A DNA stretch of 64,000 nt from Methanobrevibacter sp. Lineage in GTDB: Archaea; Methanobacteriota; Methanobacteria; Methanobacteriales; Methanobacteriaceae. Shown here piece by piece: positions 1 to 64,000 of this stretch (the first letter of the stretch is position 1; the number at the start of each line of letters is the position of its first letter). Below the pieces are notes generated by a model that was not told the DNA's origin, made no database searches, and was given only the letters and a program-made list of their open reading frames with translations. The stretch covers positions 70,126-134,125 of the forward strand of contig JAGCBE010000103.1 of assembly GCA_017652345.1 (NCBI GenBank), in the 5' to 3' direction. The translations under genes were made by a program, and so were the position numbers.

Positions 1-2
1 AA

Positions 3-164
3 AAAGATAAATATATTATAATAGATGATGAAGATATATTTGGTGGCGCAGGCTGGTTATCTAATAAAGAAAAACAAATGTATTCTCATTTTATTAGAAC
101 AAGAGCTGCATATGGTTTAACTGAAGATGCCTATGACAAAGCTCGTAAGATTTTCAATAAATAG
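3..164 (+). CDS. C-terminal end of an unidentified protein (5' truncated by window edge)
   Basis: An open frame enters from the left edge and ends at TAG 162-164, encoding the last 53 residues of a protein. The visible part has an acidic IIIDDEDIFGG patch followed by a charged, probably helical tail. A new gene with its own ribosome binding site starts 33 bases later on the same strand, so this is probably the preceding gene of the same rightward operon. No family recognised from so short a fragment. Confidence 0.6.
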   Translation, partial: KDKYIIIDDEDIFGGAGWLSNKEKQMYSHFIRTRAAYGLTEDAYDKARKIFNK

Positions 165-197
165 ATTTTAGCACCATTAAAGAATAGGGGTAGTAAT

Positions 198-1043
198 ATG
201 ACAGAATATACAGGATGGAAAAAATGGTTTCCAACAGACGAAGAGCTCGTCAATTTATATCAAGACGGAGAGTGCCCTCTTGAGTTACTAGAAAACGAAT
301 ATTTAATAGTAATAAACAAAGAAGACAATACAGCTTCTTCTATTTACAAAAAGAAGAATGGAAAGCTAGAAAAAATAAACAGAGCTTCTATTAAAGTAAA
401 AGATCCAAAAGATGGTAGAATGAACACTGTCTATAACCCTAAAAACGCAGAGCAGAGTTGTGCTTTTGATATGTTACATGACCAAGATTCAACAGTTAAG
501 ATTATAACAGGCTCTTGGGGTACAGGAAAGACGCTTTTGTTAATAACAGCTGCTTTAGAAGCATTAAGAGAAAAAACTTTTGAGAAGATTGTTTGGATAA
601 GAAATAATGTAGATGTAAAAGACACAAAAGATTTAGGAGCGCTTCCTGGAGATGCAAAAGAGAAGCTCCTGCCTTTCCTCGGACCTTTCATAGATCATGT
701 AGGTGGCGAGAAGAGAGCTTTAAAAATGATAGAAGAAGGACAGCTAGAGATACAACCTCTACAATTTTTAAGAGGTCGAGATATTAAAAATGCCATTATC
801 ATGTGTTCAGAATCAGAAAACCTTAGTAAAGAACACATCCAACTTATTATAGCCAGAGCGGCAGAAGGAAGTGCTGTTTGGATGGATGGAGATATTGTTC
901 AAAGAGATAAAACTTCTTTTGAAAACTCAAGAGGAATTGAAACCATGATCGATAGATTAAAGGGTAACCCACTATTCGCTCATGTAAAATTGGTAAAATC
1001 AGAGCGTTCTGCTACTGCAGCTTTAGCAGACAAATTAGACTAA
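198..1043 (+). CDS. phoH: PhoH-like P-loop ATPase
   Basis: Cytoplasmic nucleotide-binding protein of the PhoH family, common in phages; its exact role there is unknown (RNA metabolism or phosphate stress have been proposed). Seen in the 281-residue product: Walker A GSWGTGKT at residues 105-112, the family LGALPGD...KLLPFLGPFID block at about 146-166, and RGRDIKNAIIM leading to the Walker B region at about 192-208. The usual DEAQN is replaced by SESEN (204-208), so the metal-binding aspartate appears to be serine. An SERSA motif near the C-terminus fits the family. The first 90 residues are a variable N-terminal extension. The start ATG follows a GGGGTAG ribosome site. Confidence 0.85.
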   Translation: MTEYTGWKKWFPTDEELVNLYQDGECPLELLENEYLIVINKEDNTASSIYKKKNGKLEKINRASIKVKDPKDGRMNTVYNPKNAEQSCAFDMLHDQDSTVKIITGSWGTGKTLLLITAALEALREKTFEKIVWIRNNVDVKDTKDLGALPGDAKEKLLPFLGPFIDHVGGEKRALKMIEEGQLEIQPLQFLRGRDIKNAIIMCSESENLSKEHIQLIIARAAEGSAVWMDGDIVQRDKTSFENSRGIETMIDRLKGNPLFAHVKLVKSERSATAALADKLD

Positions 1044-1059
1044 TGGAGGTTAAAACTTT

Positions 1060-1761
1060 ATGAAAGATAAAATGAAAGTAGGTTATTCCAAATCTTTCTT
1101 TGAAAGCTTAAGAGATGTTTTAAAGCGTGAGACTAAGCTACAACACAAAGTTACAAAAAGTGAAAAGGCTGGACACGCGTTTAGAGATTTGAAAAAACAT
1201 CCAGACTGGAAAAAAAGATGGAGAGAATTTTGTAAGTATGATATGGACTGGGATTGGCTTTTTATGGTAGAGCTTTTAGTTCATAAACTTACTTTAATGA
1301 AAGAATATTACAAAAACTTAAAACATATGGTTGATGACGAAAAAGAAAATATCGTACAAACTTTAGAACAATGTATAGAAATAGGTAATAGAGTAATTTC
1401 AGAAGATTATAATCAAGAGTCTCTTCAGTTTTTTAAAAAAGTAGCAAAGTACACTGTAGGACATAAAATCGTAGGAAAGAAAGATGGAAAAGAAATTGTG
1501 TTGTTTAAAACTCATGATGATATTGTAGATGGTGAGCAGGTTCCATTCTCCAGCTATCGAAAATGTGCTGAAGAAATTAAAAAGCATCCAGCAATGTATG
1601 GTAAATATGAAAATGTTGAAATTTATTACAGTTCAGATTGGTTAGAAGATGACAGATTAAAATACAGAGAGCTTATAGAAAAAGAAAATCAGAGAAAAGA
1701 ATCTGATATAAAAGAGTTTTTTAACAAGATTTCAGAAAACCTCCAAAACTGGTGGTTTTAA
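1060..1761 (+). CDS. Hypothetical phage protein, 233 aa
   Basis: Starts 16 bases after the PhoH-like gene behind a TGGAGG site, so the two are co-transcribed. The product is charged and mostly helical. A tryptophan/aspartate-rich segment (YDMDWDWLFMVELL, about residues 60-73) is followed by a long helical stretch and then a beta-rich part around residues 140-200. The WDW-plus-helix arrangement is familiar from uncharacterised phage proteins, but I cannot assign a function. A non-coding control region begins right after its stop. Confidence 0.7.
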   Translation: MKDKMKVGYSKSFFESLRDVLKRETKLQHKVTKSEKAGHAFRDLKKHPDWKKRWREFCKYDMDWDWLFMVELLVHKLTLMKEYYKNLKHMVDDEKENIVQTLEQCIEIGNRVISEDYNQESLQFFKKVAKYTVGHKIVGKKDGKEIVLFKTHDDIVDGEQVPFSSYRKCAEEIKKHPAMYGKYENVEIYYSSDWLEDDRLKYRELIEKENQRKESDIKEFFNKISENLQNWWF

Positions 1762-1789
1762 TTAATCACACATTATCACACAATCTTCC

Positions 1790-1876
1790 CATAATTTCCC
1801 ACAATTACTCTAAATAAAATCACCATTTTATTCGGCAGTTTTATGGTAAATTTTGGTATAATTATGGGAAATTATG
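1790..1876. promoter_or_regulatory. 12-bp perfect inverted repeat upstream of the clpP promoter
   Basis: CATAATTTCCCA at 1790-1801 is exactly the reverse complement of TGGGAAATTATG at 1865-1876. The match extends outward into an AATT with one mismatch. The arms are 63 bp apart and end 19 bp before the -35 box of the next promoter. The spacing suits two operator sites for a looping repressor better than an RNA hairpin. Confidence 0.5.
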
Positions 1877-1895
1877 TGAGTTAAAAAAATAAATC

Positions 1896-1923
1896 TTGAC
1901 ATTGATTTAAATTTTGATATAAT
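1896..1923 (+). promoter_or_regulatory. Sigma-A type promoter for the ClpP-like gene
   Basis: TTGACA at 1896-1901 and TATAAT at 1918-1923 with a 16-bp spacer, 70 bp before the ATG of the ClpP-like gene. Both hexamers match the host vegetative consensus perfectly. Confidence 0.85.
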
Positions 1924-1992
1924 AAAATCGAAGAAAACAAAAGTGTTCTTCGTAAAAATAAGAAAATAAAGAAAAAAGAGGATAAAAAAAAC

Positions 1993-2625
1993 ATGAATGA
2001 AATCAACAACATTGAAGAATTAACAGAATTACTAGGAATGGACTTAGACAAAGAGGTTACAGATACTGTATTACCTGATCCAGATTTACTTACTTTTTAT
2101 AATAATTTAAAAAACAGAGAAATTTGGCTTGATGATAGTATCGACGACCATAGTTTAGAAATCGGCAAACAAATTATGCGCTTTAATAAACAAGACGAAG
2201 GTATTCCTGTTGAAGATAGAAAGCCAATTAAAATTTATCTACATTGTTATGGAGGAGATGCCGCAGTGTGTTTCTCTCTTATGGACATAATTAATTTAAG
2301 TAAGACTCCTGTTTACACTTACAACATGGGAGTGGCTATGAGTGCCGCTTTCTTAATCTTAATCTCAGGACATAAGAGATTTACTCTTCCAACAGCCACA
2401 GCATTAATTCATTCAGGCTCTGGAGGAGCTCAAGGAACTTTTGAACAAACTCAAGCTCAAATGAAAGATTATAACCATACTGTTGAAAAAATGAGAGAGT
2501 ATGTTCTTCAAAAAACTAAAATTGATGTAAAGACTTTCAACAAACATAAAAATAGTGAATGGTACATGTATGTTGAGGATCAACTAAAGTATGGAGTGGT
2601 AGATGAAGTTATGTCTTCCTTATAA
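1993..2625 (+). CDS. clpP: ClpP-like serine protease
   Basis: Cytoplasmic Clp-family protease; phage versions may process head proteins or degrade host factors. In the 210-residue product the nucleophile is S117 in GVAMSAAF and the base is H140 in ATALIHSGSGG. A CYGGDA segment (85-90) corresponds to the substrate-binding glycine loop, and the family ending YGVVDEV is at 200-206. The third catalytic position, normally Asp in the RDxF region, seems to be Glu (E189). The gene has its own promoter and lies far from the head genes, so a non-capsid role is possible. Length is typical of ClpP. Confidence 0.88.
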   Translation: MNEINNIEELTELLGMDLDKEVTDTVLPDPDLLTFYNNLKNREIWLDDSIDDHSLEIGKQIMRFNKQDEGIPVEDRKPIKIYLHCYGGDAAVCFSLMDIINLSKTPVYTYNMGVAMSAAFLILISGHKRFTLPTATALIHSGSGGAQGTFEQTQAQMKDYNHTVEKMREYVLQKTKIDVKTFNKHKNSEWYMYVEDQLKYGVVDEVMSSL

Positions 2626-2644
2626 AGAAAGAAAGGTAACAAGA

Positions 2645-2947
2645 ATGGAAAAGAAAAAATATTTAAGACTAGCAATAGATCATGTTGATGAAGATACTTT
2701 TTTAGATGCATGGTTTGGTTATCTAGCACAGAACAAGATCTGGTATTCAGCATCAGATTCTAAAAAATATAGTTTATATAAGCTTGACTCTACTCATTTA
2801 TATAATATCAAAAACGGTATTATAGAGTTGTTTATGGAGAGCACTAGTCTTCCTCAGGGTGCAGCAGCGCTAGTAGCAATGATTGATTTCCTTTTGGCTA
2901 AAAGGGCGAAGCTTGAATATGAGGCATCGACAGACCTTCCATTCTAA
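2645..2947 (+). CDS. Hypothetical protein, 100 aa
   Basis: I place the start at ATG 2645, behind an AGGTAA site, rather than 42 bases upstream inside the ClpP-like gene. The product is acidic to neutral, with two predicted helices. It follows the ClpP-like gene with 19 bases between stop and start and is followed at once by a terminator, so it ends a two-gene transcription unit. It could be a partner or adaptor of the protease, but only proximity suggests this. Confidence 0.7.
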   Translation: MEKKKYLRLAIDHVDEDTFLDAWFGYLAQNKIWYSASDSKKYSLYKLDSTHLYNIKNGIIELFMESTSLPQGAAALVAMIDFLLAKRAKLEYEASTDLPF

Positions 2948-2956
2948 AAAAAATAT

Positions 2957-2983
2957 AAAAGACCAGAAAATGGTCTTTTTTTC
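2957..2983 (+). terminator. Intrinsic terminator after the ClpP-like unit
   Basis: An AAAAGACC/GGTCTTTT stem with a short A-rich loop is followed by a run of seven T on the plus strand. It abuts the next promoter directly. Confidence 0.8.
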
Positions 2984-3012
2984 TTGACATAGACATTTTT
3001 TTGTATTATAAT
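2984..3012 (+). promoter_or_regulatory. Sigma-A type promoter
   Basis: TTGACA 2984-2989, 17-bp spacer, TATAAT 3007-3012; perfect consensus. It starts the transcription unit beginning with the HELGH membrane protein at 3053. Confidence 0.9.
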
Positions 3013-3052
3013 AGGGTGAAAATAGAGAAAAAAGGAGGAAAAAACACAAAAA

Positions 3053-3520
3053 ATGAAAAATTTTACAGTAAAAATCGGTATTTGGTTTGCAAAAAACAGG
3101 TGGTTATACTACATTTTAAACTTTACATGGGGTATTGTAGCTAATATTATGGGTGCTTTTGTGGCTTTAGGTCTTTTAATCACAGGTCACAAACCAAAAA
3201 AATACTTTGGAACCGTTCAATTTATAGTTGGTAAGTGGTGGGGAGGATTCTCACTAGGTCTTTTTCAAGTAAGAGATCAGGACTCTTCTGAAGAAGTTTC
3301 CTACCATGAGCTTGGACATTCATACCAAAATGTATGGATGGGACCTTTCTGGCTCTTTGTGGTAGCAATTCCTTCCGTGATCAGATATAATTATCAAAAC
3401 CACAGAGAAAAGAAAGGACTTCCAAATGCAGATTACGATTCGATTTGGTATGAGGGGTCGTCTACGGAAATAGGAAAATATATTTACGAAACAAAAAGAG
3501 GTGAAAACGATGTACACTGA
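3053..3520 (+). CDS. Membrane-associated HELGH-motif protein (putative metallopeptidase-like)
   Basis: 155 residues. Hydrophobic segments at about 18-43 and 97-111 flank SYHELGHSYQ (83-92), an HExxH zinc-binding signature. Glutamates in WYEG or STEIG (about 134-139) could supply a third ligand. Such short proteins occur uncharacterised in phages and Firmicutes. The motif fits a membrane-embedded peptidase, though many small HExxH proteins are not proven enzymes. First gene of a unit with its own consensus promoter; its end overlaps the next gene by 11 bases. Confidence 0.75.
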   Translation: MKNFTVKIGIWFAKNRWLYYILNFTWGIVANIMGAFVALGLLITGHKPKKYFGTVQFIVGKWWGGFSLGLFQVRDQDSSEEVSYHELGHSYQNVWMGPFWLFVVAIPSVIRYNYQNHREKKGLPNADYDSIWYEGSSTEIGKYIYETKRGENDVH

Positions 3521-3908
3521 GGAACTTAAAAAAATTATAGATGAAGCTATCGTAGCTAAGAACTTATCTGAAAGCGAACAAAACAAGATCACTATCGATG
3601 AGTTATATCTTGTAAACAGTAATGAGACATACAAAGGATATTTCTACACAGGAGATGAAGGACGACATTATAACCATATACTGGTTATTGGTTATTCAGT
3701 AAAAACTAAAAAACATTATTTCCTTTCAGATGCATGGTCTGATGTATTAATACTTCAAATCTTTAATCATGATAAAATTAACATGGATATCCCTGCGGAG
3801 CTAAATTGTTTTCGACTTTTCGGTTTTCATAACCCATACACTATTAAGTTGATTCAAAGCACAATATGGTTATCTAATGAAGAAAGAGAAGAGAAAGAGG
3901 TGGAATAA
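3510..3908 (+). CDS. Hypothetical protein, 132 aa
   Basis: Start taken at ATG 3510, seven bases after GAGGTG, overlapping the end of the HELGH gene. Mixed alpha/beta with a central aromatic beta-rich region (YKGYFYTGDEGRHYNH) and an acidic C-terminus. No transmembrane segment or recognised domain. Its stop overlaps the next start by one base, indicating translational coupling. Confidence 0.7.
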   Translation: MYTEELKKIIDEAIVAKNLSESEQNKITIDELYLVNSNETYKGYFYTGDEGRHYNHILVIGYSVKTKKHYFLSDAWSDVLILQIFNHDKINMDIPAELNCFRLFGFHNPYTIKLIQSTIWLSNEEREEKEVE

Positions 3909-4090
3909 TGATTACAATCCCAATTTGGTTATTAACATTACTAATAATTTTAGCTGCTCCTGTTGCACTTTTTGCAATCGCAATATCTTTGTGTCTTATC
4001 ACAGCTCCATTGTTTGCTCTTAGAGCAGCAGCATTAGCAGATAGACACATGGAAGAAAAAAGGAGTGAAAAAGAAAATGAACAAAGATAA
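3908..4090 (+). CDS. Small single-pass membrane protein, 60 aa
   Basis: A hydrophobic segment covering roughly residues 4-42 (one long or two short helices) is followed by a charged tail rich in Lys/Glu. It starts on the last base of the preceding gene and overlaps the next gene by 14 bases, so expression is coupled. Function unknown. Confidence 0.65.
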   Translation: MITIPIWLLTLLIILAAPVALFAIAISLCLITAPLFALRAAALADRHMEEKRSEKENEQR

Positions 4091-4340
4091 AATAGAAGAT
4101 CAAGTTAATCATCCTGCTCATTATACGGACGGCAATATAGAAGTTATAGATTATATTGAAGACAAAGGGTTGATAGAAGGATTCTGTAAAGGAAATGTTA
4201 TAAAATATGTTTCTAGAGCAGGAAAGAAAGAGTCTGCTTCTCTAGAACTCCTAGATAAAGAAATTCAGGATCTAGAAAAAGCTCGTTGGTATTTAGATAG
4301 ACTAATCACATATTATAAAAAACAAAGAAAGGAAAATTAA
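4077..4340 (+). CDS. DUF3310 family protein
   Basis: The 87-residue product carries the DUF3310 pattern: VNHPAHYT near the N-terminus, then IEVIDYIE, GNVIKYVSRAGKK, and a C-terminal helix with LEKARWYLDRL. The family is frequent in phages and sometimes described as a nucleotide-kinase-like domain; its activity is unproven. The start at ATG 4077 sits 11 bases after AGGAG (4061-4065); an in-frame GTG at 4065 overlaps that site and is unlikely to be used. Confidence 0.85.
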   Translation: MNKDKIEDQVNHPAHYTDGNIEVIDYIEDKGLIEGFCKGNVIKYVSRAGKKESASLELLDKEIQDLEKARWYLDRLITYYKKQRKEN

Positions 4341-4344
4341 AACT

Positions 4345-4494
4345 ATGATACTTAAAATCAGTTTATTTGTTTTATTAGCAATAATTATTTTATCTGTTAC
4401 AGCAGGTATGTTCATTGGCTACAGTTTAGATTTTTTAATTAGAAAAAGAAACGAAGCTGATGATGAAGAAGAATCTGGGGAGGATAGTGAATAA
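4345..4494 (+). CDS. Small single-pass membrane protein, 49 aa
   Basis: A short gene: a hydrophobic helix at about residues 4-33, a basic RKR stop-transfer patch and a very acidic tail (DDEEESGEDSE). It begins just after the DUF3310 gene, and its stop TAA shares a base with the ATG of the next membrane protein (TAATG), typical of real coupled phage genes. Confidence 0.6.
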   Translation: MILKISLFVLLAIIILSVTAGMFIGYSLDFLIRKRNEADDEEESGEDSE

Positions 4495-4691
4495 TGAATA
4501 TTTTTGCTTGGATTTTGTGGTGGATTTATACTGTATTTTTAGGTCTCACAATTATAGGCGTAGTAACTGTTGCTATAATTTATAGAACTAAAAGATTTAG
4601 AAAAATATCTATTAATATAGATGGAACAATACTTTTAAGTATAGCTACCTATGTATTTATTACCATGCTTGTTTTTGGTAATTATTTATAA
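4494..4691 (+). CDS. Small two-pass membrane protein, 65 aa
   Basis: Two hydrophobic helices (about residues 4-30 and 44-62) separated by a basic RTKRFRK loop. Preceded by GGGGAGG. It overlaps the previous gene by one base and may act with that membrane protein. No family recognised. Confidence 0.65.
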   Translation: MNIFAWILWWIYTVFLGLTIIGVVTVAIIYRTKRFRKISINIDGTILLSIATYVFITMLVFGNYL

Positions 4692-4698
4692 GAAAAGC

Positions 4699-4726
4699 TT
4701 GCATTAATAAAAAATAATGATATAAT
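4699..4726 (+). promoter_or_regulatory. Sigma-A type promoter
   Basis: TTGCAT at 4699-4704 and TATAAT at 4721-4726, 16-bp spacer, shortly before the gene at 4744. It may boost the block of small genes running to about 9 kb. Confidence 0.65.
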
Positions 4727-4743
4727 AAAGGTGGAATAAAAAA

Positions 4744-4926
4744 ATGTTTTATAAATTGTTATTATATAAGAAAAAAAATATTATTGAACGTTGTGGCACG
4801 ATTGATTATTACATCGATATAAAAGTCGGAGAATTAGCTTTCTTAGATAAAGAAGTAGCAGAATCAACCATGCAACAATTATTAAGACAGAATCTTTTTA
4901 GTAAGATAGAAATAGTCAAAGAGTGA
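4744..4926 (+). CDS. Hypothetical protein, 60 aa
   Basis: Basic, mixed alpha/beta small protein. Ribosome site AAGGTGG just after the promoter -10 box gives a very short leader. No domain recognised. Confidence 0.6.
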   Translation: MFYKLLLYKKKNIIERCGTIDYYIDIKVGELAFLDKEVAESTMQQLLRQNLFSKIEIVKE

Positions 4927-4948
4927 TATGTAGGAATGGGGTAGGAAT

Positions 4949-5413
4949 ATGTCTAAAGAATTAGAATCATTTATCAGAATAATGGAAACATACGGAAACA
5001 CAAATTCATTAGAAGGAACGTATGATGATTTTCTAACTATAAAAAAAGCATTACAAAGACTAGAACAAATAGACAACTCAACTCCTGGCGAAGCTTTGGA
5101 ATGTTTAAAAAACATTGAAGCAATGGGGGAAGATTGCCTTGATGACTGCTGTGTTGTATGGTTTAATGTTGTTAAACAAGCATTGCTAAAAGCACAAGAA
5201 CAAGAAGAAGAAAATACCAAATTAAAAGGTCAAATAAAATATTTGGGTGAGATTATAACTGATTTTCAAAAAGTGTTAAAGATTGTTTTTGAAAAGAATG
5301 TTCAGGTTAATAATTTAAAGAAATGCAAAACATTAGAAGAATACAATATTTTATGGACCACAGATGAACTTACCCAAGAAGAATTTGACACATTAGAGGA
5401 GTGGACGAGATGA
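4949..5413 (+). CDS. Paralogous phage protein, 154 aa (ALQRLE...KQALLKAQE family)
   Basis: A helical protein with two blocks shared with the next gene and with the gene at 32526: KKALQRLEQIDNSTPGEALE (about residues 31-50) and VVKQALLKAQEQE (about 74-86). Next comes a region where a basic VFEKNVQVNNLK stretch precedes TQEEFDTLEEW. The pattern suggests duplicated helical modules; function unknown. Its stop overlaps the next start (ATGA). Confidence 0.75.
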   Translation: MSKELESFIRIMETYGNTNSLEGTYDDFLTIKKALQRLEQIDNSTPGEALECLKNIEAMGEDCLDDCCVVWFNVVKQALLKAQEQEEENTKLKGQIKYLGEIITDFQKVLKIVFEKNVQVNNLKKCKTLEEYNILWTTDELTQEEFDTLEEWTR

Positions 5414-5916
5414 GCAATATAGAAACATTAGAGAAGTTGTTATCATTCGCTTTTGTTATGAGTGAAAACATGGTTGGTCTATCAAAAGGAAATTATGATG
5501 AAGCCACTTTCGTTAAGAAAACTTATGAATATTTACATAAATACATAGGCAATTTTGAATGTAGAGATATACTTAAATCTGCATTACAACGTCTAGAAGC
5601 GATAGACAATGCAAAACCTAGTGAAGCGTTGGAAGAACTATTCAAAACAACTTATTTTGGTAGTAAAGAAGAATATGATAAAATAAATAGTTGCTACGAC
5701 TCTATTAAACAAGCCCTAATTAAAGCACAAGAGCAAGAAAAGGTATTAAGTATTGTATTTGAAAAGAATGTTGATGTTCTAGAATTAAGAATTCTTATCA
5801 AACATCATAATGATAGAATGGTTTTAAAACTTTATAATCGACAATATAAAAAAGAATGGCAACTTACACAGGAAGAATTTAACTTATTAAAGGAGTATTT
5901 TAAATATGAAAGATAG
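5410..5916 (+). CDS. Paralogous phage protein, 168 aa (same family as 4949)
   Basis: Start at ATG 5410, overlapping the previous stop. It shares with its neighbour ALQRLEAIDNAKPSEALEEL, SIKQALIKAQEQEK, VFEKNV and a C-terminal LTQEEFNLLKEY. A tandem duplication is the simplest explanation. No catalytic motif visible. Confidence 0.75.
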   Translation: MSNIETLEKLLSFAFVMSENMVGLSKGNYDEATFVKKTYEYLHKYIGNFECRDILKSALQRLEAIDNAKPSEALEELFKTTYFGSKEEYDKINSCYDSIKQALIKAQEQEKVLSIVFEKNVDVLELRILIKHHNDRMVLKLYNRQYKKEWQLTQEEFNLLKEYFKYER

Positions 5917-6262
5917 GGAATTTATAAATATGGTAATTGATAGCTATCTGTCATATGCTACTGATCCACACATGGCAACATTAAACAATACTGTTGCTAA
6001 TAGATTAAACGATATCGCAGATAAGTTAGAAAAGCAAGAAAAGTTCATAGACATCATTATAAGAAAAGGAATGTTTATATCTGCAAAAGAATTAAGCGCA
6101 ATGAAGACTTATGAAGATTACAAAAATATCATTAATGAAAGAAAACTACAGCAACAGCTAATGATGCATATTACTCCTACATTAATTGATTGGGATAATC
6201 TTGAAAGCACACCGTTTTACACTGAAAAAGAATTTAATATAGTTAAGGATAAGAGTGAGTAG
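5906..6262 (+). CDS. Hypothetical protein, 118 aa, possible reduced relative of the tandem family
   Basis: Helical protein overlapping the end of the previous gene by 11 bases. A central IIIRKGMFI..ELSAMKTYEDYKN region and the final TEKEFNIVKD recall the C-terminal half of the two preceding paralogs, while the first half differs. Function unknown. Confidence 0.65.
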   Translation: MKDREFINMVIDSYLSYATDPHMATLNNTVANRLNDIADKLEKQEKFIDIIIRKGMFISAKELSAMKTYEDYKNIINERKLQQQLMMHITPTLIDWDNLESTPFYTEKEFNIVKDKSE

Positions 6263-6265
6263 AGT

Positions 6266-6535
6266 ATGGTTAAAGATATAGTTAAAATTACTATTTTTCA
6301 AGATAGAATTGATTTTTTAAATGTTGGTGAGCACGAAGTTTCTAGTTGGAGCGACCAAGTATTAATCGGACATACATGGGAAACTTATAGCAATGGATAT
6401 GTTCCTGATGAACCAGAAGAGATATGTAAATATCTGATGAATAAAAAAAGAGCATTTAGAGAGGAAATTTTACATTTTCAAAGTCTTATTGATACAATAG
6501 ATCTAGAACTGGCGAAACAATGCAAAAGAGGATAA
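6266..6535 (+). CDS. Hypothetical protein, 89 aa
   Basis: Begins three bases after the previous stop. The N-terminal half is beta-rich and the C-terminal half (about 55-85) forms an amphipathic helix. No recognised domain. Confidence 0.6.
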   Translation: MVKDIVKITIFQDRIDFLNVGEHEVSSWSDQVLIGHTWETYSNGYVPDEPEEICKYLMNKKRAFREEILHFQSLIDTIDLELAKQCKRG

Positions 6536-6547
6536 GAGTGAGTAATT

Positions 6548-6793
6548 ATGGAATGGTATCAAATTTTAAGTCTCATATTGTGTATTGAGGCGTTTTCAAT
6601 TATAATATTTATTATTCTTGCTGCAAATGAATGCTTCTATAGTGCGTTTGGTGTATGTGTACCAATGCCTAAAGATATTAAAAATAATACTAAAATGAAC
6701 TGGTTTGGATGTATTGTTTGTTATATAGGATTATTTATATTATTTCCAATTCAAAACATTTGTAAACTTGTTTATTGGTTATTTCACGTTTAA
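6548..6793 (+). CDS. Two-pass membrane protein, 81 aa
   Basis: Two strongly hydrophobic segments (about residues 5-27 and 51-78) with a cysteine-containing loop between them. In the run of small genes 4744-7252. Function unknown. Confidence 0.65.
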   Translation: MEWYQILSLILCIEAFSIIIFIILAANECFYSAFGVCVPMPKDIKNNTKMNWFGCIVCYIGLFILFPIQNICKLVYWLFHV

Positions 6794-6810
6794 GGAGATG
6801 AAGATGGGTT

Positions 6811-7131
6811 ATGGAAAATACTGTATTAATTAATAGAATACAAAATTCGGTTTTGAAGTATTTTAACCGAAATTTTAAAAGTAAGGAGAATTTTTATTGT
6901 GAGATAGAAAAAATAACTTATAGTTATTTTGAAGCCGATTATGACGATGTTTATGTCGAAGTAAAATGTCGTTGTGGTCGCTATGATGAAAAACGTGATG
7001 ATAAATATAATTTTAGTTATACTTTTACTTTACAAGATGTTCAAGATAAGAGCGAATCATATATCGACGGTATGGTTGATGTTATATTATCAATTAAGAG
7101 TGGTGAGTATGAGTTAGAGGGGGTAAAATAG
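6811..7131 (+). CDS. Hypothetical protein, 106 aa
   Basis: Soluble, mostly beta in the centre (VYVEVKCRCGRYDEKRDDKY, about residues 44-63) with a CRC pair. The start chosen, ATG 6811, is 13 bases after AAGGAG; nearer ATGs are out of frame. No family recognised. Confidence 0.6.
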   Translation: MENTVLINRIQNSVLKYFNRNFKSKENFYCEIEKITYSYFEADYDDVYVEVKCRCGRYDEKRDDKYNFSYTFTLQDVQDKSESYIDGMVDVILSIKSGEYELEGVK

Positions 7132-7135
7132 TAAT

Positions 7136-7252
7136 ATGTCTATAATTTTAATTTTTATAATTTGGACATGGGGATTAACCCCGACTTGGGTAAATATAGT
7201 TACAACCGTTATATGTGGTTTATATATTCTAGCAGAATTAAGTGAAGACTAA
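7136..7252 (+). CDS. Tiny membrane protein, 38 aa
   Basis: A short gene behind GAGGGGG, four bases after the previous stop: a hydrophobic peptide with a tryptophan-rich turn (WTWGLTPTWV, about residues 10-19) between two short helices and an acidic end. Its placement and ribosome site support it; function unknown. Confidence 0.55.
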   Translation: MSIILIFIIWTWGLTPTWVNIVTTVICGLYILAELSED

Positions 7253-7265
7253 GAGGTAGAAAAAT

Positions 7266-7667
7266 ATGACAGGATCAGAGAAAATAACTCTCGAGCAAAA
7301 GAGAGAAATACAAAAACTACACAAAGAAAGAGGTGTCTCAATTAGCGAGCTTAGCCGTCATTTTAAGATAAGCACATCCCGCGTCAAAAAGATAGTTGAA
7401 GAAACACTTCCTTTTTCTGATGAGGATATAAAAAAAATGGTCGACTCATGCGCCTTTAAAACAACAACTATTTCTCGTGTGTTATACCGTGGCGCTAGTG
7501 TTGATCTACCCAGAAAGATTCAAATACCTGACTGCGGCTCTGACACCGAGTTAACATCTTATCATGCTATATCTGAAGTTGTCAGACAGTGGAAGAAAGA
7601 CCTCGCGGAGCTTGACAATTTAAAAAAGAATCTGATATATATAAAAGGAGGCAACGACCACAAATGA
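7266..7667 (+). CDS. Helix-turn-helix DNA-binding protein, 133 aa
   Basis: Residues 8-46 form a resolvase/Hin-type helix-turn-helix: an EQKREIQKLHKERG helix, then VSISELSRHFKISTSRVKKI. The remainder has no known domain and ends in a helical region. A regulator or DNA-recognition adaptor is likely. First gene of a small cluster whose codons are richer in C and G than the surroundings. Ribosome site AAGAGG; overlaps the next start (ATGA). Confidence 0.75.
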   Translation: MTGSEKITLEQKREIQKLHKERGVSISELSRHFKISTSRVKKIVEETLPFSDEDIKKMVDSCAFKTTTISRVLYRGASVDLPRKIQIPDCGSDTELTSYHAISEVVRQWKKDLAELDNLKKNLIYIKGGNDHK

Positions 7668-7912
7668 TAACAACACCAATAGAAGACATCATGTCTAAAA
7701 TCGAAGACACACACCAATTCCTTCTTGAAAGTTACAAATCCGCCTGGGAGCATCTTGTTTCTATAAAAGAAGAACACTTCTCACCCGTAGACATCCACGA
7801 TCACCTTTGCCGTTTTGAGTCCGCTCAGGCAACGGTTGTCGCATATTTCAAAGCTCTTACATACTTTGAAGAAACTTTCAACCTAACACCAAAAGGAGGT
7901 ACCAAGAAATGA
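7664..7912 (+). CDS. Hypothetical helical protein, 82 aa
   Basis: Coupled to the HTH gene by a 4-base overlap and preceded by AAAGGAGG. All-helical, acidic/aromatic, possibly a small bundle. Codons less AT-biased than the genes to the left. Function unknown. Confidence 0.65.
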   Translation: MITTPIEDIMSKIEDTHQFLLESYKSAWEHLVSIKEEHFSPVDIHDHLCRFESAQATVVAYFKALTYFEETFNLTPKGGTKK

Positions 7913-8496
7913 AAACATTAATAGCAGATAAGGTTAAGGTCGACGAAGCTACCGCTAAAGGAACTTCTCGTACAATCCCACTATCTTCTCGTTCTGGATC
8001 AATTACAGCATCTGATACAATTAGAGGTCTTTCTATTTCAGGTGTTTCTCTTGGAGATGTTAGAACTGTTTCTTCCAGCCTCGCAGATACCGCCGCCCAT
8101 CTTTCTGAAGATATACATATACTATTAGACGATGAGTTTGAAACCTATAAAAAGGATAAGGAAGACAAGAAGATCTACCAAGAGACATATTCTAAGTGGT
8201 TTCCTTACGAAACCCTTTCCCCTGAGAATTTCAAGAAGATTCCAAAGAGAATTATCCGCGAATACATCATCGCGTCCTTCTCAACCTATCTTTCATTCCT
8301 CCATGCTCTTCCAAAAGACTACCGTCAAGTCACAAAGACGTCGGTTAAATTTTTCAAATCACAGTTTTCCCAATTCGGCATTTCAATTTCCGAGATAGAT
8401 TCCCGCATCTCCGACGACTTCTCTGATGATCTAGCATTCGTAGAAGCCATCATAAATATGCTTACATCTGGAATAGAAGAAGAGCCTGAGGAGTAA
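7909..8496 (+). CDS. Hypothetical protein, 195 aa
   Basis: Coupled to the preceding gene by ATGA overlap, with AAAGGAGG upstream. A low-complexity Ser/Thr-rich N-terminal part (about 20-65) precedes a helical domain (about 70-185) and an acidic tail EEEPEE. No motif recognised. The middle is C-rich, like its neighbours. Confidence 0.65.
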   Translation: MKTLIADKVKVDEATAKGTSRTIPLSSRSGSITASDTIRGLSISGVSLGDVRTVSSSLADTAAHLSEDIHILLDDEFETYKKDKEDKKIYQETYSKWFPYETLSPENFKKIPKRIIREYIIASFSTYLSFLHALPKDYRQVTKTSVKFFKSQFSQFGISISEIDSRISDDFSDDLAFVEAIINMLTSGIEEEPEE

Positions 8497-8500
8497 ACAC

Positions 8501-8704
8501 ATGATATATACGTTTAAGGAATATACACTCAAATACACCCGTGGACCCCTATACAGGTTCATCAAGACCTATGAATCCGATGGCTCCACACTAACCCTCC
8601 CCTCATCCAAGAAAGCCATTAAAGACTTTCTTACCCGCAATTTCGCATCCCCAGAAGTCCTCAAAGATTTCGACATAATTTGGCAAGAATATAAACGCCT
8701 CTAA
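8501..8704 (+). CDS. Hypothetical protein, 67 aa
   Basis: Small basic protein, beta N-terminus and helical C-terminus, behind GAGGAG. Notably C-rich codons (ACC, CTC, CCC, TCC). Function unknown. Confidence 0.6.
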   Translation: MIYTFKEYTLKYTRGPLYRFIKTYESDGSTLTLPSSKKAIKDFLTRNFASPEVLKDFDIIWQEYKRL

Positions 8705-8726
8705 ATAAAAGGAGAATAACACACAC

Positions 8727-9041
8727 ATGACCACAAACGAATATGAAGAATCCCTTAAAAAATCTCGCGAAATAATTCGCCATCTCGAAACCGAAAACAA
8801 CCAACTCAAAGCCCTTGTAGAGCTCCTCTCTTTTTTAGGAGAGATTACTTTAGAAGAGGACACAGATAAGGATGGATTCGTATCTAATAATTACCATTTA
8901 AAATCTAGACCCGTCAATGAGATTCTAGATCCAAAAAATGAGATCGACTATTTCGCCCTTCGCCTTTTAGCTCCTGTCCTAGCAGAGGAAGATGTTTTCG
9001 AATCTATCTATGAAGAGAAAAATCCAAAGACAGTCAGCTAA
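8727..9041 (+). CDS. Hypothetical coiled-coil protein, 104 aa
   Basis: Residues 5-37 form a coiled coil (ESLKKSREIIRHLETENNQL); the rest is acidic. AAAGGAG lies upstream. Last gene of the rightward arm; a weak terminator and a long non-coding stretch follow. Confidence 0.65.
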   Translation: MTTNEYEESLKKSREIIRHLETENNQLKALVELLSFLGEITLEEDTDKDGFVSNNYHLKSRPVNEILDPKNEIDYFALRLLAPVLAEEDVFESIYEEKNPKTVS

Positions 9042-9055
9042 AGACAACTAGCTAA

Positions 9056-9084
9056 TCCCAGGAATACATCTTGGGACTTTTTTA
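9056..9084 (+). terminator. Probable terminator ending the rightward arm
   Basis: TCCCA/TGGGA stem (9056-9060 with 9072-9076) followed by CTTTTTTA. Short stem, but placed directly after the last gene. Confidence 0.5.
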
Positions 9085-9536
9085 TACCTATATATTCCCA
9101 TACCTATACCCATACCTAGTTCTACCTATGGACATATCTGGGTACTTATATAGGTATATCTCTACACGTGCATGTATGTGCGTGCGTATTATAGAGAGTT
9201 CTCTTCGGAGAGTTCTAAAAAATAATAAAAAATTCCAAAAAATTCCAGAAAATAATAAATAATTCTTTTTTTTAGATTTATCGATTTTTATCGAGATTTA
9301 TTTAAAGATAGCGAAATTTAGCTAGAGAGCTAGCTTTTTGTAGGTACCTAACTTGGCCATAATAGGTACCTCTATATACCTACCTATATCCCTGTATTTC
9401 CATATACATTTCTATGTATGTTCCCAGGAAAAAAATATCCATCTTTTTGTAAAAAAATTCATGTGTAAAAACATGGGTTTTTATGGAAAAAAGTGGCACT
9501 AAATAGCTTTAGCTAGTTAGGGAATTTTTCCGTAAC
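9085..9536. other. Non-coding region with TATACC-type repeats and AGGTACCT palindromes
   Basis: No frame here looks like a gene. The first part repeats variants of CCTATAC/CCTATAT. A hairpin AGAGAGTTCTCTTCGGAGAGTTCT lies near 9190-9215. AGGTACCT palindromes occur near 9342 and 9364, and an AGCTAG-rich segment near 9320 and 9510. It separates the converging rightward and leftward gene blocks. Confidence 0.55.
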
Positions 9537-9744
9537 ACTATACGCGTCGCTTCCGCTCCGCTAAGTCGTAGCTCATCTACGATTCGCCATAAACTCTGGC
9601 TGCTTCGCGCCACTGAGTTACATATCAAACGAGAGTGTTTAATCACTGAGTTTGCATGGCGAAGGCGGTAGCGATAGCAAGGTATGAGCATGGATTGTTA
9701 GGACGCTACCGATCCATGCGAGTACCGAGCGTAGCGCGTATAGT
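9537..9744. ncRNA. Candidate structured RNA (~208 nt) with pseudoknot
   Basis: An island of higher GC closed by ACTATACGCG (9537-9546) and its exact complement CGCGTATAGT (9735-9744). Inside, TTCGCCAT (9583-9590) pairs with ATGGCGAA (9656-9663) and AAACTC with GAGTTT (9648-9653). CGTAG/CTACG forms a local hairpin near 9567-9580. GGTAGCG (9667-9673) pairs with CGCTACC (9704-9710), interleaved with GCATGGAT (9688-9695) pairing with ATCCATGC (9712-9719), an H-type pseudoknot order. No gene fits it. Strand unresolved; no promoter found. Confidence 0.5.
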
Positions 9745-10122
9745 CGAGGGGACCCAACAACATGAATTTATGAATGTTGGAAGGGGGCGTAGGGGGGGAA
9801 CAAGTATATATTTATATATACTAAAGGGGGGGTACGGGAGAAGGCAAACCCCCTAAACACGTACATGCACGCGAGGGAAGGGGTATAAATCTGGGTAAAA
9901 ATAGGGGTGTATTTACACGTGTGTATAGACAGCAGAAAAAACCTGTATATAAACACAGGTTGGTGTATGTATTCAAATGTATGTTTACAAACAGCTATGT
10001 GTATGTCTTTGTGTATGTGTCCCTATAGACCTCTTGGTGTACATGTGTCTAGCTGTAGCTGTAGCTGTAGCTGTATAGAGCTGTGTGTCTATATAACGGT
10101 ACACCGATATAACCATGTAGCC
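9745..10122. other. Non-coding region with G-runs and tandem repeats
   Basis: Contains several runs of G (GGGGGG near 9784, 9796 and 9830), alternating GT/TGTG stretches and a 6-bp tandem repeat. Open frames here are low-complexity and lack ribosome sites. It lies downstream of the small leftward gene at 10123. Confidence 0.5.
10051..10074. repeat. AGCTGT tandem repeat, 4 copies
   Basis: Four perfect head-to-tail copies of AGCTGT, followed by a degenerate copy near 10077. Simple sequence repeat in non-coding DNA. Confidence 0.9.
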
Positions 10123-10332
10123 CTAATAGAGCATCTTCATAGTCACAACACTGTTTACGGTGAAACAGATACAGTTGCCTATAAAGACAAGTATGCATGT
10201 AGTCACATATCCCCATGAAGGATTAGGCATGAAAAAGTAAGCAACAAGCAATACTATGCCCAATAAGTTCAAAAACAAATGTACAAAGAATGTTTTAAAG
10301 AAAACAGTCTCTAGAAGTTCTTGTCTATTCAT
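10123..10332 (-). CDS. Small two-pass membrane protein, 69 aa
   Basis: Start at ATG 10332, directly behind AAAGGAGA; an upstream in-frame start would overlap the promoter. Two hydrophobic helices at about residues 10-35 and 40-62. It stands alone in the non-coding region with its own consensus promoter, so it is a separately controlled single gene. Function unknown. Confidence 0.75.
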   Translation of the reverse strand: MNRQELLETVFFKTFFVHLFLNLLGIVLLVAYFFMPNPSWGYVTTCILVFIGNCICFTVNSVVTMKMLY

Positions 10333-10360
10333 AGTGAGTCTCCTTTCTATCTTCGAGACT

Positions 10361-10389
10361 ATTATAGCATGAACAGGTGGACATGTCAA
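10361..10389 (-). promoter_or_regulatory. Sigma-A type promoter for the gene at 10123-10332
   Basis: On the minus strand TTGACA (10389-10384), 17-bp spacer, TATAAT (10366-10361); perfect consensus, giving a leader of roughly 20 nt. Confidence 0.9.
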
Positions 10390-10708
10390 TAGGTGGAGAT
10401 AAAAATTTAGAAAGAGCTGGATCTGGATGAAAATAAAAATATGCCCTAGAATCGATTTTTATAGGTGGGGAGGTATAAGATGTTGTCAGAAAGCTAAAAA
10501 TGGAAATTTAGAGGTGTTTTGAGGCGTATGGAGGCATATCTGAGCACATGTGGAGGTGTGTATGAAGTGAAAAATCGAAAATTTGGTAAAAAATCATTGT
10601 AAATTACAAGGAAAAAATAATTTGATTTATTTTCAGGGATAATTTATCCTTGAAAGAATTTGATGTAAAAAAATGCTTATAATTTACAAGGAATTTTTAA
10701 AAAGGGTA
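10390..10708. other. Non-coding region with palindromes and ACAAGGAA repeats
   Basis: No gene-like frame. AGGTGG/AGGTGT repeats occur at 10390-10560, a palindrome GGATAATTTATCC near 10637-10649, and the sequence TTACAAGGAA twice (near 10603 and 10683). These lie upstream of the promoter at 10709 and could be operator or binding sites. Confidence 0.5.
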
Positions 10709-10737
10709 TTGACATGGGGTAAAAAGTGTGATAAAAT
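10709..10737 (+). promoter_or_regulatory. Sigma-A type promoter for the gene at 10762
   Basis: TTGACA 10709-10714, 17-bp spacer, TAAAAT 10732-10737. Located 25 bp before the start codon. Confidence 0.8.
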
Positions 10738-10761
10738 GTGTATAGAAGGAGGTAGAGAGGC

Positions 10762-11037
10762 ATGGAAACAGATCTTGATATCGAAGAAGATGTAGAAGAA
10801 ATGGGCGATGCTGAGACAGAGGGAAAGATCACGAGCATCACAAAAGCTGTTAAAGCTAAATGTTTAGACTGTTGTGCTGGTGACAGAACAGAGGTAAAGC
10901 TATGTCCAGCTGTGAATTGTCCACTGCATGACTTTAGATTCGGTAAAAATCCTTTCAGAAAAAAGAGAGAGTATACTGAGGAACAAAGAAAAGCTATGGG
11001 CGAGAGACTCAGAGCCATAAGAAGAGAAGGTGAATAA
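10762..11037 (+). CDS. Small cysteine-rich phage protein (putative zinc-binding), 91 aa
   Basis: Acidic N-terminus, then KCLDCCAG...VKLCPAVNCPLHDFRFGKNP (about residues 33-63), a CxxC...CxxxxCPL pattern followed by a basic helical tail. This C4 arrangement recurs in uncharacterised phage proteins and probably binds zinc; DNA or RNA binding is a reasonable guess. An isolated rightward gene with its own promoter and terminator, inside a leftward region. Ribosome site AGGAGG. Confidence 0.8.
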   Translation: METDLDIEEDVEEMGDAETEGKITSITKAVKAKCLDCCAGDRTEVKLCPAVNCPLHDFRFGKNPFRKKREYTEEQRKAMGERLRAIRREGE

Positions 11038-11052
11038 CCTTCTTTTTTTTTA
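11026..11052 (+). terminator. Intrinsic terminator overlapping the stop codon
   Basis: GAAGGT/ACCTTC stem with the TGAATA loop containing the gene's stop, then ten T. Compact single-gene unit. Confidence 0.85.
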
Positions 11053-11605
11053 CGCTTTTATGGGTGAGTGTTTTTTAGGAAAAATTCACTCTGTAGATGG
11101 AGAGATAGGGAGGTACCTAAATGGGCCTAAAACTAGGACCAAACTAGGCCCTTGTAAAAACACAGAAAGTTGACCCCGTTTTTTGAAAAAACTTTCGCCC
11201 CATTTTTAGAAAAATTCAAAAAAATTGGGGGGTCGAATTCGAAAAACGCGCGCCCTGGTTTTTTAAAAAACCGCCCCCGTGGTAAAAAAATAAACCCCCG
11301 CCCCAAAGAAAAAAATCCCCCCAGAAAATAAAAGCCCTCCCCAGATATAAAAGGTACCTGTTATGGCCATAACTGGGCCCAGTTGTGTACCCCAACATAT
11401 ATTGTAAGATAAATGTGGGGTTAAGGGGCATAAGTTGTAAATTTTTACATGTGTTGCCCCGTAAGGATACTGCTATTGACTAGTCTGATCCTGTTTTCTG
11501 ACTACTAGCTTTCGTTAATAATCAGAAATCAAGACCAGAAACACAGTCTTGATATACACTAAAAATTTTATGGCATGTTTAGATCGCGTGTGATGTTTGT
11601 TTAAG
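11053..11605. other. Non-coding region: palindromes and alternating C-tract/A-tract DNA
   Basis: GGGCCTA/TAGGCCC inverted repeat near 11122-11152; AGGTACCT near 11110 and GGTACC near 11354; perfect palindromes GTTATGGCCATAAC and ACTGGGCCCAGT side by side near 11360-11388. At 11150-11350 C-runs alternate with A- or T-runs. A stem ATCAAGAC/GTCTTGAT lies near 11525-11555. No convincing gene on either strand. Confidence 0.55.
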
Positions 11606-11641
11606 GCAAAATAAAGAGGGCTTAGCATCGCTGCCAAACCC
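11606..11641 (-). terminator. Intrinsic terminator after the small membrane-peptide operon
   Basis: On the minus strand a 10-bp stem (11632-11641 with 11618-11627) has a GCGA GNRA loop and G-U pairs that form only in minus-strand RNA, followed by a U-rich CUCUUUAUUUU tail. Confidence 0.8.
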
Positions 11642-11659
11642 CCTTCGGATCTCTTTGTT

Positions 11660-11821
11660 TTAATGCGTACAAATCCATATGACCATCATCACGATTGCGA
11701 ACACTATAAGCAAAAGACTTGCAATCTTTCCCGCTAACGGCATATCGCATGTGAAGACGCCAACGAATGTTGAACCAACAATAAATATAAGGATAATCCA
11801 TATGCCTATTATAACCCCCAT
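11660..11821 (-). CDS. Two-pass membrane protein, 53 aa
   Basis: ATG 11821 lies eight bases after GGGAGGAA. The product is almost wholly hydrophobic: helix at about residues 2-24, a polar turn with CDMPLAGK, then a second helix at about 28-50. A longer overlapping frame exists but has unlikely composition and no ribosome site. Terminator follows directly. It might be a holin-like or toxin-like membrane peptide by size only. Confidence 0.65.
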   Translation of the reverse strand: MGVIIGIWIILIFIVGSTFVGVFTCDMPLAGKIASLLLIVFAIVMMVIWICTH

Positions 11822-11860
11822 ACACTTTTTCCTCCCTTCTGTGTGAAAGGTAGTTACTAG

Positions 11861-11947
11861 CTATCGTTTGTTTACAAACCAGCTTAACACGCATGAGGCT
11901 GCGCAAGCTGCTCCAGCCGCAAACACTAGTATTATTGCGACCAACAT
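11861..11947 (-). CDS. Very small membrane peptide, 28 aa
   Basis: A near-perfect AAAGGAGGTGAT ribosome site precedes ATG 11947. The peptide is one hydrophobic helix rich in Ala, Val and Ile with two Cys, ending FVNKR. It lies 39 bases upstream of the 53-aa membrane protein, forming a two-gene unit. The strong ribosome site is the main evidence. Confidence 0.5.
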   Translation of the reverse strand: MLVAIILVFAAGAACAASCVLSWFVNKR

Positions 11948-11995
11948 TGATTCATCACCTCCTTTAATAATTATACCATAAATTTCACATTTTTT

Positions 11996-12856
11996 CTAGT
12001 GTGCGTATACAAACCTGTGTATCCCAGTCTTTGTGTAACAACCCTGACATTCTGTGCAGTGCCATGTTTTTCCTGTTTTAGGATTGATAGGATGTTTATT
12101 ATCCTTTGTCGCGCCCACGGCAGGGCATCTTATGCATGCAGCTCTAGCTTTTTTCTCTTCGTCTGACATTTTTGATGTCTTAAGATTTGAACTATCAAAC
12201 TCAAATACGTTGAATACAGCATTCATCTTTCTGAGTTCTGCTATTGTATCCTTCATGCAGCCATTCCATTCAGATATATTGATGCATAAATTTGGAGCTG
12301 ATTGTTTATGCTTTCTAAAGAATGCCAATAAAACTGGTGAATTCTTAGAATATATACCGAACCTCATCTCTGGATGAGATAGCGCTAGCTGATTCCAGTG
12401 CTCTAGCTCTTCTAGTGACTGCAGTTCTCCACTGGTGTCGATTCTGAAGAACTTGTAGCTTAGATCTGCAGGATTCTTAGTTTGATAGAATCTCTTATTG
12501 ATATTTCTGATCTGCATATCAATCTGTTTGAAACACTCTTCAAGCTTGAAGCGAATCATCAATGTATTTTCTGCCCATGATTGTGTGATGGAATTATGAT
12601 GCTGCACGATTGAGCGGCGAGCATAGCAGCTTTTGAAGCAACCTGTACAGTTGTGTGAACATGTACCTTCGACATCTGTGATTCTACGTCCCTTTGCCTC
12701 TAGCGGCGTAGAGCTGTTACCAGGCAGCGTACTCCAGTTAATCATCTTTCCAATTTTTTCATTTCCTAAGCTTAGGTGGATTCTAGCAGATTCTGCTGAG
12801 AATGTGTAGATCGGGTTTTGATCTACTTTTAGTGTTGTTTTTTCGAATTCTTTCAT
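11996..12856 (-). CDS. GP88-like cysteine-rich phage protein, 286 aa
   Basis: Resembles the phage GP88 family: KIGKMINWSTLPG (about 35-46), then CSHNCTGCFKSCYAR with four Cys (C66, C70, C73, C77), a core with RIDTSGELQS and MRFGIYSKNS, and a C-terminal cysteine cluster CIRC...CTECQGCY. The Cys sets suggest a metal or Fe-S cluster, recalling radical-SAM-like folds; the activity is unknown. A divergent relative lies at 23836-24585. It has its own consensus promoter. Confidence 0.75.
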   Translation of the reverse strand: MKEFEKTTLKVDQNPIYTFSAESARIHLSLGNEKIGKMINWSTLPGNSSTPLEAKGRRITDVEGTCSHNCTGCFKSCYARRSIVQHHNSITQSWAENTLMIRFKLEECFKQIDMQIRNINKRFYQTKNPADLSYKFFRIDTSGELQSLEELEHWNQLALSHPEMRFGIYSKNSPVLLAFFRKHKQSAPNLCINISEWNGCMKDTIAELRKMNAVFNVFEFDSSNLKTSKMSDEEKKARAACIRCPAVGATKDNKHPINPKTGKTWHCTECQGCYTKTGIHRFVYAH

Positions 12857-12906
12857 ATTTTATCCTCTTTTCTAAATGTTTTTTTTGCTATTATTCTAGC
12901 TTTTTG

Positions 12907-12949
12907 TTCACTTTAATTGTAACCGTTTTTCTCAGTTTTGTCAAGTGAA
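12907..12949 (-). promoter_or_regulatory. Sigma-A promoter flanked by inverted repeats
   Basis: Minus strand TTGACA (12944-12939), 17-bp spacer, TACAAT (12921-12916). AAGTGAA at 12943-12949 and TTCACTT at 12907-12913 are inverted repeats bracketing the promoter, positioned like paired operator half-sites. Drives the GP88-like gene. Confidence 0.8.
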
Positions 12950-12963
12950 TTCCTGAAAAAAGA

Positions 12964-13028
12964 ATAAAAAGTTTTTTAACTTATCTGGTGTTGTTTCAGG
13001 GACCTTCACGGGCCCCGATTGTAACACC
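12964..13028 (-). terminator. Structured terminator of the long leftward operon
   Basis: On the minus strand GGUGUU/AACACC (13028-13023 with 12992-12987) encloses a second stem GGGGCC/GGUCCC (13016-13011 with 13004-12999). One pair is G-U only in minus-strand RNA. An AAGTT/AACTT hairpin with a T-run follows. It closes the operon whose last gene is at 13056. Confidence 0.65.
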
Positions 13029-13055
13029 ATTTTTTATAAAATGCATGCTATCACC

Positions 13056-13262
13056 TCAGTCTTCGAGATATTCTCTTAGCTTTATATAGTTTTCTTTTAG
13101 ATCTGATTCTGTTACAGATCTATCATGTCTGCCCAAAGGATCGTCATGACAATAAAGTTCTACTTTACTGTTTGGTTGATGCTTGTCTGCATCGAACTGT
13201 AAATACAGAAGACCGTCTAGCTTAGATCGATATTCTATTGTTAATGTGAATTCAGGTTTCAT
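13056..13262 (-). CDS. Hypothetical protein, 68 aa
   Basis: Last gene of the leftward operon, starting 3 bases after its neighbour's stop. Beta-rich N-terminus with histidines (ELYCHDDPLGRHDR) and a helical end. No domain recognised. Confidence 0.6.
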   Translation of the reverse strand: MKPEFTLTIEYRSKLDGLLYLQFDADKHQPNSKVELYCHDDPLGRHDRSVTESDLKENYIKLREYLED

Positions 13263-13265
13263 TTT

Positions 13266-13511
13266 TTATCTCCCCGAACGTATAACTTTTACACATCCGA
13301 TGTCTTCATATTGCCAGTAGCCTGTTTCATCTTCTTCGCCTTCTGCCGACATAAGCATTACCCTGTATCCTTTCGCAAGGTAATCTATCTGCTTTGCCCA
13401 TGTAAGTGCCTCGGCTTTTGTATCGAACCATGAAGACTGTAAAACGTATGGTGGGTCCATGTCCACTTCTAGATCTTTGATTTCAATATAATATCTTGTG
13501 ACTTTTTTCAT
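13266..13511 (-). CDS. Hypothetical protein, 81 aa
   Basis: Alpha/beta protein: beta strands, then a helix DTKAEALTWAKQIDYLAKG (about 30-48), then GYRVMLM. Ribosome site AGGAGGAAAAT. No assigned function. Confidence 0.6.
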   Translation of the reverse strand: MKKVTRYYIEIKDLEVDMDPPYVLQSSWFDTKAEALTWAKQIDYLAKGYRVMLMSAEGEEDETGYWQYEDIGCVKVIRSGR

Positions 13512-13523
13512 ATTATTTTCCTC

Positions 13524-13748
13524 CTACCATTCTAAACTGAAATCAGGGCAGATACGCTCTGCCCCGTGTTCTTCAATGCATTCCATCATTGCGTCCCAGA
13601 CATTTTCATAATCTTCTTGATTAGATAGAATACGTTCTAAATCACTCTTTAGCGACTCATATTCGTCTTCACTTACGGCAACAATAAATGAATTATTGCA
13701 ATCATTCTTTTCATAATATGCAGTATCAATCACTTCAATATATTTCAT
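13524..13748 (-). CDS. Hypothetical acidic protein, 74 aa
   Basis: Strongly acidic and mainly helical, with an N-terminal strand. AGGAGGATAAAT upstream. Part of the run of small coupled genes; no family recognised. Confidence 0.6.
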   Translation of the reverse strand: MKYIEVIDTAYYEKNDCNNSFIVAVSEDEYESLKSDLERILSNQEDYENVWDAMMECIEEHGAERICPDFSLEW

Positions 13749-13761
13749 ATTATTTATCCTC

Positions 13762-14055
13762 CTATTTATTTAAATCTTTAATTTCAATATCACCTAAAGT
13801 GATTTCTAACTCATCTCCACTTTTTGTGGTTACCTTTGCAGACTTGCCCCAAGTTTCTTTGTTTAACTCATACTCTTCTAAAAGTTTCCAACCAAAAACT
13901 CTTTCATCTTTGCTGCAAAGACTTATTGCTTTGTTATAACAAGAAGCGCTTTCTAGAACTGTTAAACTCTTAGTTTTGATCTCAGGAACTTCAATAATCT
14001 CAGTTCTTGTGATTTTTCTTTTGTTTCTAGGAGCAAATTCAACCAATATATACAT
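13762..14055 (-). CDS. Hypothetical protein, 97 aa
   Basis: Start at ATG 14055, which shares a base with the preceding stop (TAATG) and follows AAGGTGAG. A longer reading would overlap the upstream gene. Mixed alpha/beta, with a basic KRKITRTE patch near the N-terminus. Confidence 0.65.
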   Translation of the reverse strand: MYILVEFAPRNKRKITRTEIIEVPEIKTKSLTVLESASCYNKAISLCSKDERVFGWKLLEEYELNKETWGKSAKVTTKSGDELEITLGDIEIKDLNK

Positions 14056-14423
14056 TATCTCACCTTCTTTTTCCATTTGATGTTTTCTGCCCAAAATGTT
14101 GCATTTTTTCCTGAATCACCTGGGTCATTATAACTTAGTTCGAAATCAATAATTTCTTTCCCAGTTATATATTCGATTGCCATCTTCATATCTTTCTTTA
14201 TTGCTTTGTCATCGCCGTAAATAGATGTCAATGTTTCATTTTGATAGAACACACATTGATTACTACTTTCTGTAAAATCATCTAAATCTGTTTCACATTC
14301 GGTTACAGCGTATGTTCCGCCACAATGTTTATTATATACTCTACACAATCTATAAGCTGTATCTTCATCAAAACCTTCATATAGATTGTGTCCTTTAATG
14401 TCGTCTACGTAATATTTAATCAT
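14055..14423 (-). CDS. Hypothetical protein, 122 aa
   Basis: Alpha/beta protein with an N-terminal IKGHNLYEGFDEDTAYRLCRV segment and three Cys. Preceded by AGGAGGAAG. Coupled to the next gene by TAATG. Function unknown. Confidence 0.65.
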   Translation of the reverse strand: MIKYYVDDIKGHNLYEGFDEDTAYRLCRVYNKHCGGTYAVTECETDLDDFTESSNQCVFYQNETLTSIYGDDKAIKKDMKMAIEYITGKEIIDFELSYNDPGDSGKNATFWAENIKWKKKVR

Positions 14424-14424
14424 A

Positions 14425-14619
14425 TTATTCTTCCTCCTCTTCTACCGATGTTATTTCGAATTCACTGTCTCTCTCACTTGTTTCTTCGCTTTCTACATAC
14501 ATGAATTCATCATCGTATTCGCCGTTGTAGAGTTTTACTGCTACTTCTTCACTATTCTCAGCTTCAACAATTATTTCTACTACTTGAGTTATTGTTTTTG
14601 TAATTCTAAATTTTGACAT
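14425..14619 (-). CDS. Hypothetical acidic protein, 64 aa
   Basis: Beta-rich small protein (ITKTITQVVEIIVEAEN at the start) with a very acidic tail EEEEE. Similar N-terminal ITQVV patterns occur in the gene at 15708, perhaps by shared ancestry. Confidence 0.6.
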   Translation of the reverse strand: MSKFRITKTITQVVEIIVEAENSEEVAVKLYNGEYDDEFMYVESEETSERDSEFEITSVEEEEE

Positions 14620-14633
14620 ACTATATTTCCTCC

Positions 14634-15533
14634 TTAAGCCTTCACTAATTTTAAACGGTTCGCGATTTTCTCTACGAACTCTTCCGCCAATTCAATTAAA
14701 ATTGCATGACGGTTCTTTTTAATACATGCCTCACCTAAAACACCTGAGCCTGCAAACTGATCTAGCACAACTTCATCTTCTTTAGTTACATATTCCAAGA
14801 TTTGTTCTAGTAACTCTACAGGTTTCTCTGCCTGATGCAACATATCTTTCTTCGCAGGTTTTGCAAAGTCAAATACGGTTGGCAACATACCATTACATCC
14901 CTTCATGAAATGTTTAACAGATGGATCTGCTTTATCTTTCTTAGCATCCACTCTAAGCGATCTTGGTTCACCCTTTGAGAAGATCATTACATCCTCTGTG
15001 TTTTTAGATTTTCTACCGCAGTTGGATACGAAGCCCCCCTTCTTCCACGGAACTTTCGCATAATATTTAAATCCCGCAGCCTCTGCCATTTTTTTGATCT
15101 TATATAGATATTCATAGTTCAATGCAGATTCTTCGGGCAAGAATTCTACCAAGAAGCATCCATCTTTCAAAACACGGGCTTTTTCATTAAAATCTTCCTG
15201 TGTGTATTGAAAACAGTCATAGGTTGCGAAATGACGATCTCCACCGTTGTTTGCCGCTTTGATGTCATACGGATGGTCAGTGATGATTGCATCAATAGAT
15301 CCATTCTCTAAGAAGCTTAGGTCCTTTCCATCGCCCTGAATCAATAAACAATTATTGTTTTGATAGATTCCCTTCGCTATTTTCTTAAGGATGCCTTTAT
15401 CTACGGCTTCATAGACACGGGCACGGATAGAAGGCTTTTTAGCCTCTATACCCGCCTCCTTTACTGCCTCGTAAGCTTGAGGCATGTTGAACTTATTTAG
15501 TTCCTGAATAATGTTTGTTATGGTCTTTTCCAT
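14634..15533 (-). CDS. DNA methyltransferase (N6-adenine/N4-cytosine type, beta order)
   Basis: Modifies phage DNA, probably to evade host restriction. Residues 1-58 look like a winged-helix domain (MPQAYEAVKEAG...ILKKIAKGIY). The catalytic motif IV is TDHPYD (85-90) and the S-adenosylmethionine motif I is DQFAGSG (258-264), after HQAEKPVELLEQIL (233-246). Motif IV preceding motif I marks the beta class. A standalone 299-residue enzyme without a restriction partner nearby. Note DHPY instead of DPPY. Ribosome site AAAGGAGGTGAAGTAAT. Confidence 0.88.
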   Translation of the reverse strand: MEKTITNIIQELNKFNMPQAYEAVKEAGIEAKKPSIRARVYEAVDKGILKKIAKGIYQNNNCLLIQGDGKDLSFLENGSIDAIITDHPYDIKAANNGGDRHFATYDCFQYTQEDFNEKARVLKDGCFLVEFLPEESALNYEYLYKIKKMAEAAGFKYYAKVPWKKGGFVSNCGRKSKNTEDVMIFSKGEPRSLRVDAKKDKADPSVKHFMKGCNGMLPTVFDFAKPAKKDMLHQAEKPVELLEQILEYVTKEDEVVLDQFAGSGVLGEACIKKNRHAILIELAEEFVEKIANRLKLVKA

Positions 15534-15534
15534 A

Positions 15535-15711
15535 TTACTTCACCTCCTTTAATAATTTTAACACATATTGCAATGCACCACTATAGCCTTCTTCATATGC
15601 ACAGTCTTCTTCTACATCATTTTGCTCTGCAAAATCCTGTGCTTGTTCAATTTCATCTTCAACAGATTCTAAAGCATCTTTAATTGTTTTTTCAAATTGT
15701 TTTAGTGTCAT
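15535..15711 (-). CDS. Small acidic helical protein, 58 aa
   Basis: Short gene lying immediately upstream of the methyltransferase: its last codons include the methyltransferase ribosome site, and ATG 15711 overlaps the preceding stop (ATGA) behind AGGAGGAAA. Helical, acidic, with an EEDCAYEEGYSGAL motif. Function unknown. Confidence 0.6.
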   Translation of the reverse strand: MTLKQFEKTIKDALESVEDEIEQAQDFAEQNDVEEDCAYEEGYSGALQYVLKLLKEVK

Positions 15712-15986
15712 AATAATTTTTCCTCCTCATCTTCTAGTTTTTGATATCTTTCGTCCAATTTACGAACCTCTGCATCATTATCATCAAGAAGAGCACCATA
15801 ACTATTCATTACGCCATTTATTTCATCTGCAGCTTTCTTAACTATGTCTATTGCATAAGGTTGTCTCTTCACCTCAATCTTTTTTAGATTAATATGCAAC
15901 TCCTTTAAAATAACCTTAGCTCTTAATAAAGTCAATGTTTCTTCTTCTGATAATTCCATATCTACTACTTGTGTTATTTGTTTCAT
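15708..15986 (-). CDS. Hypothetical helical protein, 92 aa
   Basis: Start at ATG 15986, behind GAGGAGGATGAAT. ITQVVDMELSEEETLTLLRAKVIL at the start, then helices ending in an acidic coiled region. Overlaps the next gene by 4 bases. No known domain. Confidence 0.6.
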   Translation of the reverse strand: MKQITQVVDMELSEEETLTLLRAKVILKELHINLKKIEVKRQPYAIDIVKKAADEINGVMNSYGALLDDNDAEVRKLDERYQKLEDEEEKLL

Positions 15987-15987
15987 A

Positions 15988-16221
15988 TTATTCATCCTCC
16001 TCCTCATCATCATCTTCTAACTCCCAGTTTGGAATTGGGATGTCCAATATCTTCATTACATCCTCGATACCTTCAACATAGTTAATATAAGCATCTGCTT
16101 CTCCTGACTCCATAAAAATATTTTCTCTACATTCATGTTCAGCTTCTTTATATGCTTCTTTAGCTCTATTAACTGCGTTGCTGTATAGCGCCATGATTGC
16201 TTCAATTTGGTCTTTAATCAT
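15988..16221 (-). CDS. Hypothetical helical protein, 77 aa
   Basis: ATG 16221 behind GAGGAGGATGAATAAC. Helical with an acidic tail (DDDEEEDE), similar in build to its neighbours. Its start is one base from the previous stop. Confidence 0.6.
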   Translation of the reverse strand: MIKDQIEAIMALYSNAVNRAKEAYKEAEHECRENIFMESGEADAYINYVEGIEDVMKILDIPIPNWELEDDDEEEDE

Positions 16222-16222
16222 G

Positions 16223-16696
16223 TTATTCATCCTCCTCATTATAATCCAAGCATTCTATCTCTTGTTCTGCTTGTTCTGTAAATTCTTCCACGGAATTGTA
16301 TCGGTTGACATACGCCATGTCTGCTTCACCACAGTATCCTACTACGATGACTGTTCCTTTTTCTTCTTTACGGATATCGACAGCTGAAGACATCACGGCG
16401 TATACATAATTAAGGATGTCTGTGTTTAGATAGAAATCCTCTTCCTTGTTTTTAACAACCTCCTCAGGCTTTTGATAATCTCGTTCAACAACGAAATTAC
16501 CATGCGTCATACCTTTACAATAAATGCCATTCATGAATGCCCACGGGATTATATGCTCATTCACATATTTTTCTACAGATGGCTCTTCTGCGTCTGTGAA
16601 AACCATATCACCAACGAACACTGCCACTTTATTGGCAGGTAGTCCTGGTGCTTGGATGCTATTGATAGCTCTCACGTATTTTTCAAATATGTTCAT
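16223..16696 (-). CDS. Paralogous phage protein, 157 aa (NIFEKYVRAI family)
   Basis: Shares a domain with the larger protein at 21128: NIFEKYVRAINS, KVAVFVGDMVFTD, YVNEHIIPWAFMNGI, then a cytosine-free central part and a final E-rich helix. The two are clear paralogs with unknown function. No catalytic motif visible. AAAGGAGGTGG upstream. Confidence 0.75.
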   Translation of the reverse strand: MNIFEKYVRAINSIQAPGLPANKVAVFVGDMVFTDAEEPSVEKYVNEHIIPWAFMNGIYCKGMTHGNFVVERDYQKPEEVVKNKEEDFYLNTDILNYVYAVMSSAVDIRKEEKGTVIVVGYCGEADMAYVNRYNSVEEFTEQAEQEIECLDYNEEDE

Positions 16697-16698
16697 AC

Positions 16699-16947
16699 TT
16701 ATTCCACCTCCTTTAATATTTGTTGTTCTTCGACTATAAATTGAATTCCACTTCCATGTTTCCGCAAAAGTTCTTTTTGTAATAATAGTGTTGAATTATC
16801 ACCTTTCCATGAGATTGGTGAAATCATTTCAATTACATGATAATTTTTATTAATTTCATCTTTCTCAACATATTTTGCTTTGATTAACGAACTTTTATGT
16901 TTAGTTCCCAATCTCACTTCATAAGTTTTTCCTACTTCAAATTCCAT
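16699..16947 (-). CDS. Hypothetical protein, 82 aa
   Basis: Starts FEVGKTYEVRLGTKHKSSLIKAKYVEKD, a short SH3-like beta pattern, and ends in a charged helix. TAAGGAGGTAAG upstream. Function unknown. Confidence 0.6.
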   Translation of the reverse strand: MEFEVGKTYEVRLGTKHKSSLIKAKYVEKDEINKNYHVIEMISPISWKGDNSTLLLQKELLRKHGSGIQFIVEEQQILKEVE

Positions 16948-16959
16948 ATACTTACCTCC

Positions 16960-17211
16960 TTAAATATCTGTAGTTTCACCATCATAGGTGTATGCCTCAT
17001 CTTGTAACCAGTCTGGATCTGTTTTGATAATTTCATCAAGAAGACTCTCTTGTTCATCAAAACTATCTGTCTTTCCCTCGATTTCATCTATTACACATTT
17101 CGGTGGGTCTATATATACATCATGTTCGTCGTCATAAACCCATACTTGTTTTGAGTTGAAACCTGTTACTGCATAACACTTCTTATAATTGATTTTCTTT
17201 TCTTGATTCAT
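16960..17211 (-). CDS. Hypothetical acidic protein, 83 aa
   Basis: Acidic, mixed structure; strand YAVTGFNSKQVWVYDDEHD then helices. AAGGAGGAAT upstream. No domain recognised. Confidence 0.6.
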   Translation of the reverse strand: MNQEKKINYKKCYAVTGFNSKQVWVYDDEHDVYIDPPKCVIDEIEGKTDSFDEQESLLDEIIKTDPDWLQDEAYTYDGETTDI

Positions 17212-17225
17212 ATTTCTATTCCTCC

Positions 17226-17450
17226 TTATAATTCTAGTTCGTCATCGATACTTATCCATTCATATTCGACGCCGTTTTTCTCAAAATATTCTTCAATCAA
17301 TTCTGAATCTGATTCAAAGTTTCTGCCGTCTTCTTCACGGCATTTTTCAACATATTCTTTTGCCTTGAACCAATCTTCTTTACTTTTGAGTTGGATGACC
17401 CCAAAGATGATATTGTCATCCCCACACTCCCTAACTAAATAATTATTCAT
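17226..17450 (-). CDS. Hypothetical acidic protein, 74 aa
   Basis: Two strands followed by a helix KSKEDWFKAKEYVEKCREEDG and another acidic helix. Its architecture resembles the 74-aa protein at 13524, without clear sequence identity. Confidence 0.6.
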   Translation of the reverse strand: MNNYLVRECGDDNIIFGVIQLKSKEDWFKAKEYVEKCREEDGRNFESDSELIEEYFEKNGVEYEWISIDDELEL

Positions 17451-17452
17451 GT

Positions 17453-17737
17453 TTAATCATCTCCTTCCATGCTAATAATTCTTTCTGCAACCATCTTACT
17501 CGCATTAAACGAACATCCTTCAAGTCTTCCCTTCACAACAACCTTCTGACCACATTTAAAGTGTTCTGTCAAGACACTTTTTAACGGTTCTGTGATTGTT
17601 ATTCCCAAGATGTCATCTGCATACTCTCCATCCATGTTTTTAAATGGTCTTCTGCATTTCACGAGCAACGTATCAAACGGTGCCTCTAAATCTGTTACAA
17701 TTTTGCCAATAATCATAAAATAATTATACATATCCAT
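17453..17737 (-). CDS. ssb: SSB-like OB-fold protein, 94 aa
   Basis: Short single-stranded-DNA-binding-like domain: NYFMIIGKIVTDL at the start, CRRPFKNMDGEYADDILGITI (strands 2-3), FKCGQKVVVKGRLEG (the turn-strand typical of SSB), and KMVAERIISME at the end. It lacks the acidic C-terminal tip that recruits host partners. Probably coats single-stranded DNA or acts in a complex, consistent with the nearby methyltransferase. Confidence is moderate because the family is short and divergent. Confidence 0.6.
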   Translation of the reverse strand: MDMYNYFMIIGKIVTDLEAPFDTLLVKCRRPFKNMDGEYADDILGITITEPLKSVLTEHFKCGQKVVVKGRLEGCSFNASKMVAERIISMEGDD

Positions 17738-18118
17738 CTACCTCCTCATATACTTGTATAAAGCTCTAATATCGCTTTTTAAGATTTCACTATCAAGCTT
17801 GTTTACGAAAGCCGTAGTTTTAAAAGATGTATCAAATTCTTCTTCTACCAACTCCACTATACTATCATAACAACAGTCTTTTGTTGCTACTAAGACTTCA
17901 TATTTCATTGATGTACTTCCAGTAATAAACTCAACTAAATCTTTCAACAAATGTGATGAATCTGCCGAGTTAAAGTCATATTCTCCACCATCTATGTTTA
18001 TTCCATCTGTGTTATACAAATCATATCCCAACACACTATCACATCCTTCTCCTAAGACTTCTGAGTTACTTAAATAACAGTGTACCATTGTTCCATCTTC
18101 TAATTTTATTAATACCAT
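17738..18118 (-). CDS. Hypothetical protein, 126 aa
   Basis: Start at ATG 18118 after AAGGAGGCAAAT. Beta-rich first half (VLIKLEDGTMVHCYLSN), helical end. Directly abuts the SSB-like gene. No domain recognised. Confidence 0.65.
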   Translation of the reverse strand: MVLIKLEDGTMVHCYLSNSEVLGEGCDSVLGYDLYNTDGINIDGGEYDFNSADSSHLLKDLVEFITGSTSMKYEVLVATKDCCYDSIVELVEEEFDTSFKTTAFVNKLDSEILKSDIRALYKYMRR

Positions 18119-18147
18119 ATTTGCCTCCTTATTAAAAAGGCTAGCCA

Positions 18148-18627
18148 TTACCAGCTAGCCCTATATACTGCTTGATAGTTTTTGTTCTTTTTCAAAAACT
18201 CTATGATTGGTTCCAACATCTCCACCGTGTTTTCAAGGTCACGCATGTAATACTCATTATATTCTGTAGAACCGAAAAAGAAACCACTACTTGTTTCCAA
18301 GATGTCTCTTGCTTTTTCTGGATGTTCAATAACATCTCTGCATCTTTTTACTAAATCTTCTAAAGTATCCACTGAAACCCACACTGGATTACAATCGTCC
18401 ACTCCTTCTGCGCATTTGTCGACAAAATATTTATGAATCATATTTGCCTTACGCCAATACGCTACTTGATATGAAATTTCTTTTGACATAAAGTTATTTT
18501 CAAATATCTTTTCACCAAGTTCTTTAAGTTCTTCTGGATAGAAGTGTGCCTTTTTCTCTTTTACATCTCTATCCCATTCACAGCAACTTTCATATTTCTT
18601 TACATATAAATAAGAATCAAGACCCAT
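18148..18627 (-). CDS. MGLDxYL-family phage protein, 159 aa
   Basis: Start at ATG 18627 behind AAAGGAGGAGAAC. The product begins MGLDSYLYVKKY and contains YQVAYWRKANMIHKYFVDKCAEG (about 55-77), a pattern recurrent in uncharacterised phage and bacterial proteins that keep YWRKAN.IH.WF. Function unknown. The gene at 31716 (MGYRHYVGYI) may be a distant relative. Confidence 0.75.
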   Translation of the reverse strand: MGLDSYLYVKKYESCCEWDRDVKEKKAHFYPEELKELGEKIFENNFMSKEISYQVAYWRKANMIHKYFVDKCAEGVDDCNPVWVSVDTLEDLVKRCRDVIEHPEKARDILETSSGFFFGSTEYNEYYMRDLENTVEMLEPIIEFLKKNKNYQAVYRASW

Positions 18628-18628
18628 A

Positions 18629-18844
18629 CTAGTTCTCCTCCTTTCCTGCAAATTTTACAATCAGTATCTTCTGTTCTTTCTGGATGGCAAAGTCATAGAT
18701 TTCTCTATCCCCTTCTGTTTCCAGAAATTCATCTGCAAATTCAGGGATGACATCTCTCCATTCACCTGCTCTTCCCACACTTCCAATCATCTCAACTGCA
18801 TATCCTACATTAACGGTTTTGTCATACAATTCTTTAAGCTTCAT
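18629..18844 (-). CDS. Hypothetical protein, 71 aa
   Basis: Start at ATG 18844 behind AAGGAGGAAAAG; the longer frame extends into the upstream gene and is unlikely. Alpha/beta; ends with a stretch KILIVKFAGKEEN. Function unknown. Confidence 0.6.
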   Translation of the reverse strand: MKLKELYDKTVNVGYAVEMIGSVGRAGEWRDVIPEFADEFLETEGDREIYDFAIQKEQKILIVKFAGKEEN

Positions 18845-18845
18845 A

Positions 18846-19256
18846 TTACTTTTCCTCCTTATATCCATAAATTTGTAATCTATAATTAGCTCTATTAACA
18901 GCATCTTCTGCTCTCTTGCTAACACGAATACAGTCCATGAGTTCTTCAATAACCCCTTCGTATTCCTTCTTGATTCTCTTTAATTCTTCATTCTCCCTCT
19001 TTAATTCTTCTATGACTCTCCATGCCTTGTCGCTTTCAACAGCAAATTTATTTTCACTAACCAACTGTAAGTTATATTTTGTTCTTACATAGTCGCATAA
19101 ATCTATCCATACCTTACTCTTTAACGAGCAATCATATCTGCCTCGCATCATTTTACTACACACAGTATTTGCCAATCCCATCTCCTTCGCAAATTGTTGC
19201 TTAGTTAAATTTGGATGGAATCTATCCTTTAATTCTTTCAAAGTAATCATTTTCAT
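18846..19256 (-). CDS. Helix-turn-helix / coiled-coil protein, 136 aa
   Basis: Start at ATG 19256, eight bases from AGAGGTGG. Residues 15-40 form a Cro/XRE-like helix-turn-helix (LTKQQFAKEMGLANTVCSKMMRG). Residues 78-110 form a coiled coil. Likely a DNA-binding regulator dimerising through the coil; target unknown, though it may control its own operon. Confidence 0.7.
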   Translation of the reverse strand: MKMITLKELKDRFHPNLTKQQFAKEMGLANTVCSKMMRGRYDCSLKSKVWIDLCDYVRTKYNLQLVSENKFAVESDKAWRVIEELKRENEELKRIKKEYEGVIEELMDCIRVSKRAEDAVNRANYRLQIYGYKEEK

Positions 19257-19261
19257 ATGCA

Positions 19262-19453
19262 TTACCACCTCTCTTTATAATATTTTAACATACACTTTCT
19301 TTTCTTGCAAGAACCAGCTGTTACATTTACGACATTATATCCGTGAGCCAAAAGGAGCTCAGAAATTTCTCTTTCCTGAGCCCCCTGATTACACACGAGT
19401 TGTCCTTTGATTTTGCTATATCCAGCTGTTGCTCGATTCACGAAATCCTTCAT
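19262..19453 (-). CDS. Hypothetical basic protein, 63 aa
   Basis: Start at ATG 19453 behind TAGGAGG. Basic, cysteine-containing, with ISELLLAHGYNVVNV then CKKRKC. Could bind nucleic acid. Overlap with the upstream gene's frame is avoided with this start. Confidence 0.55.
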   Translation of the reverse strand: MKDFVNRATAGYSKIKGQLVCNQGAQEREISELLLAHGYNVVNVTAGSCKKRKCMLKYYKERW

Positions 19454-19463
19454 ACAACGCCTC

Positions 19464-19670
19464 CTACTTCCACCTCTTGACTTCATATTCTGTTAATGGC
19501 TTACAATCCACAACAGTTTCGCCAGTTCGCTTGCCATCTTCGGCAAACCACATACACATCTCAAACTGGTTGGGTGTTAGAGCCACCGTCTTGATCTGTG
19601 GAAAATCCATGATCTCGGCTCTAACTTCACCCGCATCGTTTTGATATTTTACACCAAATTTCACCTTCAT
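19464..19670 (-). CDS. Hypothetical protein, 68 aa
   Basis: Beta-rich small protein (KVKFGVKYQNDAGEVRAEI). Start taken at ATG 19670 near AAAGGGGGTG; a GTG six bases later is also possible. Function unknown. Confidence 0.55.
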   Translation of the reverse strand: MKVKFGVKYQNDAGEVRAEIMDFPQIKTVALTPNQFEMCMWFAEDGKRTGETVVDCKPLTEYEVKRWK

Positions 19671-19678
19671 CACCCCCT

Positions 19679-20116
19679 TTATCCAAAAACAAGAGTCCCA
19701 AATAAACAGTACTGTACGAAACAATCAGCCTCAACAGCATCAAAGTCTCCGTCTTCCAATCTCTTGGTCAAAGAACCCCTTTCCTGTTCATAAAGTTTGC
19801 ATCCCTGTTGGAATTCTTCCATCCCGAGATACCAAATTTCGTCTGGCTCCAAATGATTCTCATCCGCCTCTGCGTCATAGAATCTTATCCTGTCGCCGTT
19901 TAAGATAACCTTCGTCATTACGGTTCCCCAGTAAGTTTCAACACCTTTTTCTTTCAAACTTTTCACCGCTTTTTTCCAGGAATCAGTTGTGTTATCAAGA
20001 ACACACCAGTATCCGATGCCGTCGTATCCTGATTCAACCGCCGTTGTGAAGATATCTTCCATGTCCTCGACTGTAATAATCTTCTCTACTGTAAATTTAA
20101 TTTCTTGCTTTTCCAT
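19679..20116 (-). CDS. Hypothetical phage protein, 145 aa
   Basis: Start at ATG 20116 behind GAGGAGGATATAAT. A motif TVEKIITVEDMEDIFTTAVESGYDGIGYWCVLDN (short excerpt VEDMEDIFTTAVESGYDG) recurs in phage proteins with a helix followed by a YWc sheet. Acidic linker then a C-terminal helix. Function unknown. Confidence 0.7.
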   Translation of the reverse strand: MEKQEIKFTVEKIITVEDMEDIFTTAVESGYDGIGYWCVLDNTTDSWKKAVKSLKEKGVETYWGTVMTKVILNGDRIRFYDAEADENHLEPDEIWYLGMEEFQQGCKLYEQERGSLTKRLEDGDFDAVEADCFVQYCLFGTLVFG

Positions 20117-20135
20117 AATTATATCCTCCTCTTTA

Positions 20136-20768
20136 TTAATTTTCCCACTCATAGTCTTTTTCCCAGCCTTCTGAGTCTTCATCTTCGTCTTCTTCCATAT
20201 CTTCATAAAGATATTCGCATCCAACACTGTCGCAGACTTCTTTAAATTCTGGGTCACTTGAACCATATTCTTCTTCTTCACCATCTGGTCTTAGACGCCC
20301 AACGAAACCTCCTCCTTCGTCTGCAAAGTCAACTTTTATCTCTAGCTCGGGATACATCTCTTGAAGTTTCCTGTATACAGGGAGAGCTGGAGACCAAGCT
20401 GTGCTTAGATATATATTTATCACCGCAGTTTTCCCTATTGGTTTTTCGAGAGTGATTAAATCAGTATTAGCATCACAAGCACCCCATTTGGTTCCCCAGT
20501 TATCACAGTTCCATTTATACCAGTTGAACCAGTTTCTCTCTTTTTCTTCATCCCAAGATAAGTGTTCTTTTCTGGCATCCTCTTCAGAATCGATTCTGTA
20601 TTCTGGTGGACACTCTTCATAAGTCTTTGGCTGTGGAACAATTTTGTTAAAGTCAAAATCAGTTGCTTTTCCTTCCTCATCTTTTTCTGACTTCACCATC
20701 TCTACGAGTTTCTTGACAACATCTGTCTTTCCTCTTACTTCGATATTTGTATAGCACCAATTTGGCAT
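20136..20768 (-). CDS. Api92/YubB-like ferredoxin-fold protein, 210 aa
   Basis: Start at ATG 20768 behind AAAGAGGTGATTGAT, giving the family N-terminus MPNWCYTNIEVRG. The protein then has FNKIVPQPK, a NWGTKWGACDAN tryptophan-rich segment and TAWSPALPVYRKL, all typical of the plasmid/phage YubB-Api92-like ferredoxin-fold family, whose function is not known. A very acidic C-terminal tail (EDMEEDEDEDSEG) is an addition. Confidence 0.8.
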   Translation of the reverse strand: MPNWCYTNIEVRGKTDVVKKLVEMVKSEKDEEGKATDFDFNKIVPQPKTYEECPPEYRIDSEEDARKEHLSWDEEKERNWFNWYKWNCDNWGTKWGACDANTDLITLEKPIGKTAVINIYLSTAWSPALPVYRKLQEMYPELEIKVDFADEGGGFVGRLRPDGEEEEYGSSDPEFKEVCDSVGCEYLYEDMEEDEDEDSEGWEKDYEWEN

Positions 20769-20769
20769 A

Positions 20770-21105
20770 TCAATCACCTCTTTCATCTACATATTTTTCT
20801 TCATAACCTTCTGGCTCCACATCCAAGACATATTCTCTCTCGATGTATTCTTTCCAGAAAGCAATCCAAGCATCTTTATCTGTGCTGATGCCTTCATATC
20901 TTGTATCAAAATATCTTGGCATCGTTCCTTTTGCACCATCCAGGTCAAGTGTATGTCCCGAGTGGTCACCGTAGTGGGTTGCCCCACTTTCATAACGGTT
21001 TACGACAAATTTGATATAACTTCTGTCTTCTTTCCATCCACCTGCCTTGTAAGCAACATCTTCTGTAACCTTGAAGGTTACCTTCATTTCTTTGAATTTA
21101 CTCAT
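20770..21105 (-). CDS. Hypothetical protein, 111 aa
   Basis: Start at ATG 21105 behind AAAGGAGATGGTG. Beta-rich with aromatic and Gly-His residues (YESGATHYGDHSGHTLD). A second frame over the same bases is a shadow. Function unknown. Confidence 0.65.
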   Translation of the reverse strand: MSKFKEMKVTFKVTEDVAYKAGGWKEDRSYIKFVVNRYESGATHYGDHSGHTLDLDGAKGTMPRYFDTRYEGISTDKDAWIAFWKEYIEREYVLDVEPEGYEEKYVDERGD

Positions 21106-21127
21106 ATCACCATCTCCTTTCCTGAGT

Positions 21128-21832
21128 CTATTCATCTCTATCTGTAGCTTCTAAATATGCTAGCTCTAAATAGGTTAGTTCCTCTCCGACATCATTAACA
21201 AAATGTTCAGTATCACGATATTCTGCAATCGTTGTCTTACCTGCAGCATCGCTATAAAAGATTGCTGTAATCTTTTCCTTGCCCATTCTGCAGTGCTCCT
21301 TCGCAGCAGCCATGCATGCCATTGCATAATTTATGATTGCAATGTCTGGTTCATACGCATATCCTTCTGTGACAAGATTGTAGTCCATACTTTTCGTTGG
21401 CTTGCTATCAGGAAGCATTGATATATTATATGCGATTCCATTAAGGAATGCCCACGGTAACAGTTCCTTATTTATATAGTTCACCATCTGTGTTTCTGTA
21501 TACCCCTGTCCTTCTGTATACATATAATTACCAACAAAGATTGCTGCTTTGTTAGAACCCCTGCGCGTTATATCCAAGTTTTTCACTGCGCGGGTGTATC
21601 TTTCAAAGATGTTAAACTCTTCTCTTTCTTCTGCTTTTTCTTCTGCAGCTTTTTTCTTAAGAGCTTCTTTAAATCCTTCTGAAACTATATCCATAGCTTC
21701 CTTCATATCCATTCCTTTTGTTACATCTTTTAACGATGGTATACCTTTTGATGCGAACAACTCTTCTATAGCTTCGAGTGCAGTCTTACTACCTGTTTCA
21801 TATACTTCTTCTGTTGGTTTTGAATCTTTCAT
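21128..21832 (-). CDS. Paralogous phage protein, 234 aa (NIFERYTRAV family)
   Basis: Residues 75-220 are paralogous to the protein at 16223: NIFERYTRAVKNL, KAAIFVGNYMYTE, YINKELLPWAFLNGI. An extra N-terminal helical segment (about 1-70) is Lys/Glu-rich. No enzyme motif. The duplication suggests a conserved but unknown phage function. Preceded by TAGGTGATG. Confidence 0.75.
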   Translation of the reverse strand: MKDSKPTEEVYETGSKTALEAIEELFASKGIPSLKDVTKGMDMKEAMDIVSEGFKEALKKKAAEEKAEEREEFNIFERYTRAVKNLDITRRGSNKAAIFVGNYMYTEGQGYTETQMVNYINKELLPWAFLNGIAYNISMLPDSKPTKSMDYNLVTEGYAYEPDIAIINYAMACMAAAKEHCRMGKEKITAIFYSDAAGKTTIAEYRDTEHFVNDVGEELTYLELAYLEATDRDE

Positions 21833-21833
21833 T

Positions 21834-22169
21834 TTACATCACCTCCTCTACCTCGGCTCTTTTAATAATCCATAAGTTCGGTTCTAGATTTGCTACATCT
21901 CCTCGTGAATAATATATCCACACCTTGAATCCGACAAGCTCCTCTACAGATTTCGCAAGTTCCCAGCACGCTTCTCTAGTTGTATCCTCGAATTCATCTG
22001 GTCCCCAGCTTTCTCTGCCGTGAACCTTCTTAAACGCATTCTCAACAGCAGCGTTATAATGTTCTTCACTGACCACTGTTATTCCCGTTTTTCTTAGTTT
22101 CTCTACGGCATTCTCATATAACAATCCGTAGCACGCTTCACTTCTTTTTTGTTCTTTCTTTTCTTTCAT
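21834..22169 (-). CDS. Hypothetical protein, 111 aa
   Basis: Start at ATG 22169 behind AAAAGGAGTGTGATTGAT. Basic N-terminal helix, then ITVVSEEHYNAAVENAFKK and an alpha/beta end. Function unknown. Confidence 0.65.
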   Translation of the reverse strand: MKEKKEQKRSEACYGLLYENAVEKLRKTGITVVSEEHYNAAVENAFKKVHGRESWGPDEFEDTTREACWELAKSVEELVGFKVWIYYSRGDVANLEPNLWIIKRAEVEEVM

Positions 22170-22187
22170 ATCAATCACACTCCTTTT

Positions 22188-22667
22188 CTAACTATGATAA
22201 TCAAGACTACCTTCAAGCCTAAACAACACACTGTCTTCATCTTTACACTGTCTGACGCACCATAACAGTAGCTCTACTTCATTATAGTTGCCCCAGCCAT
22301 CAATCGCGAACCAGAATCCGTAGTTGTCTCCGCAATAAAGTAATTTTGTTTTGTAATCAAAAAATGTTTCGGGATGCTCAGGAGTAGTTGCCTTCATAGA
22401 TTCTTCTATTAATTCTTTTCTACGATTCAACTCTCTTATAGCGTCATCCTTTCTAACACGAAGTTTATAAGTGTCATCCTCCACCAAAACATCGCACCAA
22501 TCACTAGCTTCTGCGAGCCATCTATAATTTTCCTCATCTTCTTCAGGACCATCATCACTCACATAGTCTCTTCCATCACTTAGGAAGTCATCCTCAAAGT
22601 CATATTCATGTATTCTTTCATAGTCCAAACTAAAGTCTGGTTGTAATTTAAATATTCTTGAATGCAT
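22188..22667 (-). CDS. Hypothetical acidic protein, 159 aa
   Basis: Start at ATG 22667 behind GGAGGTGGAAAT, consistent with the promoter just upstream. Strongly acidic with aromatic residues (FEDDFLSDGRDYVSDDG) and a LLLWCVRQC segment near the end. First gene after an internal promoter. No family recognised. Confidence 0.7.
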   Translation of the reverse strand: MHSRIFKLQPDFSLDYERIHEYDFEDDFLSDGRDYVSDDGPEEDEENYRWLAEASDWCDVLVEDDTYKLRVRKDDAIRELNRRKELIEESMKATTPEHPETFFDYKTKLLYCGDNYGFWFAIDGWGNYNEVELLLWCVRQCKDEDSVLFRLEGSLDYHS

Positions 22668-22689
22668 ATTTCCACCTCCATATAATTTT

Positions 22690-22718
22690 ATGCTATCATA
22701 CATCTTATAAGATGTCAA
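22690..22718 (-). promoter_or_regulatory. Internal promoter with palindromic spacer
   Basis: Minus strand TTGACA (22718-22713), 17-bp spacer, TAGCAT (22695-22690). The spacer contains the palindrome CATCTTATAAGATG, ideally placed as a repressor operator. A hairpin-like GGGAGA/TCTCCC lies just upstream and may end the previous unit. It reinitiates transcription of the long leftward operon. Confidence 0.65.
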
Positions 22719-22771
22719 GAGGGAGACAGAGTTATTTTTTCCATCTCCCTTCCCGCATCTCACCCGAGCAA

Positions 22772-23314
22772 TCATCTCTTAATTGCTTCGATTATTTTGC
22801 ATCCTTCTGCTTTTACGATATTCGTATTTTCCATTCCGAATACCGCTGCTATCTCGGATGCGTAGAACCCTATTGGTTGGTTCATCTGGCAACTGTTTTT
22901 CTTTTCGTTGGCCTTCAACACTCCACTGCCATCGCCTTCCCAGACTTTCACCAGTAATATTCCATCTTTCTTCAGATGCTTCTTTGCATCATCCAACATC
23001 ACTAGCCTAACATCTCTTTCGGCAACGACATTTAGAACATTAGAAATCATCACAAAATCATAATCAATCTTCGCCAATGCAATTTGATTCTCCGATTCTG
23101 AACGATTATACGGGTCGTAGATGACATTAACTATCCCGTGTTCTTTAAGATATTCTGTCGCCGTGTCGTATTTTCCGCCACCCCAATCTAGAACCCAATC
23201 ACCTTCTACTGCATAATACTTCACCAGAATCTTACTGAGCTTCACACTCTTCTTTCTGACGCATGTTGCAGCACTTGAATACTTCTGTTCTAAATCAAGC
23301 TTTGGTTTTTCCAT
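22772..23314 (-). CDS. SAM-dependent methyltransferase-like protein, 180 aa
   Basis: Start at ATG 23314 behind AAAGGTGG. Rossmann-type methyltransferase motifs: VLDWGGGKYDTAT (about residues 40-52, motif I), VIYDPYNR (motif II acidic turn) and ISNVLNVVAERDV (motif IV region). Similar short methyltransferases occur in phages; substrate unknown (DNA, tRNA and protein all possible). No DPPY motif, so it differs from the 14634 enzyme. Confidence 0.75.
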   Translation of the reverse strand: MEKPKLDLEQKYSSAATCVRKKSVKLSKILVKYYAVEGDWVLDWGGGKYDTATEYLKEHGIVNVIYDPYNRSESENQIALAKIDYDFVMISNVLNVVAERDVRLVMLDDAKKHLKKDGILLVKVWEGDGSGVLKANEKKNSCQMNQPIGFYASEIAAVFGMENTNIVKAEGCKIIEAIKR

Positions 23315-23326
23315 CACCACCTTTAA

Positions 23327-23638
23327 TCACCCCCTTTCCATTATATCATCTACAGATATAGATATGATTATAGGTTGCTTGTCAACTCTGCCATTACATG
23401 CATATCCAAGACTCCTTATTGTGTTATAATCAACCCACTCAGTAGCATCAGTCTCATCACAGTTTTCATCTTCCATAAATTCTTCTACCATTTTATGATA
23501 ATCATAAACTGCTCGACCATCTTCTGTTACTCCCACTATACTATTGTCGTATGCGTGGTTGTCAAACAATATTGGAAGGTCTTCTTCCATTTCTTCATAA
23601 TAATTCTGCAATGCTTTTCTAAATTTTTCATTCACCAT
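23327..23638 (-). CDS. Hypothetical phage protein, 103 aa (FDNHAYDNSIVG family)
   Basis: Contains ILFDNHAYDNSIVGVTEDGRAVYDYHKMVEEF and EWVDYNTIRSLGY (excerpts DNSIVGVTEDGR and WVDYNTIRS), a motif set found in many uncharacterised phage proteins of Gram-positive hosts. Small alpha/beta protein; function unknown. AGGAGGAAAGAAAC upstream. Confidence 0.75.
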   Translation of the reverse strand: MVNEKFRKALQNYYEEMEEDLPILFDNHAYDNSIVGVTEDGRAVYDYHKMVEEFMEDENCDETDATEWVDYNTIRSLGYACNGRVDKQPIIISISVDDIMERG

Positions 23639-23834
23639 GTTTCTTTCCTCCTCTGTAACCTAAAAATTGCTGAGAGTATGCCTCTTTGAGTTGCTCTCCT
23701 ACCTGAATAATTTCTTCGACGATTCTATCCGTGTAGGCACATTGGTTTCCCAGTGCCTCCACTTCATCTACGAATCCTTCTGCCTTCGCTCTTAATGTTC
23801 TTACGAGCTCTAAAATCTTCTTGTCATTTTTCAT
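23628..23834 (-). CDS. Hypothetical helical protein, 68 aa
   Basis: Start at ATG 23834 behind GTGGAGGTGTAAT. Two helices with a short cysteine turn. Its end overlaps the beginning of the gene that follows by 11 bases. Function unknown. Confidence 0.6.
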   Translation of the reverse strand: MKNDKKILELVRTLRAKAEGFVDEVEALGNQCAYTDRIVEEIIQVGEQLKEAYSQQFLGYRGGKKHGE

Positions 23835-23835
23835 A

Positions 23836-24585
23836 TTACACCTCCACATATTTTCTTAATATATCTATGACTTTTTCACGCTCTTTAGGGTCACGAAGTT
23901 TGATAATCATCTCTGTACTTTCACGCTCAGATTTCAAAATTTCATTGACTTCCGTGATTTCATTCTTAAGATAACAAACCCTACATTTATTGCACGAGCG
24001 CGCCCCGCAGTTAATCTTAATCTCTGGGTGTTCCATAAGATACTTCTTGTCGTACACCGTAAAAGTCTTCACCTGTCCAGGATAGAATTTCCCCGTTTTC
24101 TCAAGACACTCCGCGACCTTCCCTTTGGTGTTCAATTTAAGTGAACTTACAATTATATTTAGATTCTTTGGACAATCATGTGTTGTGAAATACTTCTGAA
24201 CAATACCATACTGTTTGGTATACAGCGCAAATCTTATTTTTGGAAAGATATAACAAATCCTTAAATAATTTTTCAATTGTAGTTCATTGTTTAAGTCACC
24301 AAACGCCTCAAATCTGAAGATTGTTTCGTGCTCCAGTTCTAATTTTAATATACGACGGTCTTCCGCATTAAGCATTCTGGTGGTGAGTTCTTTTGTGTTT
24401 CTTTCAAGTCTCTCACCAAGAGCCGTATACATTTTTGCTAAGTTCTCTGCATAACAATGGGAGCATATACTTCCTGTGATTTTTCTGTTACGTTGACAGC
24501 TTTCATTCAAGAGAACAGATGTGGAGAGGCTTTTAATCCCCTCCATTTTACCAGTGTGATTGTTGGTAATTTCTATTGGATTCAT
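23836..24585 (-). CDS. Divergent GP88-like cysteine-rich protein, 249 aa
   Basis: N-terminal LSTSVLLNESC and SICSHCYAENLAKMY (Cys at about 30, 41, 44), a core with IFRFEAFGDLNNELQLKNYLRIC and KIRFALYTKQ, and a C-terminal cluster CGARSCNKCRVCYLKNE. It matches the layout of the GP88-like protein at 11996 (Cys cluster, IYSKN/LYTKQ, terminal Cys cluster), so the two are distant paralogs. Metal or Fe-S binding is likely; reaction unknown. AAAGGAGGTGTTAAT upstream. Confidence 0.7.
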   Translation of the reverse strand: MNPIEITNNHTGKMEGIKSLSTSVLLNESCQRNRKITGSICSHCYAENLAKMYTALGERLERNTKELTTRMLNAEDRRILKLELEHETIFRFEAFGDLNNELQLKNYLRICYIFPKIRFALYTKQYGIVQKYFTTHDCPKNLNIIVSSLKLNTKGKVAECLEKTGKFYPGQVKTFTVYDKKYLMEHPEIKINCGARSCNKCRVCYLKNEITEVNEILKSERESTEMIIKLRDPKEREKVIDILRKYVEV

Positions 24586-24598
24586 ATTAACACCTCCT

Positions 24599-24859
24599 TT
24601 ATCCTGGATAAAATAATGCTGAAATTCTATTTACTTTAACATGATACAATAAACTACTATGTAGTATTGTAACAGGCTCTAGTTCTCCATTAACAGATAA
24701 GATCATACCCACTTTCATTGAAGCAAATAAATCTAAATCTTTTGTATCTTTGTTAATTTTCAATTCAAATGTAGCGCCATTTTCTTTCAATGTAACATAG
24801 AAGTAGTCTTTGAAGTCTAGAACATTTTCTATTTTACCGCTGAACTTAACTTTATTCAT
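24599..24859 (-). CDS. Hypothetical OB-fold-like protein, 86 aa
   Basis: Start at ATG 24859, 11 bases after GAGGCTGGTGAG. Alternating strands (VKFSGKIENVLDFKDYFYVTL, GMILSVNGELEP) suggest an OB-like beta barrel, possibly nucleic acid binding. No firm family match. Overlaps the upstream gene by 8 bases. Confidence 0.6.
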   Translation of the reverse strand: MNKVKFSGKIENVLDFKDYFYVTLKENGATFELKINKDTKDLDLFASMKVGMILSVNGELEPVTILHSSLLYHVKVNRISALFYPG

Positions 24860-25250
24860 CTGTCTCACCAGCCTCTTCAAGTTTTTCTTCTTTTTCTTTT
24901 TCCTTTTTTAATCTTTCACACTCTGCCAAATATTCTCTATGAATTTGACCTAACCAATCAAAGAAGTTTCTGTTGTCTTGTTCTTCTTTTGTTAGAGGGT
25001 CACCCTCATCTTTCCAAGAATCTGACACAGTAATACTTATATATCCCTTTCTAGCAAAGTGATCTTCTTTTACATCCTTTGACGCTTTACCCAAGCGTTG
25101 CTTTATGAAATCTAGATTTCTTCTTTGAGATTGAATAACCTGCTTGGCATTCTTTAGTTCTGCTTGCAGTTGTTGTATAGCAACCTCATATTCAGTTTTC
25201 TTGTTTTTTAATTCCTCAATAGTTTTAACAGCATATTCTTCTAATGTCAT
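24852..25250 (-). CDS. Coiled-coil protein, 132 aa
   Basis: Residues 1-55 form a coiled coil (EELKNKKTEYEVAIQQLQAEL); a basic QSQRRNLDFIKQRLGKA part follows, and the tail is Lys/Glu-rich. Coupled to the downstream OB-like gene. Function unknown. Confidence 0.65.
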   Translation of the reverse strand: MTLEEYAVKTIEELKNKKTEYEVAIQQLQAELKNAKQVIQSQRRNLDFIKQRLGKASKDVKEDHFARKGYISITVSDSWKDEGDPLTKEEQDNRNFFDWLGQIHREYLAECERLKKEKEKEEKLEEAGETDE

Positions 25251-25255
25251 CTTTT

Positions 25256-25669
25256 TTACCTCCTACTTTTATTTATTACAGAAAAAGCAGTTTCATAAAT
25301 AGATCTATAAAAACCAGCATCATGTTTACCGCTTTTAATTTTTGTTTTTACTTCTGTTTCTGTTTTATCTTCTTTTAGAAGTTTTGAATTAGGTGTCTTT
25401 TCTGGTATTTTAAAAACAGCACCAAGTTGTTGAATCAATACATTATTATTGTTATCAACTACAACAATTTGAGAACTTACAATAGACGGAAGTTCTTCAA
25501 CTGGATAGGTTGAAACAATTTCTAAAAATACTGTATAACTATACTCTGTGTCTGCACCATACATATAATTTAAGTTTTTCGTATAATCAATTTTGAAATT
25601 ACTAGGATTTAACAATAAATATTTGTAAATCTTTGTAGATCCTCGGAAACGAACTTCAACTATTCTCAC
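25256..25669 (-). CDS. Hypothetical protein, 137 aa
   Basis: Beta-rich N-terminal two thirds (RIVEVRFRGSTKIYKYLLLN...SYTVFLEIVS), Lys-rich C-terminus. AGGAGGTGATATAGGTGAGA upstream. No family recognised. Part of the segment leading into the MoxR-VWA genes. Confidence 0.65.
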   Translation of the reverse strand: MRIVEVRFRGSTKIYKYLLLNPSNFKIDYTKNLNYMYGADTEYSYTVFLEIVSTYPVEELPSIVSSQIVVVDNNNNVLIQQLGAVFKIPEKTPNSKLLKEDKTETEVKTKIKSGKHDAGFYRSIYETAFSVINKSRR

Positions 25670-25685
25670 CTATATCACCTCCATT

Positions 25686-25904
25686 TTAAAAAACATAGTT
25701 TGTTTTTCTTTTTTCAAGTTGCTTCTTTTTAGATTTTAAAGTATTTAATCTTTTCATCAAGAAAGCTTCTTTTTGTCGAAGCTTTTCTTTTTGATTTTTA
25801 TTCCTAGAGTAGTCTATTGAAAGCCTAACTCCAGAAATAATCATATTCATGTGCTCAATCTCACTTTTTAAATTAGTGAGTTCCATCTTGTGTGGTTCTA
25901 TCAT
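25686..25904 (-). CDS. Basic coiled-coil protein, 72 aa
   Basis: Helical throughout; second half very basic (KQLEKRKTNYVF end; KNQKEKLRQKEAFLMKRL). AGGAGGAATAGATT upstream. Possibly a nucleic-acid-binding or structural small protein. Confidence 0.6.
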   Translation of the reverse strand: MIEPHKMELTNLKSEIEHMNMIISGVRLSIDYSRNKNQKEKLRQKEAFLMKRLNTLKSKKKQLEKRKTNYVF

Positions 25905-25907
25905 AAT

Positions 25908-26495
25908 CTATTCCTCCTTCTCATCCTTAATATCTTCTTCAGCAGGAGTAGTAGGTCCACTAATCAACTTTGGTTTACTTAGTTTTGTGACACCTTCAAT
26001 AACATTCTTTTCACAGAACATTGCCAACGCTGGAGGTAACACGCCACTTTCAAACTCATCTTTGATAAGTTTTTTATCTAAAGACTCTGTTACTTTTTTG
26101 TATTTAGGATCTAAAGCGTCGAATGTATCACCACTAGATAGAGAAGGATTTATTTCGAAAGATTCTTCTGTAGCTTTTTTGATAGCCACCTCGTAAATGC
26201 TTCCGTCTTTATCCTCAATGCTTACCACAACTGGAAGGTCGGGTGACGATACATCACCCTCCTTCATCATTTTGTCGATTACATCATCATAACTAGCTGT
26301 TACGATGTTTTGCTCTATTGTTTCATACATTGCCTTTAACTGAGCAAGGTCTGTACTAACCTTCTCGATTGCCTTCTTGACTTTTGTCATCGCAGCAATC
26401 TGGAACTTTGTTGGAGTTCCTTTGATATTCATTAAGATATCACCTAACTTGAATTCATTTGTTTTTACTGTTATTATTTGTTTTCTTTTAGCCAT
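25908..26495 (-). CDS. Hypothetical protein, 195 aa
   Basis: N-terminal beta strands, a helix IAAMTKVKKAIEKVSTDLAQLKAMYE (short excerpt TKVKKAIEKV), then a mixed region. It lies immediately before the MoxR-like ATPase in the same operon, so it may be a partner of that complex. No domain recognised. Confidence 0.65.
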   Translation of the reverse strand: MAKRKQIITVKTNEFKLGDILMNIKGTPTKFQIAAMTKVKKAIEKVSTDLAQLKAMYETIEQNIVTASYDDVIDKMMKEGDVSSPDLPVVVSIEDKDGSIYEVAIKKATEESFEINPSLSSGDTFDALDPKYKKVTESLDKKLIKDEFESGVLPPALAMFCEKNVIEGVTKLSKPKLISGPTTPAEEDIKDEKEE

Positions 26496-26510
26496 ATTTC
26501 TTTCCTCCTA

Positions 26511-28007
26511 TTATTCATCTAAACCAAATTTGTCAACTAACTTAGACATAGCTTTCTTTCTGTCGTCTTCAACTGCGTCAGATTCTTTTTCTTCTTCTTC
26601 AGAAACAAACAAGTCATCGAAGTTTTCCACTTCTGTTTTTGCCTCTGCAATTTCTGAGAAGTCATACATTTCATACAACTTCTTAAGATAATTTAAGACA
26701 GTATCTTCTTGTTTGAATTGCTCTAGCTTTTCACAGTTATTATTATCCAAAGATAACAAACCTGTATATTGACTATGAATTGCTTCTGCAAACTCATCAA
26801 ATGTTCTAGGTTTTAACAAGATTGTGTCTAATAATCTTGTAGCATTTCTGATAGATGTTTCAAAATCTTCATGCCATTTACTTCCTGTTCCATCTTTTTG
26901 AATCATTGAAGCATATTCTAACAATTCTCTGAAGAATTTCTTGTTCATCTTATGACCAAGCTTAGTACTGTAAGCTTCAAGAACATCGCAGTACTTTTCA
27001 ATTGGCCAACTTGGCATGTGAACGATACTGAAACGATTCTTTAACGAACCATTTAATTGAAGAGTTCCTTCAAAACCTGGATTCATTGTCATATAAGTGA
27101 CAAAATTTGGATGTCTATGATATATTTTATCATTGACAGTAATTTGTAAAGTACCATCTAGATACTTATTCAAACAGCTCAACACACCTGCTTGTGCATT
27201 GTTTACTTCTTGAATTGTGATGACATATCCAAGATAATAAGCTTTTAACAATGGTCCTTCAATGAAACGAGCCTTTGTTTGAGCTCCAGGTCTATCATCA
27301 GGAATGAATCTTCCTTCTAAGTCCTCAACCACAGAATCTCCAGTTAGCTGAATATCTTCTCTATGAGCTTTAGATAGACAAGCTAATAATTCTGTTGTTT
27401 TAGTCTTACCTGTTCCTGTACCACCTACAAATAAGATACCATCAAATGCACCTGCTGTGACAGTTTCATAATTGATTTTTACAGAAGTTGGTAACTTTTC
27501 ATAAGTAATACCATCTTTCTCTAATTGAGCTTTCTCCTTTTCATATTGAAGTTTGAATTCTGGATTCTCTTCAATTTGAGTTCCATAATCTCTCTTCTTA
27601 TAAGGATATGCTCCTCCTGTAGCTATGTTTACCACATAGCCTTCTTTTTCAAGAATTTCTTTTATATTATGAGGCATTTGATAGTCAATGCCAGCTGGTC
27701 TGGCAAAATCTACAACCTCTTTTTCAAAGTCTTCTTTGACTTTCATGTACTTAGGTGTAAACTTAACTGGATATAAAATCTTAGTTTCATTTAATAAATT
27801 AATTAATGAACTTAAATTTTCATATTGTAAGTCATCAATTAATTCTGGATCTATATATGCAGATCCAATTCCTTTGTTTCTTAATAAAGGTATAAAGTAA
27901 TTTACCTTTTTACTAATTAAACATAGTAAATATGTTTCTTCTCCTTTTAGTGTTGCAAATGCGATTGCACCTTTCTTTAAATTATTGATTAATGTTTCTT
28001 TTCTCAT
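26511..28007 (-). CDS. MoxR-type AAA+ ATPase, 498 aa
   Basis: Residues 185-345 form an AAA+ domain: Walker A GGTGTGKT (195-202), Walker B region YVITIQEVNNA (261-271) with Glu, then a SLKNRFSIVHMP sensor/arginine segment. QAGVLSCLNKYLDG matches the MoxR/CbbQ type. The first 150 residues are an unassigned N-terminal domain. MoxR ATPases remodel partners that carry VWA domains; the next gene encodes such a protein. This pairing in a phage is unusual and its target is unknown. Confidence 0.85.
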   Translation of the reverse strand: MRKETLINNLKKGAIAFATLKGEETYLLCLISKKVNYFIPLLRNKGIGSAYIDPELIDDLQYENLSSLINLLNETKILYPVKFTPKYMKVKEDFEKEVVDFARPAGIDYQMPHNIKEILEKEGYVVNIATGGAYPYKKRDYGTQIEENPEFKLQYEKEKAQLEKDGITYEKLPTSVKINYETVTAGAFDGILFVGGTGTGKTKTTELLACLSKAHREDIQLTGDSVVEDLEGRFIPDDRPGAQTKARFIEGPLLKAYYLGYVITIQEVNNAQAGVLSCLNKYLDGTLQITVNDKIYHRHPNFVTYMTMNPGFEGTLQLNGSLKNRFSIVHMPSWPIEKYCDVLEAYSTKLGHKMNKKFFRELLEYASMIQKDGTGSKWHEDFETSIRNATRLLDTILLKPRTFDEFAEAIHSQYTGLLSLDNNNCEKLEQFKQEDTVLNYLKKLYEMYDFSEIAEAKTEVENFDDLFVSEEEEKESDAVEDDRKKAMSKLVDKFGLDE

Positions 28008-28024
28008 TTTTCTATCCTCCTATA

Positions 28025-29902
28025 TTATATTGCATATTGAGACAAAGTATCTATTAAATACGGAGCTAACTCTGTCTCTAATTGCTCCACTGTGCTGAAG
28101 ACTTTGTAGTTGTCATAGATACCAGCTACACCGTTGTCTAGGATTCCTATTCCTATAACAACAATACCTTCACTTTGAAGACCTAAGATAACTTTTCTTA
28201 AATCATCTCTAGAACCTGTTGTGGCTCCATCACATAAAACAAACATTAATTTTGTCTTATGTTTTACTCTCTTGAACTTCTCACCTATATGGAACATATT
28301 AACCTCTTCTGAGTTACCATAGAAAGTAGGTATATTTTTATTAGGTGATAAAGCTTTGATTTTTGAATAATCATTGATAGCAAAGTATGGTTTTGCTTTT
28401 TCAAAATCATCATCAAAAGACTTTTCTACAATGGTGATAGAAATACCGTCAAAACTATCTTGCGTTTTAGTAAACGCATTTACCTCAAACGGTATATGGC
28501 TCCAATCACATGCTTGTGCCAATGCTAGAGCTGCCTTAGCACAAATGACAGACTTTCTTCCTTCCATTGAACCAGAGTTATCTGTTAGTAAAGACACACA
28601 TAAATCTGCGTCTTTTCCTCTGATGATTTTTCTTTTGAAGAAGTTGGTATCACAAGAACCTCTAATTTCTTCTTTAATAAGTTTTCTCATATCAATCTTA
28701 CCCGAGTAGAATCCACCTCTACTTATAGGTTTTATTCTACCTTTGAAGGTATTTAAAAACTTAGCAATATCATTGATGACACCCGAATAATGATTAATAT
28801 CGTCGTTGATTTGGTCAACAATAGTATTATCCATTACTTCGAATTCGTCTTTAGCAACGACCCATTCGTGTTCTTGGACGTCGAACAACATATCATTGAA
28901 GACTTCATTAAGTTGGTCTTCATTGAGCATTGATTCAACTCTTTCTTCTTCGAGTTTGTCGTCCTCTTCGTCCTTTTCATCTTCTGGATCTTCTTCATCA
29001 GACTTTTCATCTTCAGGTTTTTCTGAAGGCACTTCCTTATCAGCTCCTTTAAATCCTTTTTCTGGAGCGTAACCTGTTGGAACACGACCTCCTCCAAATT
29101 TTCCAGCAACTTCACCTGGTTCAGGAATGGTTGTGGTATCTACTTCATCCCAATTAAATTCTTTAATGTTTTCTATCATCCATTCACAGAATTCAATTGT
29201 TTTATAGATTCTTTGAGTGCCATCAGGCTCTCCGATGATATTTTTAAGGAAAGGCATAATGTCTTTTCTGTACTTGTTGAAGATTGCACACTCTTCTTTA
29301 ATATTCTTTTCTCCAACTCTGAAGAAATATAATAAATAATTTAAGAATCCTGTAATATTTCCATCATCTTTGTAGTCTTCTGCTTTAGGCATAAAAACTC
29401 TTTCTTTTAGGAAATTGAAATAAACTCTTGGATTGATTTCTCTAGGGAAATCTCTCTCATAGAGTTTTTCCATGCAGTATTCAATTACTTGGTCTTCCAA
29501 GATATTGAAAGTGCTATGAATAAAAGGAATATATTTTGGTTCCTTATATTCTTGTATAGCTCTACAGAACATATCTGTAAATTTGTCATGCCCAAACTCA
29601 TGCTTAAATTGGGCATTCATTGCTTTGATGATATCTGGTAGTAAACCCATTACTACCTTTTTACTACTGATAGTATCTGGAATACCAACGAAATCTTTGG
29701 TATCTCCACCACCAAGAGATATCAAAAACTTATTTTTCTCTTTACCCACTAGGGTAGTGTAGGTACCTTGTTGTTTAACAACAAATGTAATACCTACATT
29801 CATTTTTGAGCCACTAAGGAATAGTAACTCAGTTTTGAATTTTTCTCTTAGTATTTCATTATAGAAAGTCGCTAAGAATTTAGTCCATTTTATTGTTGCC
29901 AT
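28025..29902 (-). CDS. VWA-domain protein with HExxH motif, 625 aa
   Basis: Likely client of the adjacent MoxR ATPase. N-terminal region carries QFKHEFGHDKFTD (HEFGH at 101-105) and FNILEDQVIEYCM (E at about 141), a zinc-peptidase-like pair also seen in other phage VWA proteins. A very acidic, low-complexity linker (about 285-325) separates it from a VWA domain starting with TDNSGSM (MIDAS, 440-446), with TK later in the fold as further metal-coordinating positions. It resembles CobT/ViaA-type proteins by layout. Ribosome site AAAGGAGAAC. Confidence 0.85.
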   Translation of the reverse strand: MATIKWTKFLATFYNEILREKFKTELLFLSGSKMNVGITFVVKQQGTYTTLVGKEKNKFLISLGGGDTKDFVGIPDTISSKKVVMGLLPDIIKAMNAQFKHEFGHDKFTDMFCRAIQEYKEPKYIPFIHSTFNILEDQVIEYCMEKLYERDFPREINPRVYFNFLKERVFMPKAEDYKDDGNITGFLNYLLYFFRVGEKNIKEECAIFNKYRKDIMPFLKNIIGEPDGTQRIYKTIEFCEWMIENIKEFNWDEVDTTTIPEPGEVAGKFGGGRVPTGYAPEKGFKGADKEVPSEKPEDEKSDEEDPEDEKDEEDDKLEEERVESMLNEDQLNEVFNDMLFDVQEHEWVVAKDEFEVMDNTIVDQINDDINHYSGVINDIAKFLNTFKGRIKPISRGGFYSGKIDMRKLIKEEIRGSCDTNFFKRKIIRGKDADLCVSLLTDNSGSMEGRKSVICAKAALALAQACDWSHIPFEVNAFTKTQDSFDGISITIVEKSFDDDFEKAKPYFAINDYSKIKALSPNKNIPTFYGNSEEVNMFHIGEKFKRVKHKTKLMFVLCDGATTGSRDDLRKVILGLQSEGIVVIGIGILDNGVAGIYDNYKVFSTVEQLETELAPYLIDTLSQYAI

Positions 29903-29918
29903 AATTTTGTTCTCCTTT

Positions 29919-30629
29919 CTATCTTATGTCAATAATATTGTTTATACTTGGTGTATAAACCGAAGCTTCACCACCTCCTTTTTTGCTGGCGAGTAATCTA
30001 GCATCAGCTCTAGCTTTTGCTAACATCTTCTCTTCTTTTTCTGTTCCTGGAAGTGATTCATATACATCTCCAGATTTCAATTTTAAGAAGCATCTAAAGT
30101 CTATTCCTCTTTCTTTAAATTCAAAAGAATGACCTTTTTTATTTTTAATTGTGTTTTGCCAAGAGTTAAAACACATTAAAGACACTGTTCCATTTTCATA
30201 ATATATTATAAACGGATATTTAGTATCCTTTGTCTTTTCTTTAATTTCTTTTTCTTTTGATGGCTCTGGTATTTTTATACCTTTTGCCACCATATCAACC
30301 TTCTTTTCAAAAGTTGCCATAGTTCTTTTTGAAATTAAATTTCTGTGTTTTAATTTCTCATAGATTTTTTGACATGTAGCAATCTCTTCTGGTGTGATTG
30401 CTAGGTTTATCAAATTTCTAAACATAATATGTGGTGTATTTCCATAATTTACATGGAAGCGCACATGTAATGTTTCTGTTGTGTATAATGTTGAGCCATC
30501 ACCAAGCTCTTGAGGCTTGCCATCTAAAATGGTAACAGTGTGGAATGATCCTGGATGACAAGATTTTACCTTGTCAATAATTTGTTCTAATGTTAAAACC
30601 TCTACAAAATCTTTATTTACTTTTTTCAT
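29919..30629 (-). CDS. Hypothetical protein, 236 aa, upstream of the VWA gene
   Basis: Mixed alpha/beta, with a beta-rich start (TLHVRFHVNYGNTPHIMFRN), a basic helical linker and FKERGIDFRCFLKLKSGD near the end. Co-transcribed with the VWA and MoxR genes (17 bases apart), so it may belong to the same complex. No domain recognised. Confidence 0.65.
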   Translation of the reverse strand: MKKVNKDFVEVLTLEQIIDKVKSCHPGSFHTVTILDGKPQELGDGSTLYTTETLHVRFHVNYGNTPHIMFRNLINLAITPEEIATCQKIYEKLKHRNLISKRTMATFEKKVDMVAKGIKIPEPSKEKEIKEKTKDTKYPFIIYYENGTVSLMCFNSWQNTIKNKKGHSFEFKERGIDFRCFLKLKSGDVYESLPGTEKEEKMLAKARADARLLASKKGGGEASVYTPSINNIIDIR

Positions 30630-31165
30630 CTCTTTGTTTCCTCCTTAAATTTATATTTTGATGAAAATTCTGTGTACAATTTATCATATTCATAAATTGT
30701 GTAACAGTTTTCCCAGTATGGTCCTGAACAGAATCTTAGCTCTGCCATGTCACCATATTGTTTCTCGAACTCTTGTCTGAATTCTTCAATATTTCTTGCG
30801 TTTTCCGCATAGAGTTTTTCATGTACTACTGTATCTGTATATTCATAATACAAATCACCTTCAAAGTACATTCTTCCTGCATGACGACTTAATTTGTCAT
30901 ACAATACCTTATATGGTGCCTGTGTTATACCTAATCTAGTTAGGTATATTTTGTGTCTATCATAAATAGATAGACCAGATACTTCTGAAGATAGTTTTAA
31001 ATCTGCTTTATAGAAACTATCTTTTGTTTCATTTTTAGAGGCAACTCTAGCTAGAGCTTCTTCTAGATATTTTTTATCTAAAATATTTTCAACCTCTTTT
31101 GAGTAGAAGTTTCTATCTGCACATGTCTGTGCAACTTTAAATAATTCTATTGAATATTCATACAT
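30626..31165 (-). CDS. Hypothetical protein, 179 aa
   Basis: Start at ATG 31165 behind AAGGAGGTGATACAG; a longer frame overlaps the upstream gene. Helical, Tyr-rich (YYEYTDTVVHEKLYAENARN). Overlaps the next gene by 4 bases. Function unknown, possibly part of the MoxR-VWA operon. Confidence 0.65.
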   Translation of the reverse strand: MYEYSIELFKVAQTCADRNFYSKEVENILDKKYLEEALARVASKNETKDSFYKADLKLSSEVSGLSIYDRHKIYLTRLGITQAPYKVLYDKLSRHAGRMYFEGDLYYEYTDTVVHEKLYAENARNIEEFRQEFEKQYGDMAELRFCSGPYWENCYTIYEYDKLYTEFSSKYKFKEETKR

Positions 31166-31460
31166 CTGTATCACCTCCTTCATAAATTTGATGCATGATT
31201 TCTTTGAATCTTGAAACCATAAATGCACGGTTGTCTTCACCATGTATTTTATCATTTAACATTTGTGTGGCGAAGAGATTACATACGACTTGTGCCATCT
31301 CTTTACTATCAACTTTATCTTTATTAATAACCAAAGTAAAGTTTTTACTTATTTTTTGATACCCTTCATTTCGTCTTTTGTTTCGATAATGAAGTTCGAC
31401 ACATGCGCCTATAAAATTAAGCACAAATACAATGATTAATATAATATATACTATTGTCAT
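31158..31460 (-). CDS. Single-pass membrane-anchored protein, 100 aa
   Basis: N-terminal transmembrane helix (about 2-24), then a basic helical cytoplasmic part. AAGGAGGTAAATAT upstream. Function unknown. Confidence 0.65.
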   Translation of the reverse strand: MTIVYIILIIVFVLNFIGACVELHYRNKRRNEGYQKISKNFTLVINKDKVDSKEMAQVVCNLFATQMLNDKIHGEDNRAFMVSRFKEIMHQIYEGGDTDV

Positions 31461-31470
31461 ATTTACCTCC

Positions 31471-31704
31471 TTATATCATCATTTTCATAACCAAGTTCTT
31501 CATTCTATCTTCTTTCGAAGTTTTGTAGACTTCAGAATCTTTTTCTTCAAGTTCTTTCCAACCTAAATATTCTAGAGGGATATATTCACCTCTAACCTTA
31601 TCAAGCTGTTTGATAGCTTGATCGAAACTAGTAGCTAAAACACTAATTTCTTTTGTTTCTCTAGTTGTTGGATGTACGCTCATCCAATAAAATAGTTTTT
31701 TCAT
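31471..31704 (-). CDS. Hypothetical protein, 77 aa
   Basis: Start placed at the second of two adjacent ATGs because it is better spaced from AGGAGG. Alpha/beta pattern YWMSVHPTTRETKEISVLATSFDQAIKQL. No family recognised. Confidence 0.6.
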   Translation of the reverse strand: MKKLFYWMSVHPTTRETKEISVLATSFDQAIKQLDKVRGEYIPLEYLGWKELEEKDSEVYKTSKEDRMKNLVMKMMI

Positions 31705-31715
31705 CATACCACCTC

Positions 31716-32273
31716 CTAAAATGCGTATACAACCATTATTTTATCGTTATAATCAAATTTTTGATGTAGATTATAAACTCTACAAGCTTCATAATTAAAC
31801 TGCCAATTATTATATGGAGGGAAATTCCAGCCTCCTGGTTCATTTTTAATAGCAGTTTTAAGATATCGTTCTTCTTCATCAATCTGACTTCTTAATTCTT
31901 TAAGACTGAGTTTTTCCTCATCTGTTAATTCTTTTTTACTCTTACTTAATATTTTATCAAGAGCAGTATTAAACTCACTAATATATTTTATCCATATTTT
32001 TTGCATAGCATAGCTTAAATGCAGTAATATTTTATCATCATTAATAACAAAGAATTCTGTATCATCATTTGAAAAATCAACTGTTTTATTTTCATATAAA
32101 AGATTATAAATATCTTCTGTGTTCTTCCAGTATAATTTTCCTAACTCAAGAATTTGAGTAGCGTTATCTCGCATAAAATTTGTTTTTTCATATCCTTCTA
32201 AAGTATTAGCCTTTTTTACTAATTCATCATATTTACTTTTTTCAATATAACCAACATAATGTCTATATCCCAT
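31716..32273 (-). CDS. Hypothetical phage protein, 185 aa (MGYRHYVGYI start)
   Basis: Begins MGYRHYVGYIEKSKYDEL and is mostly helical, ending with a aromatic stretch NFPPYNNWQFNYEACRVYN. The opening recalls the MGLDxYL family at 18148, though conserved YWRKAN is missing. Likely a variant of the same broad group; function unknown. Confidence 0.65.
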   Translation of the reverse strand: MGYRHYVGYIEKSKYDELVKKANTLEGYEKTNFMRDNATQILELGKLYWKNTEDIYNLLYENKTVDFSNDDTEFFVINDDKILLHLSYAMQKIWIKYISEFNTALDKILSKSKKELTDEEKLSLKELRSQIDEEERYLKTAIKNEPGGWNFPPYNNWQFNYEACRVYNLHQKFDYNDKIMVVYAF

Positions 32274-32274
32274 A

Positions 32275-32523
32275 TTATTCCTCCTCTTTGTTTAATGTAA
32301 TATGTAAATAAGGTATGATTTTATCGTTTTCGATTCTATACATAGGCTTAATTCCCTTAACATAATAGTCTAATAAGAAATCATGTGAACCACCATAAGT
32401 ACCGCTTGGTTTATAAGTTTTTCCATCATACCAAAATTCACAATCTCTATCCATTAGATCTAGGATTGTTACGCCGTGTTTTCCTAAATCACTATATTCT
32501 TTCAATTTTCTGAATTTATTCAT
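32275..32523 (-). CDS. Hypothetical protein, 82 aa
   Basis: Basic helical start, then aromatic beta part CEFWYDGKTYKPSGTYGGSH. AGGAGGAATAGAG upstream. No family recognised. Confidence 0.6.
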   Translation of the reverse strand: MNKFRKLKEYSDLGKHGVTILDLMDRDCEFWYDGKTYKPSGTYGGSHDFLLDYYVKGIKPMYRIENDKIIPYLHITLNKEEE

Positions 32524-32525
32524 CT

Positions 32526-32936
32526 CTATTCCTCCTTATTTTCTTTTAACCACCATGTCTTTTTGTAGTCTTTAAGTAATACATATCCATTATTTATAAA
32601 ATTGAAATACCAACCTAATTCTTCATTTTTATAAGTTAGTCTGCATTTAAAGTTAGTCATTTCATCATAAATATTTTCAATATAGATACCATTCATTAAA
32701 GCCTTAAACACTACCTCTAACGGACAATTCAAATCTTTTTTTAGCTGTTTATATTTAGCAATTTCCTTTTCATTTTCTTGTGCCTTTAGCAACGCTTGTT
32801 TCAATACAAAATAATTAGCGGTTATTATATTGCTTAAATCGTCTTCATATCTTGCTAAAACAGGTTCTAACAAAGGCGTTATAGTTTTATCTAATACTTC
32901 TAACGCTTCTAATGCTCCTTCTAATTTTTTATTCAT
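32526..32936 (-). CDS. Third member of the ALEALE...KQALLKAQE paralog family, 136 aa
   Basis: Shares LEGALEALEVLDKTI, VLKQALLKAQENEKEI and LNCPLEVVFKALMNGIYIENI with the rightward genes at 4949 and 5410, then a C-terminal YNNGYVLLKDYKKTWW-like part. A dispersed copy on the opposite strand, so the family was duplicated and moved within the genome. Overlaps the next gene by 4 bases. Confidence 0.7.
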   Translation of the reverse strand: MNKKLEGALEALEVLDKTITPLLEPVLARYEDDLSNIITANYFVLKQALLKAQENEKEIAKYKQLKKDLNCPLEVVFKALMNGIYIENIYDEMTNFKCRLTYKNEELGWYFNFINNGYVLLKDYKKTWWLKENKEE

Positions 32937-33214
32937 GGTTTTATCACCCCCTCTTTTATTTTTTTCAAATCAACTAAGTCATATTCTACAAATTTTATAG
33001 TGGCTACTATCTCATCTTTGTAAGGATTGCTATATGGCATCAGTTCTTCATATATTACCGTGCATTCGTAGAAATTTGTCGAAACACGAGGCAAATTGTC
33101 TACGTCCATGACTTGAATTACCACATCATTTTTATCGATAAATTTGAACTTTCCATATTGATAATGCTGTTCCGAGATAAAAACACCTGATAATTCACGC
33201 TGTATTACTTTCAT
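32933..33214 (-). CDS. Hypothetical protein, 93 aa
   Basis: Beta-rich small protein (ELSGVFISEQHYQYGKFKFIDKN) with a helical end. AAAGGAGGAAAAGCT upstream. Function unknown. Confidence 0.6.
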   Translation of the reverse strand: MKVIQRELSGVFISEQHYQYGKFKFIDKNDVVIQVMDVDNLPRVSTNFYECTVIYEELMPYSNPYKDEIVATIKFVEYDLVDLKKIKEGVIKP

Positions 33215-33259
33215 AGCTTTTCCTCCTTTTTTACCATATTTTTTAATTCTTTTTCCATC

Positions 33260-33568
33260 TTACTCTACCTCCACTATTTCTAAGCCATATCTTTTAGCAA
33301 TTTCTTTTTCGATATAGCATCCATTGTAGCCATCCACATTTTTCTTACAAACCAATATATCGCACTGAGAAAGTAATTCTATTGATTTACCCAAGTACCA
33401 TATAGCCTCATTGTTTGTTTCATAAGGTGGTTTATCTTCAACAATAGTATTGATAAACTGTATATCATCAAATTTTTTAATAGCTTTTGATTTCATAGCT
33501 AAAATATCACCTTCAATCTCATATTTAGACCTATTCTTCATAGGCACACTAATAAATGCTGTTTTCAT
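33260..33568 (-). CDS. Nucleoside 2-deoxyribosyltransferase-like (DUF4406-type) protein, 102 aa
   Basis: Start at ATG 33568. KTAFISVPMKNRSKYEIEGDI at the start, EAIWYLGKSIELLSQCDILVC in the middle and GYNGCYIEKEIAKRYGLEIV at the end follow the small NDT-like/DUF4406 fold: a first strand with SxPM, a conserved W-LG-SI and a GC.IE catalytic region. Role in phage nucleotide metabolism is plausible, activity unproven. Confidence 0.7.
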   Translation of the reverse strand: MKTAFISVPMKNRSKYEIEGDILAMKSKAIKKFDDIQFINTIVEDKPPYETNNEAIWYLGKSIELLSQCDILVCKKNVDGYNGCYIEKEIAKRYGLEIVEVE

Positions 33569-33569
33569 A

Positions 33570-33848
33570 TTACTCACTCTTATCCTTTCCTAAGTTTTTT
33601 ATTTTCTTAACTTTTACAAGTTTATATTGATATGCATTATCTTCCTCACTAATTAAGCAATTAGTTCTTGAAGAATATGGTGTATTACCCGATACACTAG
33701 CATAATGATAATAAAATCTGTCTAATTTTTCTCCAAACATATTTCTTGCAGTTTTTCCATCATCTTTTGCAATACACACTCTAGGTGCTTCTTCACCTTT
33801 GCCTGCAACGATATAAATTGTCCCATTTTTATCTTTAAATATTTTCAT
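33570..33848 (-). CDS. Hypothetical protein, 92 aa
   Basis: Starts IFKDKNGTIYIVAGKGEEAPRVCIAKDD, a beta-rich pattern, then a basic end. AAGGAGGAATAATTAT upstream. No family recognised. Confidence 0.6.
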   Translation of the reverse strand: MKIFKDKNGTIYIVAGKGEEAPRVCIAKDDGKTARNMFGEKLDRFYYHYASVSGNTPYSSRTNCLISEEDNAYQYKLVKVKKIKNLGKDKSE

Positions 33849-33862
33849 ATAATTATTCCTCC

Positions 33863-34117
33863 TTATTTTTCTAAAACATTTTCATCAAAAATACTCTTAA
33901 TTTCAGGGTCATTCACAGAAGCACAGTTATAAGAGACTTTGCCTCTTCCTTCGATGTTTATACCTTCGACAACGTATTCATCGCCATCCCATTTGACAAC
34001 ATCGCCGATATCGAATTTGAGATCAACGTTGTCTAACGCATGACATCTTTTAGGCTCAATTGTTTCGTTGTAGTAATATTGACATCCTACACAATTATAT
34101 TTTCTAAAGCAGCTCAT
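33863..34117 (-). CDS. Cysteine-rich hypothetical protein, 84 aa
   Basis: CxxxxxCVGCQYYYNETIEPKRCHAL suggests a small zinc-binding module, then FDIGDVVKWDGDEYVVEGI (beta), and a tail with VSYNCASVNDPEIK, a motif also present in the protein at 35485. Function unknown. Confidence 0.65.
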   Translation of the reverse strand: MSCFRKYNCVGCQYYYNETIEPKRCHALDNVDLKFDIGDVVKWDGDEYVVEGINIEGRGKVSYNCASVNDPEIKSIFDENVLEK

Positions 34118-34120
34118 ATG

Positions 34121-34345
34121 TTATTCCTCCTTTATACTATCTACATCATATTCTGATGTATCCACAATTTCATCATCTGTTGATTCATTGTCATCATCTG
34201 TGATATAAGTTACAGATAATGAATAATCATTTTCTACCTTGATGTTTATTTCATCACCAAGACACAAGATACCGTTGCCAAGATTGCTGATGATTTCACC
34301 AGCTTCATATCCTTCGTTGACTGTCCATGTAAAAATTCTTTTCAT
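34121..34345 (-). CDS. Hypothetical acidic protein, 74 aa
   Basis: Beta-rich N-terminus, very acidic second half (DDDNESTDDEIVD). AAGGAGGACAAT upstream. Function unknown. Confidence 0.6.
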   Translation of the reverse strand: MKRIFTWTVNEGYEAGEIISNLGNGILCLGDEINIKVENDYSLSVTYITDDDNESTDDEIVDTSEYDVDSIKEE

Positions 34346-34346
34346 A

Positions 34347-35057
34347 TTATTGTCCTCCTTCTTTTTCTTTTATTTTATCTATTAATTCTCCAACTTTTAA
34401 AGCTGTTTCAGTTATTTCACCTTTACCCCATAAATGAGTAGCAGTTATATATGCAAAAGTACTTTTAGAAATTACTAATAAATTATTTAAATTGCAATTT
34501 TTAAAATTTCCATCCTTATACTTTATACGTTGGTCTGGTTTGACTATTATTCCGTTTTGTTTTAAAACGTACGAAGATAATTTTTCATAATTATCAAACT
34601 CATTAATCACTCGATTATTTTTAGTTTTTATATAGAGTACGCCACCATTCTGACGAATATATCCTATAGGAAATTGCTTTTTCTTGCTAATAAAACAAGA
34701 ATTACTTACTGTATTCTTATTTTTTAAAATACCCAACTCTCTTGCTTTGTGTTTTATAGAAGATAAGCTTCTATTATTTCCAAATTTTTGACAAAAAGCT
34801 TTATAAAACTTAGAATTTGATAAAACAGAGAAGTGTTGAAGTATAAATGTAATTTCTTCTTTACTCCACCAATATTTTGGTTTAATCAAACCTAATTTAT
34901 TTTTATTTGTTGTTACGCTTTTTATAGCAATTACTGTTCTTGTTTCATTAAATTTTTTATTAAATTGTTTAGATAACTCAGGTGCACCTCGATATTTAGC
35001 ATAGTTATCTTTCAACCATTGTAATTGTTCTTCTGTGTAAGGTTTATGTGATTTCAT
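34347..35057 (-). CDS. HNH-type homing endonuclease-like protein, 236 aa
   Basis: Start at ATG 35057, behind GGTGAATGAT. Residues about 8-110 contain two SANT/Myb-like DNA-binding repeats with conserved Trp (WLKDNYAKYRGA, WWSKEEITFI). Residues about 130-200 match the phage HNH pattern: GYIRQNGGVLYIKT, IKYKDGNFKNCNLNNLLVIS, where the DGNxxNCxLxNL block is diagnostic; the first His is replaced. Probably a mobile element cleaving DNA at a target site. Inserted in the small-gene operon between coupled genes. Confidence 0.75.
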   Translation of the reverse strand: MKSHKPYTEEQLQWLKDNYAKYRGAPELSKQFNKKFNETRTVIAIKSVTTNKNKLGLIKPKYWWSKEEITFILQHFSVLSNSKFYKAFCQKFGNNRSLSSIKHKARELGILKNKNTVSNSCFISKKKQFPIGYIRQNGGVLYIKTKNNRVINEFDNYEKLSSYVLKQNGIIVKPDQRIKYKDGNFKNCNLNNLLVISKSTFAYITATHLWGKGEITETALKVGELIDKIKEKEGGQ

Positions 35058-35058
35058 A

Positions 35059-35265
35059 TCATTCACCTATTAATTTATCAATACGTTTTGTTGAACATAT
35101 TTTATCAGCTCTTAGAACAATATCTGCATTGTTAATCATTTGTTTAGCTAAGCTAGAAATAGCTTTGCTTCTTTCTAAATCACTTGGTTTTAAAACATTA
35201 CTTCTGTTGCTTAATAACTCTGTTTCTTTTCCTAAAATTTCTTGTAATTCAATTAATGTTTTCAT
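35059..35265 (-). CDS. Hypothetical protein, 68 aa
   Basis: Helical; LIELQEILGKETELLSNRSNVL then LAKQMINNADIVL. It starts the run that the HNH gene follows. Function unknown. Confidence 0.6.
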   Translation of the reverse strand: MKTLIELQEILGKETELLSNRSNVLKPSDLERSKAISSLAKQMINNADIVLRADKICSTKRIDKLIGE

Positions 35266-35266
35266 A

Positions 35267-35482
35267 TTATTTTCCTCCTATATTTCCTAATAATTTTATA
35301 CCTAACAGTTCTTCTGCTGTTTCAGCTTTTTCAATTACTTCATATTCATAGAAGTAATCACCAGATGTTGTTGCGTAAACACCAACAACATTGTTGTCAT
35401 CCCATGTATCATCACATGGGTTAAGTTGCTCACAACTCATGTAAGCAACCTTGAAATACCCTTTTTGTGTTTCAATATACAT
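35267..35482 (-). CDS. Hypothetical protein, 71 aa
   Basis: Start at ATG 35482 behind GGAGGTATTAAAA. Beta-rich with GYFKVAYMSCEQLNPCDDTW. Function unknown. Confidence 0.6.
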   Translation of the reverse strand: MYIETQKGYFKVAYMSCEQLNPCDDTWDDNNVVGVYATTSGDYFYEYEVIEKAETAEELLGIKLLGNIGGK

Positions 35483-35484
35483 TT

Positions 35485-35922
35485 TTAATACCTCCAATCA
35501 TAATAGTCATCAGGATCAGGATCTGGCTCTGAACGATATTCATCGATGTTATCATTGACATATTCAACGAACTTTTCGTCGGCCTCCTCTTTCATTTCTT
35601 CAAGAGCTTTTTCAAACTCTTCTTCTGTTATATCTAACTGGTCAAAAAGTTTCTCAAGAAATTCTTCTTTTGAAACCTCATCATATTGATAAAGAAACTT
35701 AATTTCAGGATCACTATGACCATCGCAGGAATATCCTGCTGGTTCATAACAAACCATAGTGCTACCATAAGGGACATCTGTTCCTTCATCGTACGAAAGG
35801 GTTACATCTACATCTTCATAATCAAATACTATGTTAAAATCGTCTTCAGTGTCCATTAACATAAATTCATATCTTTTATCTTCCCAATCTACTAAATCAT
35901 ATTTTACTTTCTTTTCTTCCAT
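35485..35922 (-). CDS. Hypothetical acidic protein, 145 aa
   Basis: Start at ATG 35922 behind GGAGGATAAATAT. Acidic, with CYEPAGYSCDGHSDPEIKFLYQYDEV; the DPEIK block is shared with the protein at 33863. Tail is a run of acidic and aromatic residues. Function unknown. Confidence 0.65.
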   Translation of the reverse strand: MEEKKVKYDLVDWEDKRYEFMLMDTEDDFNIVFDYEDVDVTLSYDEGTDVPYGSTMVCYEPAGYSCDGHSDPEIKFLYQYDEVSKEEFLEKLFDQLDITEEEFEKALEEMKEEADEKFVEYVNDNIDEYRSEPDPDPDDYYDWRY

Positions 35923-36235
35923 ATATTTATCCTCCAATTTTGACCGCTTTTTTACAGAAATTTCACCGCGGTTTTTGTCAAATTTCCAACTTTTGAAAAA
36001 TACATTTTCATTTTTTTGCGCGCTTTTTACTTATTGAAACGCGCATTTGCTAACTTGTAAAATTACCTGTGCTGACAAATGGTTTACTGCTCTTGTTAAA
36101 GAATTACTGTTCTCTGAAGAATTCATCTCTTCCATTTGAAATAACTCTTCTTTTTTATGGTTCACCATCACCATATTGTTTCATCGGCACTACTCATCAT
36201 TAATCACCTTCTTTCTTGGGGTCGTAGCACCCATT
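35923..36235 (-). other. Short intergenic region, few features
   Basis: The region upstream of the 35485 gene holds a possible 45-aa gene (36031-36168), GC-rich GCGCG/CGCGC inverted repeats near 36020-36045, and a terminator at its upper end. Otherwise no signal. Confidence 0.5.
36031..36168 (-). CDS. Possible small protein, 45 aa
   Basis: Open frame starting ATG 36168 (MVNHKKEELFQMEEM...), with plausible amino acid composition but only a weak ribosome site. Alternative short frames exist in the same stretch, so this is a tentative call. Confidence 0.35.
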   Translation of the reverse strand: MVNHKKEELFQMEEMNSSENSNSLTRAVNHLSAQVILQVSKCAFQ

Positions 36236-36266
36236 CAAAAGGACGAGGCCGAAACCTCATCCTCTT
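36236..36266 (-). terminator. Intrinsic terminator (AGGATGAGG hairpin)
   Basis: Minus strand AGGATGAGG/CCTCGTCCT with a UUUCGG-type loop, including a G-U pair only formed in minus-strand RNA, followed by TTTTGAATG. A near-identical hairpin recurs at 37826-37856. Confidence 0.65.
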
Positions 36267-36320
36267 TATATCGATGTTACAACTTATATTACAAAAAAAG
36301 GAATGTGTTCACGTTCCTTT

Positions 36321-36827
36321 TTAGTTAATTTTAACTTTTGCAAATACCTTTCTTTTATTTGCTAGTGTTAGTATGTCTCCAATTTCCGTATTTAGATATA
36401 ATTGTCTATCACATCTATATGTTATAGTTCCATTATGATTATCAAGCTTACTTAGAAACAACTTATACTCTGTATACCCTCCATGAGATTTAACTGAACC
36501 GCATGTAAGTCCATTATAACTAGTTCCAATAAAAGTATTAGATTCTGGTATTGTTTTCTCGCACTTATCAACCACCATATATTTAACTTTATTATATAGT
36601 TCATCCTGTAGTGTATATCCTAAATTTATTAATCTTTTTGTAAATTTAGTTTTATTCCAAAATTGCTGTATCTCATCAAAAGGAATTGTCTTATTTTCTA
36701 ATAGCTCTTTGAATCTACTTTGTTCATTTTTATTTACCGAATGTATTAATAAAAGAATTAATGCTGTCATTATAAATGTTACTACAAATACTATTGCAAT
36801 TATTCCAAGTATTGCAAGTGCTCCCAT
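36321..36827 (-). CDS. Single-pass membrane protein, 168 aa
   Basis: N-terminal transmembrane helix (about residues 3-30), then a soluble beta-rich domain with two Cys. AGGAGGAATAGACT upstream. An extracytoplasmic domain is possible; function unknown. Terminator hairpin nearby isolates it from the downstream block. Confidence 0.65.
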   Translation of the reverse strand: MGALAILGIIAIVFVVTFIMTALILLLIHSVNKNEQSRFKELLENKTIPFDEIQQFWNKTKFTKRLINLGYTLQDELYNKVKYMVVDKCEKTIPESNTFIGTSYNGLTCGSVKSHGGYTEYKLFLSKLDNHNGTITYRCDRQLYLNTEIGDILTLANKRKVFAKVKIN

Positions 36828-36842
36828 AGTCTATTCCTCCTA

Positions 36843-37274
36843 TTAATACTTTTCTATTTCATAACTACCGATGTTATTATGTACTGTAAAATCATATTTA
36901 ATAAAATTTAACTGTTGTTCTTCTGTTGATTCTGGGTCATTAACATAATATGTAGCTATAGTTATTGTAAAATATTTATCGTATTGAATTAACTCTATAC
37001 ACTTAGTTCTGTTTTTAGTTTCAGTTCTATTTAATTCTACTACAGGCTTCCAAGAATCTGAACCTTGAGGTTTATTCCAATAAACATCAATATATAAATA
37101 CTCATTATCAACTTTTAAATAAACTGGAGTTAAGTTATATCTGTTTGTTTTATCATTATAAGTCTTTTTAACTACTACCTGCTCACCTGTATTTGTATTA
37201 GATGTAGATGAACAACCACACAAACAAAACAACGATAAAATAACTGTGCTTATAATAAATAATATTTTCTTCAT
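36843..37274 (-). CDS. Phage-encoded lipoprotein, 143 aa
   Basis: Start at ATG 37274 behind AAAAGGAGAAA. A signal peptide MKKILFIISTVILSLFCL is followed by the lipobox LCGC (Cys at about 20), so the mature protein is anchored on the outer face of the host membrane. The rest is beta-rich and polar. Surface lipoproteins of prophages often block superinfection or alter the host surface; this is inference. Confidence 0.75.
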   Translation of the reverse strand: MKKILFIISTVILSLFCLCGCSSTSNTNTGEQVVVKKTYNDKTNRYNLTPVYLKVDNEYLYIDVYWNKPQGSDSWKPVVELNRTETKNRTKCIELIQYDKYFTITIATYYVNDPESTEEQQLNFIKYDFTVHNNIGSYEIEKY

Positions 37275-37303
37275 ATTTTTTTTCTCCTTTTGCATTAATA
37301 TTT

Positions 37304-37338
37304 AAAGAAAAGGCTAAAGATTTCTCTCTAGCCTTTTA
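37304..37338 (-). terminator. Intrinsic terminator
   Basis: Minus strand AAAAGGCTA/TAGCCTTTT 9-bp perfect stem with a purine-rich loop and a T-rich tail, following the 52-aa basic protein gene. Confidence 0.75.
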
Positions 37339-37341
37339 CAA

Positions 37342-37500
37342 CTAAAACTTATTTTTGTAATACAAAGATAAGTAATTTGTCTTTCGTTCCTTCTTTTCAG
37401 AAGAAACTTTCTTTTGCTTGTCAGCACGCTTTTGGCTCTTGCGAGCTTTACGTGCCTCTGAGTCAAGACTTGCAAAATATGACATTCTGTATTCCTTCAT
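37342..37500 (-). CDS. Small highly basic protein, 52 aa
   Basis: ATG 37500 follows an AGGAGGAG site. The sequence contains a dense basic run (EARKARKSQKRADKQKKV), then SSEKKERKTNY, ending in a Tyr-rich tail. An unstructured or helical nucleic-acid-binding protein is likely. Terminator directly after the stop. A plus-strand frame over the same bases is a shadow. Confidence 0.65.
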   Translation of the reverse strand: MKEYRMSYFASLDSEARKARKSQKRADKQKKVSSEKKERKTNYLSLYYKNKF

Positions 37501-37518
37501 CTCTAGTCTCCTCCTTTC

Positions 37519-37746
37519 CTAAATTTCTCTATAAAAATGATAAAGAGTATCAAACTCCTTATCATAAATAGCAGTTTCTCCTAAGGACAAGACAAACTGT
37601 CTTACTTCTTTAATGGTTAGGTCGTGATCCCAACCGAAATCCTCTTTCTGAGTGGAAACAAAGTACTTATGCTCTTTGCAAGCATCTCTGAAAAGATTTA
37701 AAATCTTTTCATCTTTAATATTTTTTTCATAAATTATAGTTTTCAT
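37519..37746 (-). CDS. Hypothetical protein, 75 aa
   Basis: Start taken at ATG 37746 (MKTIIYEKNIKDEK), behind GAAGGGAAA. A longer frame from 37824 begins inside a repeated regulatory palindrome and is rejected. Alpha/beta small protein; function unknown. Confidence 0.65.
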   Translation of the reverse strand: MKTIIYEKNIKDEKILNLFRDACKEHKYFVSTQKEDFGWDHDLTIKEVRQFVLSLGETAIYDKEFDTLYHFYREI

Positions 37747-37807
37747 ATTTTTTCCCTTCGCCATCGCCTGGTATATGATTCCAGCTACCTGTCTATTCAG
37801 GATTTTA

Positions 37808-37822
37808 GAGTATTTAATACTC
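37808..37822. repeat. Palindrome GAGTATTTAATACTC (copy 1 of 3)
   Basis: Perfect 15-nt palindrome directly after the hairpin at 37826, upstream of the 37519 gene. Copies at 39029-39043 and a 16-nt variant at 39733-39748 stand in the same place relative to hairpins. Confidence 0.65.
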
Positions 37823-37825
37823 ATT

Positions 37826-37856
37826 CAAAAGGACGAGATTTTACTCTCATCCTCTT
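37826..37856 (-). terminator. Intrinsic terminator, twin of the hairpin at 36236
   Basis: Minus strand AGGATGAG/CTCGTCCT hairpin with a G-U pair unique to minus-strand RNA and TTTT tail. Shares ATATAAAGAGGATGAG and CTCGTCCTTTTGAATG flanks with the 36236 copy. Confidence 0.65.
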
Positions 37857-37873
37857 TATATGAATATTAAATT

Positions 37874-38131
37874 TTACAACAATATGCAATTTAATTCACA
37901 TACTGTTTTGACAATAGTGTCTGCAAGATTTTCGTCACTAACATTGTATTGACGCTTAATCCTGTCATCACAATTATTGATATCAACAGTGTTACCATCT
38001 AGGGCAACTATCAGATAATCGTGTTTGCCAAAGATTCCAAACACATAATATTCTTCTTCTTTGACGATTTCACTAACATCAAGACGACCTTTAATAATCG
38101 CGTTTACTTCATTATGTAATTTAGTAAACAT
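37874..38131 (-). CDS. Hypothetical protein, 85 aa
   Basis: Mixed alpha/beta, beginning MFTKLHNEVNAIIKGRLDV and ending TIVKTVCELNCILL. AAAGGAGGAACG upstream. Terminated by the hairpin at 37826. Function unknown. Confidence 0.6.
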   Translation of the reverse strand: MFTKLHNEVNAIIKGRLDVSEIVKEEEYYVFGIFGKHDYLIVALDGNTVDINNCDDRIKRQYNVSDENLADTIVKTVCELNCILL

Positions 38132-38197
38132 AGTTCGTTCCTCCTTTCCCCTTCACCCTTATGATTATACTGGACTTAGGACCAGTGTGTGGGTTTA

Positions 38198-38226
38198 GGA
38201 AAGAAGGAGCCGAAGCCCCTTTCTTC
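38198..38226 (-). terminator. Hairpin with UUCG loop, probable terminator
   Basis: Minus strand AAGAAAGGGGC-UUCG-GCTCCTTCTT stem-loop with several paired bases, downstream of the 38236 gene. Confidence 0.55.
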
Positions 38227-38235
38227 CTAGACTAA

Positions 38236-38967
38236 CTATATTTTAGCAAGTCTTACTTGTCTAGTTGAAGTATAGTCTTCACCAACGAAGACTTCAACTG
38301 CATCTCTATTTAAGACGCGGTCGATTTTGTATTCATTTAAATATCCACCTTCTTCTAAAGCAGATACAATCATAGAGTATTCAACTCTATCGTATAAGCT
38401 TCCTTGAATAGGTAGATAAAAATGATCACCATTAGTGTAGTATACATATACCTTAACGATTGAAACATTAGCAACTCTTGCTGCTTCAGCCTCAGCCTCA
38501 GCTTGTGCCTTAACTGCTGCAGTATATTCAGCTTTGAAATCTTCAAATAATTTATTAGCAAGTAATGTTGCTTGCTCCATAACTTCGGCCTCATCAGCCT
38601 TAGCTATGTAACTATTTCTGATTTCAGTAATTGCTTGCTCTGTAGCCTCGGCATTTGCTTCAGCTACGTAAACAGTCTTATACTCCTCAAACATTTGAGT
38701 CGCCAAACTATTAACTTTTTCTTCGTCCACAACTGTGATAGGTTTTTCAACCTCTACGATTCTTTCTACTTCAACTTCTTTGACAACGGTATTGTTGTCT
38801 CTGTTAAAGTAAACAATTGCAATGATTACTAACGCAATTGCAATTAACAACGCGCCAGCAAACTGTAGCATGTGACATCTAATAAGAATTGACTTCTTAG
38901 TAGAAGTACGAATAGTTGTGTTCTTACGAACAACACGAGAAATATTATTATTTGTATCTTTCATCAT
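38236..38967 (-). CDS. Membrane-anchored coiled-coil protein, 243 aa
   Basis: A cytoplasmic basic N-terminus (about 1-27), a transmembrane helix (about 33-52), then a long Glu/Ala-rich coiled-coil segment (about 58-168, EAEAEAARVAN) and a beta-rich C-terminal domain. Resembles phage membrane proteins that oligomerise through coils. Starts at one of two adjacent ATGs (38967 or 38964) behind GAGAAAGGA. Function unknown. Confidence 0.65.
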   Translation of the reverse strand: MMKDTNNNISRVVRKNTTIRTSTKKSILIRCHMLQFAGALLIAIALVIIAIVYFNRDNNTVVKEVEVERIVEVEKPITVVDEEKVNSLATQMFEEYKTVYVAEANAEATEQAITEIRNSYIAKADEAEVMEQATLLANKLFEDFKAEYTAAVKAQAEAEAEAARVANVSIVKVYVYYTNGDHFYLPIQGSLYDRVEYSMIVSALEEGGYLNEYKIDRVLNRDAVEVFVGEDYTSTRQVRLAKI

Positions 38968-39028
38968 GATTTTCCTTTCTCCTCTAACGGGCTAAGCTTC
39001 CATGATAAAAGCTCGGGAACCCGAATCT

Positions 39029-39043
39029 GAGTATTAAATACTC
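39029..39043. repeat. Palindrome GAGTATTAAATACTC (copy 2 of 3)
   Basis: Perfect 15-nt palindrome just 3' (minus strand) of the hairpin at 39049-39072, as for copy 1. Confidence 0.65.
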
Positions 39044-39048
39044 ATTCA

Positions 39049-39072
39049 CAGAAACAACCGAAGTTGTTTCCG
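39049..39072 (-). terminator. 8-bp hairpin with UUCG tetraloop
   Basis: Minus strand GAAACAAC-UUCG-GTTGTTTC, perfect stem with a stable C(UUCG)G loop. A weak T-run follows. Sits after the 39091 gene. Confidence 0.6.
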
Positions 39073-39090
39073 TTGTATCAATATTCAATA

Positions 39091-39327
39091 CTATTCATTA
39101 ATTAATTTTTTTAACCAATGAATTTTTGTTTTTCCACTAACAAAGAGTCTTCTAGCTCCTTGTTGAGAGATGCCCATACGAGCACCTATTTCTTCGAAGG
39201 TCAAACCTTCTTTTCTTAATATTAAAGCTTTTAACATCCTTTCTGTGATGTTAAAATGTTGAAGAGCTTTAATGTTTGTTTTTGAAACAAACTCTCTTTC
39301 CTTTTTCATAATTTCTTTCTTATTCAT
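39091..39327 (-). CDS. Sigma-70 region-4-like DNA-binding protein, 78 aa
   Basis: LTFEEIGARMGISQQGARRLFVSGKTKIHWLKKL (about 42-75; short excerpt EEIGARMGISQQGARRL) is a sigma region-4 type helix-turn-helix, similar to the C-terminal domain of ECF or sigma-70 proteins but without region 2. It could recruit polymerase or act as a small transcription factor. Not a full sigma factor at this length. Confidence 0.7.
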   Translation of the reverse strand: MNKKEIMKKEREFVSKTNIKALQHFNITERMLKALILRKEGLTFEEIGARMGISQQGARRLFVSGKTKIHWLKKLINE

Positions 39328-39339
39328 AATTCTTTCCTC

Positions 39340-39684
39340 CTATTTCTTTGATTTATGAATTTGTTCTAGAAGTTCATCTATTAGTTCTTGAACTTCTTCG
39401 GGACTTTTTTCTTCGAAGATGCATTCAGCAGAAGCATAACCTTCTGCTGTTATAATTTCGAGACCGTAAAAACCTCCAATATTGAGTTTATCTAAGTCTT
39501 CAATATTTTGGATTTCAAATCCGACAAAATCCCCTGTTGCTTCCTGCTCACAATGAGTAGGCTCGCTTTCTGTTAATTTGAAGTAATATCCATAGAACGG
39601 ATAATCTTCTTTTGGAGAGAAGTTCATTATCCTAATTTCTCCTCTCTCCATATTCTTTTTAAATACTTCTTTAAATTTTTTCAT
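39340..39684 (-). CDS. Hypothetical protein, 114 aa
   Basis: Alpha/beta, with ESEPTHCEQEATGDFVGFEI and a helical C-terminus (EVQELIDELLEQIHKSKK). Preceded by AGAGGGAAAG and, further upstream, by an AGGCGTTTTTACCT-type element. Function unknown. Confidence 0.65.
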   Translation of the reverse strand: MKKFKEVFKKNMERGEIRIMNFSPKEDYPFYGYYFKLTESEPTHCEQEATGDFVGFEIQNIEDLDKLNIGGFYGLEIITAEGYASAECIFEEKSPEEVQELIDELLEQIHKSKK

Positions 39685-39717
39685 ATTTTCTTTCCCTCTA
39701 TTAGAGTATGCTTGTCT

Positions 39718-39731
39718 AGGCGTTTTTACCT
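39718..39731. repeat. AGGCGTTTTTACCT element (copy 1)
   Basis: Exact 14-mer repeated at 39842-39855, with a variant AGGCGCTTTCACCT at 40092-40105. On the minus strand it reads AGGTAAAAACGCCT. It stands 30-45 bases upstream of the 39340 and 39857 gene starts or directly after them. Confidence 0.7.
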
Positions 39732-39732
39732 T

Positions 39733-39748
39733 GAGTAATTAAATACTC
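39733..39748. repeat. Palindrome variant GAGTAATTAAATACTC (copy 3)
   Basis: 16-nt variant of the palindrome seen at 37808 and 39029, again beside a hairpin (39753-39785). Confidence 0.55.
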
Positions 39749-39752
39749 AATT

Positions 39753-39785
39753 AGAGGCACGGACTTTTTTAGGGCCCATGCCTCT
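39753..39785 (-). terminator. Hairpin AGAGGCAUGG/CCGUGCCUCU
   Basis: Minus strand 10-bp stem including a U-G pair, large A-rich loop, between the 39857 and 39340 genes. No strong T-run, so it may be a processing or attenuator structure instead. Confidence 0.5.
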
Positions 39786-39841
39786 CGGTTGAATATTTAA
39801 TTGTCTTGTTTAATCTTTAGGACAGATTTATATCTGTAGTA

Positions 39842-39855
39842 AGGCGTTTTTACCT
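39842..39855. repeat. AGGCGTTTTTACCT element (copy 2)
   Basis: Identical to copy 1 at 39718-39731; lies directly after the stop of the 66-aa gene at 39857. Confidence 0.7.
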
Positions 39856-39856
39856 A

Positions 39857-40057
39857 TTATCTAAAAAATCCTTTAAACACTTCGTATGCATGAGAGTCTG
39901 TGTTTGTTTGGTCATAAAAACGATAATGATTATCGTTTACATAACACTTTATTCTTCTTCTGTCTTCTTCTGTGATTCTATAATTATCATCACAATAGAA
40001 AAACGCTACATCGTAGTGTATATGATCTTCTTTCATAGCAATACATATTCTTTTCAT
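39857..40057 (-). CDS. Hypothetical protein, 66 aa
   Basis: Small alpha/beta protein with many His/Tyr residues (MKEDHIHYDVAFFYCDDNYR at the start). Immediately downstream of the structured RNA region on the minus strand. Ribosome site AAAGTAAAT is weak. Function unknown. Confidence 0.55.
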   Translation of the reverse strand: MKRICIAMKEDHIHYDVAFFYCDDNYRITEEDRRRIKCYVNDNHYRFYDQTNTDSHAYEVFKGFFR

Positions 40058-40091
40058 ATTTACTTTTCCACTCTAAGAGTGTATACTTATA

Positions 40092-40105
40092 AGGCGCTTT
40101 CACCT
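40092..40105. repeat. AGGCGCTTTCACCT element (variant copy 3)
   Basis: Variant of the 14-mer at 39718 and 39842, between the structured RNA and the 39857 gene. Confidence 0.6.
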
Positions 40106-40121
40106 GAATTAATTTTTTCGT

Positions 40122-40196
40122 GCTGATATGCCACTTTTATCTTGGCAAGTGGCCAGCCTAACAAGGAGTATCATATCAGCTTAAATATCTCCTTGT
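40122..40196 (-). ncRNA. Pseudoknot module at the 3' side of the structured RNA
   Basis: GCTGATATG (40122-40130) pairs with CATATCAGC (40172-40180) and encloses GCCACTT/AAGTGGC (40130-40136 with 40147-40153). ACAAGGAG (40161-40168), within the outer loop, pairs with CTCCTTGT (40189-40196) outside it. The crossing order makes a pseudoknot; all helices are perfect. Confidence 0.65.
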
Positions 40197-41106
40197 AACA
40201 TCTTGATTTATAATCACAAGGAACGAATCTTTCGACTCATTCCCTGTCACGTTATATATCAAAATGATATAATAACATCGTGTTATTAAATAAGGGGTAT
40301 ATTTCAACCCCTTTGATTGTTTATATTAAATTGTAATGCAGGTTTTTGGATTGCCTGCGTCCATGCGTGCACCACTCACTGTGATTACTCACAGCTACAG
40401 AACCACGCAGCTTCTCCCTAGTCACCATTATACAGTAGAAGCTCTTTAGAGCTATATAATGATTGAGAACACCTCAAGGCTATGTGCTCTCTTTTTTATG
40501 CCTATCCCTCATGGTTTCTACATCCACGATGTACTCTGATCTGGGATCGGATTTCAAACGAGTTCTCTTCTCACTCATCTTGAGTAAGGCGTTCTTGCTT
40601 TTAGGCCGCCTTTAGCCCAATATATCCAGCTCTCTGTCTCCACTTTCATCTGTGCTATACTAGCCACAGAATCCCGCAAATTAAAGGAGATTCTTCCATC
40701 TATGTTCAATGTCACCATTTGCTAAACGCCATGATGGACCACGGTGATATATACCGTTGATCTAAGTATTCTCGAGTGTTATTCGACCACTCACTTGGCT
40801 CTTAAATATGCCAGAGGACACTTTTGCTTATTTTCTAAGCTCAGGTAGTGTCTACCCTTTATGTGTGTTACGTCCACTTGGAACGACTGGGTTTCTTTTC
40901 TTGGTCAACACGCCGTACGAGACAGTCTAATCATAGGTCGTTAGTCCTATTTTCGAGGCGATTTCTGCCTCTGGCTTCATCCAGTTACCATCACAATCCT
41001 TCTTGCTCTTTCGAGCCCTCATCTTTTCAATGAGTGGTTATAGCTATCATATAGATGCTACAACTCTACGCACTAGAGATATCCATCGCTGGAGGTTTTC
41101 CTTTAC

Positions 41107-41157
41107 ACACAGAAAACTTCTCTGTGTATAAATATATATAGAAAACTTCTCTATATA
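41107..41157 (-). ncRNA. Twin hairpins with identical loops and different stems
   Basis: On the minus strand ACACAGA-GAAGUUU-TCTGTGT (41127-41107) and TATATAGA-GAAGUUU-TCTATATA (41157-41135). The loop and the closing AGA/UCU are the same; the outer stems differ but remain fully paired, a covariation between duplicated modules. Confidence 0.7.
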
Positions 41158-41640
41158 TACTAGCACTTTAACGGTGGGTTGTCACCGACCAATTCATTAT
41201 CCTTACGGACACCTCTTACGAATGCCCCTATAATACATCCTTAAGAGTGAATTGATTGCATTGCAACCTTGCGAACAAGGTCTGGTAGATACCATCTACT
41301 AGCACGGGATTCACTGACTTACATTTTCTTAGCCCTTTGTAGTTTTTTGATCTTTCATAGGAAGACCTGGAGACCAACGCATATGTTACCATATACGCAC
41401 AACTCCCGATGAGATTTCATCCTACTAGTCAAAAATTTGCATCACAGATCCAAATTTTCAATTAGCATCTAGCTAGGTTTCTACTGGGTAGAACCTTATG
41501 CAGAATTTTCTCATTCGTTTTCTGATAACAGAAAAACCAGAGAAAATTGATGATTTCTCATCGCCATGAGCACCAACTTTCGTCATCGGGCTTGCACCGA
41601 TCTTACGATTATTCATCGTAAGGGCCTTGCGGCTTGCTCC

Positions 41641-41968
41641 GTATATACTCGTGTACTTACGCCCCCAGCGGGAAAACCCGTTAAAAACCGTAATATACAC
41701 TTTTAGATATAAATACCTATCTGTATATACTCTCCGTGGTCGTCGACACCACCGAACTTATTTCTGCCTCTATCTCTCTATACCCATATCTCTCTATCTC
41801 CCCCTCTATCTCTCTCCCTCTCCCTATCTCAAAATCCAAATATCTACTTTTCCAGGTAAAAAGGTATGGGGGTGTTTTATACGTCCCTATACATGTCGAT
41901 CAAGGTCTACAAATATATACAAATCTTGTCGACTATATATTAATATTATTACGCGTGCACGTATAAAG
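41641..41968. other. Non-coding region with polypyrimidine/polypurine tract
   Basis: At 41761-41830 the plus strand is almost wholly pyrimidine (CTCTATCTC-type repeats). CGGG/CCCG hairpin near 41667-41682. ACGCGTGCACGTATAAA occurs at 41951-41967 and again at 48825-48841. No convincing gene; possible location of promoter and 5' end of the structured RNA. Confidence 0.5.
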
Positions 41969-41998
41969 CAAAAAAGCCCTGTATCTTTCACCAGGGCT
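41969..41998 (-). terminator. Intrinsic terminator of the glycosyltransferase-like gene
   Basis: Minus strand GCCCTG/CAGGGC hairpin followed by TTTTTT, just after the gene at 42021. It isolates that operon from the structured RNA. Confidence 0.8.
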
Positions 41999-42020
41999 AT
42001 GTATTCTTATTTATATCCAC

Positions 42021-42803
42021 TTATTTAAATATATCTCTCACGTCATATATATCTTCGCCCGACGCCGCAACTGTATCTTCCAAGTTCACTTTCTCTTCTG
42101 TTATCGTTGGCTTTGTATATGGCTTTTTATTTATCGCTTCCTCTATCATATCGAAATGCTCTTTAAATTTCTTTTGAAGATTGTAAAGATGTAGTGTGGC
42201 ATTATCTATTGTGATATGAAGATCATCAAGGTAATCTTTGAAGTAGATTGTGCGTCGATTGTTTCGAGTCATTTTCTGGACGAGTGTGTCTATGTCAAGG
42301 TGTTGAACGAGACATGGACGGTACTTTACATATGGGATTGAAAGAGCCATGAGGGCATTTTTCTCAAGAGTATCATATGGAAAGCGGGGTGTGCGGGCGT
42401 GTATCTCTCTCATTTTCTTTGCAATCTTTGCCGCAAGGCCCGCTGGGTAATAGGTGCATTGATTGTAACAGAAATCTGTAAATGAAAGGTGTGTTGTGAA
42501 ATAAAGGGATGGGGAATTAAAGAAATTAATGAGATAAGATCCCCAACCGTTATTGGCACATGAGGTGATTGCTTGAGAGACCTCGTGGGCGAAATTGCGA
42601 CATAAAACGACGTCGTCCTCAAGCAAGATGGAATCGTGGGGCGATATGTATTCAAGTTGATCTAGGAAGCTCTCGACGGGTTTATGTTCGTGATCGACAA
42701 GAAGCTCAAAAGGAATACCTTTTTGTGTGAGCTCGCGGTCGATTGAAGGGTCGAGGGTTCTTTGTAATGTTGTTCATATGTAAATTTTAAAAGGAAGGGA
42801 CAT
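42021..42803 (-). pseudogene. Glycosyltransferase-like gene interrupted by an in-frame UGA
   Basis: The frame contains SILLEDDVVLCRNFAHEV, the LEDDV metal-binding motif of GT25-like/GT-A glycosyltransferases, plus a strand-rich N-terminal part TLQRTLDPSIDREL and a helical C-terminus. Reading back, the frame reaches ATG 42803 (MSLPFKIYI) behind AGAGGT, but a TGA at 42776-42774 stands at codon 10, before TTLQRTLDP. UGA stops other genes here, so this is a nonsense mutation, a sequencing error, or recoding. Initiation at an internal TTG (42626) would lose part of the fold. Terminator follows. Confidence 0.6.
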
Positions 42804-42925
42804 AGTTTGATACCTCTTTTTTTACTTAATTTTACTTAATGTGATAGGTTTTTTTGTCGGTTTGAAGCGACAAAAAATTTTTTTCGTTGCAACGTATCTG
42901 CAACGTATTTCTTTTCGTTGCATTT

Positions 42926-43597
42926 TCATCGGGTGTCTTTGAGGAAAGGAATCGCATCTGATTTCACTATCCAAGAGACTCCGAAGAAAAAGAGGGCGAT
43001 GGCCTCGACAATCCAAGTTAGATTATATGGTGCCCAGTCAAAGAAGTTTAAAAGCATTAGAAGGAACGAGGCAAGCATGCCTATTCCACAGACTCTATAG
43101 ATAATGTTTTTAATTTTCTTTTGCTTAGTCATTTCGCCAGATGTTTTTGTAAATAGGAAGAAGCTCATGAAAGCTAGGGTTCCAAAGAAACCTACGGCAC
43201 TGACGCAATGAAAGATGTTACTAATGTTAGAAGGTAGGTGTAAGACGCCTGTTTTTAACGATGGGTCATCTAGATAGGTCATGGGGAATAAACAAATTAA
43301 TATGGCAAACCCACCCGCTATTGTTGCTGTAATATCGTCAATTTTTTCATAACCTTTATAATTAATAAGTAGAATTCCTGCACTACCTAAAACTACCATA
43401 AATGTACCCACCGCAAATAATGAGTAATAAGTAATTGAAACAGACTGAGGCCAAGAAAGCGTAATAAGGGCAACGAGCCACGGAAGAAGCATTCCAAGTG
43501 CCCCTATCATAATACGCATGCGTTTGGTGTCAACTGTTACGGTATTTTTATTTTTTTGATTTTGTAGATTTTGCTGTTTTTGTTGGTTGTTTTGCAT
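42926..43597 (-). CDS. Multi-pass membrane protein, 223 aa
   Basis: Start at ATG 43597 (MQNNQQKQQ...), 18 bases after a GGAGG. A polar Gln/Asn-rich N-terminus precedes about six hydrophobic helices (roughly residues 26-45, 50-70, 80-100, 115-135, 150-170, 190-212), one with HCVSAVGFFGT. DUF998/Frag1-like membrane proteins are similar; assignment is weak. Overlaps the upstream gene by 50 bases. Probably a host-membrane protein, function unknown. Confidence 0.6.
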   Translation of the reverse strand: MQNNQQKQQNLQNQKNKNTVTVDTKRMRIMIGALGMLLPWLVALITLSWPQSVSITYYSLFAVGTFMVVLGSAGILLINYKGYEKIDDITATIAGGFAILICLFPMTYLDDPSLKTGVLHLPSNISNIFHCVSAVGFFGTLAFMSFFLFTKTSGEMTKQKKIKNIIYRVCGIGMLASFLLMLLNFFDWAPYNLTWIVEAIALFFFGVSWIVKSDAIPFLKDTR

Positions 43598-43889
43598 TGT
43601 TAGTCTTTTTTGTTTCCTCCTTTTTTGATGATGATGGTGACGAAGATGTGTTTGTTGCAAAAGGTCCTGTAGGACGACCGTGGTTATTGACGTATGTAAC
43701 ATAGCGACTATCTTCGAGAGCTTTAGTAAATAGCTCTATATTTTGAGAGAGAGTCCCCACCAAATAATGATGAGGATTCTTTCCGTCTGTTGTGTCATAA
43801 ACATAAACATCATAGTTTTGTAGCTCTGATGATTTTGATGAGGAAGCTTTCTTTTTAGTTTTAGAAGCAACGAGTTCAATTATCTTCAT
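43548..43889 (-). CDS. Hypothetical basic protein, 113 aa
   Basis: N-terminal half alpha/beta with YDVYVYDTTDGKNPHHYLVGTLSQN; the C-terminal 45 residues are a Ser/Lys/Thr low-complexity basic tail (SSSPSSSKKEETKK). Might bind nucleic acid. Overlaps the membrane-protein gene and the next gene. Confidence 0.65.
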   Translation of the reverse strand: MKIIELVASKTKKKASSSKSSELQNYDVYVYDTTDGKNPHHYLVGTLSQNIELFTKALEDSRYVTYVNNHGRPTGPFATNTSSSPSSSKKEETKKTNNAKQPTKTAKSTKSKK

Positions 43890-44136
43890 TCTCTGAAAGC
43901 ACCTCCTCTTCCTCTTCGCTTTGTTTTGCTCGAATCAATGTTTTACCATAATTTTTTAAATGAATAAACATTTTAGTGAAAGTATGGTCTACTTTTAAAA
44001 TTACCCAGCCGTTTTTAATAAAGCGTTCTTCTATCTGAGGAAGTGCTTTAGGAGAAAACACTTCGATTAACATATCATCTTGCATGGGATTATTTTGGTT
44101 TTGAGACCAAATTCTATACGCATGTCTTTTTTTCAT
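43876..44136 (-). CDS. Hypothetical protein, 86 aa
   Basis: Alpha/beta with basic start KKRHAYRIWSQNQNNPMQ, then a helical/strand part FIKNGWVILKVDHTFTKMF and acidic end. Overlaps its neighbour by 14 bases. Function unknown. Confidence 0.6.
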   Translation of the reverse strand: MKKRHAYRIWSQNQNNPMQDDMLIEVFSPKALPQIEERFIKNGWVILKVDHTFTKMFIHLKNYGKTLIRAKQSEEEEEVLSENEDN

Positions 44137-44163
44137 ATATAAACACCATTCTTTCTTTGTTTG

Positions 44164-44922
44164 CTAGGAAATTTTTTGAGGTGAAATGGCGCCTGTGATA
44201 ATATTTGTAATTGTTGATGGCGCGAAATCACCGTAGTTTAAGAAAGGATTGATATGTGATCCAGGTTGTGGTTGTCCAAAGAGCCAATCTATTTTAAAAC
44301 ATGGAATTGGGGAATTTGAACCAACAACCTGCATGTCAAACCCGTATTCTTGGTGAAGATATTGCGTAAGTTGTTCTAAATCTTTTGGAGCCATGTTTTG
44401 GAGACCTGCAAGATAGAGAATAACTTTTTTATCATATCGAATCCAACCAGAGTGATGAAAATTACGACGATACACAGCCATAAGAGCCAAGAGAAATCTT
44501 TTTAGCTCTACGGATGCGTGAGGGTCGTTAGAGGTTAGGGTTTCAAAGCGTTGAACATCTAATGTTGATAAGTAAAGTTGTTGAGAAGCAGGAGAATCTT
44601 GCCCTTGTTGAAGTATGCGTGGTTTTCGTGGAGAATTAAAATTATCAATAAACTTTGACGAAAAAGAGGGTGAAGAAAATTGCGTATGAATTATTTTTGC
44701 AATACGCATTGAAATTTCTTCGGGAAACCCGTAAGCCACAGACATCTTTTGAGATAGGGCGGCTATAATAGAAGCTGTGGGTTGTTCAGCTGCTAAAAGA
44801 TCTAAATATAAATAATATAGGTCTTTGAATTCTTTTGATTTTAAATCAATGAACTCAGAAGGAAGAGAGGAAGCGAGTGTTGTAATGGTCACCTTTTCCT
44901 CTGTGTTAATATTATTAGGCAT
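44164..44922 (-). CDS. Hypothetical protein, 252 aa, overlapping the RNA polymerase gene
   Basis: Mostly helical with a central segment LQQGQDSPASQQLYLSTLDVQRFE and a C-terminal polar part. Its start lies 8 bases inside the end of the polymerase gene, so expression is coupled. A polymerase-associated factor is a reasonable hypothesis only from position. No domain recognised. Confidence 0.65.
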   Translation of the reverse strand: MPNNINTEEKVTITTLASSLPSEFIDLKSKEFKDLYYLYLDLLAAEQPTASIIAALSQKMSVAYGFPEEISMRIAKIIHTQFSSPSFSSKFIDNFNSPRKPRILQQGQDSPASQQLYLSTLDVQRFETLTSNDPHASVELKRFLLALMAVYRRNFHHSGWIRYDKKVILYLAGLQNMAPKDLEQLTQYLHQEYGFDMQVVGSNSPIPCFKIDWLFGQPQPGSHINPFLNYGDFAPSTITNIITGAISPQKIS

Positions 44923-47914
44923 TTTCCGTTTCCTCCTTTTCTGGGTCTTGATTTAATTGCTTATCAACTTCTGCTATAATAGATTGTTCAACTATTTGAG
45001 AATCTTTAACCTTATTTAAAATTTTAGTAAACAACTGGGAATCTGGTTCCATGTGGAATGGGTCAGTGTCTACAGATAGGTCTTCGATATCATCTATTCC
45101 TGTTTCTGTTATTTGTTTTGTAATATCCTTTAATGAATAAGTGCGACCTAAATATTCATAAGGTCCATGAGGATCAAGAACAGGATAAAAACATTTTTCT
45201 GACTGAGGAATGTACTGGATAATTTGGTCGCCCAATACTTCCCAAACAAAACCCCAATTAAAAGAAGAATAAAGCTTCGATAATTTATATGAATAATATA
45301 AAAACTCTTCTCCTGAAATTGAGGATTCAATAAGAGTGGTTTGAAGTGAGTTGATTAGGATATCATATAAAGAAGAACGAAGTTCTTTATAGTCGTCGGT
45401 CATCTCGTCAACTTCAGAAGAATCCACTAGAATTGAAGTCAAGTGTTTAATTTGTTTTTTGGTATTATAATCTTGATACATTTTTCGCACCGTAATGAAT
45501 TTTTCTTGCGATTCCGCGTTTTTAAAGATATCCTCGTAAGTTGGAAGCATTGAAACTTTTGGAATTTTTTGGTCATTTACATCTTTAGCGAATTTTATAT
45601 CGAAATCAATAGATTCAAATTCACGACATAAATTATTCATGGTACAAGCTGAAGTAATTAAAGGACAATACTTCTGATACTTGCGGACAAGATTTTTTTC
45701 TTCTTCTGTTTTGTTTTCTTTTTTAAGAAGCTTCTTTAATTTAATACCAAACATATCTTTCGATATTTGATTGTATGAGTTTTCAAATTGTTTGAATTTT
45801 TGATTTAACTCGGGATACAAATAACGGAAGAAATAAGGTTTCTTAGATACAACGAGAGCGTTTGCTTTAATTTTTCGCGTGCGTTCTTCTGGTGTATCAT
45901 CTTCGGCGAATTTTTCAAACTTTTTCCACTCGCTTGGAAGGGAAGGTTTGTCTGCTCCTTTAATACGGTCTATTTCCTGACCAACAATTTCACGAAGAAG
46001 CTTAATACGTGTCATTATTTCTTGATACTGATCTTGCATCTCTGGTTTGTTGAATATTGCAGACATAGCATACATTATGGTTGCTGTGTTTGAGAAACCA
46101 CCAACCCCTGTACCAAATCCTTTCATAACAGTTGCAGTTATGTTTGGAACCGTCATCTTCGCAGGACTTGCTAAACCTTTTTCATACGTAATTATATTAT
46201 GGTCCTTATGAGAACCTTTGATGAAATATTCATTATCTGTTGTAAGTACAATATCACCGTCATAATCAGAATCTTCCGCTCTGAAGCATGAAGTATCATA
46301 GGTATTATAAATAATACCAGATTTTATATATTGATACCAATAATTTGCATCTTTATTATCAACTATAACAGTCATTGGATTGTGTTCATGCTGATCAATC
46401 ATCGGACTTCTACAACAATCTACAGTACAATTGTGAGATTTTCTGTTTTTCCAAAAATCTGAATATATTTCATCTCGTTTTAATACGCCAACAGGTTCAA
46501 GTCCTAATGCTGACTGGCATTGTGCAACAGGGTCTGCTATCATAAATTGATAGTTACCTCGTATCCAAATTTTACCGATTTTTGCATGATTAATAGATTC
46601 GGCTATGTTTTTATATACCTTATATTGAACATAAGAATCTTTTAAAAAATCAGGGTTTTTAATAAGAGCTTTCATAGCAGAAGTTTGAGCTGTACCAAAA
46701 ACATTGTTATACTCGATATCATCTCTTTTTGTTCCAAAAGAATATAAAAGAGTATGTAATAAATCACCTTTACAAATCTGATTAATCCAATTAACCGTAG
46801 GGTTGATTAAATTTCTTATGTCGTCTTGGGAAAGAGTTAATGCTTGAATATATTGATAGTTAGCTAAGACGCATTCGTCATCTTCTCGTTTATTGTATCT
46901 TGCTACTCCCCAATGTATTTTACCTCTTTCAACATAAGAAAGATAGTCATTCCAACTACTGTAATATTTGTGGGTCTTAAATTGTGATTCAGAAAGTAAA
47001 ACATCTATTTCATCTATATTATACTCTTTTCCCCACTTATCTTTAATTGTACTAATACCATGAACTTTTGCATATTCTTTAAAATCAAAAGTAACAAGGT
47101 TGCCTTTAATAAAGCAAGAACGAGCAACAAAAGAACTTGGAACATAAGATAAACTCATGTCTTGAGCCCATAGCTCTGCGAATTTAGGGTCAATTAATCC
47201 TTGTCCATCTGCGCAATTAAGCTCTAAGTCCATAGTTCTTTTTTCTATATGAGATTTACCTTCTGCGTTAGGGCAGATAAAATCTACTGGTTCTTGTTCG
47301 AGCGTGTGAAAGAAATCTTTGATTACACAAACTCGCGGTGTTCTAACCCATAAAATTGAAGAAAAAGCAAGAGCGAAGTAAGCACTATACTTAGCTAAAA
47401 CAAATTGATTCGTTTTTTCATCTAGACCACAGTTAACTGTTTTGACGATTTGTTGTTGATATTTTTCGTTTATAAAGGTGGCAGTGTTTCTTCTTATTTG
47501 TCCGCTTCCACTACATAAGTACACATAGTGAACTCCGTTCAAATAGAAGCCTTTGGTACGAAATTTATTAAAATCTGTCTTCTTTTGGTCTAATATAATG
47601 TTTACTATGTCTTTAACAAATAAAATATTGGTAATATACCTGTTTAAGATGTGAGCTTCCTTATATTTTCCTTGTTTTTTATAAGCGCGTTCATTAGAAC
47701 GTAATTTTTGCACATAATTAAATAATGTTGTGTGCTGTCTAAAATCATTATGAATGTATCTAAGTTGTTGAAAAATTATATTATCTCCTATTGAAACCAC
47801 GTTTCCATCTTTTAATCCTTGTTGAATTGTGTAGTTTTCAATTTTGCAATCATTTTTTACTAAAAATGAAGCGGGAATTTTAAACACTTGATACAAATTT
47901 TGTACTACTGGCAT
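44915..47914 (-). CDS. Two-barrel RNA polymerase with DxDGD motif, 999 aa
   Basis: Single-chain polymerase of the YonO/QDE-1-like class. The signature DSDYDGD (548-554) matches the DxDGD metal-binding loop of the second double-psi barrel. CADGQGLI (234-241) with VPSSFVARSCFIKGN (258-272) resembles the conserved block of eukaryotic-type RdRP-like enzymes, and CRSPMID (501-507) corresponds to the RxP segment before the active site. KIGKIWIRGNYQFMIADP is also consistent. Such phage enzymes are DNA-dependent in SPbeta (YonO) and crAss-like phages. No separate sigma domain visible. It probably transcribes phage genes. A promoter with a palindromic operator lies upstream, and the next gene is coupled by an 8-base overlap. 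Confidence 0.85.
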   Translation of the reverse strand: MPVVQNLYQVFKIPASFLVKNDCKIENYTIQQGLKDGNVVSIGDNIIFQQLRYIHNDFRQHTTLFNYVQKLRSNERAYKKQGKYKEAHILNRYITNILFVKDIVNIILDQKKTDFNKFRTKGFYLNGVHYVYLCSGSGQIRRNTATFINEKYQQQIVKTVNCGLDEKTNQFVLAKYSAYFALAFSSILWVRTPRVCVIKDFFHTLEQEPVDFICPNAEGKSHIEKRTMDLELNCADGQGLIDPKFAELWAQDMSLSYVPSSFVARSCFIKGNLVTFDFKEYAKVHGISTIKDKWGKEYNIDEIDVLLSESQFKTHKYYSSWNDYLSYVERGKIHWGVARYNKREDDECVLANYQYIQALTLSQDDIRNLINPTVNWINQICKGDLLHTLLYSFGTKRDDIEYNNVFGTAQTSAMKALIKNPDFLKDSYVQYKVYKNIAESINHAKIGKIWIRGNYQFMIADPVAQCQSALGLEPVGVLKRDEIYSDFWKNRKSHNCTVDCCRSPMIDQHEHNPMTVIVDNKDANYWYQYIKSGIIYNTYDTSCFRAEDSDYDGDIVLTTDNEYFIKGSHKDHNIITYEKGLASPAKMTVPNITATVMKGFGTGVGGFSNTATIMYAMSAIFNKPEMQDQYQEIMTRIKLLREIVGQEIDRIKGADKPSLPSEWKKFEKFAEDDTPEERTRKIKANALVVSKKPYFFRYLYPELNQKFKQFENSYNQISKDMFGIKLKKLLKKENKTEEEKNLVRKYQKYCPLITSACTMNNLCREFESIDFDIKFAKDVNDQKIPKVSMLPTYEDIFKNAESQEKFITVRKMYQDYNTKKQIKHLTSILVDSSEVDEMTDDYKELRSSLYDILINSLQTTLIESSISGEEFLYYSYKLSKLYSSFNWGFVWEVLGDQIIQYIPQSEKCFYPVLDPHGPYEYLGRTYSLKDITKQITETGIDDIEDLSVDTDPFHMEPDSQLFTKILNKVKDSQIVEQSIIAEVDKQLNQDPEKEETENA

Positions 47915-47959
47915 TTATAATACCTCTTCTGTTCGTTAACATTTTTGCTTTGTCATACT

Positions 47960-47978
47960 AAATGATATTATATCATTT
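47960..47978 (-). promoter_or_regulatory. Extended -10 promoter within a palindromic operator, for the RNA polymerase gene
   Basis: The palindrome AAATGATATAATATCATTT spans 47960-47978; its minus-strand centre contains TGATATAAT, an extended -10 (TGn-TATAAT at 47972-47967). No good -35 box. Repressor binding would cover the -10. The -10 lies 50 bases before ATG 47914. Confidence 0.65.
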
Positions 47979-48032
47979 GTTGACCTAATATTTTTAATAT
48001 TTTATCGCGTTTTTTTCGCCCAATGTTAATAT

Positions 48033-48068
48033 GATAAGATAAACGATAAGATAAATGATAAGATAAAG
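48033..48068. repeat. Three direct 12-bp iterons (GATAAGATAAA-N)
   Basis: GATAAGATAAAC, GATAAGATAAAT and GATAAGATAAAG in tandem. Last base varies. Iteron-like array beside a control region; could bind a replication initiator or regulator. Confidence 0.85.
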
Positions 48069-48108
48069 TTTTAATTTCCAATTGTTTATTCTATTCGTAA
48101 GTTTGTTT

Positions 48109-48276
48109 AACGGCTTGTTTCCGTTCAGATATTTGTTATCTCGGGCAAGCTCTGCGCCGACTTTGTTGATTTATTTAACGGGGTCTCCGTTCATGTATTT
48201 GTTTTCCCAGGCAAGTTCTGTTCTGGCTTCGTAATTTATTTATTCGTGTTGTTATCTCGGACAAGTTCTGCTCCGA
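48109..48276. repeat. Repeated covarying hairpin modules
   Basis: Hairpin B: AACGG/CCGTT at 48109-48125 and 48177-48191. Hairpin A: 20-nt stem-loops at 48141-48160, 48207-48226, 48257-48276 with the shared loop CAAGYTCTG and outer stems TCGG/CCGA, CCAG/CTGG, TCGG/CCGA. Stem bases change together between copies, supporting a functional structured element. Spacing about 66 and 50 bp. On the minus strand they lie downstream of the 48308 gene and upstream of the polymerase promoter. Confidence 0.7.
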
Positions 48277-48307
48277 CTGATAAAATTAAAATTCCTTGTG
48301 TTCTATT

Positions 48308-48685
48308 TCATTCCTTACATTCTATTTCGTCTAACTTTTCTAAAGTATATCTCTTTGTTTGTTCTGAATCTAGAATATCTTCAGATTCAAATGTCTTTTG
48401 TAGAGACTCGCTAATTAAGTATTCTACTAACTGTTTTAATTCTCTTAAAGTATTACAATAGTAAGAGCCAAAATATGTTCCTAAGGTAGATATTCTATCT
48501 GGATCATACACGATTGTCTCTTCATCTTTTGTTTTCAAAATAGAATTTATTGTGTAATTATTTGTTCTGTCTTTTCCAATGTAAATATTTATATTTATTT
48601 TAGAAATTTGTTTACTGTTGTAAGAATGCACGAGTTCCTCCACACTCATTTGATTGTTGTTGTTACTAATATTTTGATGCACCAT
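48308..48685 (-). CDS. Hypothetical protein, 125 aa
   Basis: Start at ATG 48685 behind AGGAGGTGAAGGT. SNNNNQMSVEELVHSYNSKQISK at the start, then INIYIGKDRTNNYTIN and a helical acidic C-terminus. First gene of the leftward block; its own consensus promoter lies upstream. No domain recognised. Confidence 0.65.
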   Translation of the reverse strand: MVHQNISNNNNQMSVEELVHSYNSKQISKININIYIGKDRTNNYTINSILKTKDEETIVYDPDRISTLGTYFGSYYCNTLRELKQLVEYLISESLQKTFESEDILDSEQTKRYTLEKLDEIECKE

Positions 48686-48753
48686 ACCTTCACCTCCTAA
48701 TAACCTAAATTTACTCAACAATTGAGTGGGTGCTATTTATTTCTTACACCATT

Positions 48754-48781
48754 ATTATATCACTTTTTAAAATCATGTCAA
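48754..48781 (-). promoter_or_regulatory. Sigma-A type promoter for the 48308 gene
   Basis: Minus strand TTGACA (48781-48776), 16-bp spacer, TATAAT (48759-48754), perfect consensus. Located at the divergent switch point. Confidence 0.85.
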
Positions 48782-49084
48782 TAGGTAAGTATAAAAAAGT
48801 TGAAAAAAAACAAAAAATTCTTCTACGCGTGCACGTATAAAAGAAAAGAGAGAAGAAGAAAAAAAGAAAAGGATATTTCTTTTATATATTTTCTTTAGGT
48901 AATAATAAAAAGTAGATAAGTATAAAGTAATAATAAAAGAGTATATAAGTATATATATGTGTGTATATAAAAGTATATATAAAAGTTATTAGAGTTGTAT
49001 GAGTATATATATACGAATACAACATAGTATACTATAAGAGTAATAAGGTTCTAGGGAAAGAGAGAGGAAAAACACATTTTTATA
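48782..49084. other. Divergent intergenic region, AT-rich with TATATA repeats
   Basis: Separates leftward and rightward blocks. Contains the exact 17-mer ACGCGTGCACGTATAAA (48825-48841, also at 41951-41967), AAGAGAAGAAGAA tract, and repeated GTATATATA segments. No gene visible. Confidence 0.6.
48825..48841. repeat. 17-bp repeat ACGCGTGCACGTATAAA (copy 2; copy 1 at 41951-41967)
   Basis: Identical 17-mer in two non-coding control regions, carrying the palindromic GTGCAC core. Similar CACGTGCATG/TACATGCACG stretches occur near 9163 and 9858. Confidence 0.75.
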
Positions 49085-49113
49085 TTGACAAAAAGAAATT
49101 TTTATGTTAAAAT
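49085..49113 (+). promoter_or_regulatory. Sigma-A type promoter for the regulator gene
   Basis: TTGACA 49085-49090, 17-bp spacer, TAAAAT 49108-49113. Starts the rightward structural-side operon. Confidence 0.8.
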
Positions 49114-49169
49114 ATACATAGATGGAATATGGTCACTTTAAGTGATGTAAAAACAAGGAGGATAGATTC

Positions 49170-50168
49170 ATGGTAATAGATTGGAGAACACAAATAGAAG
49201 AATGTATAAGATTTACAAAAGTCATACCAACTTTCCATGCTTCCATTTTAGAACAAAAATATCAACAAGCATTAATCACTAAAAAATTACTTTCTATGAA
49301 TTATGATGCCACACAGATATTAAATTGGTTTACATTAGCAGAAGAAGATTGTACAAAAGATATGTGGGATATAGAAGAACTTATAAAAATAGCAGAATAT
49401 AAAAAGTGGCCTAAAAAACATGAATTTAGAATTTATATAACACAAAATGAAATAGATTACATAAAAAATCTAGATGCTAAAAAAGAATTTAAATCTTTCT
49501 TATTGGCAACGGTAGCTTTTTGCAAAATGATAAAAATAAAAAAGGGTAGAGCTACATTTAACACAAGAGAAAGAAGTTATATTTATTATCTTGCTACAGG
49601 AAAAGATGAATATACAATTGGATCTAAAAGAGGAGCTTATGTTCAAAAGTTTATAAACCAACTTCAAAAAGATAAAATAATAAGGTTGTCTGTTAAAGAT
49701 ACTAAATATCGTTTTTATAGAATGGGTCATAGAGGTGGAACGGTTAAAAATATAACCAACATAATTTTTAATGCCACATGGATAGAATGGGATTCTAAAG
49801 AAGGACATGAAATAGTTAGTCTAGAAAAACAAATTAACTATTTATGCAACCAATGTTTTGAAGATGATAAAGCGATATGTTCTAACTGTGGAAAAGAATT
49901 TTTAGTGACTAATCAAACAAAAAGAGATCTGTGTTTAGAATGTTATAATAAAAAAATATTAGTAGAACAAAAAGAAAGAATGAATGAAAAAAACAAACCT
50001 CTTTTAAAAAACACCAGATGGTCGTTAGAAGAAGATGAGAGACTAAAAAGACTTTATGCTCGCAGTAAAGGTAAAAAACTTTCCTCTATGATTAAAAAAG
50101 AGTTTCCTGAACGAGAATTAAGGACGGTTTATTACAGGGCTACATATCTAAATATTAAAAAACCCTAA
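49170..50168 (+). CDS. Zinc-finger plus SANT/Myb-like regulator, 332 aa
   Basis: Residues about 1-200 are helical with a possible winged-helix portion (FNTRERSYIYYLATGKDE...VQKFINQLQKDKIIRLS). CNQCFEDDKAICSNCGKEF ... LCLECYNKK (about 226-258) forms a Cys-rich zinc ribbon. RWSLEEDERLKRLYARSKGKKL... and TVYYRATYLNIKK (about 283-330) resembles a Myb/SANT-type DNA-binding repeat as in HNH proteins. Position at the head of the structural operon suggests a late transcription activator or antiterminator, but it might also be a relic homing-type protein. Behind AAGGAGGATAG. Confidence 0.7.
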   Translation: MVIDWRTQIEECIRFTKVIPTFHASILEQKYQQALITKKLLSMNYDATQILNWFTLAEEDCTKDMWDIEELIKIAEYKKWPKKHEFRIYITQNEIDYIKNLDAKKEFKSFLLATVAFCKMIKIKKGRATFNTRERSYIYYLATGKDEYTIGSKRGAYVQKFINQLQKDKIIRLSVKDTKYRFYRMGHRGGTVKNITNIIFNATWIEWDSKEGHEIVSLEKQINYLCNQCFEDDKAICSNCGKEFLVTNQTKRDLCLECYNKKILVEQKERMNEKNKPLLKNTRWSLEEDERLKRLYARSKGKKLSSMIKKEFPERELRTVYYRATYLNIKKP

Positions 50169-50187
50169 TGTTTTCAACATGTTTTTG
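50168..50187 (+). terminator. Weak hairpin after the regulator gene
   Basis: ATGTT/AACAT with short loop followed by GTTTTTG. Weak; may attenuate rather than terminate. Confidence 0.35.
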
Positions 50188-50345
50188 AATTTTTGTATGA
50201 AAATTTTTAGGAGGACTTTACGAATTTTAAATAGTGAATATAAAAGAAAAAAAATGAAAAAATAGTCGACTTATGTAGTATGGCAGTGCTGCATAAATGT
50301 AAATAGAAACAACAAAATATAAAGAAATAAAAGGAGACAAAATTA

Positions 50346-51626
50346 ATGACATTAAAAGAATTTGAAGATGAAATTGATGCAATTGATGTAGACAAAAGAG
50401 AAGATGGTAGATATACAAAAGAAGAGATTTATGACTTAGGATGTAAATTTATCGACATGACAGCCAGTGAAAAAAGATTGTTTGGAGGATGGGATAAATT
50501 ACTTTCCATTTTACAGCCTTTGGATAAAAACGGTGAAGTTATGACAAAAGGTGAAACATTTAGATGTTGGATAAAAAGTCTTAGATATGCTAAAGGCGCT
50601 GTTGTCAAAGATGAAAGATTAATAAGTGGCAAAACAATTAATGACATTTCATTTGAAGAATTTGAAAATCAAACTGAAGCTATAAAACAGAATCTTTATA
50701 AACAACAAGTTAAGACTCGTGACTCTCTTAATAGCTACAGAAGAATTTTAAGAGAAGAAGCAAGATTAGAGGACTTCAAAGAAATAATGAAAGAGTGCTC
50801 TAAGAATCAAGAAGATTTAGGACTAATAGAATACACTGGTGATTCTTCTAAGTGTGAAAATGAAGCCGTTCTATTAATTTCAGATTTACACATTGGAATG
50901 CAAGTAGATAATTTTTACAACACTTACAATGTTGAAGTTGCAAGAAAGAGAATGGGAGCTTTAGTTCAAAAGACTATTAAATATTGCAAGGCTCATAATG
51001 TTAAAAGATTAAATATTTTAGAACTAGGAGACGCCGTTCATGGCCTAATTCATACCTCTGCTAGATTAGAGCAAGAAATAGATGTGGTTCAACAAATTAT
51101 GGTGGCATCTCAAATTCTTTCTGACACAGTAAATCAATTAAGAGCTGCAGCTCCAGAAATCACTTATCGTTCATGCACAGATAATCATTCAAGAATGATG
51201 CCTAATTTACATGAAAGTGTAGAAGCTGAACAATATAGTAAGTTAATTACTTTTTATGTTAAATCTAAACTTGAAAATACAAATGTTATATTTCCAGATG
51301 ATAATTTAGACCAAGAAATTGGGCTAGTTGAATTAATGAACGGAGACTTGTTAGCATTTGCTCACGGACACCACGATCAGTATAACACTGCTTTTCAAAC
51401 TTATTGTGGAATGACACAAAAATTTATTAAATATATTTGCTTAGCTCATTTCCATTCTAAGAAAGTTAAATCTTTCATGGGAGCAAAAGTTATAATCAAT
51501 GGCTGTGTTGGTGGTGTTGACCAATATGCTTTTGGAAGAAGACTGTTTGGTAAACCAGAACAAACATTAATGATTTTTGATGGAACAGATATGGTTGATG
51601 TAAGTTTAAATCTAGATATAAAATAA
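50346..51626 (+). CDS. Calcineurin-like metallophosphoesterase, 426 aa
   Basis: Binuclear metal phosphoesterase: SDLHIG (179-184), LGDAVHG (227-233), TDNHSR, AHGHHDQ and AHFHSKKVKS, the sequential GDxH...GDxxD...GNH...H...GHxH-type motifs of the family. Residues 1-165 are a helical N-terminal part. Substrate unknown; SbcD-type nuclease or end-processing is plausible in a DNA-packaging operon. A terminator follows its stop. AAAGGAGACAAAATTA upstream. Confidence 0.85.
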   Translation: MTLKEFEDEIDAIDVDKREDGRYTKEEIYDLGCKFIDMTASEKRLFGGWDKLLSILQPLDKNGEVMTKGETFRCWIKSLRYAKGAVVKDERLISGKTINDISFEEFENQTEAIKQNLYKQQVKTRDSLNSYRRILREEARLEDFKEIMKECSKNQEDLGLIEYTGDSSKCENEAVLLISDLHIGMQVDNFYNTYNVEVARKRMGALVQKTIKYCKAHNVKRLNILELGDAVHGLIHTSARLEQEIDVVQQIMVASQILSDTVNQLRAAAPEITYRSCTDNHSRMMPNLHESVEAEQYSKLITFYVKSKLENTNVIFPDDNLDQEIGLVELMNGDLLAFAHGHHDQYNTAFQTYCGMTQKFIKYICLAHFHSKKVKSFMGAKVIINGCVGGVDQYAFGRRLFGKPEQTLMIFDGTDMVDVSLNLDIK

Positions 51627-51638
51627 TTTGAACCGAAG

Positions 51639-51666
51639 GCCCAGTGAAGTAGCTGGGCCATTTTTA
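51639..51666 (+). terminator. Intrinsic terminator between phosphoesterase and packaging genes
   Basis: GGCCCAG/CTGGGCC with TGAAGTAG loop and ATTTTTAT tail. No promoter seen after it, so readthrough or antitermination may be needed to reach the terminase genes. Confidence 0.8.
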
Positions 51667-51690
51667 TATGAAGCAATAGGAGGGACGATT

Positions 51691-52758
51691 GTGGAAGACA
51701 ATACTATCGAAATAAAGAACGAAGAATCTGTAGAAGACAATCGTTCTGAAGAAAATAAAGAATATAATGAAATATTAGAAAAATATGAAGGGGCTCATTC
51801 TAGAGCTCTTTTTGAATATTGTTTTAAAAATAATATTCCTTTTGTATCCATAGTTTTTTCAAGAATACAAAAGAATGATGAAGAATTAAGAAAAGAAATG
51901 CCTGAAATTTATATTAATTCTTTAAGGTCTATAGACAAGTATAAAGAATTAACTTTTTTTGACCAAATAGTTTATGACAACTTTGAAAAAATTTACAGTA
52001 AAAAAGAATACATGGATACTCTATCTGAAGATGATAAGAAGAACAGACAGGTTGTTATTGATGTTTTCGCATATGATCCATTTGCAGGAGAATCAGAATC
52101 TGATAAACCTCAGCTTTATAGAGATTTAGCTGGTATGTCAAATGAAGCTATGAGAAAAGATGTTGCAAAACAAAAAGCAGCAATATCTATCGTTCGTTCT
52201 TATGGTAATATTGAAAAATACCAAAGAAAAGTTGCAGAAATAACCGCCAATGGAGATATAAGCGAGGAAACACAGAAACAACTAGACCAGTATTTAACAT
52301 TAATTTCCAAGATACAGGCTAATATAAACCAAACAGCTGAGAAGAATAATTTCACTGTAAAAGGTATTGGCTCAAACGGAAGAGGAATGTTGTCAGATGT
52401 TATGGTTCAAATAGAAGAAAGAGGAATAGATGAGGGTGTTACTAATTTTTATGATATAGCCACTTCAAATTCAATAGAAGAAGTTGCTAATATCAGTATG
52501 AAAGCACAATTAAATCAGGTTGCGTTAACAAAAACAGATTATGCGGATATATTAAATGCGCAGGCTGAAATTGTTAAAGAAGCTCAAAAAAAAGTAAAGC
52601 AAGCAACAGAAGCTTTAAGATTGGCTAAAGAAAAAATAAAAAAACAAGCTTTAATGGACGAGCTTGCCGCTGATTATAAAAAGAAAGGCATTTCAGAAAA
52701 AGAAATAGAAGAGTTTTTAAAGAGTGAATTAAAAATAAATAATATTGATGAAATATAA
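51691..52758 (+). CDS. Putative small terminase subunit / packaging accessory, 355 aa
   Basis: Start at GTG 51691, seven bases after AGGAGG; a longer frame would run through the terminator. Acidic N-terminus, a long helical part, and a Lys/Glu-rich coiled-coil tail (IVKEAQKKVKQATEAL, about 290-355). It sits just upstream of the large terminase, where the small subunit usually is, but I see no clear HTH, and it is larger than usual. Functional label by position only. Confidence 0.55.
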   Translation: MEDNTIEIKNEESVEDNRSEENKEYNEILEKYEGAHSRALFEYCFKNNIPFVSIVFSRIQKNDEELRKEMPEIYINSLRSIDKYKELTFFDQIVYDNFEKIYSKKEYMDTLSEDDKKNRQVVIDVFAYDPFAGESESDKPQLYRDLAGMSNEAMRKDVAKQKAAISIVRSYGNIEKYQRKVAEITANGDISEETQKQLDQYLTLISKIQANINQTAEKNNFTVKGIGSNGRGMLSDVMVQIEERGIDEGVTNFYDIATSNSIEEVANISMKAQLNQVALTKTDYADILNAQAEIVKEAQKKVKQATEALRLAKEKIKKQALMDELAADYKKKGISEKEIEEFLKSELKINNIDEI

Positions 52759-52785
52759 CAATGCTTAAAAAGGGGGTGCGACAGG

Positions 52786-54708
52786 ATGATTAGTGTCTAT
52801 CAAAATAAAGCAGATAATAATGTTACAATCAGAGACTATGAAGCAATGAAAAGATACATTAAACTAATTCAATGGGGTAGACGCAATCCTGTCCAATTCA
52901 TAGAGTTAGTTTTAGGAATAACATTACTTGATTATCAAAAATGGCTTATTTCAGAAATGTGGACAAAAGAGTATGTTGTACTCGCTTGTTCAAGAAACGC
53001 AGGAAAGACCTTTTTATTAGGTCTTTTTTTGATGGCAAGAAATTTATTATTTCCAAAATTACAAACAAGAATTATATCAGAGAACTGGGTTACCTGTAAC
53101 GATTCGTTTCGTAAATTAGAAGATATTGCAACCAACAATATCAAAACAATTGTTACAACCAACACTGTTTTTATTGATGAATTAGAAAGAACAAAAAGTG
53201 ATAGTGATGGTTTTACACATGATGCTAAAGCTGGTAACAGATGTAAATTATTAAATGGTTCTGAAATAACAGCTGTCGCAGGTTCTTCAAGATCTGCCCG
53301 TGGTAAACGTTCTAATGTAAATGTTTACGATGAAGCTGGTTTCATATCTGCAGATACATATGATGTTACAGAACCTTATATGTCTCAAACTTCTGAGTTT
53401 AAACTTGGTGGATATTTTGATGCAGAAGTATACCCTGTTGATATACCTAATATTAGATTATATGTTGGATCAGCTTCTGATACAGATTCATATTTCTATA
53501 AAAAATATAAAGAAGGAACAAAAAGAATGTTGGCTGGTGATGATAAATATTTCGTGGCTGATTTAAGTTGTGAAATACCTATGCATCCAACAGTGAATGG
53601 AAAACCTACAGCTCCATTGTTATCTCAAAGTGAAATCGATAGAAAAATGAGAGAAAACGAAATCGCTGCAAATAGAGAATACTATAACATTTTTGACCAT
53701 TTTAATTTAGAAGACGCCGTTGTTACAAGAACAGACATATTTCAAAACACAGAAAATGTTGCGCCTGTTATTTCTTGGGGTGGACGTAAACATAAATATA
53801 TTATAGCATTTGACCCTGCTTCAAAAGTCGACAATGCTCCTGTGTTAATTATGGATGTTTTTCAGGATCAAACTAAGCAAATATGTGGTAGATGTGTATA
53901 CATGGAAAACCTTGTTGTAACATATGGAGATGGTTCAAAACGTCCTATGAAGGTAGAAGAACAAGTACAAAGACTTAGAGAGTTGATGTATGAGTATAAC
54001 GGAAGAGATAAAGTTGTTCCTTATGAAAATATCACACTTTTAATAGATGCAGGTATCGGCGGCCAAAGCTCAGCTATTGGGCAATTATTAGCCAAAGACT
54101 GGGTTGATGAAAATGGAGTTAAACACCCAGGTGTATATGACGAGAATAACGAATATAGTGTTTTATGGGCAGAGCCGTATAGAAAGTCATGTATAGCAGG
54201 ATGTCTTAAGATGGTAGAACCATCAAAATATAGAAACGCTATGTTTGAAGCTGCAAAATTACTTGTTCCACAAGGTGGAATAAAATTTCCTCCTTCTTGT
54301 CCAAAGTATGATACGTTGGTATATGACGATGGAACAGAGAAAAAATTAAACAAGCAAGAATTAAATGCGTTGATTCAAATGGACTTGATGAAAGAAGAAA
54401 TCATTTCTATGGTAAGAATAAAGACACCAGCGACTGGTAGAATAACGTATCAATTACCACCAGAAAAAAGAAACAAGATGCACGACGACCGCAATTACGT
54501 GTTCGTAATGTGCTGCTGGGAAATTAAAAATATGAGAGACAACGACGAATATGGAGACGGAATTGCTCTAGATTACTCTGTAATGTTCGACACCGAGAAA
54601 AAGAAAGAAAATCAGAAAAATAATAACTGGTTAAATGTTGCAAACGCAAGTAAAAACAGTAAAAGGCCACAGAGTCCATTTTCTGGAAAGTCACCTTTTG
54701 TGAAATAA
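52786..54708 (+). CDS. terL: Terminase large subunit, 640 aa
   Basis: DNA-packaging motor. Walker A-like ACSRNAGKT (67-75) and Walker B YDEAG (181-185) give the ATPase. The C-terminal RNase H-like nuclease carries acidic residues in IIAFDPAS (D343), LLIDAGIGG (D421) and MHDDRNY (566-567). Length fits large-phage terminases. Behind AAGGGGGTG. The GIY-YIG gene follows closely. Confidence 0.92.
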   Translation: MISVYQNKADNNVTIRDYEAMKRYIKLIQWGRRNPVQFIELVLGITLLDYQKWLISEMWTKEYVVLACSRNAGKTFLLGLFLMARNLLFPKLQTRIISENWVTCNDSFRKLEDIATNNIKTIVTTNTVFIDELERTKSDSDGFTHDAKAGNRCKLLNGSEITAVAGSSRSARGKRSNVNVYDEAGFISADTYDVTEPYMSQTSEFKLGGYFDAEVYPVDIPNIRLYVGSASDTDSYFYKKYKEGTKRMLAGDDKYFVADLSCEIPMHPTVNGKPTAPLLSQSEIDRKMRENEIAANREYYNIFDHFNLEDAVVTRTDIFQNTENVAPVISWGGRKHKYIIAFDPASKVDNAPVLIMDVFQDQTKQICGRCVYMENLVVTYGDGSKRPMKVEEQVQRLRELMYEYNGRDKVVPYENITLLIDAGIGGQSSAIGQLLAKDWVDENGVKHPGVYDENNEYSVLWAEPYRKSCIAGCLKMVEPSKYRNAMFEAAKLLVPQGGIKFPPSCPKYDTLVYDDGTEKKLNKQELNALIQMDLMKEEIISMVRIKTPATGRITYQLPPEKRNKMHDDRNYVFVMCCWEIKNMRDNDEYGDGIALDYSVMFDTEKKKENQKNNNWLNVANASKNSKRPQSPFSGKSPFVK

Positions 54709-54722
54709 ATTAGGAAGGAAAA

Positions 54723-55532
54723 ATGATAGGAATTTATAAGATAGAAAACATAAATAATAACAAAATTTATATTGGACAGTCTTTGGATATTAAAAGAAGA
54801 ATTAGGCAGCATTTATGTAAAAAAGATACGTTAATTGATTGTTTAATTCAAAAATTAGGTGTTGATAATTTTGTTTTTAGTGTTGTAGAAGAATGTGAGG
54901 TAGATCTTTTAAATGAAAGAGAAAAATATTGGATAGACTATTATAATTCTTATGAAAATGGTTACAACAGAACTAGAGGAGGAAAAGGTAGTCCTGATAA
55001 TTTTATCAAACTTTCTACAGCAGATGTAAAGGAAATATATGAATTACTAATAAATTCTAACCTATCTCAAAAACAAATTGCAAAATTATATAATGTTGGT
55101 CAAGACACTATTTCTGAAATTAATCATGGAAAAACTAGAGTGCAATCAGGTTATATTTTTCCATTACGTAATAACAAAAAAGATATTGTTCAAACAAAAA
55201 AAATTTTTTATTTAAGCAAAGAGCAATTGATTGCAGATTTTATAGAATTAAAGAGTTTTTCTAAAATTGGGAAAAAATATAATGTGTCTTCACATCCAGT
55301 TCGTAATATAGCAAACAAATACGGTTTTAGTGCAAAAACAATGAAAGATTTGTTTTTAAAAAAACAAAATAAAACTGTTGTTGTAATACAAATGGATATG
55401 AGTGGAAATGTAATTAAAGAATTTTCATCAACAAGAGAAGCCTCTCGAGAAATGCATGACAGACATATAAAACAAGTGTGTGATGGAAAAAGAAAATCAT
55501 CATTGGGATACAAGTATAAATATAAAAATTAA
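54723..55532 (+). CDS. GIY-YIG homing endonuclease, 269 aa
   Basis: Starts IGIYKIENINNNKIYIGQS (GIY...YIG), with DIKRRIRQH arginines, the EREKYWIDYYNS catalytic glutamate region (about 62-73) and GYNRTRGGKG. C-terminal DNA-binding repeats: a helix-turn-helix (LSQKQIAKLYNVGQDTISEI, about 98-117) and NUMOD-like VIQMDMSGNVIKEFSSTREA (about 220-240). A freestanding mobile endonuclease inserted between terminase and portal genes. Confidence 0.9.
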   Translation: MIGIYKIENINNNKIYIGQSLDIKRRIRQHLCKKDTLIDCLIQKLGVDNFVFSVVEECEVDLLNEREKYWIDYYNSYENGYNRTRGGKGSPDNFIKLSTADVKEIYELLINSNLSQKQIAKLYNVGQDTISEINHGKTRVQSGYIFPLRNNKKDIVQTKKIFYLSKEQLIADFIELKSFSKIGKKYNVSSHPVRNIANKYGFSAKTMKDLFLKKQNKTVVVIQMDMSGNVIKEFSSTREASREMHDRHIKQVCDGKRKSSLGYKYKYKN

Positions 55533-55597
55533 TACAGGTAAGACAGAGGTTTGAATTCTTTAGCCTGTACCAAGAGATAAAAGGAGTGTGCAAGGAG

Positions 55598-56029
55598 ATG
55601 ATTTGTTGTAAAATTATAGCAGATTATGAAAATACAAATGCAAGTTTTAGCGGACTTCTCAACAAGTTGTCTAAATATGCAGAGGTATTATGGGATAATA
55701 ATTATTTATATGTTGGAGAAACAAAAACAAATTTTTTAACAGAAAGAAAAATCATTAATATTTTAAAAGCAAACAATTATACAAAATATTTTATAGACAT
55801 TTATTCAAAAGAAAATCAACCAAAAGAATCAGAATTTGTAAACGGATGGTTAACAGACAAGTTAATAAAGATAAACTATAATCAATATGAAATTGAAAAT
55901 CAAAAAATGTTGAAGGAAACCATGATAGGATTACAAATGTTAGAACACCAGGTTGATGATATATTAAAACAACAAAAATCTAAAATTAAACAAGAAGGAG
56001 GTGGGGAAGAGAATGTCGCAGAAAAGTAA
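55598..56029 (+). CDS. Hypothetical protein, 143 aa
   Basis: Start at ATG 55598, eleven bases after AAGGAG (the GTG at 55586 overlaps that site). Alpha/beta with strand ICCKIIADYENTN, YVGETKTNFLTERK, then a helical tail. Overlaps the portal gene start. Small structural-operon gene, function unknown. Confidence 0.6.
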   Translation: MICCKIIADYENTNASFSGLLNKLSKYAEVLWDNNYLYVGETKTNFLTERKIINILKANNYTKYFIDIYSKENQPKESEFVNGWLTDKLIKINYNQYEIENQKMLKETMIGLQMLEHQVDDILKQQKSKIKQEGGGEENVAEK

Positions 56030-57893
56030 GAAAAAAAATATTGTAAAAAAAGGTAGACCAAAAAATCCTGTGATTGAAGATAGTGTGGTAAATGAAACTA
56101 CGCAAGAAAGGTTAGATATGTCTGACGAAAAAAATGTTGAGATTTCTATTGAAGCAACTACAAAGAAATGGAAAGATGTATTTACAAAAATTGCTCAAAT
56201 AAACACAGAAGGAAGCGGCTTAACTACATCTGTTGCAAAATGGAATAAATTAAATCCGTTTTTACAAAACCAAAGAATTAAAAATTTATATACTACAGCA
56301 AAAACTTATAATAAAACAAATATTTCTACTTTTTTAGCAGACCCCGCCAACCATGAAACAGAATTAAGAGGATTGGGATGGGCTAATTCTAGTTCTCAAC
56401 AAATTTATTATAATATATTGAGAAGATCTGCTGATATTCCTATTTATAATTATTTTGTTATTCCAGAGCTATTTGATGAACAGGGAGAATATAAAAACGA
56501 TAATTTTAAAACCGAAAACATATTAGTTGAAGATTGGTTATCATTATTTAACATTCCGAACACATTTAAAACAATAGCTATGGAAGTAAAAAGAGAAGGT
56601 AAGTCAAGTTATTTACTAAGAAATAAGTTCTTAGGAGAGGGTAAAAATAAAAAGCCTGGTTTTTGTACATTACAAAAAATGCCTACAGAATGGGTTAAGA
56701 TAACAGGAAAAGGACAACTTGGTTTTACTATTTCTTTTAACATGCTTTATTTCTTAAATATAGCAAATAATCCTAGTGATTTTGGTGAGTTTATGGAAAA
56801 AGCATGGGAGGATATGATTACCAGTGGTGTTGTTGTAATTGATGAAAAAACAGGAAAGAAGACATTTAATGCTGATAAAGCTAAAAATTACAAATTTTCT
56901 TTTGGTGGAAATCAATACACAAGCTCTATTGAAATACTTTCTAAAGGAAAGCAACAAAATTATTTATTTTGGTTAAGAATGCCTTTTGATATTTGTTATA
57001 CTTTCGGAAGTGATAATTCACATCCGTGGGTAGCTCCAGATACTATGGGATTAATGTTAAAACTACAAGAATTAACAGATTATGGTCAATTAGCTGGTTT
57101 AATTGCTAGTACTCCATTAACTGCTGTTTTAACAGGTGAAATCGAAACAATTCCTAATCCAAGAGCTGGTAAGAATGAATCTGTGTATGCTCCTGAAGTA
57201 TTAGAAGGATACATGACACAGTTTAATCAAGCAACAAGTACAAATGTTGAAGCATGGTTATGGCCTGCTAAAAATATTAAGTTACAACAATTATCTGCCG
57301 ATGTTAACTCATCAGATATTTTATCAGAAGCAACTCAAAACTTTGTAGAGACTGCTGGAGAAGGTGGATTGACTATTGTTACAGATAAACCTAATGTTGC
57401 GCAAGTAAATGTTGCTAAACAGTTAGCAGCTTCTCAACAAAGATATGTAACTCTTCAATTTAATAATGTTATGAACTACATTCTACAACATAAATTAGGT
57501 TTTAGATATAAATGGAAAATCAATATTTGGGGAGATATATTTAATATTGAGAACGATAAAAAGTTCTTAAAAGAAATTGTTGCAAACGGAAATATGGCAC
57601 TTTTACCAAAGCTAATGTCTGCTGAAGGTATAACTATGATTGACACTAAGGCAATCGTAGAATATATAAAGACTTTAGATTTCTATAAGGATTTTGTTAC
57701 ATATACTCAATTAAAAAATGCCGAACTTGGTAGATTGGCACAAAAAGAAAATGAACAAAATAAGCTAGAAAACGGCGAAGAAAGTAAGAGTGTTGGAAGA
57801 CCAAAAATTCCAGAGCAAGACATAGATAATGATAATACAGCGAGCTCAGTAGACCGAGGTGTAGACGGAGCAGACGGTAGAGAAAAAGCATAG
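56013..57893 (+). CDS. Portal protein (putative), 626 aa
   Basis: Start at ATG 56013 behind AAGGAGGTGGGG. Place right after terminase, length and features fit a portal: a charged N-terminus, LGWANSSSQQIYYNILRRSADIPIYNYF, PTEWVKITGKGQLGFTISFNML (clip-like), and a C-terminal helical region QLAASQQRYVTLQFNNVMNYIL. No diagnostic motif, so the name rests mainly on context. Confidence 0.75.
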   Translation: MSQKSKKKNIVKKGRPKNPVIEDSVVNETTQERLDMSDEKNVEISIEATTKKWKDVFTKIAQINTEGSGLTTSVAKWNKLNPFLQNQRIKNLYTTAKTYNKTNISTFLADPANHETELRGLGWANSSSQQIYYNILRRSADIPIYNYFVIPELFDEQGEYKNDNFKTENILVEDWLSLFNIPNTFKTIAMEVKREGKSSYLLRNKFLGEGKNKKPGFCTLQKMPTEWVKITGKGQLGFTISFNMLYFLNIANNPSDFGEFMEKAWEDMITSGVVVIDEKTGKKTFNADKAKNYKFSFGGNQYTSSIEILSKGKQQNYLFWLRMPFDICYTFGSDNSHPWVAPDTMGLMLKLQELTDYGQLAGLIASTPLTAVLTGEIETIPNPRAGKNESVYAPEVLEGYMTQFNQATSTNVEAWLWPAKNIKLQQLSADVNSSDILSEATQNFVETAGEGGLTIVTDKPNVAQVNVAKQLAASQQRYVTLQFNNVMNYILQHKLGFRYKWKINIWGDIFNIENDKKFLKEIVANGNMALLPKLMSAEGITMIDTKAIVEYIKTLDFYKDFVTYTQLKNAELGRLAQKENEQNKLENGEESKSVGRPKIPEQDIDNDNTASSVDRGVDGADGREKA

Positions 57894-57918
57894 TGTGAAA
57901 ACATAAGGGGGAATATAT

Positions 57919-58413
57919 ATGAGAATTTCAGACGCTACATATAAGCAAATGAATAATTTAGCAACTTTGTGTTTTGATGCAAATGCTATTTTTGATAATT
58001 TAGCTTATAATTTAGACTATCATTATTATAATAGAATAGGAAAAATTGTACATTTAAACATTGCACATATAATGCCTGAGTGGGCTGATTTAATAACAGA
58101 TCAAATGCTATTATTAGGGGGAAGACCTACAAGGGGTGCTATAGGTGAATATCAAGAAGACATAAAAGATTTAAAAGATATTTTTTATAAAATTCTTGAA
58201 ACAATGTTTAATATTAGAAAAAATTGCAGTGAATTAATTGAAACTGCTGATCTTAACGAAGATGATGAAGTGCGTATTTTTGGAGAGGATTTTTTAAAAT
58301 TAATTAATCCTTTCATCAAACAATCAGAAGAATGGTTAAATGCTATCGAAATTATGAGTGCTAATGATTTAAACATTCATATTGAAGAATACACCAACTT
58401 TATTACTAAATAA
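57919..58413 (+). CDS. Ferritin/Dps-like four-helix protein (putative), 164 aa
   Basis: Four long helices: an N-terminal one with NLDYHYYNRIGKIVHLNIAHIMPEWADLI, then LLGGRPTRGAI, IKDLKDIFYKILETMFN, and an EEWLNAIEIMS helix. The helix spacing, a LGxRPxRG turn and acidic/His residues resemble Dps/ferritin-like folds, but I cannot confirm metal ligands. Conserved in a phage head-gene cluster; role may be structural. Confidence is low for the fold name. Confidence 0.5.
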   Translation: MRISDATYKQMNNLATLCFDANAIFDNLAYNLDYHYYNRIGKIVHLNIAHIMPEWADLITDQMLLLGGRPTRGAIGEYQEDIKDLKDIFYKILETMFNIRKNCSELIETADLNEDDEVRIFGEDFLKLINPFIKQSEEWLNAIEIMSANDLNIHIEEYTNFITK

Positions 58414-58428
58414 AGGAGGTGGGAGAGT

Positions 58429-58959
58429 ATGAACGCAAATTGGCTACCAATAGCTTCTTTTATAGTTAGTATGTTAGCTATTCCAACTTTAATAGGTCTT
58501 TTTTGGAAAGATTTACATGATAAGAAAAAAGAAAACAGTGATGTAAAAAAAGAACAACGCAAAAAAGAATTTCAAGCCAATGTAAGAGAGGTTTTACAGG
58601 AAGAGTTAAAACCTCTTAATAATTCTATTGATTCTTTAGAGAAAAAATTAGATTTAGTTGCAGATGGAACATTAAGTACCCTTCGTAATAATATAAAAGA
58701 TTGTTTTTATAGATGTTATGAAAAAGGTTATAGAAATGATTATGATTTTAAAAACATACATGCTTTATATAAATCATATCGAAATTTAAATGGAAATTCT
58801 TTTATAGAAGATATCATGCATAGGTTTGACAGCTTACCACCAAAAGAAGATTTTTTAAGGAAAAGAGCTGAAGAAGAAGAACATGAAAAAGTAAAAGCTG
58901 TACAAAAAAGCAAAATAAAAGATTGTGAAAATGGAGGAGGCGACACTAATGAACAATAA
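58429..58959 (+). CDS. Membrane-anchored coiled-coil protein, 176 aa
   Basis: N-terminal transmembrane helix (about residues 7-25), then KENSDVKKEQRKKEFQANV and a coiled coil with LNNSIDSLEKKLDL. C-terminal part helical, basic. Its end overlaps the protease-scaffold start. AAAGGAGGTGGGAGAGT upstream. Possible role at the membrane during assembly; unknown. Confidence 0.65.
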   Translation: MNANWLPIASFIVSMLAIPTLIGLFWKDLHDKKKENSDVKKEQRKKEFQANVREVLQEELKPLNNSIDSLEKKLDLVADGTLSTLRNNIKDCFYRCYEKGYRNDYDFKNIHALYKSYRNLNGNSFIEDIMHRFDSLPPKEDFLRKRAEEEEHEKVKAVQKSKIKDCENGGGDTNEQ

Positions 58960-60730
58960 TAGAATGTGTTTTGAAGCCGACGCAAGCTCAATAGACATAA
59001 AACAATTATTACAAAAAGATTTTTTAGAGCTTTCCATGAGAGTCATTAGCGACGCAAATCCGAACGTTAATGGTTCATGGTTTACACCAGAATCTATGGA
59101 AAACTCGCTCGATACATTTGTAAACAAACCTGTATTGGGATATTTTGAAAACGGTGATTTTGTAAGTCATGACGGAGAATGGAACTATGATTCCGAAACT
59201 CAAATGGATTATTGGGATACTTTAGGCAAAAAAGGCGAAAGAATTCTTGGTATGATAAGAGAGTCAGATGGAGTTCAAATAGTTGACGGAAAAGACGGTC
59301 TAAAATGGATTGAACTTAGATGTTGTTTATGGGTTCAATATGGATACAAACAGGTTAAAAGACTTCTAAAAGACGCTAAAAAAGCAAAAAAGCAAGGTGG
59401 CGTTGCAAAGAATGTTTCTGTTGAAGTAGATATTTTAGACGCAGAGAAAATGCCTAATGGAGTATTAAAAATTAACAAATTTAATTTAGTTGGTATTACG
59501 ATTTTAGGGTCTAGAAATGGTGTCAAAGTGGAGCCTGGAATTGAGAATGCGGGTCTATCTGTAATTGATATTATGGGTAAAGATGTATTTGAAGCTCAAA
59601 AAAATGCATTGAGACTTGCTTATGAAAAAATTGAACATCCAAACAATAAAAAGGGGGAATTTTCAAACATGGAAACTGAAAAGATAACTGAAGCACAAGA
59701 AGAAAATATTCAAGAATCTGAACAATTTTCTAATGAAAACAATCCAGCTGAAAATGTTGAAGAGGTTACCACTGAAAACGAAGTTAAAGCTGAAGAAAAC
59801 AACGAAGCTTCTTCTGTAGACACAGTTATGTGTGAAGAAAACAAAGGCGAAGAAGAAAAAGTTGTTTGTGAAGAAGAAGTTTGTCCAGATTGTGGAGAAA
59901 ATCCTTGTGTATGTGAAAAGAAAGAAAATTGTGATTGTCATGAAAATGAATCTTCAGAAGAAGATAAAGATGAAGACGAAGATAACAAAGAAGATGACAA
60001 AGATGAAAAATCTGAAGAAGAAACAAAAGAAGACAATTGTAAATATGAAGAAAACAAAGAGGCTTGTCCTGGATGTGCTTCTGAAACTGTTTATGATTTA
60101 ACTCGTTTGTTAAATACAATGAATAACTTTGCTATAGAAGTAACATATACATCTAAATTTTACAGCGAATACAAATCTGAATATGAGGCAATTGTTAGCT
60201 TTTTAGAAAGAATAAAAAGACAAGCTGCAGAGGATATCGCTGTTGTGGGTAAATTAATTTCAGATGCAACAGAAGAATTCAAAGGAAACATTCTTAATTT
60301 TGAAAAGAATATTTCTGATGATACAATTTCTAGTTTATACGCTAAGTTTGAAGAAATTAAATCTCAAAACGATGCTTATAAAGTAAGATTTGAAGAAGTT
60401 GAAAAGAACGAATTCTTAGAAAAAGCTAAGGAAATTGTAAATTTAGCAGAATTAGACGAAGAAAACTCAAAAGAAATGTATTTTTTATGTGAATCTGGAG
60501 AAATTGCCGATATTGATTCTTTAAAGAATAAAATAGCTTTAAAGCTTTTCGAAGAAAGAATTGCTAATAACAAAAACAAAAATAATTCTATTGAAGAAAA
60601 GAAGGAAAAAGAAGAAGAGAAAACAGTATCTTTTAGCGCTCCAGTAAACGAACCTGTAATTGTTGTTGAAGAAAAGACTAAAAAGAAAGCTTCTTCTTGG
60701 GACACTTTAAAAGAATATAATAAAAATTAA
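58949..60730 (+). CDS. Prohead protease fused to scaffold-like acidic region, 593 aa
   Basis: Start at ATG 58949 behind GGAGGAGGCGACACT. Residues 30-210 resemble phage capsid maturation protease (S78-like): NVNGSWFTPESM, FVSHDGE with candidate His H74, KNVSVEVDI with candidate Ser S157, and GITILGSRNGV. Residues 230-390 are a very acidic, low-complexity Glu-rich region with a Cys-rich insert (CPDCGENPCVCEKKENCDC) that may bind metal. Residues about 405-560 are helical. The fused scaffold probably guides head assembly and is cut by the protease. Confidence 0.8.
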   Translation: MNNNRMCFEADASSIDIKQLLQKDFLELSMRVISDANPNVNGSWFTPESMENSLDTFVNKPVLGYFENGDFVSHDGEWNYDSETQMDYWDTLGKKGERILGMIRESDGVQIVDGKDGLKWIELRCCLWVQYGYKQVKRLLKDAKKAKKQGGVAKNVSVEVDILDAEKMPNGVLKINKFNLVGITILGSRNGVKVEPGIENAGLSVIDIMGKDVFEAQKNALRLAYEKIEHPNNKKGEFSNMETEKITEAQEENIQESEQFSNENNPAENVEEVTTENEVKAEENNEASSVDTVMCEENKGEEEKVVCEEEVCPDCGENPCVCEKKENCDCHENESSEEDKDEDEDNKEDDKDEKSEEETKEDNCKYEENKEACPGCASETVYDLTRLLNTMNNFAIEVTYTSKFYSEYKSEYEAIVSFLERIKRQAAEDIAVVGKLISDATEEFKGNILNFEKNISDDTISSLYAKFEEIKSQNDAYKVRFEEVEKNEFLEKAKEIVNLAELDEENSKEMYFLCESGEIADIDSLKNKIALKLFEERIANNKNKNNSIEEKKEKEEEKTVSFSAPVNEPVIVVEEKTKKKASSWDTLKEYNKN

Positions 60731-60749
60731 TTTATAGGAGGCAATATAT

Positions 60750-62117
60750 ATGGCAAAAAATCCTATAAAACAAATTCAAGTTCCAGGAACAACTCCTACA
60801 ACATATGATATTCAAGATAATACACTTGTTGCTGGAGACGGAATTACAATTACAGAGTCAACAGAAACTGGTCACGAAGGTGAACGTATTATAAGCGCTT
60901 CAGGTGGAGAAGGAATTACTGAAATATCAACTCAAGAAGTTCGTATTTGGAGTTTAGACCCAGGTATTTATAAGTTAACCTATAACGGACAAAAGTTAAT
61001 TCTTTATAAAGGTTCAACCAGTTCAGAAGGTGTTTATTTAGGCGAGTCTGGTGTAACTGGAGGAGAAGTGTTTATTACAATAACTAGTTACATTGAATCT
61101 AGTGCTCATTATAAATATTGGTATATCTGTTATAGAAATGCCATTACCACTTTAAATGACGTACCAGGATTTTATCTTGGATACACGACATCTACAGATG
61201 GTTTCATGCGATATATAGCAAGTGAAAGTATATTAACTTCTCATCAATCTATAAAGAGTTTAAATACAAATAATTCAACTGCACAAACAGTAAATTCAAG
61301 TGAAGCGATTACAGGAACTGGGTCTATTAAACTTCATAAAGTTAGTAAGACAGGTTCTTATAATGATTTATTAAATACACCTACTATTCCATCTATTTCT
61401 GCAAACCCATCAACTACTACTGATACATTAACGGGTCTTACAATTGATGGCACAAGTTATGCGATTGGTGGTGGAATTCCTGAAATCTCTAGTCAAAATA
61501 TTAAAATTTGGTCAGAAGTTGATCCTGGTATCTATAAACTTACTTATAATGGAACTAAGTATATTTACTACAAAGGAAACGCAGAAACTTCTACTTCTTA
61601 TAGACACACAGTTACAGGTGGTTCATACCCAGTTATTTTATATGTATCTCGAAACGGCAATTCAAAATACTGGTGGTATTCAAATGATGCTAAAATATAT
61701 TCAGGTTTTACTAGTAGTGTAGATGGAGTATATTATGGAGCGCAAGGATTACGTGTTTATTATTTACATGTGTTGACATTCACTGATTATAATAATAACT
61801 ATGGAAACTTTCAAGTTATTATTAGAAACACAGTTTCCACATCTTACACAAGCACAACCAGTGTAACCTCCGCTTGGAGTGCAGTATATAGTGCAACAAG
61901 TGCTCAAACCATATCAGCGACAGGTCTTTATACTGACCCTATATTTGATGATGGTGGAAATATTCATAGCGCAAGATTTTATTGGGGTGGAGTTGATGAA
62001 GAAGATATGTATGTAGAATTAGGCTATACTGAAGTAGATGGAGGAGATTATAGTACTAAAGATTTATTATTTAATGATTACTTCAGTAGAGTAATAGACA
62101 ATGTTATACCATTATAA
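60750..62117 (+). CDS. Head fibre/decoration-type protein with duplicated domain, 455 aa
   Basis: Ser/Thr/Gly-rich, beta protein. Two homologous blocks begin with EISTQEVRIWSLDPGIYKLTYNG (about residues 58-80) and EISSQNIKIWSEVDPGIYKLTYNG (about 248-271): tandem duplication. A leader KNPIKQIQVPGTTPTTYDIQD suggests attachment to the capsid, then trimer-type repeats. Position between scaffold and capsid genes fits a head-fibre or receptor-binding decoration. AGGAGGCAATATAT upstream. Confidence 0.75.
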   Translation: MAKNPIKQIQVPGTTPTTYDIQDNTLVAGDGITITESTETGHEGERIISASGGEGITEISTQEVRIWSLDPGIYKLTYNGQKLILYKGSTSSEGVYLGESGVTGGEVFITITSYIESSAHYKYWYICYRNAITTLNDVPGFYLGYTTSTDGFMRYIASESILTSHQSIKSLNTNNSTAQTVNSSEAITGTGSIKLHKVSKTGSYNDLLNTPTIPSISANPSTTTDTLTGLTIDGTSYAIGGGIPEISSQNIKIWSEVDPGIYKLTYNGTKYIYYKGNAETSTSYRHTVTGGSYPVILYVSRNGNSKYWWYSNDAKIYSGFTSSVDGVYYGAQGLRVYYLHVLTFTDYNNNYGNFQVIIRNTVSTSYTSTTSVTSAWSAVYSATSAQTISATGLYTDPIFDDGGNIHSARFYWGGVDEEDMYVELGYTEVDGGDYSTKDLLFNDYFSRVIDNVIPL

Positions 62118-62137
62118 AAAAACAAACTATAAATAAG

Positions 62138-62179
62138 TTATCTTTATTTTAAGATAAAAGCGCCTTTTTATTCGGCGCT
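62138..62179 (+). terminator. Two hairpins after the fibre gene
   Basis: TTATCTT/AAGATAA (62138-62157) and AGCGCC/GGCGCT (62159-62179). No clear T-run after the second, so attenuation or RNA processing are alternatives to termination. Confidence 0.45.
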
Positions 62180-62212
62180 ATATAAATAGAACAAAATAAT
62201 AAAAAAATAATC

Positions 62213-62265
62213 GTTTTAATTTTTATTTCTTGCGTAGCCGAAACGCATGTCGTAGATATTAAAAC
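62213..62265 (+). promoter_or_regulatory. Leader stem-loop upstream of the decoration and capsid genes
   Basis: GTTTTAAT (62213-62220) pairs with ATTAAAAC (62258-62265), enclosing TGCGT/ACGCA (62231-62235 with 62243-62247). It lies 50 bases before the start codon of 62312. A stable 5' structure may raise mRNA stability for highly made head proteins. Confidence 0.45.
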
Positions 62266-62311
62266 AATATGTAAAAACAAAATTTTTATATAAAAAAGGA
62301 GAATTAAGATT

Positions 62312-62848
62312 ATGGCTTATGTTATGTATTCAGGTAAGATGATCAGTGACCAAATTGATTCTTACTTAACTAATGGTGTTGCTGAAATCGACCTTAAAGA
62401 TGGTGGCTTAGTTGCTTTAGGCGACTTAGCAGCTGACACTACTTATGATTCAAATGGTGTTGAATATGATGTTTATGAAGCTGATAAACCAGCTGCTGCT
62501 ACTGATGAAGTAGTTATCATTGATTATGCAGGAATTTCTGAAGGTGAAATCAATGAAAATAATTATAAAATTGGTAAGAAATTATACAATTTAACAGTTC
62601 CTGCTGGAACTAATTTTAGAGTTCGCAGACTTGCTTTACATGATAAGTTCTGGTTAGGTGCAGATAACTTTGCTTCTGCTCCAACAGTAGGCGAATATGC
62701 TGTTGCTACAGCTAGTGCTATTGAACATACACCTGCTGCTACATTACCTGCTTCAGGATATGCTGTAAAAGTATTAGTAGAAAAGGACTTAACAACTGGT
62801 ATGAGATCTAATGGTAAGATCTATCTAGTTGAAGTTGTACAACTATAA
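62312..62848 (+). CDS. Capsid decoration-like protein, 178 aa
   Basis: Acidic, Ala-rich protein with DGGLVALGDLAADTTYDSNGVEYDV and YAGISEGEINENNYKIGKKLYNLT, placed immediately before the major capsid gene. Such position and composition suit a capsid decoration or head-stabilising protein, but I see no diagnostic domain. Codon use is biased to frequent codons as expected for abundant proteins. Confidence 0.6.
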   Translation: MAYVMYSGKMISDQIDSYLTNGVAEIDLKDGGLVALGDLAADTTYDSNGVEYDVYEADKPAAATDEVVIIDYAGISEGEINENNYKIGKKLYNLTVPAGTNFRVRRLALHDKFWLGADNFASAPTVGEYAVATASAIEHTPAATLPASGYAVKVLVEKDLTTGMRSNGKIYLVEVVQL

Positions 62849-62866
62849 TAAGGGGGCGCAAGAGAA

Positions 62867-63952
62867 ATGAGAAAATATTTTGAATATAATAGAACTGAAA
62901 ATGAAGAATTCAATGCTCTAGTTGATTGCACTCTTGATTTAGCTAGACAAAGATATGAAGGCAACGTAGTTGCTAATTACAAAGAAAAGAACACTGAACT
63001 TATCCAAGCTATGGGTAAGAAAATGTTAGAAGGCACTCGTTATGAAGCTGACTTCGAAAACAAAGGTATGGATTTATTCAAAAATCCTATGGTTAGAAAT
63101 AATTCTACAATTAGAGACAACTTTAATGCTGTAATTGCACAAGTTGTTAATGCTATCGTTCCAGAAGTTGTTAACGATACATTTGAAGGTTTTATTGCTG
63201 AAGTACGTCAAGTAGGTTATGGCGATACAGCTCGTTTCATCATTGAATCTAATGATCTTTTCAAAGTAAATGAAAAATCAGAAGGCGTTCGTAAAGGTGT
63301 AGATCAACCTATGTACGATGATGAGTTTACTGTAAATGCAAGACCTGTAGAAATTTCTACACACATTGATTGGTATCCATTTGCAGCTGGCGTATTTGAT
63401 ATGGGTAATTTTGCAGTAAAAATTTCTCGTTCATTTGCAGCTTACATTTTCTTAAAAGCTATCAAAGGTATGACTCAAGCTTCAACAGCTTTTGGTGCTG
63501 CTTATACTACTAATGGTGTTACTCCAGCATTATTTGGTACTTTAAGAGAAAGAGTTTCTGCTGCTAACGGCGGTATGAACGTTGTTGCTATTGGTACAGC
63601 TGTTGCTTTATCAAGCGTTTCTTTACAAGGTAACTTCCAAGTTGAAATCGGTGAAGAAATGAACAAAGTTGGTTACTTAGATCAATATCTTGGTGTACCA
63701 CTTATTGCATTAAAGAACGTTTTAGTTCCTGGTACAACTAATACTACTGCTACTTTAGCATTAGATGATAGAACTATTTACTTAGTTCCAGTTGCTGGTG
63801 ATAGACCAGTTAAGATTGTATTTGAAGGAAACGAAGTTTCTGTAGCTTATGATCCTGAACATTCTAGTGATGTTAGATATGGTATTACTATCACATTAAG
63901 AGTTGGCGTAGCATCTATCGTAGGTGCCAAGTATGGAACTATTACACTTTAA
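62867..63952 (+). CDS. Major capsid protein (putative), 361 aa
   Basis: Probable HK97-type head protein, by position after the protease/scaffold and by length. N-terminal helical part (residues 1-85), then beta-rich segments with EVRQVGYGDTARFIIESND, FAAGVFDMGNFAVKISRSFAAYIFLK and KNVLVPGTTNTTATLALDDRTI. Very regular codon choice, in line with high expression. Terminator follows. Confidence 0.75.
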   Translation: MRKYFEYNRTENEEFNALVDCTLDLARQRYEGNVVANYKEKNTELIQAMGKKMLEGTRYEADFENKGMDLFKNPMVRNNSTIRDNFNAVIAQVVNAIVPEVVNDTFEGFIAEVRQVGYGDTARFIIESNDLFKVNEKSEGVRKGVDQPMYDDEFTVNARPVEISTHIDWYPFAAGVFDMGNFAVKISRSFAAYIFLKAIKGMTQASTAFGAAYTTNGVTPALFGTLRERVSAANGGMNVVAIGTAVALSSVSLQGNFQVEIGEEMNKVGYLDQYLGVPLIALKNVLVPGTTNTTATLALDDRTIYLVPVAGDRPVKIVFEGNEVSVAYDPEHSSDVRYGITITLRVGVASIVGAKYGTITL

Positions 63953-63973
63953 TCATTAAAAATTATAATAAAG

Positions 63974-63996
63974 GGCCTCGTATTGAGGCCTTTTAT
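63974..63996 (+). terminator. Intrinsic terminator after the capsid gene
   Basis: GGCCTC/GAGGCC with a five-base loop and TTTTATT tail. Confidence 0.8.
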
Positions 63997-64000
63997 TAAT

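Follow-up and report, generated by a model that had tools for sequence, protein, structure and literature searches.

The locus

The window, the 64-kb stretch of DNA analysed here, contains about 1.5 kb (40110-41640) in which no plausible gene is found, as the preliminary description had stated. The longest open reading frames (ORFs), sense and antisense, are no longer than those in dinucleotide shuffles. Over 41690-40110 on the minus strand, the longest sense ORF has 54 codons against a shuffle average of 60 (P 0.61), and the longest antisense ORF has 61 (P 0.79). Four small ORFs of the region lack a Pfam match at E≤0.01. Recoding of 40110-41640, with TAG read as Q or TGA as W, was rejected because it opens no convincing frame; under TAG=Q, a plus-strand frame of 166 codons with five read-through stops can be read. 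The GC content of the region is 0.40, compared with 0.33 elsewhere, and only 1 of 82 tiles is equally high. The start of the unit probably lies near 41690 rather than at 41640.

The setting of the RNA, read leftward from the polymerase gene, consists of the following features:

44915-47914, minus strand: gene for a YonO-like RNA polymerase (PF05183, E 1.4e-9), used as synteny anchor
42021-42626: upstream gene
41975-41998, minus strand: terminator-like hairpin GCCCUG..CAGGGC-UUUUUU, 3' of the upstream gene, read directly from the sequence
41760-41891, minus strand: CCTTTTTACCTGGAAAAGTAGATATTTGGAT box and polypurine tract in the upstream DNA, with matches in relatives
41680-41712, minus strand: promoter-like element (AAAAGTGTATATTACGGTTTTT) with core TGTAWATT, aligned in ten loci
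41557-41637, minus strand: twister-sister self-cleaving ribozyme (RF02681, 45.5 bits), of the four-way form by alignment
40110-41567, minus strand: body (about 1.46 kb) of a candidate giant structured RNA, identified by ORFs at chance level, GNRA enrichment, a rise in GC and helices of high pairing probability

The hairpin at 41975-41998 has a 10-nt loop, which is outside the limits of the terminator scan, and hence is absent from the scan list. Its place 3' of the upstream gene makes it probable that the RNA is transcribed as a separate unit. The 3' end of the RNA body (40110) is approximate, and the next ORF begins about 50 nt beyond it. On the minus strand, the nearest listed terminator-like site 3' of the RNA is at 39025, past three ORFs, and the RNA may therefore remain part of the mRNA. 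A repeat resembling AGGCGTTTTTACCT (on the minus strand, AGGTAAAAACGCCT) occurs between the genes downstream of the RNA, at 39718-39731, 39842-39855 and 40092-40105.

The polymerase gene also bears out the Firmicutes phage setting that had been assumed for the region. Among the tblastn matches listed (20 of 35 phage records), identity is 24-33%, and named phages from Bacillus (SPbeta-type), Enterocloster, Thomasclavelia and Psychrobacillus are represented. In SPbeta, the protein YonO is reported to be a single-chain RNA polymerase (PMC5467207), and the matches in SPbeta are presumably YonO itself.

The promoter-like element

The element was aligned in ten loci, which are referred to below by record (G) and locus (L): the window, G006 (L069), G002 (L070), G004 (L071), G008 (L072), G009 (L049), G007 (L073), G003 (L043), G010 (L050) and G005 (L045). 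Scored with a leave-one-out profile made from the other nine, the element of the window ranks first among all 128,000 positions of its two strands. It is likewise the best site of the whole record in six of the seven records ranked (the window, G002, G004, G006, G008 and G009), while in G007 22 positions outscore it; these rankings are favoured by the selection of the ten loci, for which a pattern with the same core was used. The idea that the element is nearly single-copy was rejected, as a loose pattern matches other places in each contig. We infer that the element may act as a promoter.

The DNA just upstream (41760-41891) is shared with some relatives: identity reaches 84% across 83 nt shared with L042 (G002) and 77% across 61 nt shared with L044, and G006 has a 31-nt match. 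The polypurine tract contains 52 purines in 60 nt. A pattern scan of IMG/VR for the upstream box returned two contigs that were already known and a chance match within a coding gene (L082).

A ribozyme motif at the start of the candidate RNA

Between the element and the body of the RNA there is a twister-sister ribozyme, which the preliminary description missed. When the whole window was compared by cmscan with 4227 Rfam families at gathering score, this was the single match. It exceeds the gathering score of 34 (E 6.4e-7) and covers model positions 1-81 of 81. The alignment contains the conserved internal-loop and SL4 segments as well as the C-A step; its two non-standard columns form the outer P1 pair, A-G. 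Crystal-structure work on twister-sister describes cleavage at the C-A step (PMC5660989), and the cut is predicted to fall here between C41568 and A41567. Because of the position of the ribozyme, cleavage would set free about 1.46 kb of RNA. A cmscan of the locus at E≤1 again gave the ribozyme; its other match, to STnc450 on the plus strand (20.2 bits with a cut-off of 37), was rejected as chance.

The ribozyme is like the Rfam family in matching it over its full length, and occupies the 5' part of the RNA. Matches to the same family occur in 2 of 23 records of relatives (G008 and G019), but at other places; that of G008 lies between genes, whereas the ribozyme described here heads a long non-coding RNA. 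Among the seven RNAs compared below (that of the window and six from relatives), only one contains an Rfam ribozyme at gathering score.

Other self-cleaving ribozymes are found between genes of the cluster in relatives. Pistol and Twister-P5 occur at 12978-13041 and 13698-13748 in L073 and at 17393-17442 and 18563-18628 in L050, and a twister-sister at 13380-13455 in L072. Their position between genes points to mRNA processing in these three clusters.

Predicted structure of the RNA

All four GNRA tetraloop hairpins named in the preliminary description are present on the minus strand, and the G-U pairs attributed to the hairpins at 40221-40242 and 41378-41398 number three and two, respectively. 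Together with the other elements recognized, they are as follows:

41549-41562, minus strand: GAUGA(GAAA)UCAUC hairpin just 3' of the predicted new 5' end (hairpin scan)
41377-41398, minus strand: GUAA hairpin with a 9-bp stem including 2 G-U pairs, loop 41389-41386 (hairpin scan and pairing probability)
41103-41160, minus strand: two 13-bp hairpins in tandem, their loops nearly identical (repeat of 81% identity, and helices)
41012-41009 (loop), minus strand: GAAA hairpin with stem GCUC/GAGC (pairing-probability helices)
40388-40385 (loop), minus strand: GUAA hairpin of 7 bp including 1 G-U pair (hairpin scan)
40216-40247, minus strand: GAAA hairpin of 14 bp including 3 G-U pairs, loop 40233-40230 (hairpin scan and pairing probability)
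40122-40196, minus strand: candidate 3'-terminal pseudoknot of 8+9 bp, with ACAAGGAG/CUCCUUGU interleaved with GCUGAUAUG/CAUAUCAGC

GNRA hairpins are much more frequent than expected. With stems of at least 4 bp there are 9 on the minus strand, compared with a shuffle mean of 1.56, and none of 500 shuffles reaches 9; with stems of at least 6 bp there are 3, compared with 0.24 expected (P 0.002). The same hairpin scan finds none on the plus strand of the region. When tiles on both strands of the window are ranked by GNRA hairpins, tile 40281-41870 on the minus strand is the first of 236.

Comparison by eye of the two tandem hairpin copies shows three changes that preserve pairing, two of them double (C-G/U-A) and the third U-G/U-A. 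An interleaved pair of helices of at least 8 bp each, as in the candidate pseudoknot at 40196-40122, was found in 0 of 100 shuffles, although interleaved pairs of at least 7 bp are also present in 6 of 9 coding controls. An HDV-like reading of this pseudoknot was rejected by eye, since, judged against the anatomy of HDV, a linker is missing between its two 3' helices.

The many stem-loops of the preliminary description are by themselves weak evidence. Folding z-scores for two 700-nt halves of the minus strand are -7.3 and -3.6, and the plus strand is equally strong (-7.5 and -3.3). Of 14 coding controls from this phage, 5 have z-scores of -4.2 to -7.4. Because some coding genes score as strongly, folding energy is no proof of a structured RNA.

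Relation to known large RNAs

The preliminary description proposed that the RNA could be GOLLD, ROOL or a new class and suggested an Infernal search with the models of these and of HEARO. The search was run by cmscan, and none of the three matched at the region. The assignment to GOLLD or ROOL is not supported, given the lack of a match both in the window at gathering score and at the locus at E≤1, with a method that finds a full ROOL in a relative. Within the same limits and the same 4227 families, the covariance model of OLE RNA had no match either. It is possible that the RNA represents a new class.

ROOL (RF03087) is likewise large and phage-borne, and it is present in 3 of 19 records of polymerase relatives (G006, G003 and G020). 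Its model has 574 positions, however, and the RNA described here is more than twice that length. tRNA genes are often near ROOL (PMC12286853), although they do not strictly define it; the 64-kb window contains 0 tRNA genes.

A comparison can be made in G006, the nearest long relative. There, ROOL (273.7 bits, 118417-119040, minus strand) and the RNA of the element locus (10.3-11.7 kb) are about 46 kb apart on a circular contig, or 107 kb on a non-circular one. Since they are at different places, they are two different RNAs. The polymerase gene of G006 is split across the contig ends, its parts having 81% and 69% identity.

The surroundings of ROOL in G006 contain a second non-coding stretch. 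The full ROOL is at L113 18417-19040, minus strand, and a stretch of about 2.6 kb (L114, about 1470-4120, minus strand) lies 2-5 kb away, beside tRNA genes. It has a skipping-rope RNA match and an internal 41-nt duplication of 83% identity, and is possibly another giant RNA.

GOLLD (RF02032) is also a giant phage RNA, many members of which are reported to exceed 800 nt (PMC12286853), but its model has no match in the window. It was found in 0 of 19 related records, by a search that had no positive-control match. HEARO (RF02033), another large RNA, differs in that its model has no match here and the four ORFs tried have no Pfam match. A HEARO RNA (111.3 bits) was found at L050 13345-13559, just downstream of the polymerase match of that relative.

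The locus in related phages

The closest relatives of the polymerase in protein collections are at least 72% identical to it. An alignment of 25 polymerase sequences led to 26 IMG/VR loci. Those outside the ten that were aligned are from the same contigs or duplicates, end early, or are distant and have no convincing element. L044, L051 and L064 are identical over 22.8 kb, so there is no variation to read among them. Searching the genome contigs collection with the polymerase gave two distant loci. The downstream coiled-coil protein as query found G006 only, and the neighbouring 201-aa protein found no locus.

In five of the nine relatives, a non-coding stretch follows the element directly. 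It is 1.46 kb long in L069 and 0.72-0.77 kb in L071, L072, L049 and L073. In L070 the element is followed by a gene of about 0.44 kb and then by a non-coding stretch of 2.1 kb. In L043 and L050 the element is present and genes follow after a short leader, and the sequence of L045 ends about 200 nt past the element.

The properties of these RNAs vary. In L069, L070 and L071, GC is higher than in any tile outside the RNA, and in L072 only 2 of 45 tiles reach it. L049 and L073 show no such rise: 10 of 59 and 11 of 46 tiles, respectively, are equally high. L070 has 7 GNRA hairpins with stems of at least 6 bp, compared with 0.24 expected. With stems of at least 4 bp, GNRA enrichment is absent from the other five (P 0.17 in L069, 0.43 in L071, 0.60 in L072, 0.42 in L049 and 0.58 in L073). 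ORF lengths are at chance (P>0.3) in four of the six. The longest sense ORFs of L070 (111 codons, P 0.03) and L071 (108 codons, P 0.09) are longer than most in shuffles, so that a short ORF inside these two is possible.

Hairpins shaped like a tRNA T-arm, with acceptor-like strands, occur in the 3' part of the RNAs of L069 (11379 and 11711) and L071 (7466). ARAGORN reports no tRNA at these hairpins, and the RNA of the window has none like them.

Outside the element, BLAST gives no convincing similarity among the seven RNAs. An alignment of sequence plus pairing for the 21 pairs of RNAs, with 15 shuffles per pair, also gave nothing convincing: z is 3.3 for L070-L071, 2.3 for L072-L073 and -1.2 to 1.7 for the six pairs that include the window. 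In this method, randomly mutated copies of the window RNA are detected at 20% (far above background) and at 30% change, but not at 40%. A DNA search of the phage and plasmid collections gave no match to the region at E≤1e-5. In comparisons of the region with the IMG/VR loci, convincing matches are limited to the upstream element and the ribozyme, and the match of L007 is confined to the ribozyme. The seven RNAs may belong to a single family that evolves very fast, or may be several RNAs of separate origin that occupy one slot.

Interpretation

We consider it reasonably probable that the phage makes a free-standing giant structured non-coding RNA, transcribed leftward from the promoter-like element and processed by the ribozyme. 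Transcription would start at about 41.7 kb, at a dedicated element that heads a gene cluster. Co-transcriptional cleavage at C41568/A41567 would then remove a leader of about 120 nt. The ribozyme would stay on the discarded leader, and the product would begin just before the GAAA-capped hairpin. This product, about 1.46 kb long, would carry a 5'-OH at a defined position, and its body may fold through tetraloop contacts and the 3' pseudoknot. It could work by itself or together with protein, as a structured RNA that stands free, in the way suggested for ROOL and GOLLD. Those two RNAs are reported to assemble into RNA-only cages and are described as having no known function (PMC12286853). The RNA of the window is a credible new giant structured RNA with a built-in ribozyme, whose function we can only infer.

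Alternatively, the region may be a very long regulated 5' leader, in which the structure and the ribozyme control mRNA stability, translation or read-through and no free-standing RNA is made. This is rather unlikely. Several observations speak for it: the RNA and the next three ORFs are not separated by any listed minus-strand terminator-like site, an ORF begins about 50 nt after the RNA, genes follow directly in relatives, and ribozymes (Pistol and Twister-P5 in L073 and L050, twister-sister in L072) lie between cluster genes. Against it, the element is retained whether the leader is almost absent (L043, L050) or as long as 2.1 kb, and 1.5-2.1 kb far exceeds the leaders commonly known. A replication origin, with the DNA opened by the element and the polypurine tract and the RNA serving as origin (primer) transcript, is an improbable explanation. 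In the window, the cumulative skew minimum is at about 41.9-42.2 kb, though the genes on either side run the same way. The minimum of the whole contig is less than 1 kb from the element in G002 (120.0 and 120.4 kb) and G004 (78.0 and 78.7 kb), and the minimum within 9 kb of the element is at most 0.7 kb upstream of it in 6 of 10 loci (the window, L042, L044, L049, L050 and L045, the last of which ends soon after the element). That the element is the best site of the record in 6 of 7 would also suit an origin. Yet in G006, G007, G008 and G009 the minimum is about 5-16 kb away, even if the contigs are circular. As only three of seven records (the window, G002 and G004) agree, an origin role is possible but weak, and an origin transcript has no need of a GNRA-rich fold of 1.5 kb.

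The remaining explanations carry very little weight. That the region is eroded or spurious, the remains of genes with structure arising by chance, would explain why no sequence is common to the RNAs of different phages and why some coding genes fold as strongly; an intact ribozyme motif, a strand-specific excess of GNRA hairpins, the rise in GC and the conserved position make it very improbable. A far-diverged ROOL or GOLLD that escapes the covariance models is scarcely plausible. Its size class and phage setting fit, and ROOL occurs in 3 of 19 related records, but the locus has no match at E≤1, the window has no tRNA genes, and the ROOL of G006 lies elsewhere.

The relatives suggest a broader picture, which we put forward tentatively. 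Phages with a YonO-like polymerase might keep a slot for a giant RNA behind a conserved element, in which the sequence is replaced entirely from phage to phage while the position, the strand and the non-coding nature stay. The RNA of the window would have a self-made 5' end. Such RNAs would form a kind of giant RNA defined by its locus and distinct from the ROOL present in some of these phages. Such a locus would suggest that the giant RNAs of phages outnumber their Rfam families and evolve too fast for the usual homology searches. A further giant RNA with a fused ribozyme would also be a defined and testable molecule, since its 5' end is predictable to a single nucleotide. Among papers on structured phage RNAs and phage ribozymes, from a library with few subscription journals and no bioRxiv preprints, titles and the beginnings of abstracts mention no such RNA.

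Other structured sequences

In the window, the next most GNRA-rich tiles are at 17491-19610 on the minus strand, with 7 hairpins, 3 of them with stems of at least 6 bp. This stretch contains short ORFs with GTG or TTG starts, and one sub-threshold Pfam match was obtained among the four tried. A 58-nt repeat is found at 36229-36286 and 37819-37876, where local folding is strong, its copies being 76% identical.

Among the relatives, L072 (about 12044-12090) and L073 (about 12262-12310) share an intergenic motif, CCGTTTGAGACACCATGCGG..TATAAA.GTTGGAAGT, just 5' of a gene. It has no Rfam match at gathering score, and is possibly a small ribozyme. A similar motif, GGAGATAA.(G/A)TCAAGAA, precedes two genes in L050, at about 16552-16590 and 18712-18750.
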